NCBI RefSeq assembly: GCF_014696315.1
Contig: NZ_JACJPX010000070.1
Coordinates: 1 to 42,462 of the forward strand
DNA length: 42,462 nucleotides
Source: Calothrix membranacea FACHB-236
Lineage (GTDB): Bacteria > Cyanobacteriota > Cyanobacteriia > Cyanobacteriales > Nostocaceae
Direction: 5' to 3'
Positions 1 to 42,462 of this stretch are shown piece after piece. Within the stretch, counting starts at the first letter, position 1, and each line of letters starts with the position of its first letter. A program made the position numbers and the translations under genes. Under the pieces are notes generated by a model, which did no database searches, was not told the DNA's origin, and saw only the letters and a list, made by a program, of their open reading frames with translations.

Positions 1-2
1 AG

Positions 3-113
3 GGGGATGAGGGGGATGAGGGGGATGAGGGAGCAGGGGAACAGGGGAGAAATAGCCAATTACCAATTACCAATGCCCCATGCCCCATGCCCCATGCCCC
101 ATCCATAACTGAT
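3..113 (+). repeat. Short tandem repeats inside cobB (9-bp and 7-bp units)
   Basis: Direct GGGGATGAG units at the left edge are followed by CAATTAC and CCCATGC heptamers. All are typical intergenic short tandem repeats of heterocystous cyanobacteria, but here they keep the cobB frame open and sit just before the DFASTAHIARLL segment. Confidence 0.8.
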
Positions 114-1253
114 TTTGCTAGTACTGCACATATTGCAAGGCTGCTAAATTTACCTGTGGTGTTGGTAATTGATTGCAGTCGCTTATCAGGTTCTGTGGCG
201 GCGATCGCTCATGGTTATTGCTCTTTTGATCCGAGAATTAAAATAGCGGGTTTAGTACTCAATCGCGTAGGCAGCGATCGCCATCTTTCTCTACTCAAAG
301 ACGCTCTAGAATCATTACAATTACCCATTCTTGGGATACTGCGTCGTCAAGATAATATCACCATTCCTGATCGCCATTTAGGTTTAGTACCCACAGCAGA
401 ACTCCCAGAATTAGATGCTGTGATCAATCGGCTGGCTGATTTAGGTGACACTTGCTTTGACTGGGAAAGGTTATTACCTATGTTGGGGATTGGGGACTGG
501 GAACTGGGGACTGGGAACAAGGAGAAAAATTTTACAGCAGTTTCTCCCTCATCTCCCTTATCCTCCTCATCCCCCTCATCCTCACTCAAAATTGCAGTAG
601 CACGCGATCGCGCTTTTAATTTTTACTATCAAGATAATCTCGATTTATTGCAAGAGTTGGGTGCAGAACTGGTTTTTTGGAGTCCGTTGGCAGATTCTGA
701 ATTACCAAAAGATGTGCAGGGTATTTATTTTGGTGGCGGTTTCCCTGAGGTTTTTGCACAGCAACTAGCAGAAAATATTAGCGCTCGTGATGCTGTAAAA
801 ACAGCAATTATGCAAGGAATACCTGTAATTGCTGAGTGTGGGGGATTAATGTATTTGTGTGAGCAAATTATTGATTTTGCAGGTGAATCTTGGCCAATGG
901 TAGGAATTTTACCAACATCTGCAACGATGGATAAACGCTTAACTTTAGGATACCGTCGTGCTGTAGCTTTGCAAGATAATCTGTTAGTAAAAACAGGGAA
1001 AACTGTTTATGGACATGAGTTTCATCGTTCTCATTTGACTTTGAATAATCCTCAACCTCTATGGGAAACTTATCGCTATGATTGTGATGAAAATATGGGT
1101 TATGAAGGATGGAATTCACCTATCAACGTTTATGCTTCTTATGTTCATTTACACTGGGGGGCAAGTTTAGAAATTCCCCAGTCTTTTATTAAAGAATGTC
1201 TGAAATTAACAACATCATCAACGTCAATTTATGCTGAGAGATCCAATTGGTAA
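3..1253 (+). CDS. cobB: Cobyrinic acid a,c-diamide synthase, 5'-partial
   Basis: This is the C-terminal part of the glutamine-dependent amidase that converts cobyrinic acid to its a,c-diamide in cobalamin (vitamin B12) synthesis. Visible are the late part of the BioD-like ATP domain (DFASTAHIARLLNLPVVLVID) and a class I GATase_3 domain with the nucleophile motif AECGGLMYL and a late GHEFHRS. The N-terminal P-loop is absent. The frame is open from base 3 with no stop before the first ATG at 87, so the gene very probably begins to the left of the window; ATG 87 lies in a CCCATGC repeat and is unlikely to be the true start. Two repeat-derived low-complexity stretches are in frame: about 3-113 (GGGGATGAG and CCCATGC units) and about 480-590 (the linker between the two domains). 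The 3' end overlaps the convergent acetyltransferase gene by 25 bp. The product call is firm; whether the insertions are tolerated is inference. Confidence 0.88.
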   Translation, partial: GDEGDEGDEGAGEQGRNSQLPITNAPCPMPHAPSITDFASTAHIARLLNLPVVLVIDCSRLSGSVAAIAHGYCSFDPRIKIAGLVLNRVGSDRHLSLLKDALESLQLPILGILRRQDNITIPDRHLGLVPTAELPELDAVINRLADLGDTCFDWERLLPMLGIGDWELGTGNKEKNFTAVSPSSPLSSSSPSSSLKIAVARDRAFNFYYQDNLDLLQELGAELVFWSPLADSELPKDVQGIYFGGGFPEVFAQQLAENISARDAVKTAIMQGIPVIAECGGLMYLCEQIIDFAGESWPMVGILPTSATMDKRLTLGYRRAVALQDNLLVKTGKTVYGHEFHRSHLTLNNPQPLWETYRYDCDENMGYEGWNSPINVYASYVHLHWGASLEIPQSFIKECLKLTTSSTSIYAERSNW

Positions 1254-1753
1254 ATTAATTCATCAGAAAGTTTACCTTTGATAAACTCTGCATTATTTTT
1301 GACTTTGTACAATTTAAAACCCAGCCTCTCAAGTACTTTACGAGAGGCAAGGTTGTGTTGATTTACTGATGCGTGCAGCGATAAAAAGTGAAAGCGTCGT
1401 TGTGTTTCTTCAATAGCTAAAGAACAGTAATCACTGGCGTAGCCTTGGTTTTGATAACCCACAAATGTCATAAAGCCAATTTCTGCATATTTATCTTCAA
1501 AAATCCCTATTTCCACCATACCTACATATTGGTTTTGAGCATTAATAGCAGCCCATTTGAGCCAAATCATAGTTGGGTTATCGGGTGATTTTTCTAGCGC
1601 TGCAAACTGAAATTTTCTCCTAATTTCTATGAGGCTAGGAACTGAATCTTCAATATATTCATACAAAAGTGGATTGCTTATAAAAGAGTAAAGGTTATCA
1701 GCGTGCTGTTCCGTTACTTTTTCTAAGCGCAAGATTACCGAATCAGTTGGCAT
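1229..1753 (-). CDS. GNAT family N-acetyltransferase (RimJ/RimL-like)
   Basis: This 174-residue protein matches the GNAT fold of the RimJ/RimL type, which transfers acetyl from acetyl-CoA to an amino group. Supporting features are the early RLEKVTEQHADNLY segment, the central VGMVEIGIF strand, GYQNQGYASDYC in the place of the acetyl-CoA pyrophosphate loop, and the C-terminal motif VNQHNLASRKVLERLGF that is characteristic of the family. The substrate cannot be told. The ATG at 1753 is the only good start. The 3' end overlaps the convergent cobB end by 25 bp, so the two transcripts are antisense over their last codons. The gene stands alone, 215 bp from the next minus-strand gene. Confidence 0.85.
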   Translation of the reverse strand: MPTDSVILRLEKVTEQHADNLYSFISNPLLYEYIEDSVPSLIEIRRKFQFAALEKSPDNPTMIWLKWAAINAQNQYVGMVEIGIFEDKYAEIGFMTFVGYQNQGYASDYCSLAIEETQRRFHFLSLHASVNQHNLASRKVLERLGFKLYKVKNNAEFIKGKLSDELIYQLDLSA

Positions 1754-1968
1754 GAATTTTTTGCTTTTCTGTAAATTCTGTATGTTAAACTCTAGATGCT
1801 GCGTGACGATGACAGCAGAAAATACACTCTTGTCTATTAGAAGAAGTATAAAAGCTGAATTGTAAAAATTATACTAATTAAAAATTTAAAATTATTTTCT
1901 GTTCTATATTAAAAATCACCTCTAACAAACACCAAACACCAAACACCGAATAACTAATACTAATATTT

Positions 1969-2385
1969 TCATTTCTCATTGAGTTTGCGAATTAGACGCG
2001 ATAACTCACGAATGATATTTACAGCAATTTCGGGAGTTTCTTCAATGGCATCATAGAGTTGTTCTTGGGTGAGTTCCAAACACTCGCAGGGTTCTAAAGT
2101 GGTGGCTGAGGCGGAACGGGGTTGTGTATCAAAAACTGCCATTTCGCCAAAGTACTTGCCTTTGTCTACCTCTGCCAACTTTTTATCACCGATGTGAACT
2201 TTGACACGGCCAGATACTACAATATAGAGCGATCGCCCTTCTTCTCCTTGCCTAAAAATGGCATGATTTGAGGGAAAGGATAGCTCGTTCATCACGGAAG
2301 CAAGCCGCACAATAAAATCATCCCGCAATTCTTTAAAAATCGGGACTCGCCGCACAAATAATAAACGGTCAACGCTGGTTAGCAT
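1969..2385 (-). CDS. Stand-alone cyclic nucleotide-binding domain protein
   Basis: This is a 138-residue protein made of one Crp-type cNMP-binding domain without a DNA-binding helix-turn-helix. The phosphate-binding cassette reads YFGEMAVFDTQPRSASATT, with the FGE and the arginine that contacts the cyclic phosphate both present. Earlier, GEEGRSLYIVVSGRVKVHIG is the typical beta-roll. It ends in a short helix (IIRELSRLIRKLNEK). Such single-domain proteins are presumed cytoplasmic cAMP/cGMP sensors that act through a partner; no partner gene is adjacent. The ATG at 2385 fits the domain start well. The ligand is not predictable from sequence. Confidence 0.85.
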   Translation of the reverse strand: MLTSVDRLLFVRRVPIFKELRDDFIVRLASVMNELSFPSNHAIFRQGEEGRSLYIVVSGRVKVHIGDKKLAEVDKGKYFGEMAVFDTQPRSASATTLEPCECLELTQEQLYDAIEETPEIAVNIIRELSRLIRKLNEK

Positions 2386-2745
2386 GATTGCGAGTTAAAA
2401 ATCAAACATTATTGTAGGTCATCTTTAACCGTTAGCTAGTAGGATAACACTTGCCAAAGCTTGCCAGCATAAATCTGCTTGAGTACCGCATAACTATATT
2501 TAATAACGCTAAAGAGGCAAGTTAAAGAGAAAACCTTTGCCCTTAGCCCTTTCACCCTATCTCCCTACAAAAGTTTACATATTATCAGTGCGATCGCGCT
2601 TAATTACTTACGTAGCAATCATAATTACTGTAACGAAGTACTAGGATCAGTTAAAGGCATCAATGAACTAGGTGGCTAGTAAGCTTTGCTTCGTCAGCAG
2701 AAAGTCATTGATAACTGTAATTTAGAAAAGGTTGGCTGCTAAGGA
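2386..2745. other. Intergenic region between divergent cNBD and UPF0182 genes
   Basis: This 360-bp divergent spacer must hold the promoters of both flanking genes. It contains one HIP1-like site near 2590 and AT-rich stretches. I looked for an NtcA site (GTA-N8-TAC) and found only GTA-N6-TAC near 2629, which has the wrong spacing. No RNA gene or repeat is evident. Confidence 0.4.
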
Positions 2746-5742
2746 ATGTTGTGGAAATGGGGCGTTCGCCTATTAATATTCTTCCTAGGGCTGTGGCTAC
2801 TCGTAGTTCTGGGTTCCCGTTTACCAGTCGAAATTTTCTGGTTTCAGGAAGTCGGCTACCTCCAAGTATTTCTGCTCAGGCTGGTTACTAGGGCTACTAT
2901 ATGGGTATTTGTAGTTGGGATAACTGCTGTTTACCTCCTAGTAAACCTCTTGTTGGCAGAACGTCTCAAGTATCCTCAGCCTGTGACGAGTCAGCCAGTT
3001 AGCAGTGAGTTCGCAAGGTTTCTCAATCCTCAGTACGATCCTCGTAATTTAGCTCGTAGTTTCGATCCTCGACGCTTTCCCGCCATCAGATTGCACTGGC
3101 TGCTACCTTTAGCTTTAGGCTTCAGCTTGTTGCTAACATTAATGCTGGCTTACTACGGTGAAATTGCCCTTTCTTATTGGAATCCAGAATTTAGTAAGAC
3201 TAGTTTACTGGTGAGCGATCGCTTTCAATTAGAGTCAATTTGGCAGTTGGTAAGGCGAATATTTTCCCAAATTTGGTATCTCAGCTTGGTTTTGGGAATT
3301 GCGATCGCTATTTTAATTTATCCCCGATGGTCGCTGAGGGCGATCGCTATGGTTATGAGTCTGCTCTTTGGGCAGATAATTTACCAAAATTGGGGCAAGA
3401 TACTGCAATATCTCTTTCGTACTGCCTTTAACGACACCGACCCTTTATTTGTTAAAGATATCAGCTTTTATATATTTTCCCTCCCTGTCTTGGAATTGCT
3501 AGGACTGTGGCTAATGGGATTATTCCTTTACGGTTTAATAGCTGTTACTCTTACCTACCTCCTATCCGGCGACAGTCTCAGTCAAGGCATTTTTCCTGGG
3601 TTTTCGTCACAACAGCAACGCCATTTATACGGTTTGGGTGGTGCATTGATGGTGGCTGTTGCCCTAGGTTATTTGTTAAGTCGTTATGAATTGCTATATT
3701 CCAAGCGTGGGGTAAGTTATGGTGCCAGCTACACCGATGTCATGGCACAGTTGCCAGTTTACAATGCTTTATGCGCTCTAGCGGTAGCGATCGCCTTTTA
3801 CTTATTGTGGCGAACAATTTTTTGGAGGCCGAAATCTCCTCATCGTCGTTTAGCGTTTTATGGATTAGGAGTTTATTTCGTGCTAGCAGTAGTAGGTGGT
3901 TGGCTTGTACCTACTGCGGTGCAATATTTAATAGTTCAGCCTAATGAATTGCAACGGGAACAACCTTACATTCGGCGTACTATTGCCTCGACTCGTCAAG
4001 CCTTCGATTTAGAAGCAATTGATGCCAAAAATTTCAACCCCCAAGGTCAATTAACAGAAGCTGATCTCAAAGCCAATGACTTAACAATTCGGAATATTCG
4101 TCTTTGGGATGAGCGCCCACTATTAGAAACCAACCGTCAGTTGCAGCAAATTCGACCTTACTATCGGTTTCCAGGTGCTGATATTGACCGCTACACCTTA
4201 GAAACAGAAGCCACCAGCAACCGTCCCGCAGCACCAAACCAACAATCAGCATCTGAAAATGCTGCAACTACAGAACGGAGACAAGTATTAATTGCAGCCA
4301 GGGAATTAGACTACAGTGCAGTTCCTCAGGAAGCTCAAACCTGGGTGAACCGCCATCTGATTTATACCCACGGTTTTGGTTTTACTATGAGTCCTGTAAA
4401 CGTAGTTGGCCCTGGTGGATTACCAGAGTATTTTGTCAAAGATATTAGCGGTGATAGCAGTGCCCTCACTACTGCCAATCAAGGCATTCGCAACAGTATT
4501 CCCATTGGGCAACCCCGGATTTATTACGGTGAAATTACGAATAACTATGTAATAACTGGGACTAAAGTTAGAGAACTAGATTATCCTAGCGGCAGTGACA
4601 ATGTTTACCATACTTACGATGGACGAGGTGGTATCTCTATTGGAGCAATGTGGCGACGGTGGTTATTTGCAGCCTATTTAAAAGACTGGCAAATGGCGAT
4701 AACCAGAGACTTTTTACCAGAAACAAAAGTTTTATTACGCCGAAATGTTAAACAAAGAATTCAAGCGATCGCACCTTTTTTAAAATATGACAGTGACCCT
4801 TATTTAGTTGCCGCTGATGCCAGTCTTGATCAGAGCAATCAAGATTACTCAACAAACCAAAATTATCTTTACTGGATGGTTGATGCTTACACAACCAGTA
4901 GTCACTATCCCTATTCCGAGCCGGATAAAGATGGCATTAACTATATTCGCAACTCCGTCAAAGTAGTAGTAGATGCTTATAACGGCACTGTTAACTTTTA
5001 TGTTGCCGATCGCAATGACCCAATAATTACCACCTGGCGGAAAATCTTTCCCAAATTATTTAAACCTCTGAGTGCAATGCCGAAAACACTCAGCAACCAT
5101 ATCCGCTATCCCGTTGATTATTTCAATATTCAGGCTGAACGTTTGATGACATACCACATGACAGATACTCAGGTATTTTACAACCGGGAAGACCAATGGC
5201 AGATTCCTAACGAAATTTATGGTAATAAAGCTCGTCCAGTAGAACCTTACTATTTAATTACTAGCCTACCAACGGTACCCTTTGAAGAATTTATCTTGCT
5301 TTTACCCTATACTCCCAAGCAAAGAACGAATTTAATCGCTTGGCTAGCAGCGCGATCGGATGGTCAAAATTACGGTAAATTGTTACTTTACGTATTTCCC
5401 AAAGAAAGACTGATTTACGGGCCAGAACAAATCGAAGCCAGAATTAACCAAGATCCTGTAATTTCTCAGCAAATTTCTTTATGGAATCGCCAAGGTTCTC
5501 GAGCTATTCAAGGCAATCTCTTAGTAATACCAATAGAAGAATCTCTGCTTTATGTCGAGCCAATTTATTTAGAAGCTACACAAAATAGTTTGCCTACTTT
5601 AGTGAGGGTAGTTGTAGCTTATGAAAACCGAATTGTCATGGCACAAACTTTAGAACAAGCATTACAAGCCATTTTTCAACCACAAGTAACACCACCACCA
5701 GCCATTATCCGTCCTGTAGAAGAAGCTTCTCCATCGAGTTAA
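2746..5742 (+). CDS. UPF0182 family membrane protein
   Basis: This 998-residue protein has the build of the UPF0182 (COG1615) family. About seven hydrophobic segments lie in the first 400 residues, starting with [21 protein letters not shown] and ending near [22 protein letters not shown] large soluble, probably extracytoplasmic part follows. Family hallmarks are visible: [12 protein letters not shown] near residue 30, [12 protein letters not shown], the [17 protein letters not shown] stretch, and the late [24 protein letters not shown] proline-rich tail ([14 protein letters not shown]) closes it. The molecular function is unknown; the family is widespread in actinobacteria and cyanobacteria. 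AAGGA lies directly against the ATG at 2746, too close for a standard Shine-Dalgarno, so the start is likely but not certain. Confidence 0.9.
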
Positions 5743-5809
5743 CTATTCACGAAATGTCCCAAGCTTGGGATAGGAACAGTAGTAACGTCACAGTTGTCCT
5801 ATTCTGGAG

Positions 5810-6775
5810 ATGGGTAATAGTGTTGTGGGTGAGAATGTGTTTTTCAGCGTTGTTATACCGACTTACAATCGCAAACCAATTTTAGAAAAGTGTCTGCGCG
5901 CCTTAGAAGTGCAGGATTTGGGTGAGTCAACCCCGATTACAGGTTATGAAGTTGTTTTAGTAGATGATGGTTCTACTGATGGCACTTTAGAATGGTTAGC
6001 TGCACATAAAGAACAGTTTCCCCATGTGCGATGGTTTGAGCAAGACCATCAAGGCCCGGCTGCGGCGCGGAATTTGGGCGTAGAAAAAGCACAGGGAGAC
6101 ACAATTATCTTTATTGACAGCGATTTAGTAGTGCTGTCCAACTTCTTACAGGCTCATGCTGACGCGCTGGTACAAGGACAAAAGAGATTGGGAAGCGATC
6201 GCTTTTTTACCTACGGCGCAGTTATTAATACTGCTAATTTTGATCATCCCACTTCTGAACCTTATAAAGTCACAGATTTTTCCGCAGCTTTTTTCGCTAC
6301 AGGTAATGTGGCAATTCCTAAACATTGGTTAGAGAAAGTAGGACTTTTTGACACTAGATTTCAACTCTATGGATGGGAAGATTTAGAACTTGGTGTCAGG
6401 CTAAAAAATCTCGGTTTACAACTAATTAAATGTCCAGCAGCAGTAGGCTATCATTGGCATCCAGCATTTAGATTAGAGCAAATTCCTAACTTAATTGATA
6501 AAGAAATTCAACGCGGACGTATGGGAGTTTTGTTTTATCAAAAGCACCCCACTTGGGAAGTGCGGATGATGATTCAAATGACTTGGATACATCGTTTGCT
6601 GTGGGGTATTCTTTCCCTCAATGGCGCACTAAATGAACGCACAATGGCACCATTTTTACAATGGCTAATTAATTTAGGTAAACCCCAATTAGCTTTAGAA
6701 GTTGCCCGAATTTTTCTCAATTGGTACAACGTCAAAGGCGTTTACGAAGCCTACGCCCAAGTGAAGCATTCGTAA
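5810..6775 (+). CDS. Family 2 glycosyltransferase
   Basis: This 321-residue GT-A type glycosyltransferase has the inverting GT2 fold. FFSVVIPTYNRKPILEKCL opens the nucleotide-binding domain, VVLVDDGSTDGTLEW (Asp52-Asp53) is the UDP-contact motif, and FIDSDLVV (Asp103, Asp105) is the metal-binding DXD equivalent. YGWEDLELGVRLKNLG, near residue 195, is the acceptor/catalytic ED motif. No long transmembrane segment is seen, so it is probably cytoplasmic or peripheral. It would transfer a sugar from a nucleotide donor to an unknown acceptor. It begins 67 bp after the UPF0182 gene on the same strand, so the two may be co-transcribed. There is no polysaccharide cluster around it to suggest the acceptor. 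Confidence 0.88.
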   Translation: MGNSVVGENVFFSVVIPTYNRKPILEKCLRALEVQDLGESTPITGYEVVLVDDGSTDGTLEWLAAHKEQFPHVRWFEQDHQGPAAARNLGVEKAQGDTIIFIDSDLVVLSNFLQAHADALVQGQKRLGSDRFFTYGAVINTANFDHPTSEPYKVTDFSAAFFATGNVAIPKHWLEKVGLFDTRFQLYGWEDLELGVRLKNLGLQLIKCPAAVGYHWHPAFRLEQIPNLIDKEIQRGRMGVLFYQKHPTWEVRMMIQMTWIHRLLWGILSLNGALNERTMAPFLQWLINLGKPQLALEVARIFLNWYNVKGVYEAYAQVKHS

Positions 6776-7137
6776 AACTGTGATAATTGGGCATTGGGAA
6801 AAAGGAAAAGGAGCAGGGAGCAGGGGGCAGAGGGGAGAAAGAAACCACACTGAACATTGAGATTTTAGACTGTAGAGGTATTATTGCTCAGATTTTGATT
6901 GTCAATAAGTTTAGGAGCAAGTTACCCTAGCAAATTAGGAGGCTGACTAGCACTGGCTTTAAGGCTGTTGCAGCACTCCCCCTTGCTCCCTGCTCCCTTG
7001 CCTTATTGACTTACCCCTGATCCCAAATGTGCTACCCTAGTATGGTTCATTAATCTCGCACATCCAGGAATTCGGGTGTTTCCCTATTGGGAGATACGCC
7101 TGGGTGGAGGTTTAACCCGAATCGGAGTTAGAAATAT
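6776..7137. other. Intergenic region with purine-rich repeats before rpsB
   Basis: The first half holds GGGAGCA heptamers (about 6800-6838) that recur on the opposite strand at about 6978-7002 (CTCCCTTGCTCCC type), so the two tracts could pair over roughly 14 bases. The second half contains the rpsB leader (see separate entry). A promoter for rpsB must lie here, but I cannot place it with confidence. Confidence 0.45.
7070..7127 (+). promoter_or_regulatory. Structured rpsB leader (candidate S2 autoregulatory element)
   Basis: ATTCGGGT at 7070-7077 is perfectly complementary to ACCCGAAT at 7115-7122. The enclosed segment contains TCCC-TATT-GGGA (7081-7092), a second small hairpin. The Shine-Dalgarno GGAG at 7124-7127 follows the closing arm directly, 10 nt before the ATG. 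In E. coli the rpsB-tsf leader is bound by S2; a similar role here is inference from position and structure only. Confidence 0.5.
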
Positions 7138-7932
7138 ATGCCAGTCGTTTCATTGGCTCAAATGATGGAGTCAGGGGTTCACTTCGGTCATCAGACCCGG
7201 CGTTGGAACCCTAAAATGTCTCCTTACATTTATACTTCCCGCAATGGTGTACACATTATCGACTTGGTGCAAACTGCCCAGTTGATGGAAGATGCATATG
7301 CTTATATGCGTACACAAGCTGAACAAGGGAAAAAATTCTTGTTTGTTGGCACTAAGCGGCAAGCTGCGGGTATTATTGCCCAAGAAGCCAGCCGTTGCGG
7401 TTCCCACTACATTAACCAACGTTGGTTGGGTGGAATGCTGACCAACTGGACAACTATTAAAACCAGAGTAGACCGCCTCAAAGATTTAGAGCGCCGCGAA
7501 GAAACCGGAGCATTGGACTTGTTGCCCAAAAAAGAAGCTTCAATGTTGCGCCGGGAAATGGCGAAGCTACAAAAATATTTGGGCGGGATTAAAACCATGC
7601 GGAAAGTTCCCGATGTTGTGGTGATTGTAGACCAACGGCGGGAATATAACGCAGTTCAAGAGTGCCAAAAATTGGGAATTCCGATTGTATCAATGCTAGA
7701 TACAAACTGTGACCCCGATGTCGTAGATATTCCCATCCCTGCAAATGACGACGCGATCAGATCCATTAAGCTGATCGTCGGCAAATTGGCGGATGCGATT
7801 TATGAAGGTCGTCATGGTCAGCTTGATGCAGAAGATGACTATGAAGATTACGAAGGTGGTGAGGAAGATTACGACTATGAAGAAACTGAGCTAACAGGCT
7901 CATATGCTAGCGAAGAAGACGAAGAAGAATAG
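7138..7932 (+). CDS. rpsB: 30S ribosomal protein S2
   Basis: This is ribosomal protein S2, a component of the small-subunit body and head junction. The sequence is unmistakable: [19 protein letters not shown] near residue 13, [23 protein letters not shown], and [19 protein letters not shown] through [19 protein letters not shown]. At 264 residues it is near the usual cyanobacterial length. The last 35 residues are strongly acidic (runs of D, E and Y), which is common for S2 in this phylum. It is followed by tsf after 144 bp, the classic rpsB-tsf pair. An inverted-repeat leader precedes it and a 12-bp hairpin separates it from tsf, so both initiation and read-through may be controlled. Confidence 0.98.
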
Positions 7933-7946
7933 GTAAAGGGAAAGGA

Positions 7947-7984
7947 TGAAGTATGAAGAATAAAATTTCAGACTTCATACTTCA
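7947..7984 (+). promoter_or_regulatory. 12-bp intercistronic hairpin between rpsB and tsf
   Basis: TGAAGTATGAAG (7947-7958) is perfectly complementary to CTTCATACTTCA (7973-7984), with a 14-nt AT-rich loop. No T-run follows directly, so it is more likely a processing or partial attenuation structure than a full terminator. The arms are built from a heptamer-like unit (ACTTCAT). Confidence 0.55.
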
Positions 7985-8076
7985 AACTTCATACTTTCTT
8001 CAGCGCTGAGTAAGATAGAAATACTCAACACCAGTTAGCGATTACAACTCGAGGTCAAGTAGGAATTGAGGGCAAC

Positions 8077-9024
8077 ATGGCGGAAATATCTGCAAAACTA
8101 GTCCAAGAGCTACGCCAAAAAACCAACGCTGGCATGATGGACTGCAAAAAAGCACTAAAAGAAAATGATGGTGACATTGACAAAGCCATAGATTGGTTAC
8201 GTCAAAAGGGCATCACTTCAGCTGGTAAAAAAAGCGATCGCGTTGCAGCAGAAGGTCTAGTAGACACCTATATCCAGCCTGGATCTCAGGTAGGTGTACT
8301 CATAGAAGTTAACTGCCAAACCGACTTCGTTGCCCGTAACGAGTCTTTTAAGGCTTTAGTTAAAAATCTGGCAAAGCAAGCAGCATCAGCTGATAGCGTT
8401 GAAGCTTTATTGGCTCAACCCTACATTGAAAATACAAGTGCAACTGTAGATGAATCCATCAAGCAATTAATTGCTCAACTTGGTGAAAATATTCAGGTGC
8501 GCCGCTTTGTCAATTTTTCATTAGCAGCAGGCAAAGCAGGTATAGTAGACAGCTATATTCACACTGGTGGTCGAGTTGGTGTGTTAGTTGAGATAGAATC
8601 CGAAACTGATGCAGCCGTGGGCAATGAAGATTTCCAAGCTTTAGCACGGAATAGCGCTATGCAAGTAGCTGCTTGCCCCAATGTCGAGTATGTCAGTGTA
8701 GACGAAATACCCGCTGAAGTTGCTGAGAAAGAAAAAGAAGTGGAAATGGGGCGGGATGACTTATCCAACAAGCCACAGAACATCAAAGAAAAGATTGTTC
8801 AAGGACGGATTGAAAAACGTCTTAAGGAATTGGCTTTGCTGGATCAGCCCTTCATTCGCGATCAAAGCATTTCAGTAGAAGACTTGGTGAAGCAAGTTAA
8901 GTCTAAAGTCGGCCAAGACATCACAATCAAACGCTTTGTGCGCTATGTCTTAGGTGAAGGCATTGAAAAACAAGAAAGCAACTTTGCTGAAGAAGTCGCT
9001 GCACAAATGGGCGTTAAGTCATAA
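8077..9024 (+). CDS. tsf: Elongation factor Ts
   Basis: EF-Ts is the guanine-nucleotide exchange factor for EF-Tu. The N-terminal UBA-like domain ([20 protein letters not shown]) is intact, followed by the core with TDFVARNE near residues 81-88, the residues that contact EF-Tu. A second core subdomain runs through [19 protein letters not shown], and the C-terminal module ends in [20 protein letters not shown]. The 315-residue length is ordinary for cyanobacteria. The gene follows rpsB and is closed by a hairpin with a T-rich tail at 9092-9133. Confidence 0.98.
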
Positions 9025-9361
9025 TTTTGTCATTTGTCATTCATCATTTGTCATTTGACTCAGGATGAATGACAGATGACTTTTGATCAAAACAGGTCAG
9101 GCAAAGTTTGCTGGCCTGTATTTTATTTTTTATACCTTTGAACTGGGGCAGTGAATTGTGAGTTGGGTTTGGGAAAAGGGAAAAGGTTAAAGGTATTTTA
9201 TTTCCCTTTGCCCCTTCCCCTTTTCCCCTTTAACCGACAATTTTATTTACAGCAGATTTGCTATACTTTCGAGAAAATCTTCAATACTAAAAATATTTCA
9301 TTTAAAATATATTCGTACATTTGTACCATAATCGGGATTAGATGGGCAATTAAGAAAAGAT
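9025..9361. other. Intergenic region between tsf and the acidic-repeat gene
   Basis: It holds ATTTGTC heptamer repeats (about 9026-9085), the tsf terminator, and a purine-rich/pyrimidine-rich inverted pair at about 9170-9235 (GGGAAAAGG type against CCTTTTCCCC type). The latter resembles the core of the CAATACT elements at 32501 and 37555 but lacks their ends. An open frame at 9151-9369 runs through these repeats and looks non-genic. Confidence 0.5.
9092..9133 (+). terminator. Rho-independent terminator after tsf
   Basis: ACAGGTCAGGCAAA can fold with GTTTGCTGGCCTGT (one G-U pair and one bulge), and the hairpin is followed by ATTTTATTTTTTAT. It lies 68 bp after the tsf stop codon, past a block of ATTTGTC heptamers at 9025-9085. 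Confidence 0.75.
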
Positions 9362-10285
9362 ATGGCTAGAGCAATCGAGCGAATTGATCGGGATATTGCG
9401 TTGCTGAAAGAAGCGATCGCAGCGATCGCCACAGAACTGCAAAAATCTTATGCTATTTACTTAGGCCTTTTAGGGCAAGCTGTTCGTCAGCAGTTGATTT
9501 TGGCAACTTATCACCTGTGTACCCAGGGTTATCCCGAAAAGTTCTTGAGCTTGTCATTGAATCAACGGCACAATTTGCAACAAGCCATCCGCAAGTTGGG
9601 TAAACAAGCAGCTGAGCATTTGCTGACTATTATCAGTAATCAGGAACCGCAGAATGTGGTAGTGGAAGATGAGGGCGATGAGGTAGATGAAGGGGATGAG
9701 GTAGATGAAGGGGATGAGATAGATGAAGGGGATGAGATAGATGAGGGGGATGAGGTAGATGAAGGGGATGAGGTAGATGAGGGTGTTAATAGCAATGCTA
9801 GATCCCAAATCTCTACTTTGAAATTGACCGACCCTTCTAATCCAATGCAGTTACTAGCATGGCAACAAAGCCTAGAGAAGCTAACCCAATATACACTCAA
9901 AAAAGTTTCTCATGATGCTAATGCTGCCCTGCAAAAAGTCAATATTTTACCCAACAAAATACCTGAACCGATTTTAGAAGTAGCTGCGGCTGCATCAGAA
10001 GCCTCTGCCGAAGTTATGCCTGGGCCACCTAACATATTAAATGTGGTAATTGAAATCCCAAATGAGCAGGATGTAGAGGAATCTAGCCTGACAAAAGTTA
10101 TGGCTATTAACCTCCGGCTGGGAGAAATTGAATTTGCTGATGCTAAACTCTCGTCTGCACGCCGACAAATTCGCAACACATTAATTCAGCTAAAGAAACT
10201 AGGACAGGATTATCAAAAGAAGCAGCGAGAACGCTTAATTGCCGAAGCAGAAGCTGCATGGCGTGCAATTTGGGATGATGATTAG
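9362..10285 (+). CDS. Conserved hypothetical protein with DEGDEV repeat tract
   Basis: I do not recognise a named family. The 307-residue protein has a helical N-terminal region (residues 1-95, with ATYHLCTQGYPEKFLSLSLN), then six tandem hexapeptides DEGD-E-V/I plus DEG (residues 103-141), then a helical C-terminal region rich in heptad-like patterns (LGEIEFADAKLSSARRQIRN, then LIQLKKLGQDYQKKQRERL) that suggests coiled coil. No signal peptide or membrane segment is seen. The acidic tract is encoded by an 18-bp unit built from GGGGATGAG, the same unit found as a repeat at the left edge of the window, so it probably arose by capture of a short tandem repeat. The gene sits just before recG on the same strand, separated by a 113-bp MITE-like element. 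Start ATG 9362 has a weak Shine-Dalgarno. Confidence 0.75.
   Translation: MARAIERIDRDIALLKEAIAAIATELQKSYAIYLGLLGQAVRQQLILATYHLCTQGYPEKFLSLSLNQRHNLQQAIRKLGKQAAEHLLTIISNQEPQNVVVEDEGDEVDEGDEVDEGDEIDEGDEIDEGDEVDEGDEVDEGVNSNARSQISTLKLTDPSNPMQLLAWQQSLEKLTQYTLKKVSHDANAALQKVNILPNKIPEPILEVAAAASEASAEVMPGPPNILNVVIEIPNEQDVEESSLTKVMAINLRLGEIEFADAKLSSARRQIRNTLIQLKKLGQDYQKKQRERLIAEAEAAWRAIWDDD
9668..9784 (+). repeat. 18-bp in-frame tandem repeat (six units plus a half)
   Basis: The unit is GATGAAGGGGATGAGGTA with few substitutions, six copies followed by a half unit. It encodes DEGDEV or DEGDEI. The 18-bp unit is two diverged copies of the 9-bp GGGGATGAG repeat. Confidence 0.85.
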
Positions 10286-10323
10286 TTTATCATTTGTCAT
10301 TTGTCATTTGTGATTTGTGAATA

Positions 10324-10436
10324 ACTAGTACACCTCGGCGCAAATAAGCATACCATTCTAAACTCACGAAACGCTTACGCTGTATTCATTTTGAATTTTG
10401 AATTTTGAATTTTGAATTCCGCCTTGCGGTACTAGT
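10324..10436 (+). mobile_element. MITE-like element, ACTAGT family, copy A
   Basis: This is a 113-bp element with imperfect terminal inverted repeats, ACTAGTAC...GGCG at the left and CGCC...GTACTAGT at the right. The right half holds four TTTTGAA heptamers. It aligns end to end with the copy at 41423-41535, which is also 113 bp. It lies between the acidic-repeat gene and recG and contains no reading frame. Confidence 0.7.
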
Positions 10437-10481
10437 GTCTTGCCCGATGCCCGATGCCCAATGCCCCATGCCCCATGCCCC

Positions 10482-12968
10482 ATGACTAACGAGACACCCG
10501 ATTGGATAAGATTGCAAAAAGCCTTGGCTGTAGAAGCGGAACACGGTTTTACAGATTTGATGGGTAGGCAATATCGCTTTAGTGAATTTCTCAGTCTGAC
10601 TCTGGGGAAGTTTCCTATAGGGTTACCCTCAACTGAACGCCGTCGCTGGCAAGAATTAGCACTGCAATTTGCTAAATATTCTCATTTGGGGTTGGAAGAT
10701 AGGCAACATTTGGTAGCAGAAACTCGCAGGTATCTGTATCAATTACAGCAAGATGGGGGGGAGCAGCAAAAGAACGGGGTAGCAGAAGCACAGGCGAGAA
10801 ATTATCAATCCAAAAAACAACAGATCACAACCCCGATTGTGGCTGAGGTAAGCCGGAGGCTTGCGCCCAAAATTGACCAAAAACTCAGCGATTTACCAGA
10901 AATTGGCATCAGAAAAGCTGACAATTTGGCGCGTTTGGGTGTGTATACTGTACGCGACTTACTTTATTACTACCCCCGCGATCATATTGACTATGCACGT
11001 CAGGTAAATATCCGCGAGTTACAGGCGGGTGAAACGGTGACAATAGTTGCAACCGTGAAGCGCTGCAACTGTTTTAATAGTCCGAAAAATCAGAAATTAT
11101 CTATTTTAGAACTGATACTGAAGGATAACACCGGACAAATCAAAGTCAGTCGCTTTTCGGCGGGTGCAAGGTTCACTAGTCGCGCTTGGCAAGAAAGTTT
11201 AAAACGGCGTTATCCGGTGGGTAGTGTGATTGCAGCTTGCGGATTGGTGAAAGCTAGTAAATACGGCTTGACGCTGGATAATCCCGAATTAGAAGTATTG
11301 GCAAATCCTGGTGATACGATTGATTCGTTGACAATTGGGCGGGTTGTGCCAATTTATGCCTTAACTGAGGGTATAGCGGCGAATATGGTCAGACAAGCAG
11401 TCATAGCTGCTTTACCCGCTGCGGCAAATCTCAAAGACCCATTACCCAGTGGTTTGCGAGAGAAGTATGGTTTGATCGAATTGAAAGATGCGATCGCTAA
11501 TATTCACTTTCCCCCAGATAGCGCTTCTCTACAAGTTGCCCGTCGTCGTTTGGTTTTTGACGAGTTTTTCTATTTGCAATTAAGTTTACTGCAACGACAA
11601 CACCAAGCAAGGCAAATCCAAACTAGCGCTATTCTGGCTCCCAAAGGTCAGTTATTAGAAAAATTCTACGAAATACTGCCATTTAAGCTTACTGGCGCAC
11701 AGCAGCGAGTGATTAACGATATTCTTAATGACTTACAACAACCTGCACCCATGAATCGCTTAGTGCAAGGTGATGTAGGTTCTGGGAAAACTGTGGTGGC
11801 TGTGGTGGCTATTTTAGCAGCGATTCAATCTGGCTACCAAGCAGCGCTGATGGCTCCTACTGAGGTTTTAGCAGAACAGCATTACCGCAAGTTAGTGAGT
11901 TGGTTTAACCTGCTGCATTTACCAGTAGAATTACTTACAGGTTCGACAAAAACTGTTAAACGGCGACAAATTCATGCCCAGCTAGAAACGGGAGAATTAC
12001 CCCTATTAGTTGGCACTCATGCCTTGATTCAAGACCCAGTAAACTTCAGGCAGTTGGGGTTAGCAGTAATTGATGAGCAGCATCGCTTTGGTGTGCAGCA
12101 ACGGGCAAGGTTGCAACAAAAAGGTGAACAACCCCATGTATTAACTATGACAGCAACCCCCATTCCCCGCACATTGGCATTGACCATACACGGGGATATG
12201 AATGTCAGCCAGATTGATGAGTTACCACCAGGACGGCAAAAGATTCAAACTACAATGCTGACAGGTCAGCAACGCAGCCATGCTTACGACTTGATGCGGC
12301 GAGAAATTGCCCAAGGAAGGCAAGTTTATGTGATTTTGCCTTTGGTGGAAGAATCAGAAAAGCTAGATTTGCGTTCCGCTGTTGATGAGCATCAAAAGCT
12401 ACAGGAAAGCATTTTTCCAGATTTTCAAGTCGGGTTGCTGCATGGCCGCATGACTTCCGCCGAGAAGGATGAAGCAATTAGCAAATTTCGCGAGAACAAG
12501 ACGCAAATTTTGGTTTCAACTACCGTTGTCGAAGTGGGCGTAGATGTGCCTAATGCTACGGTAATGCTCATCGAAAATGCAGAGCGATTTGGTTTATCAC
12601 AACTGCATCAATTGCGGGGACGGGTTGGGCGTGGTGCGGCGCAGTCTTACTGTTTGTTAATGAGTAGTTCTAGAAGCCCTGACGCACAACAAAGGCTGAA
12701 AGTGATGGAACAATCTCAGGATGGCTTTTTTATCTCGGAAATGGATATGCGTTTTCGCGGCCCTGGGGAAGTTTTGGGAACTCGTCAATCTGGTGTGCCT
12801 GATTTTACTCTAGCTAGTTTGGTAGAAGATGAGGAAGTTTTGCTGTTAGCGCGACAAGCAGCGGAGAAAGTGATTGAGATAGATGCAACGTTAGAGCGTT
12901 GGTATTTGATGAAGGAAGAGTTGAAATATCGGTATGAAAGGTTGATGGGTGGGGCGATAATGACTTGA
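10482..12968 (+). CDS. recG: ATP-dependent DNA helicase RecG
   Basis: RecG remodels stalled replication forks and Holliday junctions. An N-terminal extension typical of cyanobacteria is followed by the wedge/OB domain (GETVTIVATVKRCNCF, then LKDNTGQIKVSRF). The helicase core follows: Walker A GDVGSGKT near residue 430, DEQHRFGVQQR near 530, TMTATPIPRTLALT, and motif VI QLRGRVGRG near 708, ending in the TRG-type RFRGPGEVLGTRQSG. I chose ATG 10482 (MTNETPDWIRL). The in-frame ATG at 10440 would add 14 residues encoded by CCCATGC-type heptamers with no resemblance to RecG. The gene is convergent with the ABC permease, only 21 bp away, with no clear terminator between them. Confidence 0.95.
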   Translation: MTNETPDWIRLQKALAVEAEHGFTDLMGRQYRFSEFLSLTLGKFPIGLPSTERRRWQELALQFAKYSHLGLEDRQHLVAETRRYLYQLQQDGGEQQKNGVAEAQARNYQSKKQQITTPIVAEVSRRLAPKIDQKLSDLPEIGIRKADNLARLGVYTVRDLLYYYPRDHIDYARQVNIRELQAGETVTIVATVKRCNCFNSPKNQKLSILELILKDNTGQIKVSRFSAGARFTSRAWQESLKRRYPVGSVIAACGLVKASKYGLTLDNPELEVLANPGDTIDSLTIGRVVPIYALTEGIAANMVRQAVIAALPAAANLKDPLPSGLREKYGLIELKDAIANIHFPPDSASLQVARRRLVFDEFFYLQLSLLQRQHQARQIQTSAILAPKGQLLEKFYEILPFKLTGAQQRVINDILNDLQQPAPMNRLVQGDVGSGKTVVAVVAILAAIQSGYQAALMAPTEVLAEQHYRKLVSWFNLLHLPVELLTGSTKTVKRRQIHAQLETGELPLLVGTHALIQDPVNFRQLGLAVIDEQHRFGVQQRARLQQKGEQPHVLTMTATPIPRTLALTIHGDMNVSQIDELPPGRQKIQTTMLTGQQRSHAYDLMRREIAQGRQVYVILPLVEESEKLDLRSAVDEHQKLQESIFPDFQVGLLHGRMTSAEKDEAISKFRENKTQILVSTTVVEVGVDVPNATVMLIENAERFGLSQLHQLRGRVGRGAAQSYCLLMSSSRSPDAQQRLKVMEQSQDGFFISEMDMRFRGPGEVLGTRQSGVPDFTLASLVEDEEVLLLARQAAEKVIEIDATLERWYLMKEELKYRYERLMGGAIMT

Positions 12969-12989
12969 TTTTTAACTGCAGATGAACGA

Positions 12990-14114
12990 TTAACTCAACT
13001 GGCGGCGGAATTGATTGATGCTGATGGATAAGAGTAATGTAGCGAAGAGAAAAAGTGCGATCGCATTCCACCAAAGTACTTCTAATCCTACACCTTTGAG
13101 CAGTATGCCTCGCACAATTTCTATATAATGGCGCAAGGGGTCTAGTAGAGATACATACTTAAAGAAAATGGGCATACTTTCTATCGGGGAAATAGCACCA
13201 GAAAGTTGAATCAAGGGTAAATTGATAAAAAACGATGTCAGCACAACTTGCTGCTGAGTACGGCAAACTGTAGCTAGCATTATTCCAATACCAATTCCGA
13301 CAAATAAATATAATCCTGATAGAGTTAAAAATAGGAAAAGATTACCACGAAAAGGTACGCTAAATACTAATCTTCCTATACTTAAAGCTAAAAATACATC
13401 GCCCATCAACAATATAAATAGGGGGACAATTTTAGCCAGTAAAATTTCCCAGGCTTCTGCAGGAGTCATCAATAATTGTTCTAGTGTTCCTGTATCTTTT
13501 TCTCTCACAACTGTGATTGAAGAGACTAAAGAACTAATTAGGGTTAAAACTAATCCTAAAACTCCTGGGATGAAAAACCAACTACTTTTTAATCCCGGAT
13601 TATAAAGAAAAGTGGTTTGGGGAGTAATTAATGGTGGGGCTTGATTAGATGATAAACGACGGCTAAATTGATTGATCATCTGATTGAGATAACCTTGCGC
13701 GATACCTGCTGTATTTGCATCAACTGCGTCAATTAAAATTTGCACTTCTCCAGATTTATCTTCTGATAAATTACGTTTAAAATCTGGGGGGATGATTAAA
13801 CCTGCTGTGATTTTACCTTGGCGTACTTGTTCGCCTAAATCTTGAGTATTGTATAGATATTTTTCTAATATAAAGACTTTATTAACTGTTAAAACGGAAA
13901 CTAATTCTCTACTTTCATAAGTGTTTGCATAATCAACTACTCCTAACTTCAGATAATGCACATCTGGATTGAGGGCAAAGCCATAAAGTAGCATTTGGAT
14001 TGTTGGAGGGATAATTAATAATACTAATGTTTCTCGACTCCGTAATATTTGGCGAAATTCTTTAGTTGCTAAACTCCAGAATCGGCTGTTAAATAAGGTT
14101 TGAATCCATTTCAT
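12990..14114 (-). CDS. ABC-2 type exporter permease (YbhR-like)
   Basis: This 374-residue permease has the ABC-2 membrane topology: one N-terminal helix (LVLLIIPPTIQMLLYGFAL), a large extracytoplasmic domain (about residues 50-175), then five helices in the C-terminal half. VVREKDTGTLEQLLMTPAEAWEILLAK is the coupling segment typical of this family. It is the last gene of a four-gene block (adaptor, double ATPase, permease, permease) ordered like ybhG-ybhF-ybhS-ybhR of E. coli and lies 27 bp after the other permease. The two permeases probably form a heterodimer driven by the double ATPase. The substrate is unknown; related systems export drugs or other amphiphiles. Confidence 0.88.
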   Translation of the reverse strand: MKWIQTLFNSRFWSLATKEFRQILRSRETLVLLIIPPTIQMLLYGFALNPDVHYLKLGVVDYANTYESRELVSVLTVNKVFILEKYLYNTQDLGEQVRQGKITAGLIIPPDFKRNLSEDKSGEVQILIDAVDANTAGIAQGYLNQMINQFSRRLSSNQAPPLITPQTTFLYNPGLKSSWFFIPGVLGLVLTLISSLVSSITVVREKDTGTLEQLLMTPAEAWEILLAKIVPLFILLMGDVFLALSIGRLVFSVPFRGNLFLFLTLSGLYLFVGIGIGIMLATVCRTQQQVVLTSFFINLPLIQLSGAISPIESMPIFFKYVSLLDPLRHYIEIVRGILLKGVGLEVLWWNAIALFLFATLLLSISINQFRRQLS

Positions 14115-14141
14115 AAATTACGATATAGCAGACTTTATTAG

Positions 14142-15287
14142 TTAATCTGAAAGTTGCATTCGCTTTAAAACGCGACGTGCAGCGTTAAATAGTAATAATC
14201 CTAAAATAATTAGCATTACTATGGAAAACCAAACACCTACCCAGCCAGTACCGCGCACGTAGGCATCACGGGTAATTGTAATATAGTACCTAGCGGGAAT
14301 GATTGCAGAAAATAGTGAGAGGGGAAAGGGTATATTACTGAGAGGATAAATGAATCCTGATAGTAGTAAAGCTGTCAAGAAGCCTAATAACGCTACAGCT
14401 TGAACCGCAGAATTTTGATTAGGGACTCGCACGCCAATTAATAAACCAAACATGACACTATCTATTAAAAATAGTAGTGTTCCTATTAATAAAGAAGTTG
14501 GTTCTACTACCCAAGATAATTGCCAAATCATGGCACTGATCAGCATAGTAACTATGGCTATGCAGATACCAATTAGTAGGTAAGCTAAACCTTTGCCTAA
14601 AAGTAATTCTTCGGCAGTGAGACTGGATGCATAAACTTGTAAGATTGTGCCTTTTTCTTTTTCGCGTACCATAGCAACTGCTGTTAATAATGAGGGATAA
14701 ATCCAAAAAATAACGGCATAAATACCAGGTACGATGTACAAAGATTCTTTTCTTCCTGGATTGAACCAAAGGCGGATATGAGCAATGATTCTATCAAAGG
14801 AAGATTGTAACCCTGAATCTCTTAAAAAAAATCTTGTTGTCGCTTGAATAATATTTTTGATAATCCGCGCATTATTAACATCAGTTCCATCTACTAAGAC
14901 TTGAATATCAGTACTTAAGCCGGATTTGATCCGTCGGCTAAAATCTGGAGGAATGACGACAGCAGCTTTCGCCAATCCTTTATCAATAGCTGTTTGAGGA
15001 TTAGAAATTTCAGCTTGTGATTTTTCTGAAGAATTGAAAAGAGGAAATCGATAATTATGAATTGCTTCAAATTGATTCGTAGCAAATAAGCGCTCAATAT
15101 AGCTACGGCTGAGAGGACTGTTATCAAAATCTTGGATAAATAAGGGAATATTTTTCGATTCCAGACGAATCACAAAACCAAAAATAATTAAGGTGATTAA
15201 TGGTAAGAGAAATGCCAACGCTAAAGAAAGGCGATCGCGCTTAAATTGTGCTAACTCTTTGCGACATTGGGAAAGGATTCTTTTCAT
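14142..15287 (-). CDS. ABC-2 type exporter permease (YbhS-like)
   Basis: This 381-residue permease has the same architecture as its downstream partner: N-terminal helix (SLALAFLLPLITLIIFGFV), extracytoplasmic domain, then VAMVREKEKGTILQVYASSLTAEELLLGKG as the coupling segment and four to five further helices. The ATG at 15287 follows directly on a run of ATGACAA heptamers (about 15288-15316), so the repeat lies in the ribosome-binding region. There is no visible Shine-Dalgarno, and translation may depend on coupling to the ATPase gene 100 bp upstream. The partner of the heterodimer is the permease at 12990-14114. Confidence 0.88.
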   Translation of the reverse strand: MKRILSQCRKELAQFKRDRLSLALAFLLPLITLIIFGFVIRLESKNIPLFIQDFDNSPLSRSYIERLFATNQFEAIHNYRFPLFNSSEKSQAEISNPQTAIDKGLAKAAVVIPPDFSRRIKSGLSTDIQVLVDGTDVNNARIIKNIIQATTRFFLRDSGLQSSFDRIIAHIRLWFNPGRKESLYIVPGIYAVIFWIYPSLLTAVAMVREKEKGTILQVYASSLTAEELLLGKGLAYLLIGICIAIVTMLISAMIWQLSWVVEPTSLLIGTLLFLIDSVMFGLLIGVRVPNQNSAVQAVALLGFLTALLLSGFIYPLSNIPFPLSLFSAIIPARYYITITRDAYVRGTGWVGVWFSIVMLIILGLLLFNAARRVLKRMQLSD

Positions 15288-15387
15288 TTGTCATTTGTCA
15301 TTTGTCATTTGTCATTGGTTATTTGTCTCCCTCATCTCCCTCATCTCCCTCATCTTCCTCATCCCCCCAGTCCCCAGTCCCCAATCC

Positions 15388-17346
15388 CTAATCCCCAATC
15401 CCCCCTATGCGCTGTACTATGCCAATGAAAGCATCTTCGAGGGAGAAGGGGATGGAACGCAGGGAATGAATATTGATACTATTATTTTCGAGAGTTGAGC
15501 GAATATGGGGAATTTCTGAGTCGGGATGGTCGAGAACTAGGTGGAGGCGATCGCCAAAAATTGAGACTCGCCATGCTGCTAATTGTGTTTTCAGTAAATT
15601 AGAGGCTGTTTGCGTTTTATCTGTGACTATCTCGATTAATTGTCCTGGTTGAGCTGCTTTGATTTCGCTGGGTGAACCTTGAACTACTACTTCACCTGCT
15701 ACCATAAAGCCCATACGGTTACATTGTTCGGCTTCTTCTAAATAATGGGTTGTCACTAGTACTGCTGTCCCGGATCTGGCAAACTCATTAATTAAGCGCC
15801 AAAATTGACGACGCGCTAAGGGGTCAACTCCTGATGTCGGTTCGTCTAAAAAGAGAATTTCTGGTTCATGCATTACGGAAGCACCAAAGGCGACGCGCTG
15901 CTTCCATCCCCCTGGAAGTTGTCCGGTAAGCATATTTTCTCTACCCACTAAGCCACAAGTCGCCAATACCCAATCTATTTTTCTGCGGCGTAATCTTCTG
16001 GGTACGCCGTACACTCCACAATAAAATTCCAGATTTTGGATAATAGTTAAATCATCGTAGAGTGTAAATTTTTGGCTCATGTAACCAATGCGTTGTCGTA
16101 AAGCACTGCTACGTAAATTTTGAGTTTGTCCCGCTAAGGTAATATTTCCTGATGTTGGTTCCAATAAGCCGCAGAGGATTTTAATTGTAGTTGTTTTACC
16201 AGCCCCATTTGCTCCTAATAACCCGTAAATTTCACCATAGCGAATTTCTAAATCTACACCTTTAACTGCTTGAAAATCTCCAAAGACTTTTCTTAAATTA
16301 TTCGCACCAATCGCCACAGAATCAAAATCGTTTACCCTCTCCCCAGTCACCAGTCCCCAGCCCCCAGTCACTTTTTTAGTACGAGGAAAAGGAATAAATT
16401 CTGGGTCGTTTCCAGATGCACGTAAACGGGTGACAAAAACATTTTCTAGGGTTGCATCTGCGGCTTGAATATTGTCTAGTTGTAATTTGTTTTGGGTAAA
16501 AATTTTCTCAACGGCGGCTTTAGCTGTAACTATGTTTTTTGCTAAAACATCTAACCTATCGCCAAAAGTTTGAATATCGACAATTGATGTTTGTGTATTT
16601 TGGCTAGCTTCATGCAATACTTTCTCTGCGGCTTCTATATGATTAGTGCGAACTTCTAAACGTTGTAAACCTAAACTTTCACGCAACTGGGAAAGCGTAC
16701 CAATTTGCTGAATTTCTCCCTCATACATTAAAGCAATGCGATCGCATCTCTCGGCTTCATCGAGATAAGGTGTTGCAACCACTACAGTCACACCTTCTGC
16801 AGCAATCGCCGCTAAAACATCCCAAAATTCCCGCCGTGATACTGGATCAACACCAGTCGTCGGTTCATCTAACAATAAAATTTCTGGTTGAGAAATCAAC
16901 GCACAGCACAAAGCCAACTTCTGCTTCATCCCACCGGAGAGACGACCAGCCAAGCGATCGCCAAATTTCTCCAAACTCATCAATCGCAGGTATTTCTGGC
17001 GACGCTGTACAAAAACACTCTCAGGAACTTCACGCAAACCAGCGCTATAACGGAGATTTTCATCAATGCTGAGGTCAAGATACAAAGAAAATTGCTGTGT
17101 CAGGTAACCAATAGATAAACGTGCATCACGGGGAAGTTTACCTAAAATCTGAATATTTCCAGCCGATGCTTCCATTACTCCACCTAAAATGTGGAATGTC
17201 GTAGTTTTTCCCGCACCATCAGGGCCAATTAAGCCAAAAATCTCTCCCTGCTTGACAGCAAAATCAATCCCCTTCACGGCAACTAATTTACCGTAGCGTT
17301 TTTGTAAAGCCTCCACTTCAATTACGACACATTTGTCATTTGTCAT
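15388..17346 (-). CDS. Double ABC ATPase of an ABC-2 exporter (YbhF-like)
   Basis: This 652-residue protein contains two complete ABC ATPase domains. The first has Walker A GPDGAGKT (41-48), signature LSGGMKQ (136-142) and Walker B ILLLDEP (156-162). The second has Walker A GANGAGKT (378-385), signature LPGGWKQR (477-484) and Walker B ILFLDEP (497-503). The GPDGAGKT variant and LPGGWKQ signature are typical of YbhF-like ATPases, which energise a permease pair. The interdomain linker (about residues 323-340, DNA about 16327-16380) is encoded by copies of the GGGGACTGG intergenic repeat. The start ATG 17346 lies within an ATGACAA heptamer run, so MTNDK is repeat-derived; the conserved domain starts immediately after (VVIEVEALQKRYGK). 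Confidence 0.92.
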   Translation of the reverse strand: MTNDKCVVIEVEALQKRYGKLVAVKGIDFAVKQGEIFGLIGPDGAGKTTTFHILGGVMEASAGNIQILGKLPRDARLSIGYLTQQFSLYLDLSIDENLRYSAGLREVPESVFVQRRQKYLRLMSLEKFGDRLAGRLSGGMKQKLALCCALISQPEILLLDEPTTGVDPVSRREFWDVLAAIAAEGVTVVVATPYLDEAERCDRIALMYEGEIQQIGTLSQLRESLGLQRLEVRTNHIEAAEKVLHEASQNTQTSIVDIQTFGDRLDVLAKNIVTAKAAVEKIFTQNKLQLDNIQAADATLENVFVTRLRASGNDPEFIPFPRTKKVTGGWGLVTGERVNDFDSVAIGANNLRKVFGDFQAVKGVDLEIRYGEIYGLLGANGAGKTTTIKILCGLLEPTSGNITLAGQTQNLRSSALRQRIGYMSQKFTLYDDLTIIQNLEFYCGVYGVPRRLRRRKIDWVLATCGLVGRENMLTGQLPGGWKQRVAFGASVMHEPEILFLDEPTSGVDPLARRQFWRLINEFARSGTAVLVTTHYLEEAEQCNRMGFMVAGEVVVQGSPSEIKAAQPGQLIEIVTDKTQTASNLLKTQLAAWRVSIFGDRLHLVLDHPDSEIPHIRSTLENNSINIHSLRSIPFSLEDAFIGIVQRIGGIGD

Positions 17347-17768
17347 TGGTCATTTGTCGTTTGTCATTGGTCATTAGAGTCCATCATTGTAGAGACGCGA
17401 TTCATCGCGTCTTTACTCAAGCGAAAAGGTGCAACTGTTAGGTTCAAAGGTGCAATTTCCGAGTAAAAAGCTGCAAGTTCCAAGCAAAAAGGTGCAACTG
17501 TGGGGTTCAAAGCTGCAACTTCCAAGCAAAAAGCCGCAAGTTCCAAGTAAAAAGGTGTAACTGTCAGGCTCAAAAGTACAACCTCCGAGCAAAAAGCCGC
17601 AATTGCCAGGTGCAAAGGTGCAACTTCCGAGCAAAAAGCCGCAACTGTCAGCCTCAAAAGCTCACTTGTCAAGCTCAAAGGCTCAAACTACATCCTCCCT
17701 ACCTCACAAATTCTCTTCCTTTTGTCTTTCTTCTCCCCCTGCTCCCTGCTCCCTGCTCCCTATCCTGT
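17347..17768. other. Gap in exporter operon between ATPase and adaptor genes
   Basis: Apart from the 21-bp array the gap holds ATTTGTC heptamers (17347-17380), a short inverted repeat GACGCGATTCATCGCGTC (17395-17412), and a GCTCCCT heptamer run (17738-17762) directly after the adaptor stop codon. No gene is evident. Confidence 0.5.
17426..17677. repeat. Degenerate 21-bp tandem array, 12 units
   Basis: Twelve consecutive units of exactly 21 bp occur, most matching AAGSYGCAACTKYCRAGYWMA, for example AAGGTGCAACTTCCGAGCAA and AAGCCGCAAGTTCCAAGTAA, with a partial unit from 17678. Two sub-types alternate irregularly, ending in GGTTCA or GAGCAAA. Because 21 is a multiple of three, long frames stay open on both strands (for example 17364-17678 minus, 104 codons), but their products are simple repeats. 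It sits between the adaptor and ATPase genes of the exporter operon. Confidence 0.85.
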
Positions 17769-19037
17769 TCACTTCTCCGCCTCCGACGCAATATCAATCT
17801 CCGCATCTGCCGGCATTCCAGGTTTAGCAAATCCTTCGGGGTTATCGATGGTAATTTTCACACCAAAGACTTGTTTAACTCGGTCTTGTTGGAAATAAAT
17901 ATTCTCAGGGGTAAAAGAGGCTTGGGTATCAATAGCAGCAACTTTGGCACTCAGGGGTTTTTTGAGTGATGAGTCTAGAAATATCTTGGCTTCTTGACCG
18001 ACGCGCACTTTCCCAATATCGCCTTGGGGAATAAAAGCACGGAGATAGACTGTTTTGGGATCAATTATTGTCAGGAGATTTTTGCCAGTGGTTACAACTG
18101 CACCAGGTTCTACACTCCGGCTGACAACTACGCCGTTAATTGGACTAATGACGTTGAGGTCGGCAATTTTGGCTTTCATTTCCTGCTGAGAAGCTTTAGC
18201 ATTGGCGACATCAGCTTGTGCGGCGGCGAGTTTCAAGCGAGTTTGCTGCAATTGCGTGTTTAAGCTATTGAGTTGAGTACTGCGAATGGAGGGGTTATAC
18301 CCTGAACTTTGAGCTTGGGTTAATTGTCCTTGAGCTGAATTGACTAATTTGCGGAAAGAATCGACAGCCGCTTGACGGGATCTGACGTTAGCTAAGGCAG
18401 TTTCCCAGCTAGTTTGCGCTTGATCGTATTGTTGCCTAGTGACAGCTCCCTGATTTACCAATCTAGCGTAGCGATCGCGGTTCATTTGCGCCAATTTCAA
18501 CTCAGATTTGGCTTGTTCGACATTTGCGATCGCTTGATTTAGCTGCGCCTGGCTGGAAGCTACTGATGATTCCGCCTGAAAAATCCGACCTCTAGCATCT
18601 CCCAAAGCCTGTTTTAAGGTCAATTGATTTTCTACAATTTGACTTTCTAAAATACTAATTTGTAAGCGTGCTTGTTCTTCTTGCTTTTGCATAGCATCCA
18701 CACGCGCCAATGCACCTTTCAGTTGAGCTTGTATCTCTGCGTCGTCTAGCTTGACAATAACTTGATCCTTACGGACTTCATCACCTTCGCGCACCGCTAC
18801 AAAATCAATTCGTCCTGGTACTTTAGCGCCAATATCAGTTTCATAACCTTCAATCCGACCATTTACCCGTAGTGGCTTCGCTTCTGAATTGGATGAAACC
18901 AAATAGGAGGTGAACACCCCAATACATGTGAGTAATAAGCCTAAAGGTATCAACAACCGAGGAGAAAGTTTGTGTTTGCCTTTAGCTGCTGTACCAGTGT
19001 CAAAAGGTTCTTGAGGGGGTGAGAGTGGCTGAGCCAT
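17769..19037 (-). CDS. HlyD-type periplasmic adaptor of ABC exporter (YbhG-like)
   Basis: This 422-residue membrane-fusion protein is built as follows: a short cytoplasmic N-terminus, one transmembrane anchor (LLIPLGLLLTCIGVFTSYLV, about 29-48), a lipoyl/barrel half (RIEGYETDIGAKVPGRIDFV), a long alpha-helical hairpin with strong heptads (about 105-295, rich in Q, A and L), and the returning lipoyl/beta-barrel half (INGVVVSRSVEPGAVVTTGKNLLTI). It would bridge the inner-membrane ABC-2 permeases to an outer-membrane channel such as TolC, which is not encoded nearby. It is the first gene of the minus-strand block. A 422-bp gap with a tandem array separates it from the ATPase gene. Confidence 0.92.
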   Translation of the reverse strand: MAQPLSPPQEPFDTGTAAKGKHKLSPRLLIPLGLLLTCIGVFTSYLVSSNSEAKPLRVNGRIEGYETDIGAKVPGRIDFVAVREGDEVRKDQVIVKLDDAEIQAQLKGALARVDAMQKQEEQARLQISILESQIVENQLTLKQALGDARGRIFQAESSVASSQAQLNQAIANVEQAKSELKLAQMNRDRYARLVNQGAVTRQQYDQAQTSWETALANVRSRQAAVDSFRKLVNSAQGQLTQAQSSGYNPSIRSTQLNSLNTQLQQTRLKLAAAQADVANAKASQQEMKAKIADLNVISPINGVVVSRSVEPGAVVTTGKNLLTIIDPKTVYLRAFIPQGDIGKVRVGQEAKIFLDSSLKKPLSAKVAAIDTQASFTPENIYFQQDRVKQVFGVKITIDNPEGFAKPGMPADAEIDIASEAEK

Positions 19038-19229
19038 ATATTTTAGGGTTCACAATGATATAAAAAGAGAAATGACCGTTCTGTCTGCACACAGGTTATA
19101 GCAAGTTTTTATCACATCCGGCTAATACACGTGCCGATGATAGTTTGACATATTACCAACTCAAGCACCCAAATTATTCATCATTTGACATCTGAGATAT
19201 TTTCTTCAATAGAGAAAAGTGCAAATCTC

Positions 19230-20243
19230 TCAATCAAGCTCAATTACAACTTTGCCAAAGTGTGAAGCACTTTTAAGATAACGGTAAGCTTCCTGAGCTT
19301 GGGTAAAAGGGAAAATTCTATCAATCACTGGCTGTAATTGCGAATCTTGTATTACCTGATTCATCGCCTCAAACATTTTGCGACTGCCAACATAAATACC
19401 TTGCAGTGTTATGCTCTTGAAAAGTATAGGCATAGGGTCAATTTCATTTCCTCTGCCTGAGAGTAAGCCAATTAAGCTGACACGTCCCCCTACCCTAACA
19501 GCTTGCAAAGATTTAGGTAATGTACCAGCACCACCTACTTCTACTACATGATCTACACCTATGCGATCGGTCATTGCAAAGACTTGCTTTTCCCAATCTG
19601 GGGTTGCTTTATAGTTGATGGTTTGATCTGCACCCAAAACTAAAGCCTGTGCTAACTTATGATCGCTGCTGGAACTAAGGATTACTTTCGCACCAAATAT
19701 TTTGGCAAACTGCAGCGCAAAAATCGATACTCCACCTGTACCCAGCAATAATACAGTATTACCTTCGGTGATATTGCCTTTAGTAACTAGGGCGTGCCAA
19801 GCTGTGACTGCGGCACAGGGTAAAGTTGCACCTTGAATATAAGATATATGATTAGGTAATATTACTAAACCATCTTGGTTTAAAACCACATACTCAGACA
19901 GCATTCCATCAATACCACCGCCTAAGTCAGATTTCATTTTTTCTCTGGTTAAAGCGCCAGAAATCCAATCTTGGAAGAAGATACCCGCGACGCGATCGCC
20001 TACTTTGACTCTTGTTACCCCTTCTCCGATGGCTACCACTTCCCCCGCACCATCAGACATGGGAACCAGAGGATATTTCACCCCCGCACCATAAGCACCC
20101 TCAGCCACCAGCAAATCACGGTAATTTAAGGCTGTGGCTTTGATTTTAATTAAAACTTGTCCCTTACCTGGTTGGGGTTCTGGGCGATCAATTAACGTCA
20201 GTGCATCAATCCCCGCATTACTTTGAAGTACGTAGGCTTTCAT
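19230..20243 (-). CDS. Zinc-independent MDR oxidoreductase (quinone reductase-like)
   Basis: This 337-residue member of the medium-chain dehydrogenase/reductase superfamily has an N-terminal GroES-like fold (PGKGQVLIKIKATALNYRDLL) and a Rossmann fold with LLLGTGGVSIFALQFAK (GTGGVS at 168-173). The catalytic-zinc GHE motif is replaced by SDGAGEVV and the structural-zinc cysteines are absent, so it is a zinc-less, NAD(P)H-dependent reductase of the quinone oxidoreductase type. The substrate is not predictable. The start is the ATG at 20243: an AGGAGG lies 6 nt upstream (20250-20255 on the complement), while the in-frame TTG at 20246 is one codon earlier and less likely. No operon partner is evident. 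Confidence 0.88.
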   Translation of the reverse strand: MKAYVLQSNAGIDALTLIDRPEPQPGKGQVLIKIKATALNYRDLLVAEGAYGAGVKYPLVPMSDGAGEVVAIGEGVTRVKVGDRVAGIFFQDWISGALTREKMKSDLGGGIDGMLSEYVVLNQDGLVILPNHISYIQGATLPCAAVTAWHALVTKGNITEGNTVLLLGTGGVSIFALQFAKIFGAKVILSSSSDHKLAQALVLGADQTINYKATPDWEKQVFAMTDRIGVDHVVEVGGAGTLPKSLQAVRVGGRVSLIGLLSGRGNEIDPMPILFKSITLQGIYVGSRKMFEAMNQVIQDSQLQPVIDRIFPFTQAQEAYRYLKSASHFGKVVIELD

Positions 20244-20330
20244 CAAATTCCTCCTAGACGAAAATCACAAAAAACTCAAACTCAGGTAATTTTGTATAAC
20301 AAAAATAGCAGTAAAAATTAGCCCCAATCC

Positions 20331-22949
20331 CTAACCTCTAACTCCTAACTCTAAAAGTTCTGTGGTGGCTGATAACAATTTTCCTAGTTCAACTGGCTTC
20401 GCTAAGTGCATTTGAAACCCTGCAGCCAGTGCTTGTTTTTGGTTCATTTCTCCGGCAAAAGCAGTGAGTGCGATCGCGGGGATTTTTCCTCCTTTTTCTG
20501 GAGGCATAGTGCGAATTAAACGTATTAGCATATAGCCATCTATGCCTGGCATGGCAATATCACTTAAAAGTAAATCTGGTGGTGACTGGGCAATTATTTC
20601 TAAAGCTTCTCCAGCGGAATTTACTGCTGTTACTGATGCTCCTAAATTTTCGAGCATAATTGCGAGAAATTCACCTGTATCTCTGTCATCATCTACTACT
20701 AAAATATGTAGTCCTAATAAACTACTATAATTCTGGAGCTTTTCACATTTTTTAACTATTTTTGGTTGTTCAGGCATTAATGGTAAATTAATAGTAAATA
20801 TTGCACCTTTGCCTTCTCCTAAGCTTGCCACGCCCACAGATCCACCATGCAGTTCTGTGAGATTCTTCACAATCGCTAACCCCAAACCCAAGCCCCCAAA
20901 TTCTCTGGTGATTGTGCCATCACCTTGGCGGAAATATTCAAATACATGGGGTAAAAACTCCTGAATAATACCTTTACCATTATCTTTAACTTGAATTACA
21001 GCATCAGTATCTACCTGTTCTAGTCGTACTTCTATTTCTCCTCCTGGTGGTGTAAATTTTACGGCGTTAGAAAGCAGATTCCAGACAATTTGCTGTAGAC
21101 GAGCGCCATCACCAGCCACCAGCCCAATATTTTCATTAAAAAACGTTTTAACTTGAATATTTTTAGCTTCTAATGCTAAATGCATTGTTTCCAAAGCCGC
21201 CGTAATAGTATTAACTAAATTGACAGGCTGGATATTTAACACCATTTTCCCTTGTTGAATCCGGGAAACATCTAACAAGTCTTCAATTAATTGAATTTGT
21301 AACTTAGCATTGCGTTCAATAATGTCTAGACCTTGCAGCAGCTTTTCTCCCTGATATTTGTACATTTTAATTAATGATGCCCAACCTAAAATCGGGTTGA
21401 GGGGAGTACGTAATTCGTGAGAAAGTACAGCTAAAAATTCATCCTTAAGTCGGTTTGCCTTTTCAGCATCAGCGCGTGCAGCCTGTTCTCTTGTGAGTAA
21501 ATGTTCGCGTTCAACTTCTGCTTGTTTGCGCCTTGTGATGTTTCTAAAAAATATACCCAAACCATCTTCCGATGGATAAGCATGGGCTTCAAACCACTTA
21601 TTATCAGCTTCGCAAAAAGCCTCAAAATGTACAGGTACGCCATCATTTAAAGCTCGACGATATTCCCACTCAAAGGTTGTATTTTCAGCACCAGGCCACT
21701 GTCGCCAAAAATTTTTACCTAAGAGTTTTTCTGAGCCTAAACCAGTAATGTTGACGGCTTGTTGATTAACATAAGTAATTTGCCAGTCATGATTTACAGC
21801 AATAAATGCATCAGTCATGCTTTCGAGAATATTAGCTAGACGTTGACGCAGGGAATGTTCGCGCTTGAGTAATTCATCTTTTTCTTGATTCGATTCTTCC
21901 AATCGAACATTAGTTTCTACCAGCGAATCATTTAGTTGAATGAGTTTTTCTGTGAGGGCTGCACGGGCTTGATATTCACCAAGTCTGACTCTTTCTACAG
22001 CTAAAGCTATGTGACTTTTTGCCCTTTCTGTAATTGCAGTCCCCACAAGTAAGCCAACAGCACACTGCACTAATAAACTTAGTTTGTGAACATGTAAAAC
22101 TTCTGGTGGTACAGGAAACTGGGACATTAAGGTAGCATTAGGGTAGACAATTAAATAACAAAATAAAGTTACCAATACGCAGAAAGTAGAGATTAACATT
22201 CCACTGGTAACACCAAAGCGACTTGCTGCCCATAAAACAGGAACAAAGCTCAAAAATGATAGTTGTTGGAACTTAAAGCTGGTTTGATGAGTTTGGGTAA
22301 CAGTGAGAATTGCGATCGCTACACACAATAAAATAATGATGCCAATTTCCAGGCTATATTGCCGAGATTGCTGGAAATTGACGGCATTTAAGCTAGAATC
22401 TGAGGCTTCTAAATTGGCTAGCCACCCTCTAGATTGCAGGTATGGAGTTAGCACTAATAGAGCCGTAGGCGTAATAGCCATAACTCCAATAGCATTACCC
22501 AACCACCAATGAGGGATATTTTGAGCCAGGGTAGCCGCCGGCATTTTTCCTACAGCTACCCAAGCTAAATTACCAACCACAGCTAAGGAAGCAGAGGCGG
22601 CTATTGGTACAGTAAATGTAAAAATTGCTGCATCTTTGAGGCTATTTAATTTCAGCGAACCTTGGTTGAAGCGACGATAGAGTAACCAAGCAACAGTTGG
22701 TTCGATTACATCAACCAAACTAATTAGCTGTTCCCAACCATCCAAGCCCCAAAATCTTGACATCAACAATGATGCCACCCCTGTGAGTAAGATACCATAG
22801 GGGGCGAACCAAAAAGTGAGAGCGATCGCCACTCCTGATGGCGGAAACCATAAGGATATTCCTGGCTGAATTTGGTAGATGAGGGCCATTTTATGAGCCA
22901 AGATTAAGGCTAATAACCCTACAAATGTCATTACAAGCCTTCTGTACAT
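20331..22949 (-). CDS. Hybrid sensor histidine kinase, MASE1-PAS-HK-receiver
   Basis: This 872-residue membrane sensor has, in order, a MASE1 domain of about eight helices (residues 1-305, with FPPSGVAIALTFWF and WWLGNAIGVMAITPTALL), a coiled coil (about 320-370), a PAS domain (about 372-475), a HisKA dimerisation domain with the phosphoacceptor His511 in LSHELRTPLNPI, an HATPase_c domain (NLLSNAVKFTPPGG, DNGKGI, GLGLGLAIV), and a C-terminal receiver (747-872) with phosphoacceptor Asp797 in LLLSDIAMPG, acidic pocket VVDDD and KP lysine. All catalytic residues are present. The signal is unknown. It has no adjacent response regulator, so phosphate probably passes through its own receiver to a remote partner. 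Confidence 0.93.
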   Translation of the reverse strand: MYRRLVMTFVGLLALILAHKMALIYQIQPGISLWFPPSGVAIALTFWFAPYGILLTGVASLLMSRFWGLDGWEQLISLVDVIEPTVAWLLYRRFNQGSLKLNSLKDAAIFTFTVPIAASASLAVVGNLAWVAVGKMPAATLAQNIPHWWLGNAIGVMAITPTALLVLTPYLQSRGWLANLEASDSSLNAVNFQQSRQYSLEIGIIILLCVAIAILTVTQTHQTSFKFQQLSFLSFVPVLWAASRFGVTSGMLISTFCVLVTLFCYLIVYPNATLMSQFPVPPEVLHVHKLSLLVQCAVGLLVGTAITERAKSHIALAVERVRLGEYQARAALTEKLIQLNDSLVETNVRLEESNQEKDELLKREHSLRQRLANILESMTDAFIAVNHDWQITYVNQQAVNITGLGSEKLLGKNFWRQWPGAENTTFEWEYRRALNDGVPVHFEAFCEADNKWFEAHAYPSEDGLGIFFRNITRRKQAEVEREHLLTREQAARADAEKANRLKDEFLAVLSHELRTPLNPILGWASLIKMYKYQGEKLLQGLDIIERNAKLQIQLIEDLLDVSRIQQGKMVLNIQPVNLVNTITAALETMHLALEAKNIQVKTFFNENIGLVAGDGARLQQIVWNLLSNAVKFTPPGGEIEVRLEQVDTDAVIQVKDNGKGIIQEFLPHVFEYFRQGDGTITREFGGLGLGLAIVKNLTELHGGSVGVASLGEGKGAIFTINLPLMPEQPKIVKKCEKLQNYSSLLGLHILVVDDDRDTGEFLAIMLENLGASVTAVNSAGEALEIIAQSPPDLLLSDIAMPGIDGYMLIRLIRTMPPEKGGKIPAIALTAFAGEMNQKQALAAGFQMHLAKPVELGKLLSATTELLELGVRG

Positions 22950-23241
22950 AGGCTTAAGAAACCAATTTCCTGATTTTTAACGAAAAAGCGGGAGAATCTA
23001 GAATCTTTAGATAAGAGGTTGGATAGCGGTTCTCATCCTAGTAAGGTACAAGCATGAATAATTAACCGCAGATAACCGCAGATGGAAACAGATAAATTTG
23101 TACCCTAGTAGATTAGGAAACGCTATATATCCATAAATATATGGAAAAGAAAGAAAAATTTAAATATATGGTGCTTGTTTGAAACCCCATAGCGAACAAT
23201 AGGAATTTTTCTTCCCCCTTTTATCTTGAACTTTTTACCTC

Positions 23242-24360
23242 TTATCTCAACCGTCGCTGCAACCATAAAGCGAGTAACGGTAAAGCCAGCCGATAACCCT
23301 GTTCTGCATTGTAAATTAAACCCTTGTGCTGTAAACCAGTTAAAGCACCTTGAAGACTACCACCTCTTGATAATCCATGTTTTTGTATATACTCTTTACT
23401 TTGCGGTTTTTCTGTAGGATCTAAAGCTAAACATTCCAGCAAGTGTACCTGATTTGCTGGCAGTAGCATCAGTAAAGATTCAAAAATAATCGATAAATCT
23501 TTGAGTAATGCTTCGATAGCTTGTTGCACCTCTTCTTCAGTAATTAATCCATCAGAGCGGCACAAAGTTTGCAGACGGCGAATTAACGCCATTGCATCGC
23601 CTATATGTCCCTGTACTGCTTCTAGGAAAAGTTGTAATGCTTGAGAGCGAGAATCAAATTTTAGTTCTTGCGTATGTAAAATCTCTCTCGCCCAAACTGC
23701 TAAAACATCTTTACTTAAGGGAGGTAACTGCACAGTTTCTAAAGCATAGTCAGTCTCATCTGTTTGCTGGCTTGTCTCAGCAATAGTAGCAATGAGAACA
23801 TAACTGACTTCAGATTGCGCCTTAATTTCTCCTCTAAATGTCGTTTCCCATAAATTATTTCTATCCCAAGAACGGATATGAGGAAAACTGTGCAAAATTA
23901 GCACTACCCGTTGCTGTAAATCTACTGCAATGATTTGTGGTAGTGCTAGTAAAATTTCAAATGCTTGCCATAGCTGCTTTGGGTTGAGAGAAGGCAACAA
24001 TTTGAGTTTACCTTCAGGATTGCCAACAAAAAACTCATGAGCATTTTGAGCAACCCAGTCTTGGATTTTTTCAGGTTGCCAATTTTGGCTAATTGCTTCA
24101 GCTAACAATTGTACAAATCGCTGCCCATCTATGGCGCGGATACAATCTATCTCCAGCACAATCGCACCCACTTCTTGCGCTGCACCTCGCACCAAGGTTC
24201 GTCTTCCACTCCCCGGTACGCCTGTTATCAGCAAATCACCATCCCGCGCCAGCACTTCTACTATGTGCTGAAATTCTGCCGAACGTCCAATTAATTGCAA
24301 AGGAGTAGACAAATCCAAAATGTACCCGCCTTCTAAGTTCCCACCTGTAACGCCCAGCAT
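23242..24360 (-). CDS. AAA-type protein with degenerate P-loop
   Basis: This 372-residue protein has the overall plan of AAA/ORC-like ATPases: LQLIGRSAEFQHIVEVLARDG, a nucleotide loop ITGVPGSGRRTLVRG, a Walker B-like strand RVVLILHSFPHIRSW, a lid domain (LQLFLEAVQGHIGDAMALIR) and a C-terminal winged-helix-like region (KEYIQKHGLSRGGSLQGALTGLQHKGLI). The invariant P-loop lysine appears replaced by arginine and the Walker B acidic pair by HS, so ATP hydrolysis is doubtful. I chose ATG 24360. The frame is open to 24465, but the extra 35 residues are encoded by GGGGACTGG-type repeat DNA and look non-coding. No Shine-Dalgarno is visible, so the start is tentative. The function is unknown. Confidence 0.72.
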   Translation of the reverse strand: MLGVTGGNLEGGYILDLSTPLQLIGRSAEFQHIVEVLARDGDLLITGVPGSGRRTLVRGAAQEVGAIVLEIDCIRAIDGQRFVQLLAEAISQNWQPEKIQDWVAQNAHEFFVGNPEGKLKLLPSLNPKQLWQAFEILLALPQIIAVDLQQRVVLILHSFPHIRSWDRNNLWETTFRGEIKAQSEVSYVLIATIAETSQQTDETDYALETVQLPPLSKDVLAVWAREILHTQELKFDSRSQALQLFLEAVQGHIGDAMALIRRLQTLCRSDGLITEEEVQQAIEALLKDLSIIFESLLMLLPANQVHLLECLALDPTEKPQSKEYIQKHGLSRGGSLQGALTGLQHKGLIYNAEQGYRLALPLLALWLQRRLR

Positions 24361-24494
24361 ACTAAGTTGTGCTGGTAGTGGGCAAGCGTAGAGGTTGGGG
24401 ACTGAGGACTGGGCGAAGCAGGGGTGCAGGAAGCAAGGGAGAAATGACAAACACCAAACACCCAATTAATAGTAGGGCGGACATTTAGAGATAA

Positions 24495-24686
24495 TTTATA
24501 AAGTAAACCTTAAATTGTAGGATGCGTTAGCAGAAAGTACGGCATCGATAAAGATGGTGCGTTACGGCTAAATTTCATTGTCTCTAAGTCCGAAATCCTT
24601 GCACAGCCGTAACACAATGCCACTTGCTACAACGCGGGGAACCCGCGCAACGCAGTGGCTCCCCTACTTAATATTTACTTTATAAA
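24495..24686. mobile_element. MITE-like element with 13-bp perfect inverted ends
   Basis: TTTATAAAGTAAA at 24495-24507 and TTTACTTTATAAA at 24674-24686 are perfect inverted terminal repeats around a 166-bp core. The core holds GTAGGATGCGTTAGC, common in these genomes, and a strong palindrome at 24619-24659 (GCCACT...AGTGGC with GCGGGG-AA-CCCGC inside). There is no open frame. A related, truncated and inverted copy is at 34541-34606. No target duplication is visible. Confidence 0.65.
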
Positions 24687-24770
24687 TAGCCTCTTACCAC
24701 CCGATTTTTTATCTAATTAAAACATGGATTTTAAAAGGTTATTTACTCGCATAAAACTTTAATTAGTAAA

Positions 24771-25055
24771 TTAGTATCTTGGCAAGAAACGTTTTAGCCT
24801 GTGTGGAATTTCTCCAGGATTTCGATAACCTAAACCAAGTACCCTAATTGTGTATGGAAGATGTCCTTCAGGAGCATCAAGACTAAAAATAGCGTCTTCG
24901 TATTTACGCCATTCAGTGTTTACAAGATTTACCAACCAGCCAACACGATGCCCGAAAAGTTTATAATCTTCAATAACATTACAAAAAGAATGTGTCGAGT
25001 TAATAAATATCTTTAAATAATTAAGTATAATTTCGGTTGCTGTTGACAGTGAAGA
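24771..25055 (-). pseudogene. Start-less 94-codon frame, probable gene remnant
   Basis: On the minus strand a frame runs from just after a TAA (25056-25058) to a TAA at 24771-24773. It has gene-like composition, including KLFGHRVGWLVNLVNTEWRK, YEDAIFSLDAPEGHLPYTIR and a basic end (EIPHRLKRFLPRY). There is no ATG, GTG or TTG in a position to start it except a late TTG that would give about 50 residues. I read it as the 3' remnant of a gene, or one whose start was lost by frameshift. I do not recognise the family. The rest of the 24.4-25.1 kb gap holds the MITE-like element and a HIP1 site near 25085. Confidence 0.45.
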
Positions 25056-25147
25056 TTACTAAAAGTTACCTAATTATATGGCGCGATCGCCTGGATTTGA
25101 TATGATGGGTCATCCGTTAATGCACTCTCTATTAATGATGCTCATCT

Positions 25148-26077
25148 ATGCGCCTGTCAGCAGTACTTAATCTTCCTCGGTTTCTGAAGTTAATCATCAA
25201 TTTAGTAGTCTTAGCTGCACTGTTATTCATCTGTCAGCAAGTTTGGGCGCAAGAGTGGCTACCTGTGCGAGGTGGTATCCCTTTTGGGATCAGTGGAATC
25301 GCGCTAATTCAGCAACAAAGTAATTCTCTAGATTTCCTCATTGTTCATGATAATAAAAAACCTGGTCAAGGTCGTCTAGCAATTATTAATATTAAAGGTA
25401 AAAATCAACCGGAATATTTAGCTTTGAACTGGCCAAGTAAACTATTACCAGAAGATTTAGAAGCTTTAACATCTATTCCAGGTACTAATAATACTTCATT
25501 TATCGCTCTAGCCAGTACTGGTAAAGCTTATTATTTTAAATTAGATGCTGATAAAAAAACTATCTCTGTTATTAAAGAATTTAATTTACCACCATTCCCA
25601 AAGGGCAGCAATTTTGAGGCATTTTCTCTACAAGATATAGATGATAAATTAATTGCGGTTTGGGCGCATCGGGGAGAAGCAGAACAACCAGCAACTATTT
25701 ATTGGGGATTGCTGGATTTAATTAAATATCAAATTATTCCCACAGGTTCTAGCAATTTTACAGTTCCATTTCCATCTGGAAATGTTCGCCATATTTCTGA
25801 TATTAAAATAGATTCGGCGGGAGTTGTCTTTATTAGCGCAGCCAGCGACCCTGGAGACAATGGGCCGTTTCAATCGGCTGTATATGTTGCTGGTTCTCTG
25901 GGATATCGTAATAACAAATTAGTATTTAGACAAAACTCGCAACTTGTACCGCTTTACCGTAATAATTACCACAAAATTGAAGGGATAGAACTTGTTCCTG
26001 GTGTTAATGGTGGTGTAATTGTTGGTACTGATGATGAAAATTTTGGTTCTGCTGTGTATGTTGTTGGTGGAGAATAA
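25148..26077 (+). CDS. Secreted protein, beta-propeller/phytase-like
   Basis: This 309-residue protein carries an N-terminal signal peptide (hydrophobic LKLIINLVVLAALLFICQQV, probable cleavage after VWA). The mature part alternates short strands with aspartate-rich turns (FLIVHDNKKPGQGRLAIINI, then LPEDLEALTSIPG, HKIEGIELVPG and VIVGTDDENFGSAVYV), which resembles esterase-like phytase or calcium-binding propellers. This is a fold-level guess; I do not recognise a specific family. It would act in the periplasm or outside the cell. Start ATG 25148 gives a good signal peptide. There is no operon partner; the downstream gene is convergent. Confidence 0.7.
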   Translation: MRLSAVLNLPRFLKLIINLVVLAALLFICQQVWAQEWLPVRGGIPFGISGIALIQQQSNSLDFLIVHDNKKPGQGRLAIINIKGKNQPEYLALNWPSKLLPEDLEALTSIPGTNNTSFIALASTGKAYYFKLDADKKTISVIKEFNLPPFPKGSNFEAFSLQDIDDKLIAVWAHRGEAEQPATIYWGLLDLIKYQIIPTGSSNFTVPFPSGNVRHISDIKIDSAGVVFISAASDPGDNGPFQSAVYVAGSLGYRNNKLVFRQNSQLVPLYRNNYHKIEGIELVPGVNGGVIVGTDDENFGSAVYVVGGE

Positions 26078-26163
26078 AAACCGCCGATAAACGCCGATAA
26101 ATCATCTGCGTTCATCAGCGTTTAAAATAATTCGTCTTTTAATTATGAATTACGAATTACTTA

Positions 26164-26303
26164 TACCAATTTAACAATGTCAAGTTGCACATATTTAGAT
26201 CCCCCTAAATCCCCCTTAAAAAGGGGGACTTTGATTCTTTTCCCCCTTTTTTAAGGGGGGTTAGGGGGGATCGAATTCTATGCAGCTTCATAAAAATTGG
26301 TAT
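26164..26303. mobile_element. MITE-like palindromic element with ATACCAATTT ends
   Basis: ATACCAATTT at 26163-26172 is the reverse complement of AAATTGGTAT at 26294-26303. The core is a long palindrome (GATCCCCC...GGGGGATC, with CCCCCTTAAAAAGGGGG-type arms, about 26200-26273). The right end reaches the stop codon of ychF. There is no open frame; it could also act as a bidirectional terminator for the two convergent genes. Confidence 0.6.
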
Positions 26304-27394
26304 TACACATTGAATCTGAATAACATCACATCGCCTTCTTTGACGATATATTCTTTGCCTTCACTTCTCACTAAACCTTTTTCTTTCGCCGCATTCATCG
26401 AACCAGTTGTTACTAAATCATCATAAGCAACTGTTTCAGCCCGAATAAATCCCCGTTCAAAATCAGAGTGAATGACACCTGCTGCTTGGGGTGCAGACAT
26501 TCCGGCGTGAATTGTCCAAGCACGAGTTTCTTTAGGGCCACTGGTGAAATATGTCCGCAAGCCTAACAGAGTATAAGTAGCACGAATTAAAGATTTTAAA
26601 CCGCCTTCTTCTACTCCTAAAGATGCTAGAAAATCAGCTTTATCTTCTTCTGGTAATTCCACCAATTCGGCTTCTACTTGTGCAGAAACTATGACGACTT
26701 GGGCATTTTCTGGCGCTGCTATTTGCCGCACTTTCTCCACAAAATCATTGCCAGTTGCTAAGTCATCTTCAGAGACATTGGCGGCGTAAATAATTGGTTT
26801 ATTCGTCAGCAGTCCTAGTCCTTTAATAATTTCTGCTTCTTCTTCAGTTAAACTGACTTGTCTGACTGATTTACCTTCATTTAAAGCCGCAGCTAATTTT
26901 TCTAAAACTGTGATTTCAAATTGTGCATCTTTGCTAGTCCTTGCTTGTTTGCGAGTGCGGTCAATGCGGCGCTCAATTTGTGCTAAATCTGATAAACCAA
27001 GCTCTAAATTAATGATTTCAATATCCCGTGCTGGGTCAACTGAACCTGCGACGTGAATAATATCATCATTTTCAAAACAACGCACCACATGAACAATTGC
27101 ATCTACTTCCCGAATGTGGGAGAGAAATTGATTCCCTAATCCCTCACCCTGGCTTGCACCTTTAACCAAACCGGCAATATCCACAAACTCAATACGCGCT
27201 GGGATAATTTGTGCTGAACCGGCAATGTTCGAGAGAACATTTAAGCGCTCATCCGGTACTGCGACAACGCCGACATTTGGTTCAATGGTGCAAAAAGGGA
27301 AGTTAGCAGCTTCGGCTTTGGCGTTAGCAACTACAGCATTAAATAAAGTAGATTTTCCGACGTTGGGTAGTCCGACAATTCCGGCTCGTAGCAT
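26303..27394 (-). CDS. ychF: Redox-regulated ATPase YchF (Obg family)
   Basis: YchF is a ribosome-associated P-loop NTPase of the Obg family that prefers ATP. The sequence shows G1 GLPNVGKST near the N-terminus, NFPFCTIEPNVG (switch I), DIAGLVKGASQGEGLGNQFL (switch II) with the non-catalytic leucine typical of HAS-GTPases, the altered specificity motif YAANVSEDD in place of NKXD, and a C-terminal TGS domain (FERGFIRAETVAYDDLV) ending in the family-typical MLFRFNV. The 363-residue length is normal. It is convergent with the secreted-protein gene; the space between is filled by a palindromic element. Confidence 0.96.
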   Translation of the reverse strand: MLRAGIVGLPNVGKSTLFNAVVANAKAEAANFPFCTIEPNVGVVAVPDERLNVLSNIAGSAQIIPARIEFVDIAGLVKGASQGEGLGNQFLSHIREVDAIVHVVRCFENDDIIHVAGSVDPARDIEIINLELGLSDLAQIERRIDRTRKQARTSKDAQFEITVLEKLAAALNEGKSVRQVSLTEEEAEIIKGLGLLTNKPIIYAANVSEDDLATGNDFVEKVRQIAAPENAQVVIVSAQVEAELVELPEEDKADFLASLGVEEGGLKSLIRATYTLLGLRTYFTSGPKETRAWTIHAGMSAPQAAGVIHSDFERGFIRAETVAYDDLVTTGSMNAAKEKGLVRSEGKEYIVKEGDVMLFRFNV

Positions 27395-27433
27395 CTTAAG
27401 ATTCTAGATTTTGGCTTACATTACCAAGATAAT

Positions 27434-27655
27434 CTAAACAGGTTCAGGAATTGTTTGAGGTATTGGTTCGGGAACTGTTTGCGGAATCGGCGCTGGTACA
27501 GGCTGAGGTATAGGTGCTGGTACAGGTTCGGGTACTGGCCCTGGTACAGGCTGGGGAATGGTTGGCCCTGGTGAAGGTTGAGGACTGGGTAGGGGATTGG
27601 GAACTGGATTAGGAATTCCCGGTTCTGGGATAGAAATAGCTTGAGGTTGAATCAT
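27434..27655 (-). CDS. Small proline-rich repeat protein
   Basis: This 73-residue protein is made almost wholly of PxP-type repeats (for example PEPVPAPIPQPVPAPIPQTV). Proline takes every second or third position, and the rest is I, V, E, Q, A and N. There is no signal peptide or membrane segment. I chose ATG 27655 (MIQPQAISIPEPG) over a TTG at 27667. The DNA is a degenerate 12-18 bp repeat, so it may be a real extended polyproline-type peptide or simply an open frame through repeats. The consistent Pro periodicity and a clean stop 39 bp before the ychF start argue mildly for a gene. It could be transcribed with ychF. Confidence 0.45.
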   Translation of the reverse strand: MIQPQAISIPEPGIPNPVPNPLPSPQPSPGPTIPQPVPGPVPEPVPAPIPQPVPAPIPQTVPEPIPQTIPEPV

Positions 27656-27752
27656 GAAAAGTCTCAATTAACTTATCCGACTTTCCCAACCTAAATGACA
27701 ACATTAGCTGCTGACATCTCCCTAAATAGCTAAGTCGGCGTAGTCAAAAGTA

Positions 27753-27858
27753 ACTAGTACCGCTGCGCGGAAGTCAAAAGTCAAAAGTCAAAAGGTTCAT
27801 ATATCAAGACTTTTGACAATTTGAAAGGGTAGCTTTATTTACGCCGCAGTGTACTAGT
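27753..27858 (-). mobile_element. MITE-like element, ACTAGT family, copy B (inverted)
   Basis: ACTAGTACCGC...CGG at the left and CGCCGCAGTGTACTAGT at the right flank a core with AGTCAAA heptamers. Its right end matches the left end of copies A, C and D (ACTAGTACACYGCGGCG, then TAAATAA), so it is inserted in the opposite orientation. Immediately to the right (27853-27890), ACTAGTACAGCATGGCGGAA followed by TTCAAAATTC is the heptamer-side end of another copy sharing the same ACTAGT, which suggests a nested or tandem insertion. Confidence 0.65.
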
Positions 27859-27981
27859 ACAGCATGGCGGAATTCAAAATTCAAGCAGGAATATTGTATA
27901 AACAACGTAAAAACGGCAACTGTATCGTTTCACTGATAGTTACCGTTGTTAAATATTCTATGTATGCAACCAGTATAAGGC

Positions 27982-28020
27982 TGAAAAAATTAAGGTAGGG
28001 TGAGAAATAACCCACCCTAA
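27982..28020 (-). terminator. Rho-independent terminator after nifH
   Basis: On the minus strand TAGGGTG (28013-28019) pairs perfectly with CACCCTA (27996-28002), followed by a T-rich stretch (TTAATTTTTTC). It begins 8 bp after the nifH stop codon. Confidence 0.8.
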
Positions 28021-28027
28021 ACATTAT

Positions 28028-28975
<948 letters not shown>

Positions 28976-28981
28976 CTAAAC

Positions 28982-29015
28982 GCTTGGTAGTTTTGGCATA
29001 TAGTTTTTGCCAAGC
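28982..29015 (-). promoter_or_regulatory. Nested inverted repeat in the nifH leader
   Basis: GCTTGG (28982-28987) can pair with CCAAGC (29010-29015), and alternatively TTGGCA (28993-28998) with TGCCAA (29008-29013). The two pairings share bases and exclude each other, so the leader can switch between two hairpins. They lie 61-94 bp upstream of the nifH ATG. NifH transcripts in heterocystous cyanobacteria are known to have processed leaders; a role here is inference. Confidence 0.45.
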
Positions 29016-29643
29016 AACACACCAGGCAAATAATAGTAAAGGTTGCAAAGAGGAAGATTTGATGTGTGTTTAAGGACTATTGCAAAGATGGCTCTTGCGA
29101 GCTAGCGATAGAGATATTTGTAAGGATTTCCTATCAGGAGAATCTTGGCATCAGCATTCTAGGTTGTTGTAACTAAACCGTCATCACTGGTTCATGCATT
29201 CAGAGTTTTGAGATTAGCAATTTCAACCTCTACAGGGTTTTTGCCCTGCACCCAACCAACCAAAATTGCAGTTTGCTCTTAATGTTTGTTACAAATTTTC
29301 TATGTTGCTTATGCCATAATTGCCCGATTTTCTATCCTAAAATAACGAGCGATCGCTTTTTAGTATTTTTTGCAATTATCCCAAAAAAATAACTTCATCC
29401 TATTGCTACTAATGCAGGAAAATAACTCCCCAATTACAAGGTAAGTTTCTGCATTAAAAACCTTTAACACTATGGTTTAGGCAGTATATTGGTGAATTTT
29501 GACAATCTAGTTAAATTCCTAAATTTATTGGAACAGTATCTACTCCGCTGGAAGTTTTAATTTTCCCAGTAAGCAAATCTTAGAACATATTTTTCTAAGT
29601 TAAGTAACCATTCTAATTTCTTTCGGATTGCCAGGATGTACTA

Positions 29644-29723
29644 AGAGTCTTTCTCCCGAGACTCTAAGAGGAATTGGTTCTGGCTTTTTAACTAACTAGT
29701 ATAGCCAAACATTACTTGGCTAT
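29644..29723. ncRNA. Two adjacent stem-loops, candidate small RNA
   Basis: AGAGTCT (29644-29650) pairs perfectly with AGACTCT (29659-29665), with an 8-nt loop. ATAGCCAA (29701-29708) pairs perfectly with TTGGCTAT (29716-29723), with a 7-nt loop. A TTTTTAA stretch lies between them on the plus strand (29684-29691). This would fit a short transcript ending near 29690, but the promoter and strand are unknown. Confidence 0.25.
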
Positions 29724-29775
29724 TACCTAAGCAAGCTATGATTGACTTCAAGCCATTACTAAGGTGATTATCTTG

Positions 29776-29934
29776 ATGTTCTGGCTATTATTATCGTTAC
29801 TAAAAAACCATAACGATATTGAAGCGGACTTACCAGAGCAAAAGGACTTTATCGAGTTACCTCAATATTGTCTTGAAGTCTTTTTGCATTCTTACTTTTT
29901 GATTCCTGTTTTTACATTAACACAGATTTACTAA
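29776..29934 (+). CDS. Possible small ORF, 52 residues
   Basis: The frame ATG 29776 to TAA 29934 encodes a 52-residue peptide with a hydrophobic start (MFWLLLSLLKNH), an acidic middle (DIEADLPEQKDFIE) and an aromatic hydrophobic end (CLEVFLHSYFLIPVFTLTQIY). AAGGTGA lies about 8 nt upstream of the ATG as a possible ribosome-binding site. I recognise no family. In AT-rich DNA a frame of this length can occur by chance. Confidence 0.25.
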   Translation: MFWLLLSLLKNHNDIEADLPEQKDFIELPQYCLEVFLHSYFLIPVFTLTQIY

Positions 29935-30476
29935 TTTATTTTTCCCCAATCAAATTATTTTTCAATTTTTAAATTATTGCTTATATCTAACTAATTTATA
30001 TTTTATTAACCTGATTTCTATCTATAAAGTATTAGTTTTAGCAATTTTTATTAGGGGAATGCTTTAGTATCGCGCGCACGTCAACTGAAAGGTCTACTTA
30101 AGAAAAGTGATATATAACACCTAATACATACATAACTTATATAGTGCAGTTTCGAGATTGTCCAACTAAAATATCGGGATCAATCAAAAACTTACCTTTG
30201 TAAAATATGTGACTCAAACTTTAGAAAGATATTCTGTAGAGTAATGGAATATCGTGTTAAGGTTGAAGATGAGAATAAAATAGTATACAAGTTTTGCATC
30301 TATTACTAACAAGCTTTTAATTTTTCTTATTGACAAGATTGTTTTTCCTTCTCTACGCCAGTGAGTTCAAGAATTAAATTCTATTGATTTCTATAGCCAT
30401 AAATCTGCGAACTCACCAATGTGAGGAGACAAAAATTTAAGATGATTTTTACTTAATCCTTTAATGTCAGATATTT

Positions 30477-30890
30477 ATGGAATCTAAAAAATACAAAATT
30501 GAATACAAGTTTCATTCCATTCACATTGAAGAGGAGTTATTAAGCAGAAAAGCTTATTACTATAAAATTTTTGGGGAATTATGCCATAACGGCGGATTCG
30601 TCAATTCAATTGCTGAGGCAGAAAAAGAAGCAAAAGATAAGATTGACGAAAAATTTCATCTCATCGAGAAAAAAGCTGCATTGCACAGATATTGTGTAAT
30701 GCGTGATTTTGAAAGTTTTGTGGAATTGCTCAACCAACAACAAGAAATCTCGAAAGAGGTAGCTTATCAAGTAGCTTCTCAACTTGCTTTAGCTTCAACT
30801 TTAAAGTCTTTTACCAAGGAATCTATAAGCCTTGATACTAATAGCTCAGTAGATGGTAATAGAGATGCAAGTATAGAAAACTTGCAGTAA
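30477..30890 (+). CDS. Hypothetical protein
   Basis: I do not recognise this 137-residue protein. It has a charged N-terminal half that reads as mixed strand and helix (KKYKIEYKFHSIHIEEELLS, then KAYYYKIFGELCHNGGFVNS), a helical centre (IAEAEKEAKDKIDEKFHLIE), another helix (FESFVELLNQQQEISKEVAY) and a polar tail. No signal peptide or membrane segment is seen. The gene is isolated, with an 8-bp inverted repeat 60 bp upstream and no strong Shine-Dalgarno before ATG 30477. The convergent neighbour ends 32 bp away. Confidence 0.6.
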   Translation: MESKKYKIEYKFHSIHIEEELLSRKAYYYKIFGELCHNGGFVNSIAEAEKEAKDKIDEKFHLIEKKAALHRYCVMRDFESFVELLNQQQEISKEVAYQVASQLALASTLKSFTKESISLDTNSSVDGNRDASIENLQ

Positions 30891-30922
30891 TAATCAATTA
30901 TGGTTGTGTTTGAAGGTAGCCA

Positions 30923-31438
30923 CTAAAATGCCGGCTCCATCACCTTTCCCTTTGTAAGCAAGCCAGCTTCCAAAGTCCATAAATTATTACATAAGGCAAA
31001 ATCTGGCACTTTGAATTCAAATGGATGGGGTGGTGGTTGTAATAGGGAAGGTGCAACTTGATTCTGTGCTTCAACTAAGCTGACTATCCAAGGCAGAAAA
31101 TCTAAAATTTCTTTTGGCAAGATAGTTAATTCAAAGTCCCACAGCAGATTTAGCCCTCGGGATTTTTGCAACTTTTTTCCCATCATGAATTGAAGAGCGC
31201 TTTTGTTAATAGCTAATCGTAGAATAAACGGGCGCAATGGATTAAATTCATCTGGTGCTGTATAAGCGTAGATGTTGACATAATTTATTTGTTCCCTATC
31301 ATCTATCCAAGATGCAATAGGTGAGTTACTACTATAAGATGTGCTAGTAATTCTCACTGGAGTTTTCATAGCAGCAGCGAACAGAGAGTAAAATTCACTC
31401 CTGAGTTCGTTAACAATGTGTTTGGCTTCTGGGGTCAT
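30923..31438 (-). CDS. Hypothetical protein
   Basis: This 171-residue protein is of unknown family. It is probably cytoplasmic, with alternating strands and helices (INYVNIYAYTAPDEFNPLRP, then FILRLAINKSALQFMMGKKL), then WDFELTILPKEILDFLPWIV, a proline-rich loop (LLQPPPHPFEF) and WTLEAGLLTKGKVMEPAF at the end. No catalytic motif stands out. Start ATG 31438 is the natural one. It lies 119 bp downstream of trxA on the same strand and could share its transcript. Confidence 0.65.
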   Translation of the reverse strand: MTPEAKHIVNELRSEFYSLFAAAMKTPVRITSTSYSSNSPIASWIDDREQINYVNIYAYTAPDEFNPLRPFILRLAINKSALQFMMGKKLQKSRGLNLLWDFELTILPKEILDFLPWIVSLVEAQNQVAPSLLQPPPHPFEFKVPDFALCNNLWTLEAGLLTKGKVMEPAF

Positions 31439-31557
31439 GTTTACTACACCTAAATTATTGTGTAGATTGTATGTATAAGAGAATTTTTAAGGATAAAGGA
31501 ATTATGCTGAGTACCTCCCAAAAGGATGGGAGAACTAGGAATTACCAGCAAAAGAAT

Positions 31558-31890
31558 CTAAATAAGCTCAGAGATAGCACTGCTGAATTTCTCGTAAGGA
31601 GAAACTCCAACAATAGTTTCTACTAACTCACCATCTTTGAAAATTAAAACTGCTGGTATACCGCGAAGACCAAATTTTTTGAACAATGGTTTGTTGCTAT
31701 CCACGTCTACTTTAACAACTTTAACGCTACCTTGATACTCTTGGGCAATTTGCTCCATTAATGGGGCAATAATACGACAAGGGCCACACCAAGTAGCAGT
31801 AAAGTCAACTACAAGAATTTTTTCTTCACTTAAAAGCGTTTCAAATTCACTTTCTTGGATATAAGAGACTAAATCTGTATTCGTGGACAT
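31558..31890 (-). CDS. trxA: Thioredoxin
   Basis: This 110-residue thioredoxin reduces disulfides in cytosolic target proteins, using electrons from thioredoxin reductase. The active site WCGPC lies in DFTATWCGPCRIIAPLMEQI, the cis-proline loop is GIPAVLIFKDGE, and the buried aspartate is in LVVDF-type position. It is a single domain without signal peptide. I chose ATG 31890 (MSTNTDLVSYI) because GAGG stands about 10 nt upstream, rather than the TTG at 31905, which adds five residues. It is one of several thioredoxins expected in such a genome; the m-type versus other class cannot be assigned reliably by eye. Confidence 0.93.
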   Translation of the reverse strand: MSTNTDLVSYIQESEFETLLSEEKILVVDFTATWCGPCRIIAPLMEQIAQEYQGSVKVVKVDVDSNKPLFKKFGLRGIPAVLIFKDGELVETIVGVSPYEKFSSAISELI

Positions 31891-32069
31891 TTTGGAATTC
31901 CTCAATATTAAACTAAAACTTCAAAAAAATAGTTATCGGCAACCTTATAGGCAAGGAATATTCAATATTTTACCGACAAATTGAGTCAAAAATTTTCTTT
32001 ATTAAAAAGCAATACGCTTGGGTTAAGCTGATTAGCGATTGATTTATCACTTGTTGAAAAAGCCAAAGT

Positions 32070-32135
32070 TTGGGGGATTCTCCCCCAAACCCCCGATTGG
32101 GTGACGGTTGCGTCCCCCAAACCCCCTCCAAAATG
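32070..32135. repeat. C-rich palindromic repeat
   Basis: GGGGGATTCTCCCCC followed by AAACCCCC and a second GTCCCCCAAACCCCC motif form a small palindromic repeat. A 65-codon open frame starting at 32070 runs through it and is probably not a gene. Confidence 0.5.
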
Positions 32136-32266
32136 ATTGTTCTGTTTTTTGTTAGGGACTTGCAGAAAATAAATTATCCCATTTTCATAGCGGTAAATTT
32201 TTTCTCCTCTGCTTCCTCTGCTGACACAGCAATGGAATATTTTTTTAGTTGGAAGTCCCTTAGTTA

Positions 32267-32437
32267 ACTAGTACCGCATGGCGTAAATAAACAGACCATA
32301 CCCTATGGGAAGCCCTTCTCTTTCAGAGACGCTAACGCGAACGGGTGGGCGGGTTTATCGACTTGAGTAAACTTTTCTTGGCGTAGCCTCTCCCTTTGGG
32401 AGAAGACGAATTTTGAATTCCGCCTTGCGGTACTAGT
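32267..32437 (+). mobile_element. MITE-like element, ACTAGT family, copy C (171 bp)
   Basis: The left end ACTAGTACCGCATGGCG is followed by TAAATAAACAGACCAT as in copy D. The right end is TTTTGAATTCCGCC, then TTGCGGTACTAGT. The middle is replaced by about 100 bp of other repeat DNA (for example GGCGTAGCCTCTCCC with its partner GGGAGAAG, and GAAGCCCTTCTC), making it longer than the 113-bp copies. Confidence 0.7.
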
Positions 32438-32490
32438 TTTTTGGTTTTGTTATCAATTAATTTTTTGAACTGAACTGTATTTTATTAAAG

Positions 32491-32635
32491 GGCTGATAAT
32501 CAATACTACTCGGTTCAGCGTTTTGAACTCAAAATAGCTTTGGGAAAAAGGTTAAAGGTTAAGGGTGAAAGGTTATTTCTTGACCTTTTCCCATTCCCCT
32601 TTTTCCCCTTAACCGAAAAGTATTGGGCTGATAAT
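32491..32635. mobile_element. MITE-like element, CAATACT family, with 10-bp target duplication
   Basis: The element body is 32501-32625. Its ends are CAATACTACTCGGTTCAG and, inverted, CAATACTTTTCGGTTAAG (reading inward from the right). The core is AAAGGTTAAGG/CCTTTTCCCC palindromic. The 10-bp direct repeat GGCTGATAAT flanks it at 32491-32500 and 32626-32635, as expected of a target-site duplication. There is no open frame. Confidence 0.75.
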
Positions 32636-32681
32636 TGGTTTGGCAAAGTTAGCAATATATGCTTGCTTTGGTAGCCAAAAT

Positions 32682-32718
32682 TGTTTAATAAAAAGGCTCA
32701 GGCATAATCGCCTGAGCC
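32682..32718 (-). terminator. Rho-independent terminator after first RRM gene
   Basis: GGCTCAGGC (32695-32703) and GCCTGAGCC (32710-32718) form a perfect 9-bp stem with a 6-nt loop. On the minus strand it is followed by TTTTTATTAAA. It lies 64 bp after the stop codon of the RRM gene at 32782. Confidence 0.85.
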
Positions 32719-32781
32719 GCTAATACATCAAGTTAATTAATTGATCTAACGGGTTAGGTCAAGTAGCTAAATTACCGAAGC

Positions 32782-33093
32782 TTAATAACGGTTGCGTGCA
32801 CCGTAATTACCACGGTTACCACCACCACCACCAAATGAGCTTCCTCTATCTTCTCTGGGCTTAGCTTTATTGACTTTTAAGTCTCTTCCCATCCACTCAG
32901 CACCATCAAGAGCCTCAATAGCAGCATTTTCTTCTGCATCTGTACCCATTTCGACAAAACCAAAGCCGCGCACACGGCCTGTTTCACGATCCGTAGGTAA
33001 CTGAACCCGTTTTACAGAACCATATTCTGCAAAAACTGCATTCAGGCCGGATTCGGTAACTTCGTAAGAAAGATTGCCTACATAAACTGACAT
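32782..33093 (-). CDS. RRM-type RNA-binding protein (Rbp family) with Gly-rich tail
   Basis: This 103-residue protein has one RRM with RNP2 VYVGNLSY at the N-terminus and RNP1 RGFGFVEM near residue 43, both with the RNA-stacking aromatics intact. It ends in a short glycine/arginine-rich tail (GSSFGGGGGNRGNYGARNRY). This is the build of cyanobacterial Rbp proteins, several of which are induced by cold and act as RNA chaperones. The gene is alone, closed by a strong terminator, and preceded by a leader hairpin that includes its Shine-Dalgarno. A paralogue with the same leader lies about 0.75 kb upstream on the same strand. Confidence 0.95.
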   Translation of the reverse strand: MSVYVGNLSYEVTESGLNAVFAEYGSVKRVQLPTDRETGRVRGFGFVEMGTDAEENAAIEALDGAEWMGRDLKVNKAKPREDRGSSFGGGGGNRGNYGARNRY

Positions 33094-33140
33094 AGATTGT
33101 CTCCGAAATTGTAAATATGTAGAGATTTAGATTTCGGAGA
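33094..33140 (-). promoter_or_regulatory. Shine-Dalgarno-sequestering hairpin, first RRM gene
   Basis: On the minus strand TCTCCGAAAT (33140-33131) pairs perfectly over 10 bp with ATTTCGGAGA (33109-33100). The 3' arm contains the Shine-Dalgarno GGAG, 6-7 nt before the ATG. The loop begins CTAAATCTCTACAT, identical to that before the RRM gene at 33833. Involvement of the 5' UTR in cold control of rbpA1 has been reported in Anabaena; the sequestering model for this hairpin is inference. Confidence 0.65.
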
Positions 33141-33475
33141 AAAGTTTGTAAATATCAAAAACAAAAAGCCTGTCAATACTAAAAACAAAAGCTGTTAACC
33201 GAATTAATTCTCATCTCTCATTATGGCATATAAATTTAGTTTTAGGTGAAGGATGGAAAAATAATATAGCAATCTAAATTCATTCTCCATTCCAAATAGG
33301 GTGTGTTACGCGATCGCATAACGCACCCTATCGGACTGACACGAATAATTTTGTGCATGATGTTTCTAGTTAAAACGGCGCTAAAGCGCAACTACGGACA
33401 TTGTCTAATGCAACATCTTAGCTGTGTCAATCTACTACAGGTATGACTTTTAGTTCAATGATGGGAAAAACAATA
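33141..33475. other. Intergenic region with REP-like palindrome
   Basis: It contains TAGGGTGTGTTA (33297-33308) and TAACGCACCCTA (33319-33330), a 12-bp stem with one G-U pair around a HIP1 site (GCGATCGC). Similar GGTGCGTT/AACGCACC palindromes occur at about 35510-35545 and in the 24495 element. The rest shows nothing recognisable. Confidence 0.5.
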
Positions 33476-33685
33476 TTAGCTTACTAATTCAACTAAAGCT
33501 TCCCTCTGAAACCTGACTACGCATGAGACTAAGCAGCCGCGGTAATGTCCACTGGTGAATACTGAGAGTGTGACATTAGACTGGCCTAGATCTAAAATTT
33601 GTTTTACTTTACAAAGTTGCCGTTTATTTTTGCAGTATGCAAATATGCGATCTCCAGCTTTGACATCCAACGCTTTAATTTTCAA
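33476..33685 (-). CDS. Small hypothetical protein (69 residues)
   Basis: This small protein is of unknown family. It starts with MKIKALDVKAGDRIFAYCKN, then RQLCKVKQILDLGQSNVTLS and a beta-rich end (GHYRGCLVSCVVRFQREALVELV). The alternation of short strands suggests a small barrel of SH3 or Sm type. It contains four cysteines without a zinc-finger spacing. It lies between two RRM genes on the same strand, 147 bp after the upstream one, so a role linked to RNA metabolism is possible but unproven. Start ATG 33685 is the only candidate. Confidence 0.6.
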   Translation of the reverse strand: MKIKALDVKAGDRIFAYCKNKRQLCKVKQILDLGQSNVTLSVFTSGHYRGCLVSCVVRFQREALVELVS

Positions 33686-33832
33686 TTTCTACTCACTACT
33701 ATAGTTATTGCTCTAACCCATCATATTTATGGTGATGTTTTTGTCCTGCTTTTGCTAGGAATTTCTTTTGTTTTTTATGTATCTACAACAATAATGGCAA
33801 TACTTCAGCACCATATCTACAATAAGACAAGG

Positions 33833-34087
33833 TTAAGCTACGTCTACAATGGTTTTAGCTCTATTAATTTTTAGGCTATAACCCATCCATTCTGTACCTC
33901 TTAATCCATTAATGGCTGCTACTTCGTCGGTATCTGTGTCCATTTCTACAACAGCAAATCCTCTCTTCTCACCTGATTTTTGGTTTGTAGATACTAGTAT
34001 CCTTTTAACAGACCCATACATTAAAAAGACTTGTCTAATATCCTCATCTTCAATTTCATGGGATAGATTGCCAATATAAACTGACAT
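33833..34087 (-). CDS. RRM-type RNA-binding protein with degenerate RNP1, no Gly tail
   Basis: This is an 84-residue single RRM protein, paralogous to the one at 32782: MSVYIGNLSHEIEDEDIRQV aligns along its start. RNP2 is intact (VYIGNL). RNP1 reads RGFAVVEM, with valine in place of the second aromatic that stacks on RNA. The glycine-rich tail is missing; the protein ends shortly after LKINRAKTIVDVA. I chose ATG 34087 because GGAG precedes it and the paralogue starts identically; the TTG at 34108 is less likely. The leader shares the loop and stem design of the paralogue. RNA affinity or specificity may differ from the canonical copy. Confidence 0.9.
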   Translation of the reverse strand: MSVYIGNLSHEIEDEDIRQVFLMYGSVKRILVSTNQKSGEKRGFAVVEMDTDTDEVAAINGLRGTEWMGYSLKINRAKTIVDVA

Positions 34088-34133
34088 AGAATATCTCCGA
34101 ATTAACACAATGTAGAGATTTAGTTTTGGAGAG
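34088..34133 (-). promoter_or_regulatory. Shine-Dalgarno-sequestering hairpin, second RRM gene
   Basis: On the minus strand TCTCC (34132-34128) can pair with GGAGA (34098-34094), extended by AA/TT after one mismatch. The 3' arm holds the Shine-Dalgarno. The loop starts CTAAATCTCTACAT, identical to the first RRM gene, although the rest of the loop has diverged. Confidence 0.6.
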
Positions 34134-34540
34134 GTATCTCTATAGTCACTTGACCAAAAATATTTCTCAATAATTTAATAGTAACATGGTTTTAAATTTC
34201 AAACCTACTTAAATCACTACGAGTATTAAACAGCTTGATTTTCCATCTGAAAATTTTATCAGGGAAAATAAACATTTAATTTTTTTGAGAAGAAGCAATT
34301 GATAGCTAACTCAGTCCGGAGAAATTTGCAATTTATGCAATAGTTGCTTAATCTTGGATTTTGGATGTAGATATTTAACTAGAAACAGCCGCAATTTGGA
34401 GTTGAACCCACAATTCTTGACTCCTAAAAGTTTCTTCTTTATATATCTTTGTATTTCTTGATATTTTTTCTGGGATTCGACAGTTGATTGACATCAGTAG
34501 GGAATGCGATCGCATCCCCAGCAAGTTCACATTTTCTTTT

Positions 34541-34606
34541 AGTAACGCACCATCTTTGTCGATGCTTACGCTATCGCTAACCCATCCTACAATTTAAGGT
34601 TTACTG
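34541..34606 (-). mobile_element. Truncated copy of the 24495 MITE-like element
   Basis: Read on the minus strand, AGTAAACCTTAAATTGTAGG and onward to AAGATGGTGCGTTAC follows the left half of the element at 24495-24686 with a few substitutions. The TTTATA end and the right half are missing. Confidence 0.6.
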
Positions 34607-34659
34607 AAAGGTAATCTCGGCCTCACAACCTCGGCCTCACAACAATTTAATTAGCAAAA

Positions 34660-34848
34660 GCAAATATTGCTTTCTTAAAATCTCCTTTTGCTTTCTCAAA
34701 AGCTGTTTGTGCTTTCTCATTTCAGTGTATTTAGCAAGCCAAAGCAGATATTGCTTTCTCACAAGCTGCTTTGGCTTTCTCATTTCGGTGTATTTAGCAA
34801 ACCAAAGCAAATATTGTTTTCTCAAAAGTTGCTTTTGCGGGTTAATTT
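34660..34848. repeat. 21-bp array with 63-bp higher-order repeat
   Basis: Nine units of 21 bp occur: type A GCAAATATTGCTTTCTCAAA, type B GCTGCTTTGGCTTTCTCATT, type C CGGTGTATTTAGCAAACCAA (each with one more base). The order B-C-A is repeated, so 34702-34764 and 34765-34827 match as 63-bp units at roughly 85% identity by eye. The 75-codon minus-strand frame at 34637-34864 (repeats of LLRKQYLLWLAKYTEMRK) is probably a by-product of the period being a multiple of three. Confidence 0.75.
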
Positions 34849-35077
34849 GCGTAATTTCTTCCAAAAATCGCAGAATTACTATGTAGCTAAATTTATTTGA
34901 GATTTGCCAAAATTCTCTCAGGCTGATCGATAGGAAATTTTTTTAAGGTAAAGAAGATTAAATCAGTTAATCAGTCAACGGTAAACAGTCAAAAACCTGA
35001 TGGAGTAATTATGCAATTAAACCTGTATTTTTACTTAATTGTTAACTGAGAACCAAATTAGAAGGTGCATCTTAAAT

Positions 35078-35500
35078 ATGGCTAGAAGACAAAGAACTTC
35101 CGATGTGTTAATTAAAGCAGTGCGTCGTGCGGCTGGCATTAAACCAATTGATCCACATTTAGACGCAGGTAATGGATTGACTTTATTTGCCTATTCCAAC
35201 CTGATCGAGACAATGCGAGAGCAAGAAAATAAATACAACAGTGCGCTTGCTAATTTGGATAGGTTGTATACTGAAATGCTGGCAACCGAGCGTCAACTGG
35301 CAGACATGACCGAACACATGCTGATGGGTGTTGCAACTAAATATGGCAAGAGCAGTGTAGAGTATGGTATGGCGGGAGGAGTTCCGAAAAACCAACGCCG
35401 CAAGGGACTGCGAGGCGAATCTGCAATTGAGCCAACTGGGGAAGAAGCAATTATTGCCAGTGTGAATGGCAATGGCAAGGTTAAAAGTCAAAAATTATGA
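35078..35500 (+). CDS. Hypothetical protein, basic and partly coiled-coil
   Basis: I do not recognise a named family for this 140-residue protein. A basic N-terminus (MARRQRTSDVLIKAVRRAAG) is followed by a helical middle with heptad-like spacing (NLIETMREQENKYNSALANL, then YTEMLATERQLADMTEHMLM) and a GGVPKNQRRKGLRGE segment. The basic ends and helical core would fit a small nucleic-acid-binding or structural protein, but that is a guess. I chose ATG 35078 over a TTG at 35039. GAAGG lies 12 nt upstream, a rather long spacing. It stands alone between repeat-rich regions. Confidence 0.6.
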   Translation: MARRQRTSDVLIKAVRRAAGIKPIDPHLDAGNGLTLFAYSNLIETMREQENKYNSALANLDRLYTEMLATERQLADMTEHMLMGVATKYGKSSVEYGMAGGVPKNQRRKGLRGESAIEPTGEEAIIASVNGNGKVKSQKL

Positions 35501-35678
35501 TGATTTTTGGTGGTGCGTTGCGCTGTGCGACAACGCACCCTACGTTGAAGTTTCTTTTGTTGCAGAGATTTAGGGAGTTCTAGAGAAAAAATTATCAAAT
35601 TTATTTAGATGATATTTTTCCCCTGCCCCCTGCTCCCTGCCCCCTTGCCAATAAAGCGATAGTATATTGGGAAGTTCC

Positions 35679-37250
35679 TTACGCCCTTTGTGCGCCTGGT
35701 TGACCGTTTTGCACTACAAAGGAAGCTAGGGTACTAATAACAGCGGTAGGACTAGTAATAGTTGAGACTACCCGGTAATCGCTTTGCCAAAGTTTTGGAG
35801 TGAGTTTGCAACGAACGTAGCCGCGGGATGCACCATCAAAGAATTTGGTGTGGGGATTGTCGATTAATGCGGCTTGAACTGGGGCGATAAATTGGGCGGG
35901 GAAGTCAGAGGAAATAGAAGTTCCAACGAATTCTGTACCAACTGTAATGGAAGCGGGGTTGTTGAAGTCGGTTTTGAGGTCATGCACCCAACTAGAGTGG
36001 ATATCACCAGTAATTACTACTGGGTTGGAAGGTTGACGTTGTTGCAGAAAGTTTAATAGCCGATTGCGCGCTGCTACGTAACCATCCCACTGATCGACGT
36101 TGAATAATCCGATGTCTGGGCTGGGATCAAAATCATATTCAGCTAGCATGGTTTGTTGTGCAATTACATTCCAGCGCGATCGCGATTTATCTAATCCCTG
36201 GAATAACCACTTTTCTTGTTCTTTCCCTGTCATCGTCGCATTGGCATCGAAAGCTTGAACACAACGGGGTTTAAGTCCATCATTACAAGGCTGATCGGTG
36301 CGATACTGGCGGGTATCTAAGACGTTAAACTCCGCTAAATCACCGTAAGTAAAACGGCGATAAAGTTGCATATTTGACTTGGTGGGTAGGGAAGACTCAC
36401 GCAATGGCATATGTTCGTAGTATGCTTGATAAGCATAGGCTCGCCTCGTGATAAATGCTTCCAGGCTTTGATTTTCTTCTGGGATTAAATTAGCGTAGTT
36501 GTTTTCGACTTCATGATCATCCCAAGTTACTATCCAAGGAAAAGCCGCATGAGCAGCTTGCAAATTGGGGTCTGTTTTATATAAAGCGTGACGGTTGCGA
36601 TAGTCAGCAAGGGAGAAGATTTCAGCACTATTATGCTGGCGTGGGCCTCCGGGTTGTGGGCCGTATTCGTAAATATAATCACCAAGATGAACTACTAAGT
36701 CAAGTTCTTCTTTAGCTAAATGTTGAAATGCTGTATAGTAGCCGTTTTGCCAGTCTTGGCAAGAAACAAAAGCGAAGTTGAGTTGCTTGGTAGAACGATG
36801 GAATGCGCTAGCTGTACGAGTCCGCCCAATGGGGCTAAGTTCATTACCTACTCTAAATTGATACCAGTACCAACGCTCAGGCTCTAAACCACGCACATCA
36901 ATATGTACTGAGTGTGCTAGTTCTGGAGTTGCTATGGCTTTGCCTTTTTGGACAACTTTTCTCATATTTTCATCCAGAGCAACTTCCCAACGCACTACAA
37001 TGTTTGCCATCGGCATTCCACCACCGTTCAGCGGATCGGGAGCTAGTCGCGTCCATAAAACAACACCATCTGGTAAAGGATCGCCAGAGGCGACACCAAG
37101 ACTGAAGGGATAACCAGAAAACTTAGTTTTTGCGATCGCTGGACTCCATTGGCTAGTCATCGCCAACCCTGTCAAGAATCCTGCACCTAGCAAAAAACTC
37201 CGCCGTCTGCAACGATTGTTTAGCAGTTGATTGCAATGCATGAATTCCAT
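35679..37250 (-). CDS. phoD: PhoD-family alkaline phosphatase, Tat-exported
   Basis: This 523-residue enzyme of the PhoD metallophosphatase family releases phosphate from mono- or diesters outside the cytoplasm. The N-terminus carries a Tat signal with the twin arginines in RRRSFLLGAGFLTGLAM and cleavage likely after PAIA. Then comes the PhoD N-terminal Ig-like domain (YPFSLGVASGDPLPDGVVLW) and the catalytic domain with SCQDWQNGYYTAFQHL, HLGDYIYEYG, TWDDHEVENNY and ITGDIHSSWVHD, which hold the Fe/Ca ligands. I chose ATG 37250 because GAGGAG is 5-6 nt upstream; a GTG lies two codons earlier. Expression is probably under phosphate control, but I cannot identify a Pho box with confidence. Confidence 0.94.
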   Translation of the reverse strand: MEFMHCNQLLNNRCRRRSFLLGAGFLTGLAMTSQWSPAIAKTKFSGYPFSLGVASGDPLPDGVVLWTRLAPDPLNGGGMPMANIVVRWEVALDENMRKVVQKGKAIATPELAHSVHIDVRGLEPERWYWYQFRVGNELSPIGRTRTASAFHRSTKQLNFAFVSCQDWQNGYYTAFQHLAKEELDLVVHLGDYIYEYGPQPGGPRQHNSAEIFSLADYRNRHALYKTDPNLQAAHAAFPWIVTWDDHEVENNYANLIPEENQSLEAFITRRAYAYQAYYEHMPLRESSLPTKSNMQLYRRFTYGDLAEFNVLDTRQYRTDQPCNDGLKPRCVQAFDANATMTGKEQEKWLFQGLDKSRSRWNVIAQQTMLAEYDFDPSPDIGLFNVDQWDGYVAARNRLLNFLQQRQPSNPVVITGDIHSSWVHDLKTDFNNPASITVGTEFVGTSISSDFPAQFIAPVQAALIDNPHTKFFDGASRGYVRCKLTPKLWQSDYRVVSTITSPTAVISTLASFVVQNGQPGAQRA

Positions 37251-37707
37251 ATTCACTCCTCGTCAGAAAGTTTCTCGGCTTTAACAGCCTGTGTTAGGCA
37301 ACACCAAGAACTTACCGACCTACAATCAAGCCGCGATTAAGATATTGTTAACTTTTCTTTTTGGGCATGGGGGATAGGGCATAGGGCATGGGGAAGAGTT
37401 ACCAATGCCTCATCAGCTAATACGCGTCTAAATTGCACAACTACTAATAAGGGCTGTTGACTGTTGACTGTTGACTGTTAACGGTTAACAGCACCGCCGA
37501 AGTAAGGGGGAGAATAACCTCGCCCACCCACTGATAAAAGTTTCCCTTCGCTTGCAATACTACTCCGTTAAGCGTTTTTAACTCAAAATTTGTTTTGGGG
37601 AAAAGGGAAAAGGTTAAGGGTTAAAGGTTTTTTCTTTACCTTTTCCCATTCCCCTTTTTCCCCTTAACCGACAAGTATTGCAACACATCATACAAAATAC
37701 AAAATGC
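37251..37707. other. Intergenic region with heptamers and a MITE-like element
   Basis: It contains GGGCATA/GGGCATG heptamers (about 37363-37393), three tandem GTTGACT heptamers (about 37453-37478) next to GTTAACGGTTAAC, and the CAATACT-family element at 37555-37680. No gene is visible. Confidence 0.5.
37555..37680. mobile_element. MITE-like element, CAATACT family, second copy
   Basis: CAATACTACTCCGTTAAGCG at the left and ACCGACAAGTATTG at the right enclose a core of GGGAAAAGGTTAAGGG and CCTTTTCCCATTCCCC that matches the copy at 32501-32625 almost base for base (126 versus 125 bp). No target duplication is visible here. The right end is 28 bp from the stop codon of the CTDH gene. Confidence 0.7.
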
Positions 37708-38133
37708 TTAATCGCGACGCATAGCTAGTAACTCTTGGGGAGAGGCTAAGAGTTTAATTTTGGCTTCTACAATTTGGCGTTGTTGATTGAGAATAAATAA
37801 CCAAGTAACATTAACACCACACCAGGATGTGAAGGCTTTTCCTGCTACTTGGACTTGAATTTGCTCGTTTGGCAAAATCTCAATAATTCCTTGCTGCGGT
37901 TCGGCTTTAATACCTTGAGCTTCTTGTTTTAAATAAGTTGCGATCGCATCTGGCCCCACAAAACCAGATTCAAAGGGTGGGTACATAATACCATCTTCAG
38001 CAAACAAGGCAGCTGTTGCCGCAAAATCTCCAGCGTTCAAAGCTTGAAAGTAATTGAGAATGCTGGGTTCTGTAATTCCCTCAATGGAGAATTCTTCGAT
38101 TTGGGTTGTTGCTTTCAATTCAGCAGCTGTCAT
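37708..38133 (-). CDS. OCP C-terminal domain homologue (CTDH carotenoid protein)
   Basis: This 141-residue NTF2-fold protein matches the C-terminal domain of orange carotenoid protein. SILNYFQALNAGDFAATAAL aligns with OCP VLKYMDNLNANDFDALISL, YPPFESGFVG with QPPFQRPIVG, and LLASPQELL with LLASPKELL. The residues that hydrogen-bond the keto-carotenoid in OCP appear kept: Tyr28 (OCP Tyr201) and Trp111 (OCP Trp288), plus Trp104 (OCP Trp277). Cys105 sits where the disulfide-forming cysteine of Anabaena CTDH is found. CTDH proteins are dimers that bind and deliver carotenoids to HCPs. No HCP gene is adjacent, but one lies 2.7 kb away at 40809. A plain SnoaL-type enzyme is the alternative, but the terminal LLASPQELL makes that unlikely. 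Confidence 0.88.
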   Translation of the reverse strand: MTAAELKATTQIEEFSIEGITEPSILNYFQALNAGDFAATAALFAEDGIMYPPFESGFVGPDAIATYLKQEAQGIKAEPQQGIIEILPNEQIQVQVAGKAFTSWCGVNVTWLFILNQQRQIVEAKIKLLASPQELLAMRRD

Positions 38134-38400
38134 AAAATTACCTTGGTTTAGGCTAGCTGAACATCAATATTCATAGCAAAAGCAGCTAAAAGAAAGCTGC
38201 TTTTGGTATATATTTCTGGCTTTTGCCTAAGTATTTCTTTAGATGGAGTCCAACAATGCGTAATTACGAATTACGCATTACGAATTAATAAACCGCAAAT
38301 AAAAGTTACAAATGATATGGATAGTAAATTAAATACCTATGTATTGACCGTGTAGATTAGAATTGGAGTGCCGCCGATTGGGCAAATTTAGATAAGAGAA
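38134..38400. other. Divergent spacer between CTDH and queG
   Basis: It holds heptamer repeats of the GAATTAC type (38258-38288, CGTAATTACGAATTACGCAT). Promoters for both flanking genes must lie here but I cannot place them. Confidence 0.4.
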
Positions 38401-39375
38401 ATGAATAACTCTGGCATAACCACGAGTGATGTGGTAAAGAAAAAAGCGCAGGAGTTGGGATTTCATAAAGTAGGAATTGCGGCTGTAGATGGGGTAGATG
38501 AAACAGCCGCGCAGCATTTGCAAGCCTGGTTAGCGCTGGGTTATCACGCCGAAATGGCATGGATGGCTAACCCCAAGCGTCAGGATATTCGCTTAGTCAT
38601 GCCAGAAGCGCGATCGCTGATTTGTGTGGCGCTAAATTACTACACACCACATCAACGTCCCCCTGGAAAGGAATATGCCAAGATTTCTCGCTATGGTTGG
38701 GGACGAGATTATCACAAGGTAATGCATAAGAAACTTAAGGCACTAAATAATTGGGTACAATCACTGAGTGAAAATACTCAAGCTCGTTATTATGCGGATA
38801 CAGGCCCAGTACAAGATAAATTATGGGCGCAAAAATCTGGTATTGGGTGGATTGCCAAGAATGGCAATGTAATTACCAGGGAATATGGTTCTTGGGTATT
38901 TTTAGGAGAGATTATCACCAATCTGGAACTAGAGTGCGATCGCCCAGCTACAGAACATTGTGGCACCTGTACGCGCTGTCTAGAAGCTTGCCCTACTGGT
39001 GCAATTACTCAACCTTATGTAGTAGATGCTAATCGCTGCATTGCGTATCATACAATTGAAAATCGGGCAGAACAATTACCAGCAAAGGTTCAATCCCACT
39101 TACAAGGCTGGGTTGCAGGGTGTGATATCTGCCAAGATGTTTGTCCGTGGAATCAACGTTTTGCAAAAAGCACAGATGTGACAGAATTTAATCCTTATCC
39201 TGGGAATCTGGCACCGAAGCTGATAGAATTAGCAGAAATCTCAGATGAGGAGTGGGAGCAACAATTTACAGCCTCAGCCTTGCGACGGATTAAACCAGAA
39301 ATGTTAAGACGTAATGCCCGTGCTAATCTAGACGCATCAAGGCAACAGAATGACGCAGACAGTGATTATTTTTGA
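38401..39375 (+). CDS. queG: Epoxyqueuosine reductase
   Basis: QueG carries out the last step of queuosine synthesis, reducing epoxyqueuosine to queuosine in tRNA with a cobalamin cofactor. The sequence shows the cobalamin-binding reductive domain with Asp133 in YADTGPVQDK, then two [4Fe-4S] clusters: CGTCTRCLEACPTGA (Cys187, 190, 193, 197) and CDICQDVCPWNQ. The C-terminus is short (ending near ASRQQNDADSDYF), consistent with the shorter QueG class lacking the full HEAT-like repeats. The 3' end overlaps the HAD gene by 26 bp, so the two are translationally coupled. It depends on cobalamin, whose synthesis gene cobB is at the other end of the window. Confidence 0.95.
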   Translation: MNNSGITTSDVVKKKAQELGFHKVGIAAVDGVDETAAQHLQAWLALGYHAEMAWMANPKRQDIRLVMPEARSLICVALNYYTPHQRPPGKEYAKISRYGWGRDYHKVMHKKLKALNNWVQSLSENTQARYYADTGPVQDKLWAQKSGIGWIAKNGNVITREYGSWVFLGEIITNLELECDRPATEHCGTCTRCLEACPTGAITQPYVVDANRCIAYHTIENRAEQLPAKVQSHLQGWVAGCDICQDVCPWNQRFAKSTDVTEFNPYPGNLAPKLIELAEISDEEWEQQFTASALRRIKPEMLRRNARANLDASRQQNDADSDYF

Positions 39376-39991
39376 TTTTGATGGCACGATTGCAGATACA
39401 GTAGACGCTCTCGTAAGCATTGCTAATCGTTTGGCTGTAGAATTTGGTTATGTCCAAATTAGCCAGCAGGAGCTAGCTCTCCTGAAAAACTTAACATCTA
39501 GGGAAATTATTAAATACTCAGGTATCTCTGTATTTAAAATACCTTTTTTGGTCAAGAAAGTTAAAGGAGAATTAAAAAATAAGATTCACGAATTTAAACC
39601 TATTCCCGGCATCAAAGAAGCCTTAATACAATTAAAATCTCAAGGTTATCATTTAGGAATTATTACTTCTAATTCTAAAGATAATGTGACCGAATTCCTC
39701 AAAATTAATGAGCTAGACAATTTATTTGATTTTATCTACTCAGGGGTCACAATTTTTGGTAAAAAGACTATTATTAATAATGTTTTAAAGCAAAGGCAGC
39801 TAAAACCGCAAGAAGTGATTTATGTTGGTGACGAAACTAGAGATATAGAAGCTTCTAAGAAAGCAAATATTCAAGTAATCGCAGTCACCTGGGGTTTTAA
39901 TTCCCGAGAAATTTTAGCCAAACAAAAACCAGATTTTTTAATTCACCATCCTAGTGAGCTTTTGACGGTGATAAATAGGAATAATTCGTAA
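39350..39991 (+). CDS. HAD-superfamily hydrolase (phosphoglycolate phosphatase-like)
   Basis: This 213-residue HAD phosphatase has all four motifs: DFDGTIADT (nucleophile Asp9, Asp11), ITSNS (motif II), GKKTIINNVLK as the motif III lysine region, and YVGDETRDIEASKKA (motif IV acidic residues). A helical cap domain (about residues 16-85) is of the C1 type seen in phosphoglycolate phosphatase and beta-phosphoglucomutase. The substrate is not certain; 2-phosphoglycolate is plausible in a photorespiring cyanobacterium. It starts inside queG (26-bp overlap), which implies coupled translation. After it, GTAATTC heptamers begin. Confidence 0.9.
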   Translation: MTQTVIIFDFDGTIADTVDALVSIANRLAVEFGYVQISQQELALLKNLTSREIIKYSGISVFKIPFLVKKVKGELKNKIHEFKPIPGIKEALIQLKSQGYHLGIITSNSKDNVTEFLKINELDNLFDFIYSGVTIFGKKTIINNVLKQRQLKPQEVIYVGDETRDIEASKKANIQVIAVTWGFNSREILAKQKPDFLIHHPSELLTVINRNNS

Positions 39992-40191
39992 TTCGTAGTG
40001 TGTAATTCGTCGTTAAAGATGTTACCACCACAATAGAAACAGCACAAAGTAAATTGGAAAGTTAATGTAGTTGTAGGTAACATGGCTGTACCTACAGAAA
40101 TACACTGCATATTCGTAATTACATTCTGTAAATAACACCAACCATTATGGTGCAGCCTTTATAGGTCTAGTGTTTTAATATTTGTAATTAC

Positions 40192-40216
40192 GAATTACGA
40201 ATTACGAATTACGAAT
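40192..40216. repeat. GAATTAC heptamer tandem repeat
   Basis: TTACGAA units in a row (about four copies) lie directly next to the stop codon of the acidic small gene at 40219. The same heptamer occurs at 26146-26160 and 38258-38288. Confidence 0.7.
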
Positions 40217-40218
40217 TA

Positions 40219-40593
40219 TCAACTTTTTGATTGACCTTTTTCAAAAGCTTTTTGCACTAGATCATCATCGATATTAGCAACACCTTCATTTCTAGAACCT
40301 GCAACATCCTTAGCCATATCTGCAAAATCATCAGGATTACCAGTTGCTTGGGTTTCGAGTCTAGTTTCTTTTGGCTTGGAAACTTCATGTTGAGGCGCTG
40401 TTGCTGCTTCAGCTGCTTTTGCACCTTCACCTGTACGATCAATTTCACTTACACTCAGTTTTTGTGCAGCAGCATAATCAGCTTCAAAATCTACTTGAGG
40501 CGCTTTTTCTTCGCCAGCAGCTATGTTTTCTGCTGCTAACTGTGCGTCATGGGTAGGTGCTTCATTAACATTAGGCTTTACTTCATCAGGCAT
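40219..40593 (-). CDS. Acidic, probably disordered small protein
   Basis: This 124-residue protein is rich in Ala, Glu, Asp, Lys and Gln and poor in hydrophobic residues (EVKPNVNEAPTHDAQLAAEN, then EEKAPQVDFEADYAAAQKLS). The C-terminal third has a conserved-looking GNPDDFADMAKDVAG followed by NIDDDLVQKAFEKGQ. It is probably intrinsically disordered with one short amphipathic helix. I do not recognise the family. AGGAG stands about 6 nt before ATG 40593, so it is likely translated. It is divergent from the HCP gene with a shared 215-bp spacer, so the two may be co-regulated. It is not a shadow of another frame. Confidence 0.7.
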   Translation of the reverse strand: MPDEVKPNVNEAPTHDAQLAAENIAAGEEKAPQVDFEADYAAAQKLSVSEIDRTGEGAKAAEAATAPQHEVSKPKETRLETQATGNPDDFADMAKDVAGSRNEGVANIDDDLVQKAFEKGQSKS

Positions 40594-40808
40594 AATTGAC
40601 TCCTAGGTATTTTTTCGCTTGCTGTGGTCATCGTATCAAAGCGCTATGTAAAATCATTGGCCCCCTGGGAGATATTCTTACTTCTATTAAAAGATAGATA
40701 AAAACTGCAAATTGCAATAAATAAATCTCCTTCTCTTGGAAGTAGATTATTATTCTGAAACTCTGTTAACCCTTAGTTTGATATGTGAAATTGCCTTGGA
40801 GATAAATA
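40594..40808. promoter_or_regulatory. Divergent promoter region, acidic protein/HCP
   Basis: This 215-bp AT-rich spacer serves two divergent genes, each with a good ribosome-binding site (AGGAG for the minus gene, TTGGAGAT for the HCP gene). Promoter elements cannot be fixed by eye. Confidence 0.45.
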
Positions 40809-41339
40809 ATGACTGCTAGCCAAGATAAAAGCGTTCCTCAAGCTCTAAATAATGAAACTCAAAAAGCTGTAGAAGCTTTTAATAAATTAGATACCGATGC
40901 TAAATTAGCATGGTTTTATTTAGTTTATGAAAAGATGGGAGATTCAATTACTCCAGCTGCACCTGCTGCTGCAGAACCAAATTTAGCACCAATTTTGCTA
41001 GGAGATTATTTAGAATTATCAGATGACGAACAATTGGCAATTATGCGCCAAATTGTTAATGGTGAAGCTAGCGATTATTCTCGTGCCTATGGTGCTTTAA
41101 AAGAAAATAATCAGCTGTTAGTTTGGTATGCTTGGGCTGTAGCAATGGGGGATAAAGTAGTCGATTTACCCGATGATTACGAAACTACAGATACAATTGA
41201 CAATTTACTTTCTCAACTCGAGGGATTAGAGTTTGAGCAACAAATGTCTGTGCTGCGAACAATTGTAGGAAACATGGGCTACAGTGATGTGCAACCTGTA
41301 GAAACCCAAGCACAAACTGGTAAAACCTCAAGTTTGTAA
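40809..41339 (+). CDS. Helical carotenoid protein (HCP, OCP N-terminal domain homologue)
   Basis: This 176-residue all-helical protein matches the N-terminal domain of orange carotenoid protein along its length. AFNKLDTDAKLAWFYLVYEK corresponds to RFSQLNAEDQLALIWFAYLE, then MGDSITPAAPAAAE to MGKTLTIAAPGAAS, and LEGLEFEQQMSVLRTIVGNM to IQGLESGQQITVLRNAVVDM. The carotenoid-contact residues OCP Tyr44 and Trp110 are kept (Tyr40, Trp106), as is the Arg155 equivalent (Arg150); OCP Trp41 is replaced by tyrosine. HCPs bind a keto-carotenoid and, depending on type, quench singlet oxygen or phycobilisome energy. I cannot assign the clade. It starts after a GGAG at a good spacing and is divergent from the acidic small gene. 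A CTDH gene lies 2.7 kb away. Confidence 0.9.
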   Translation: MTASQDKSVPQALNNETQKAVEAFNKLDTDAKLAWFYLVYEKMGDSITPAAPAAAEPNLAPILLGDYLELSDDEQLAIMRQIVNGEASDYSRAYGALKENNQLLVWYAWAVAMGDKVVDLPDDYETTDTIDNLLSQLEGLEFEQQMSVLRTIVGNMGYSDVQPVETQAQTGKTSSL

Positions 41340-41345
41340 GCTGAT

Positions 41346-41402
41346 ATTTGTCATTCGTCATTTGTCATTCGTCATTTGTGAAAGCAATTGACAGATGACA
41401 AA
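41346..41402. repeat. ATTTGTC heptamer hairpin after the HCP gene
   Basis: ATTTGTCATTCGTCA and, downstream, TGACAGATGACAAAT are inverted copies (13 of 15 pair). No T-run follows, so it is not a classic terminator. Confidence 0.5.
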
Positions 41403-41422
41403 TCAATATGTGTTTTAACGTA

Positions 41423-41535
41423 ACTAGTACAGCAGGGCGTAAATAAACAGACCATTCAAAATCCGCAAAACGCTTACTGTGTCTTAATTTTGAATTTTGA
41501 ATTTTGAATTTTGAATTCCGCCTTGCGGTACTAGT
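41423..41535 (+). mobile_element. MITE-like element, ACTAGT family, copy D (113 bp)
   Basis: It has the same length and plan as copy A at 10324: ACTAGTACAGCAGGGCG at the left, four TTTTGAA heptamers on the right half, and CGCCTTGCGGTACTAGT at the right end. The right end is 3 bp from the stop codon of the ATPase gene. Confidence 0.75.
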
Positions 41536-41537
41536 CC

Positions 41538-42263
41538 CTAAGACACCGCCATCTGGGTTAAATCCGCTGGGGTGAGGTGAGAGTGAATAACTTCACCGTC
41601 GCGGAACCAAACTATGCGCGCAGTTTGACGCGCCACATCTGGTTCATGGGTAACCATGACAACTGTAATTCCGCTGGCGTTTAACTCGCTAAAGATATCC
41701 ATAACTTCTTGGGTAGTGCGAGAATCGAGTGCGCCAGTGGGTTCATCTGCTAACAGAACGACGGGACGGTTGACAATGGCGCGTGCGATCGCTACTCTTT
41801 GTTGTTGTCCGCCTGATAGTTGTGTGGGTTTGTTATTGAGACGCTTTTCTAAGCCTACTTTAATCAAAGCTTCCATAGCGCGATCGCGTCTTTCTTGAGC
41901 ATTAATTCCCGCATAAGCCATTGGTAACATGACATTTTCTAGGGCTGTCAGTTGGGGTAATAAGTGGAATTGTTGGAAGACAAACCCTAGTTTAATATTG
42001 CGAATATGCGCCAATGCTTTATCATTCATTTGCGCCACATCGACGTTATCTAAATAGTAGCTACCAGAGGTAGGACGATCTAGACAGCCAATAATATTCA
42101 TGGCTGTAGATTTACCGGAGCCAGAAGGCCCCATAATTGAACAATATTCCCCTTCATCGATAGCCAAATTCACATTATTAAGTGCTTTGACTTCCGTTTC
42201 GCCGCTACCGTAGATTTTAAATATATTTTCTAATCTAATAATTGAAGATTTGTTATTTGCCAT
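41538..42263 (-). CDS. MacB/LolD-type ABC transporter ATPase
   Basis: This 241-residue ABC ATPase is of the MacB/LolD type. Walker A is GPSGSGKS, the Q-loop region FVFQQFHLLPQLTALENVML, the signature LSGGQQQRVAIARA, Walker B VVLLADEPTGALD, and the H-loop VMVTHEPD. It is a single-domain ATPase that drives an FtsX-like permease, with mechanotransmission rather than classic transport. The permease and adaptor are not in the window and would be expected upstream (to the right). The ATG at 42263 follows a Shine-Dalgarno-poor leader; the N-terminus MANNKSS is partly of the ATGACAA heptamer type. Confidence 0.93.
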   Translation of the reverse strand: MANNKSSIIRLENIFKIYGSGETEVKALNNVNLAIDEGEYCSIMGPSGSGKSTAMNIIGCLDRPTSGSYYLDNVDVAQMNDKALAHIRNIKLGFVFQQFHLLPQLTALENVMLPMAYAGINAQERRDRAMEALIKVGLEKRLNNKPTQLSGGQQQRVAIARAIVNRPVVLLADEPTGALDSRTTQEVMDIFSELNASGITVVMVTHEPDVARQTARIVWFRDGEVIHSHLTPADLTQMAVS

Positions 42264-42462
42264 TTGTGATTTCTTTTATGCTTCTCATCCTTCTTCTAGG
42301 ATAGTATTTGCATTTACTGATTAACCAAGCAAGACAGTAAATAAGCTGTTACGCATTTAAACCCGGATTTCTCACAAGTGAGGAAAAATCACTTGGATAA
42401 GGAAAATTTAGGATCAAGGAATTGATACAACATCAAATTGCCCGATTAAGCAGTAACAGCTA
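42264..42462. other. Right-edge region without a gene
   Basis: This is AT-rich DNA upstream of the ATPase gene. I see no long frame, repeat or RNA gene. The region may hold the ATPase promoter or the space to a partner gene beyond the edge. Confidence 0.35.

Follow-up and report, generated by a model that had tools for sequence, protein, structure and literature searches.

The DNA analysed here (the window) is a stretch of 42,462 nucleotides from Calothrix membranacea FACHB-236. It carries two carotenoid-protein genes, one for a homolog of the C-terminal domain of the orange carotenoid protein (OCP), i.e. a CTDH, and one for a helical carotenoid protein (HCP), which lie 2.7 kb apart by their ORF coordinates (Table 1). 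Both open reading frames and their coordinates agree with a first-pass annotation of this DNA, and of the three genes that it had placed between them, profile searches identified two as queG and a HAD_2 hydrolase; the third encodes a small acidic protein.

Table 1. Genes and other features of the carotenoid-protein locus, in window coordinates
Feature	Position	Strand	Basis
CTDH, Cys type (clade 2 CTDH / CCP2), 141 aa	37708..38133	-	phmmer, Cys105, four-residue gap, ccp2 primers
AATTACG heptamer repeat, point of HCP4 absence	38262..38287		TRF, 3.7 copies
queG, epoxyqueuosine reductase	38401..39375	+	TIGR00276, 329 bits (cut-off 200)
HAD_2 hydrolase, overlapping the end of queG	39350..39991	+	PF13419, E 1.5e-55
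Acidic protein, 124 aa, All4782-like, divergent from HCP3	40219..40593	-	ORF without family match
Intergenic region between acidic gene and HCP3, conserved blocks	40594..40808		alignment
HCP3, helical carotenoid protein, 176 aa	40809..41339	+	Carot_N, tree clade, hcp3 primers
ABC transporter ATPase, 241-aa ORF, downstream of HCP3	41538..42263	-	motifs judged by eye
Contig end, beyond the match to G150	42362..42462		inverted-repeat-like end

Two known types of carotenoid protein

The CTDH product is closest to the All4940 chain (6s5l; phmmer E 2.4e-60; best OCP chain, 3.4e-31), which upholds its earlier description as a homolog of the OCP C-terminal domain. Its Pfam match, to SnoaL/NTF2, is too broad to settle the identity by itself. 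Aligned with OCP1 of its own genome, the protein has a cysteine, Cys105, and a four-residue gap following W104; with an NTF2-like domain nearest to CTDH, a Cys at 105 and the four-residue shortening, it belongs to CTDH clade 2 / CCP2. The F. diplosiphon ccp2 primers had 2 mismatches each at the window gene and 7-11 at four other loci tested in the same genome.

The product of the second gene belongs to the OCP N-terminal-domain family, as had been proposed (Pfam Carot_N, E 1.1e-57, 194.5 bits with a cut-off of 25). The domain spans residues 12-158 and is not joined to an OCP C-terminal domain, so the protein is a single-domain HCP. In an unrooted tree, from which Anabaena Alr4783 and HCP5-HCP9 were left out, it fell into a clade of 16 rows with support of 100/100, apart from OCP and from the PDB chains that we take to be HCP1, HCP2 and HCP4. 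We call this clade HCP3 because the published hcp3 primers match it, with 2 mismatches each at the window gene; the tree and the primers together rule out HCP4 as its identity. Weaker primer results were obtained with hcp2R (8 mismatches at the genome's own HCP2, 7 in the window) and with ocp1R, which came within 3 mismatches of OCP2 too.

The residues that the first-pass annotation had named in the two proteins are carotenoid contacts in OCP, and they are kept. W104 and W111 of the CTDH align with W279 and W290 of the genome's own OCP1 (presumably W277 and W288 by Synechocystis numbering) and Tyr28 lies in an aligned Tyr column; Y40, W106 and R150 of HCP3 align with Y44, W110 and R155 of the same OCP1. 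The position of OCP Trp41, which had gone unmentioned, is Tyr37 in HCP3; this tyrosine is invariant across 19 aligned HCP3 rows, whereas the HCP1, HCP2 and HCP4 compared retain Trp. HCP3 also has a conserved tail ending QTGKTSSL, in which Q167, G171, T173 and S175 are invariant in 19 rows.

The idea that the two genes represent a split OCP is not borne out. A check of the rest of the genome, which the first-pass annotation had proposed, found OCP1 with FRP beside it, OCP2, HCP1 and HCP2 in addition to HCP3 and the CTDH, together with two CrtW-family ketolases and CrtR, and this complement argues against a split OCP. The HCP3 clade is also separated from the group formed by OCP and HCP4 (100/100 in the unrooted tree), and the CTDH has a much stronger match to CTDH than to OCP.

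Conserved gene order and the queG-CTDH interval

HCP3 was found in 69 of 118 genomes of the family, and in 57 of these CTDH lies 2.4-4.0 kb away and divergent; in the other 12 the two genes are apart, either on different contigs (8) or far from each other on one contig (4). Among the named HCP3 loci, CTDH is upstream and divergent in 48/75, a count from which CTDH and HCP4 hits below 55% and ABC hits below 60% were dropped and which includes some loci truncated at contig ends. Of 58 short CTDH loci, 50, our own among them, have a divergent queG nearby, and an ABC ATPase is found at the same place in many named loci of the Nostocales type, but not in those of the Microcoleus type. Linkage of HCP3 to CTDH is not required, since the flanks fetched for the Microcoleus- and Leptolyngbya-type named loci showed no CTDH. 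The carotenoid proteins of the window are of two known types and their neighbourhood is old and conserved; synteny speaks against the proposed rearrangement or new assembly. What stands of the suggested two-part photoprotection system is therefore the membership of both proteins in their families and a donor/acceptor relation that published work makes plausible, whereas the split OCP and the new assembly find no support in the tree and the synteny.

In G150, which of the relatives examined is the closest, HCP4 stands between queG and CTDH, as it does in loci L096 and L100. In the G150 locus (L194), 632 bp (2744-3375) with HCP4 lie between the bases that match window positions 38273 and 38286, and the window misses these 632 bp inside the AATTACG heptamer repeat, i.e. 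of the two genomes only the relative has them. HCP4 was therefore most likely deleted here, its gain by the relatives through insertion being less likely. A search of the own genome, window included, found no HCP4 at E<=1e-50, so that HCP4 is not beside CTDH in the window and was not found elsewhere; its loss raises the question of what the CTDH then serves. Among the 57 genomes with linked HCP3 and CTDH, HCP4 adjoins CTDH in 19 and not in 38. For this count the HCP4 rows were picked by hand and full-length OCP frames (322-353 aa) were dropped, which left 52 of 78 genomes; one retained second HCP4 copy holds stop codons. Taken together, we consider it highly probable that the locus is of a conserved Nostocaceae type with the order (HCP3 <-> acidic protein)-HAD-queG <-> (HCP4)-CTDH, and that HCP4 is absent in this lineage, most likely by deletion.

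At the far end of the locus, the match of the window to L194 runs to 42361 and that of contig C11, which carries HCP2, starts at 102, in both cases at L194 7558-7562. By eye, in the printed ends, the inverted-repeat-like sequence at 42362..42462 also occurs at the start of C11.

Depending on the genome, the queG-CTDH interval contains HCP4, a full OCP or nothing, and in one draft genome (G063) an OCP and a CTDH are fused in a single 452-aa frame at this place, which suggests that fusion can happen there. Because these alternatives, among them the complete, light-switchable OCP, occupy the same place and an OCP-CTDH fusion exists, the locus bears on where OCP came from. Tentatively, and with considerable doubt, the interval could be an ancestral carotenoid-protein slot (HCP4, full OCP or emptied), where OCP may have arisen by fusion of an HCP with a CTDH or been swapped with HCP4, while HCP3 and the All4782-like acidic protein would form a separate, unrecognised two-gene stress module. 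A sister relation between the slot OCPs and HCP4 was also considered and is not resolved by a separate tree (OCP group 83/61), in which the rows named HCP for L096, L100, L117, L131, L194 and L228 are HCP3, not HCP4. A search of viral contigs with the G063 fusion protein confirmed no relative.

The acidic protein and the proposed function

The acidic protein (pI 4.41; dN/dS 0.12-0.33 in 7 pairs) matched no family at E<=0.1, and searches of Pfam, NCBIfam and PHROGs gave nothing at their thresholds. Judged by the classical hydrophilin criteria it falls slightly short in glycine count (7 of 124) and hydropathy. It is probably the ortholog of drought-induced All4782 of Anabaena, a comparison that took in length, pI, N-terminus and gene position, All4782 being known here by its description and N-terminus; the exact All4782 N-terminus pattern occurred in 0 of 217 family genomes. 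In 73 of the 74 named HCP3 loci its gene lies next to HCP3 and points away from it. This makes it the most faithful HCP3 neighbour seen, and a testable lead on HCP3 in drought and salt stress. Conserved blocks were present in the intergenic region (28 of the 74 intergenic sequences measured were aligned), and a consensus scan identified a -35/-10-like TGGTCA...TAAAAT at 40625-40654 upstream of HCP3; the same -35 hexamer and TAAAAT core are listed for F. diplosiphon hcp3 (PMC8739951, Table 3). Over 37400-41600 the scan gave 7 promoter-like sites against a mean of 11.3 in shuffles, i.e. no enrichment.

By analogy with published orthologs, the CTDH, as a Cys-linked dimer under redox control, would extract CrtW-made keto-carotenoid from membranes and would then hand it to HCPs, and HCP3 would act as a stress-induced soluble singlet-oxygen quencher and not as a phycobilisome quencher. 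The acidic gene has its intergenic region in common with HCP3 and is probably co-induced with it. Anabaena CTDH is known to take up carotenoid and to donate it, to HCP1 and HCP4, and is held by the authors to be essential for all HCPs (PMC6123778); uptake and donation by the window CTDH are putative and plausible on this basis. Direct donation from the CTDH to HCP3 is likewise putative. HCP2 and HCP3 quench singlet oxygen (PMC7029182), and carotenoid binding and quenching by the window HCP3 are likewise plausible. The hcp3 and CTDH genes drop together in Chlorogloeopsis fritschii under UV-B (PMC7029182), a study of pacR in Anabaena found similar behaviour for alr4783 and all4940, and in F. diplosiphon one expression class contains both hcp3 and ccp2. 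F. diplosiphon also shows exceptions: ccp2 does not follow the hcp genes at 15 C or under DCMU, and nitrogen limitation changes hcp3 significantly, but not ccp2.

A new or rearranged two-part OCP-like system, with the CTDH and the HCP joined in a photoactive heterodimer, is very improbable. Both parts are present at close distance and published work discusses HCP-CTDH heterodimers (PMC7512017), but the arrangement is common to most HCP3 genomes, HCP3 belongs to a clade other than the OCP-like one, full-length OCPs are present twice in the genome, and CTDH and HCP3 are on opposite strands and therefore have no shared transcript. A real possibility, although below an even chance, is that the proximity is a by-product of two old pairs, queG-CTDH and HCP3-acidic gene, which lie side by side in Nostocaceae with no functional coupling. 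In the order's other families queG is close to CTDH at 18 of 24 loci, and the acidic protein accompanies HCP3 even in named loci where CTDH and queG were not found, both of which point this way; the presence of CTDH in 69/69 family genomes with HCP3 as against 32/49 without it, and the joint expression changes in three species, F. diplosiphon exceptions aside, point to coupling.

The acidic protein could also serve HCP3 as a dedicated partner (e.g. an apoprotein stabiliser or anchor) and be more than a co-induced stress protein, although we regard this as unlikely. Both are present in 53 of 291 genomes (43 adjacent and divergent, 10 on different contigs), a family genome without HCP3 (G077) has an acidic match shrunk to about 47 residues, and the conserved tail of HCP3 would also fit a partner. 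However, of the 72 genomes that have the acidic protein, 19 have no HCP3 at the threshold used, and of the 64 that have HCP3, 11 have no acidic protein; stop codons occur in 9/72 acidic-protein matches, charge and hydropathy suggest disorder only, and All4782 was found in a cell-surface fraction (PMC4103569), elsewhere than a cytosolic HCP.

Comparison with known systems

The window shares the N- and C-terminal domain families of OCP1, OCP2 and OCPx but has them as two separate genes on opposite strands with no linker, and its HCP3 groups neither with OCP nor with HCP4. The CTDH is like clade 2 / CCP2 proteins (All4940; Tolypothrix CCP2) in Cys105, the four-residue gap and sequence, and HCP3 is like that of F. 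diplosiphon / Tolypothrix PCC 7601, whose hcp3 primers match and which shares its clade apart from HCP1, HCP2, HCP4 and OCP.

In Anabaena, we take Alr4783 to be the HCP3 ortholog. Its gene also has a small acidic divergent neighbour, all4782, divergent because the gene numbers are consecutive and because, by the Anabaena naming convention, all and alr denote opposite strands; by gene number, alr4783 and the CTDH gene all4940 are widely separated, whereas their counterparts in the window are close together. All4782 has 123 aa and a pI of 4.3, against 124 aa and 4.41 in the window, and its N-terminus, SEEIKPNSMEA, resembles (M)PDEVKPNVNEA (PMC4103569). The HCP that adjoins the Anabaena CTDH, as the first-pass annotation had stated, is HCP4 and not HCP3 (PMC6123778), and is absent in the window. 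In C. fritschii PCC 6912, the nearness of HCP3 to HCP4-CTD has already been remarked on (PMC7029182); the accessions there end in 653, 657 and 658, which would be consistent with the gene order of the window type, with HCP4 kept.

Identity and arrangement of the CTDH and HCP3 genes

Both open reading frames lie where the first-pass annotation placed them (see table). On sequence grounds the minus-strand protein is a CTDH: among solved structures it scores best against chains of All4940 (E 2.4e-60), and matches to OCP begin at 3.4e-31. Aligned to OCP1 of the same genome it keeps Cys105 and lacks the four residues after W104; a Cys at that position and the four-residue shortening are described as marks of the Cys-type CTDH clade (PMC6123778, PMC7512017). 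The plus-strand protein contains a full Carot_N domain. It falls within a 16-row clade (support 100/100), with HCP1, HCP2, HCP4 and OCP outside, in a tree covering HCP1-HCP4 and OCP, with PDB chains taken to be HCP1, HCP2 and HCP4. The clade name HCP3 rests on published Fremyella diplosiphon qPCR primers (PMC8739951): the hcp3 primers have 2 + 2 mismatches on the window HCP and the ccp2 primers 2 + 2 on the window CTDH, compared with 6-11 for the same primers in four other loci tested in this genome. As a control, primers for the remaining genes mostly matched their own loci, the exception being hcp2R, which had no good match anywhere. Because the hcp3 and ccp2 primers match with mismatches, the strain is related to F. 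diplosiphon (Tolypothrix PCC 7601) but distinct from it. HCP3 proteins have a conserved C-terminal tail ending like QTGKTSSL, as in the window, and a Tyr at the position of OCP Trp41.

The suggestion in the first-pass annotation that the locus is rearranged was not borne out. Among 118 genomes of the family (as defined by the search tool), HCP3 (E<=1e-40) was found in 69 and CTDH (E<=1e-36) in 101, including all 69 with HCP3. In 57 of these 69, CTDH was divergent from HCP3 and 2,415-4,027 bp away; the remaining genomes had the genes on separate contigs (8) or far apart on one contig (4). In 75 named loci, retrieved with patterns based on the HCP3 of the window and hence biased to close relatives, CTDH was upstream and divergent in 48, and queG and the HAD gene were present in 55.

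Coordinates of the features discussed
Feature	Location	Strand	Remarks
CTDH	window 37708-38133	-	
HCP3	window 40809-41339	+	
Acidic protein gene	window 40219-40593	-	124 aa
Tandem-repeat stretch	window 34435-42272		
Unmatched 101-bp ends	window 42362-42462; L199:1-101		
Shortened acidic gene	L200:4911-5051		
Diverged acidic genes	L201:5702-6043; L202:4075-4437		
HCP-like protein	L170:10034		
Putative OCP-CTDH fusion	L219:1484-2839	+	452 aa, one frame; G063 contig C147, one draft genome; beside queG

The acidic gene beside HCP3

The acidic protein had no credible family or structure match at the thresholds used, and was classed as disordered by the charge-hydropathy test. Because dN/dS was 0.12-0.33 in seven pairwise comparisons, the reading frame is a real gene. 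Of the 74 named HCP3 loci, 73 had it divergent from HCP3 and within 500 bp, counting L158, where the frame has only 58 residues; it was absent from L163. The 75th named locus, L170, was excluded from the HCP3 counts as it is not HCP3. That locus comes from a metagenome bin labelled Chloroflexaceae, where its contig may be misbinned, and encodes an HCP-like protein that matches HCP1 at 58%. The acidic protein was also present in all of the best-scoring 30 of the 69 family HCP3 loci. The spacing between the two genes was 199-235 bp (354-393 bp in Microcoleus-type loci), with conserved blocks in the intergenic sequence.

Among 291 genomes from the class, 64 carried HCP3 (E<=1e-50) and 72 carried the acidic protein (E<=1e-6); stop codons interrupt 9 of the 72 acidic matches, and several are short. 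Both occurred in 53 genomes (43 adjacent and divergent, 10 on different contigs), HCP3 only in 11 (nine belong to a single genus, in which HCP3 matched less well), and the acidic protein only in 19 (Fisher p 6e-31, kinship ignored). In family genomes lacking HCP3 (L200-L202) the acidic gene was shortened (~47 residues) or diverged (55%, 45%).

The Anabaena all4782 product has 123 aa, a pI of 4.3 and the N-terminus SEEIKPNSMEA, runs at 25 kDa, not 13, was recovered in the cell-surface fraction, and is reported to be drought-induced (PMC4103569). All4782 is probably the ortholog of the window acidic protein. The gene numbers all4782 and alr4783 are consecutive, and alr4783 is presumably HCP3. 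None of the papers searched covered both genes; prior notice in Lopez-Igual 2016 and Melnicki 2016 is possible.

The queG-CTDH interval and the contig end

In the closest relative examined (G150; CTDH 97% and HCP3 98% to the window), HCP4 sits between queG and CTDH. The window matches this relative up to 38273 and resumes at 38286, with 632 bp extra in G150 between and a 7-bp repeat, AATTACG, on the junction; no HCP4 was found elsewhere in the strain's own assembly at E<=1e-50. From these alignments HCP4 was most likely lost from the window lineage. The interval holds HCP4 in L096 and L100 and lacks it in L097 and L099, and the missing stretch in L097 ends elsewhere than in the window, which suggests independent loss. 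Of the 57 linked family genomes, 19 have HCP4 no more than 1.5 kb from CTDH; by our cut it was not found in the other 38. Numerous heptamer and 21/63-bp tandem repeats, mainly intergenic, occur in this part of the window.

Among the 58 best-scoring short CTDH loci, our own included, queG was divergent near CTDH in 50 (18/24 in other families of the order), and in several of the rest a contig end or the limit of the flank cuts the locus short. By our reading of the table, 19 of these intervals contain an HCP4-like gene and three contain a full OCP. Nine loci of three other families, picked for an OCP close to CTDH, all had queG divergent from OCP-CTDH. Eight of the nine (L220-L227, two families) have a full OCP between queG and CTDH, in the place of HCP4 in some Nostocaceae, and the ninth is the G063 locus. 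The N-domain tree neither supported nor excluded these OCPs as sister to HCP4. The putative G063 fusion comprises Carot_N, an OCP-type C-terminal domain (closest to OCP, 74%) and a CTDH-type domain (closest to CTDH, 60.6% to that of L220 and 54% to that of the window). A non-exhaustive literature search found no mention of the interval, including in the OCP-evolution passages of PMC10172135, where neighbo-, synten- and adjacent are absent.

At G150 7558-7562 the match to the window ends (last base 42361) and the match to contig C11 begins (base 102), and HCP2 therefore probably lies just past the window end; it occupies the corresponding place in G150, G229 and 3/75 named loci. The unmatched 101-bp ends lie at an assembly break between the ABC transporter gene and HCP2, contain inverted-repeat-like sequence as judged by eye, and have the appearance of an inserted element at which the assembly broke.

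Carotenoid genes in the genome and proposed working

The further HCPs, full-length OCP and FRP that the first-pass annotation proposed searching for are all present. There are five Carot_N genes, namely two full OCPs, HCP1 (contig C106), HCP2 (C11) and HCP3, the names HCP1 and HCP2 being taken from primer matches and the tree. FRP adjoins OCP1. The genome also encodes one CrtR and two ketolases of the CrtW family, one of which was read from an internal start.

HCP1 and HCP4 receive carotenoid from CTDH, and CTDH in its disulfide-dimer form is not a donor (PMC6123778). Singlet-oxygen quenching is reported for HCP2 and HCP3 (PMC7029182). Under UV-B both hcp3 and the CTDH gene go down in C. fritschii (PMC7029182), alr4783 and all4940 behaved alike in an Anabaena pacR study, and hcp3 and ccp2 share an expression class in F. 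diplosiphon, with ccp2 departing in three conditions, namely 15 C, DCMU and nitrogen limitation (PMC8739951). In the present strain CTDH would most likely load a canthaxanthin-type carotenoid onto HCP3, and also HCP1 and HCP2, and the HCP4 route to the phycobilisome would be absent, its role falling to OCP1 and OCP2. The same complement, two OCPs, HCP1-3 and one CCP2, is reported for Tolypothrix PCC 7601 (PMC7512017).
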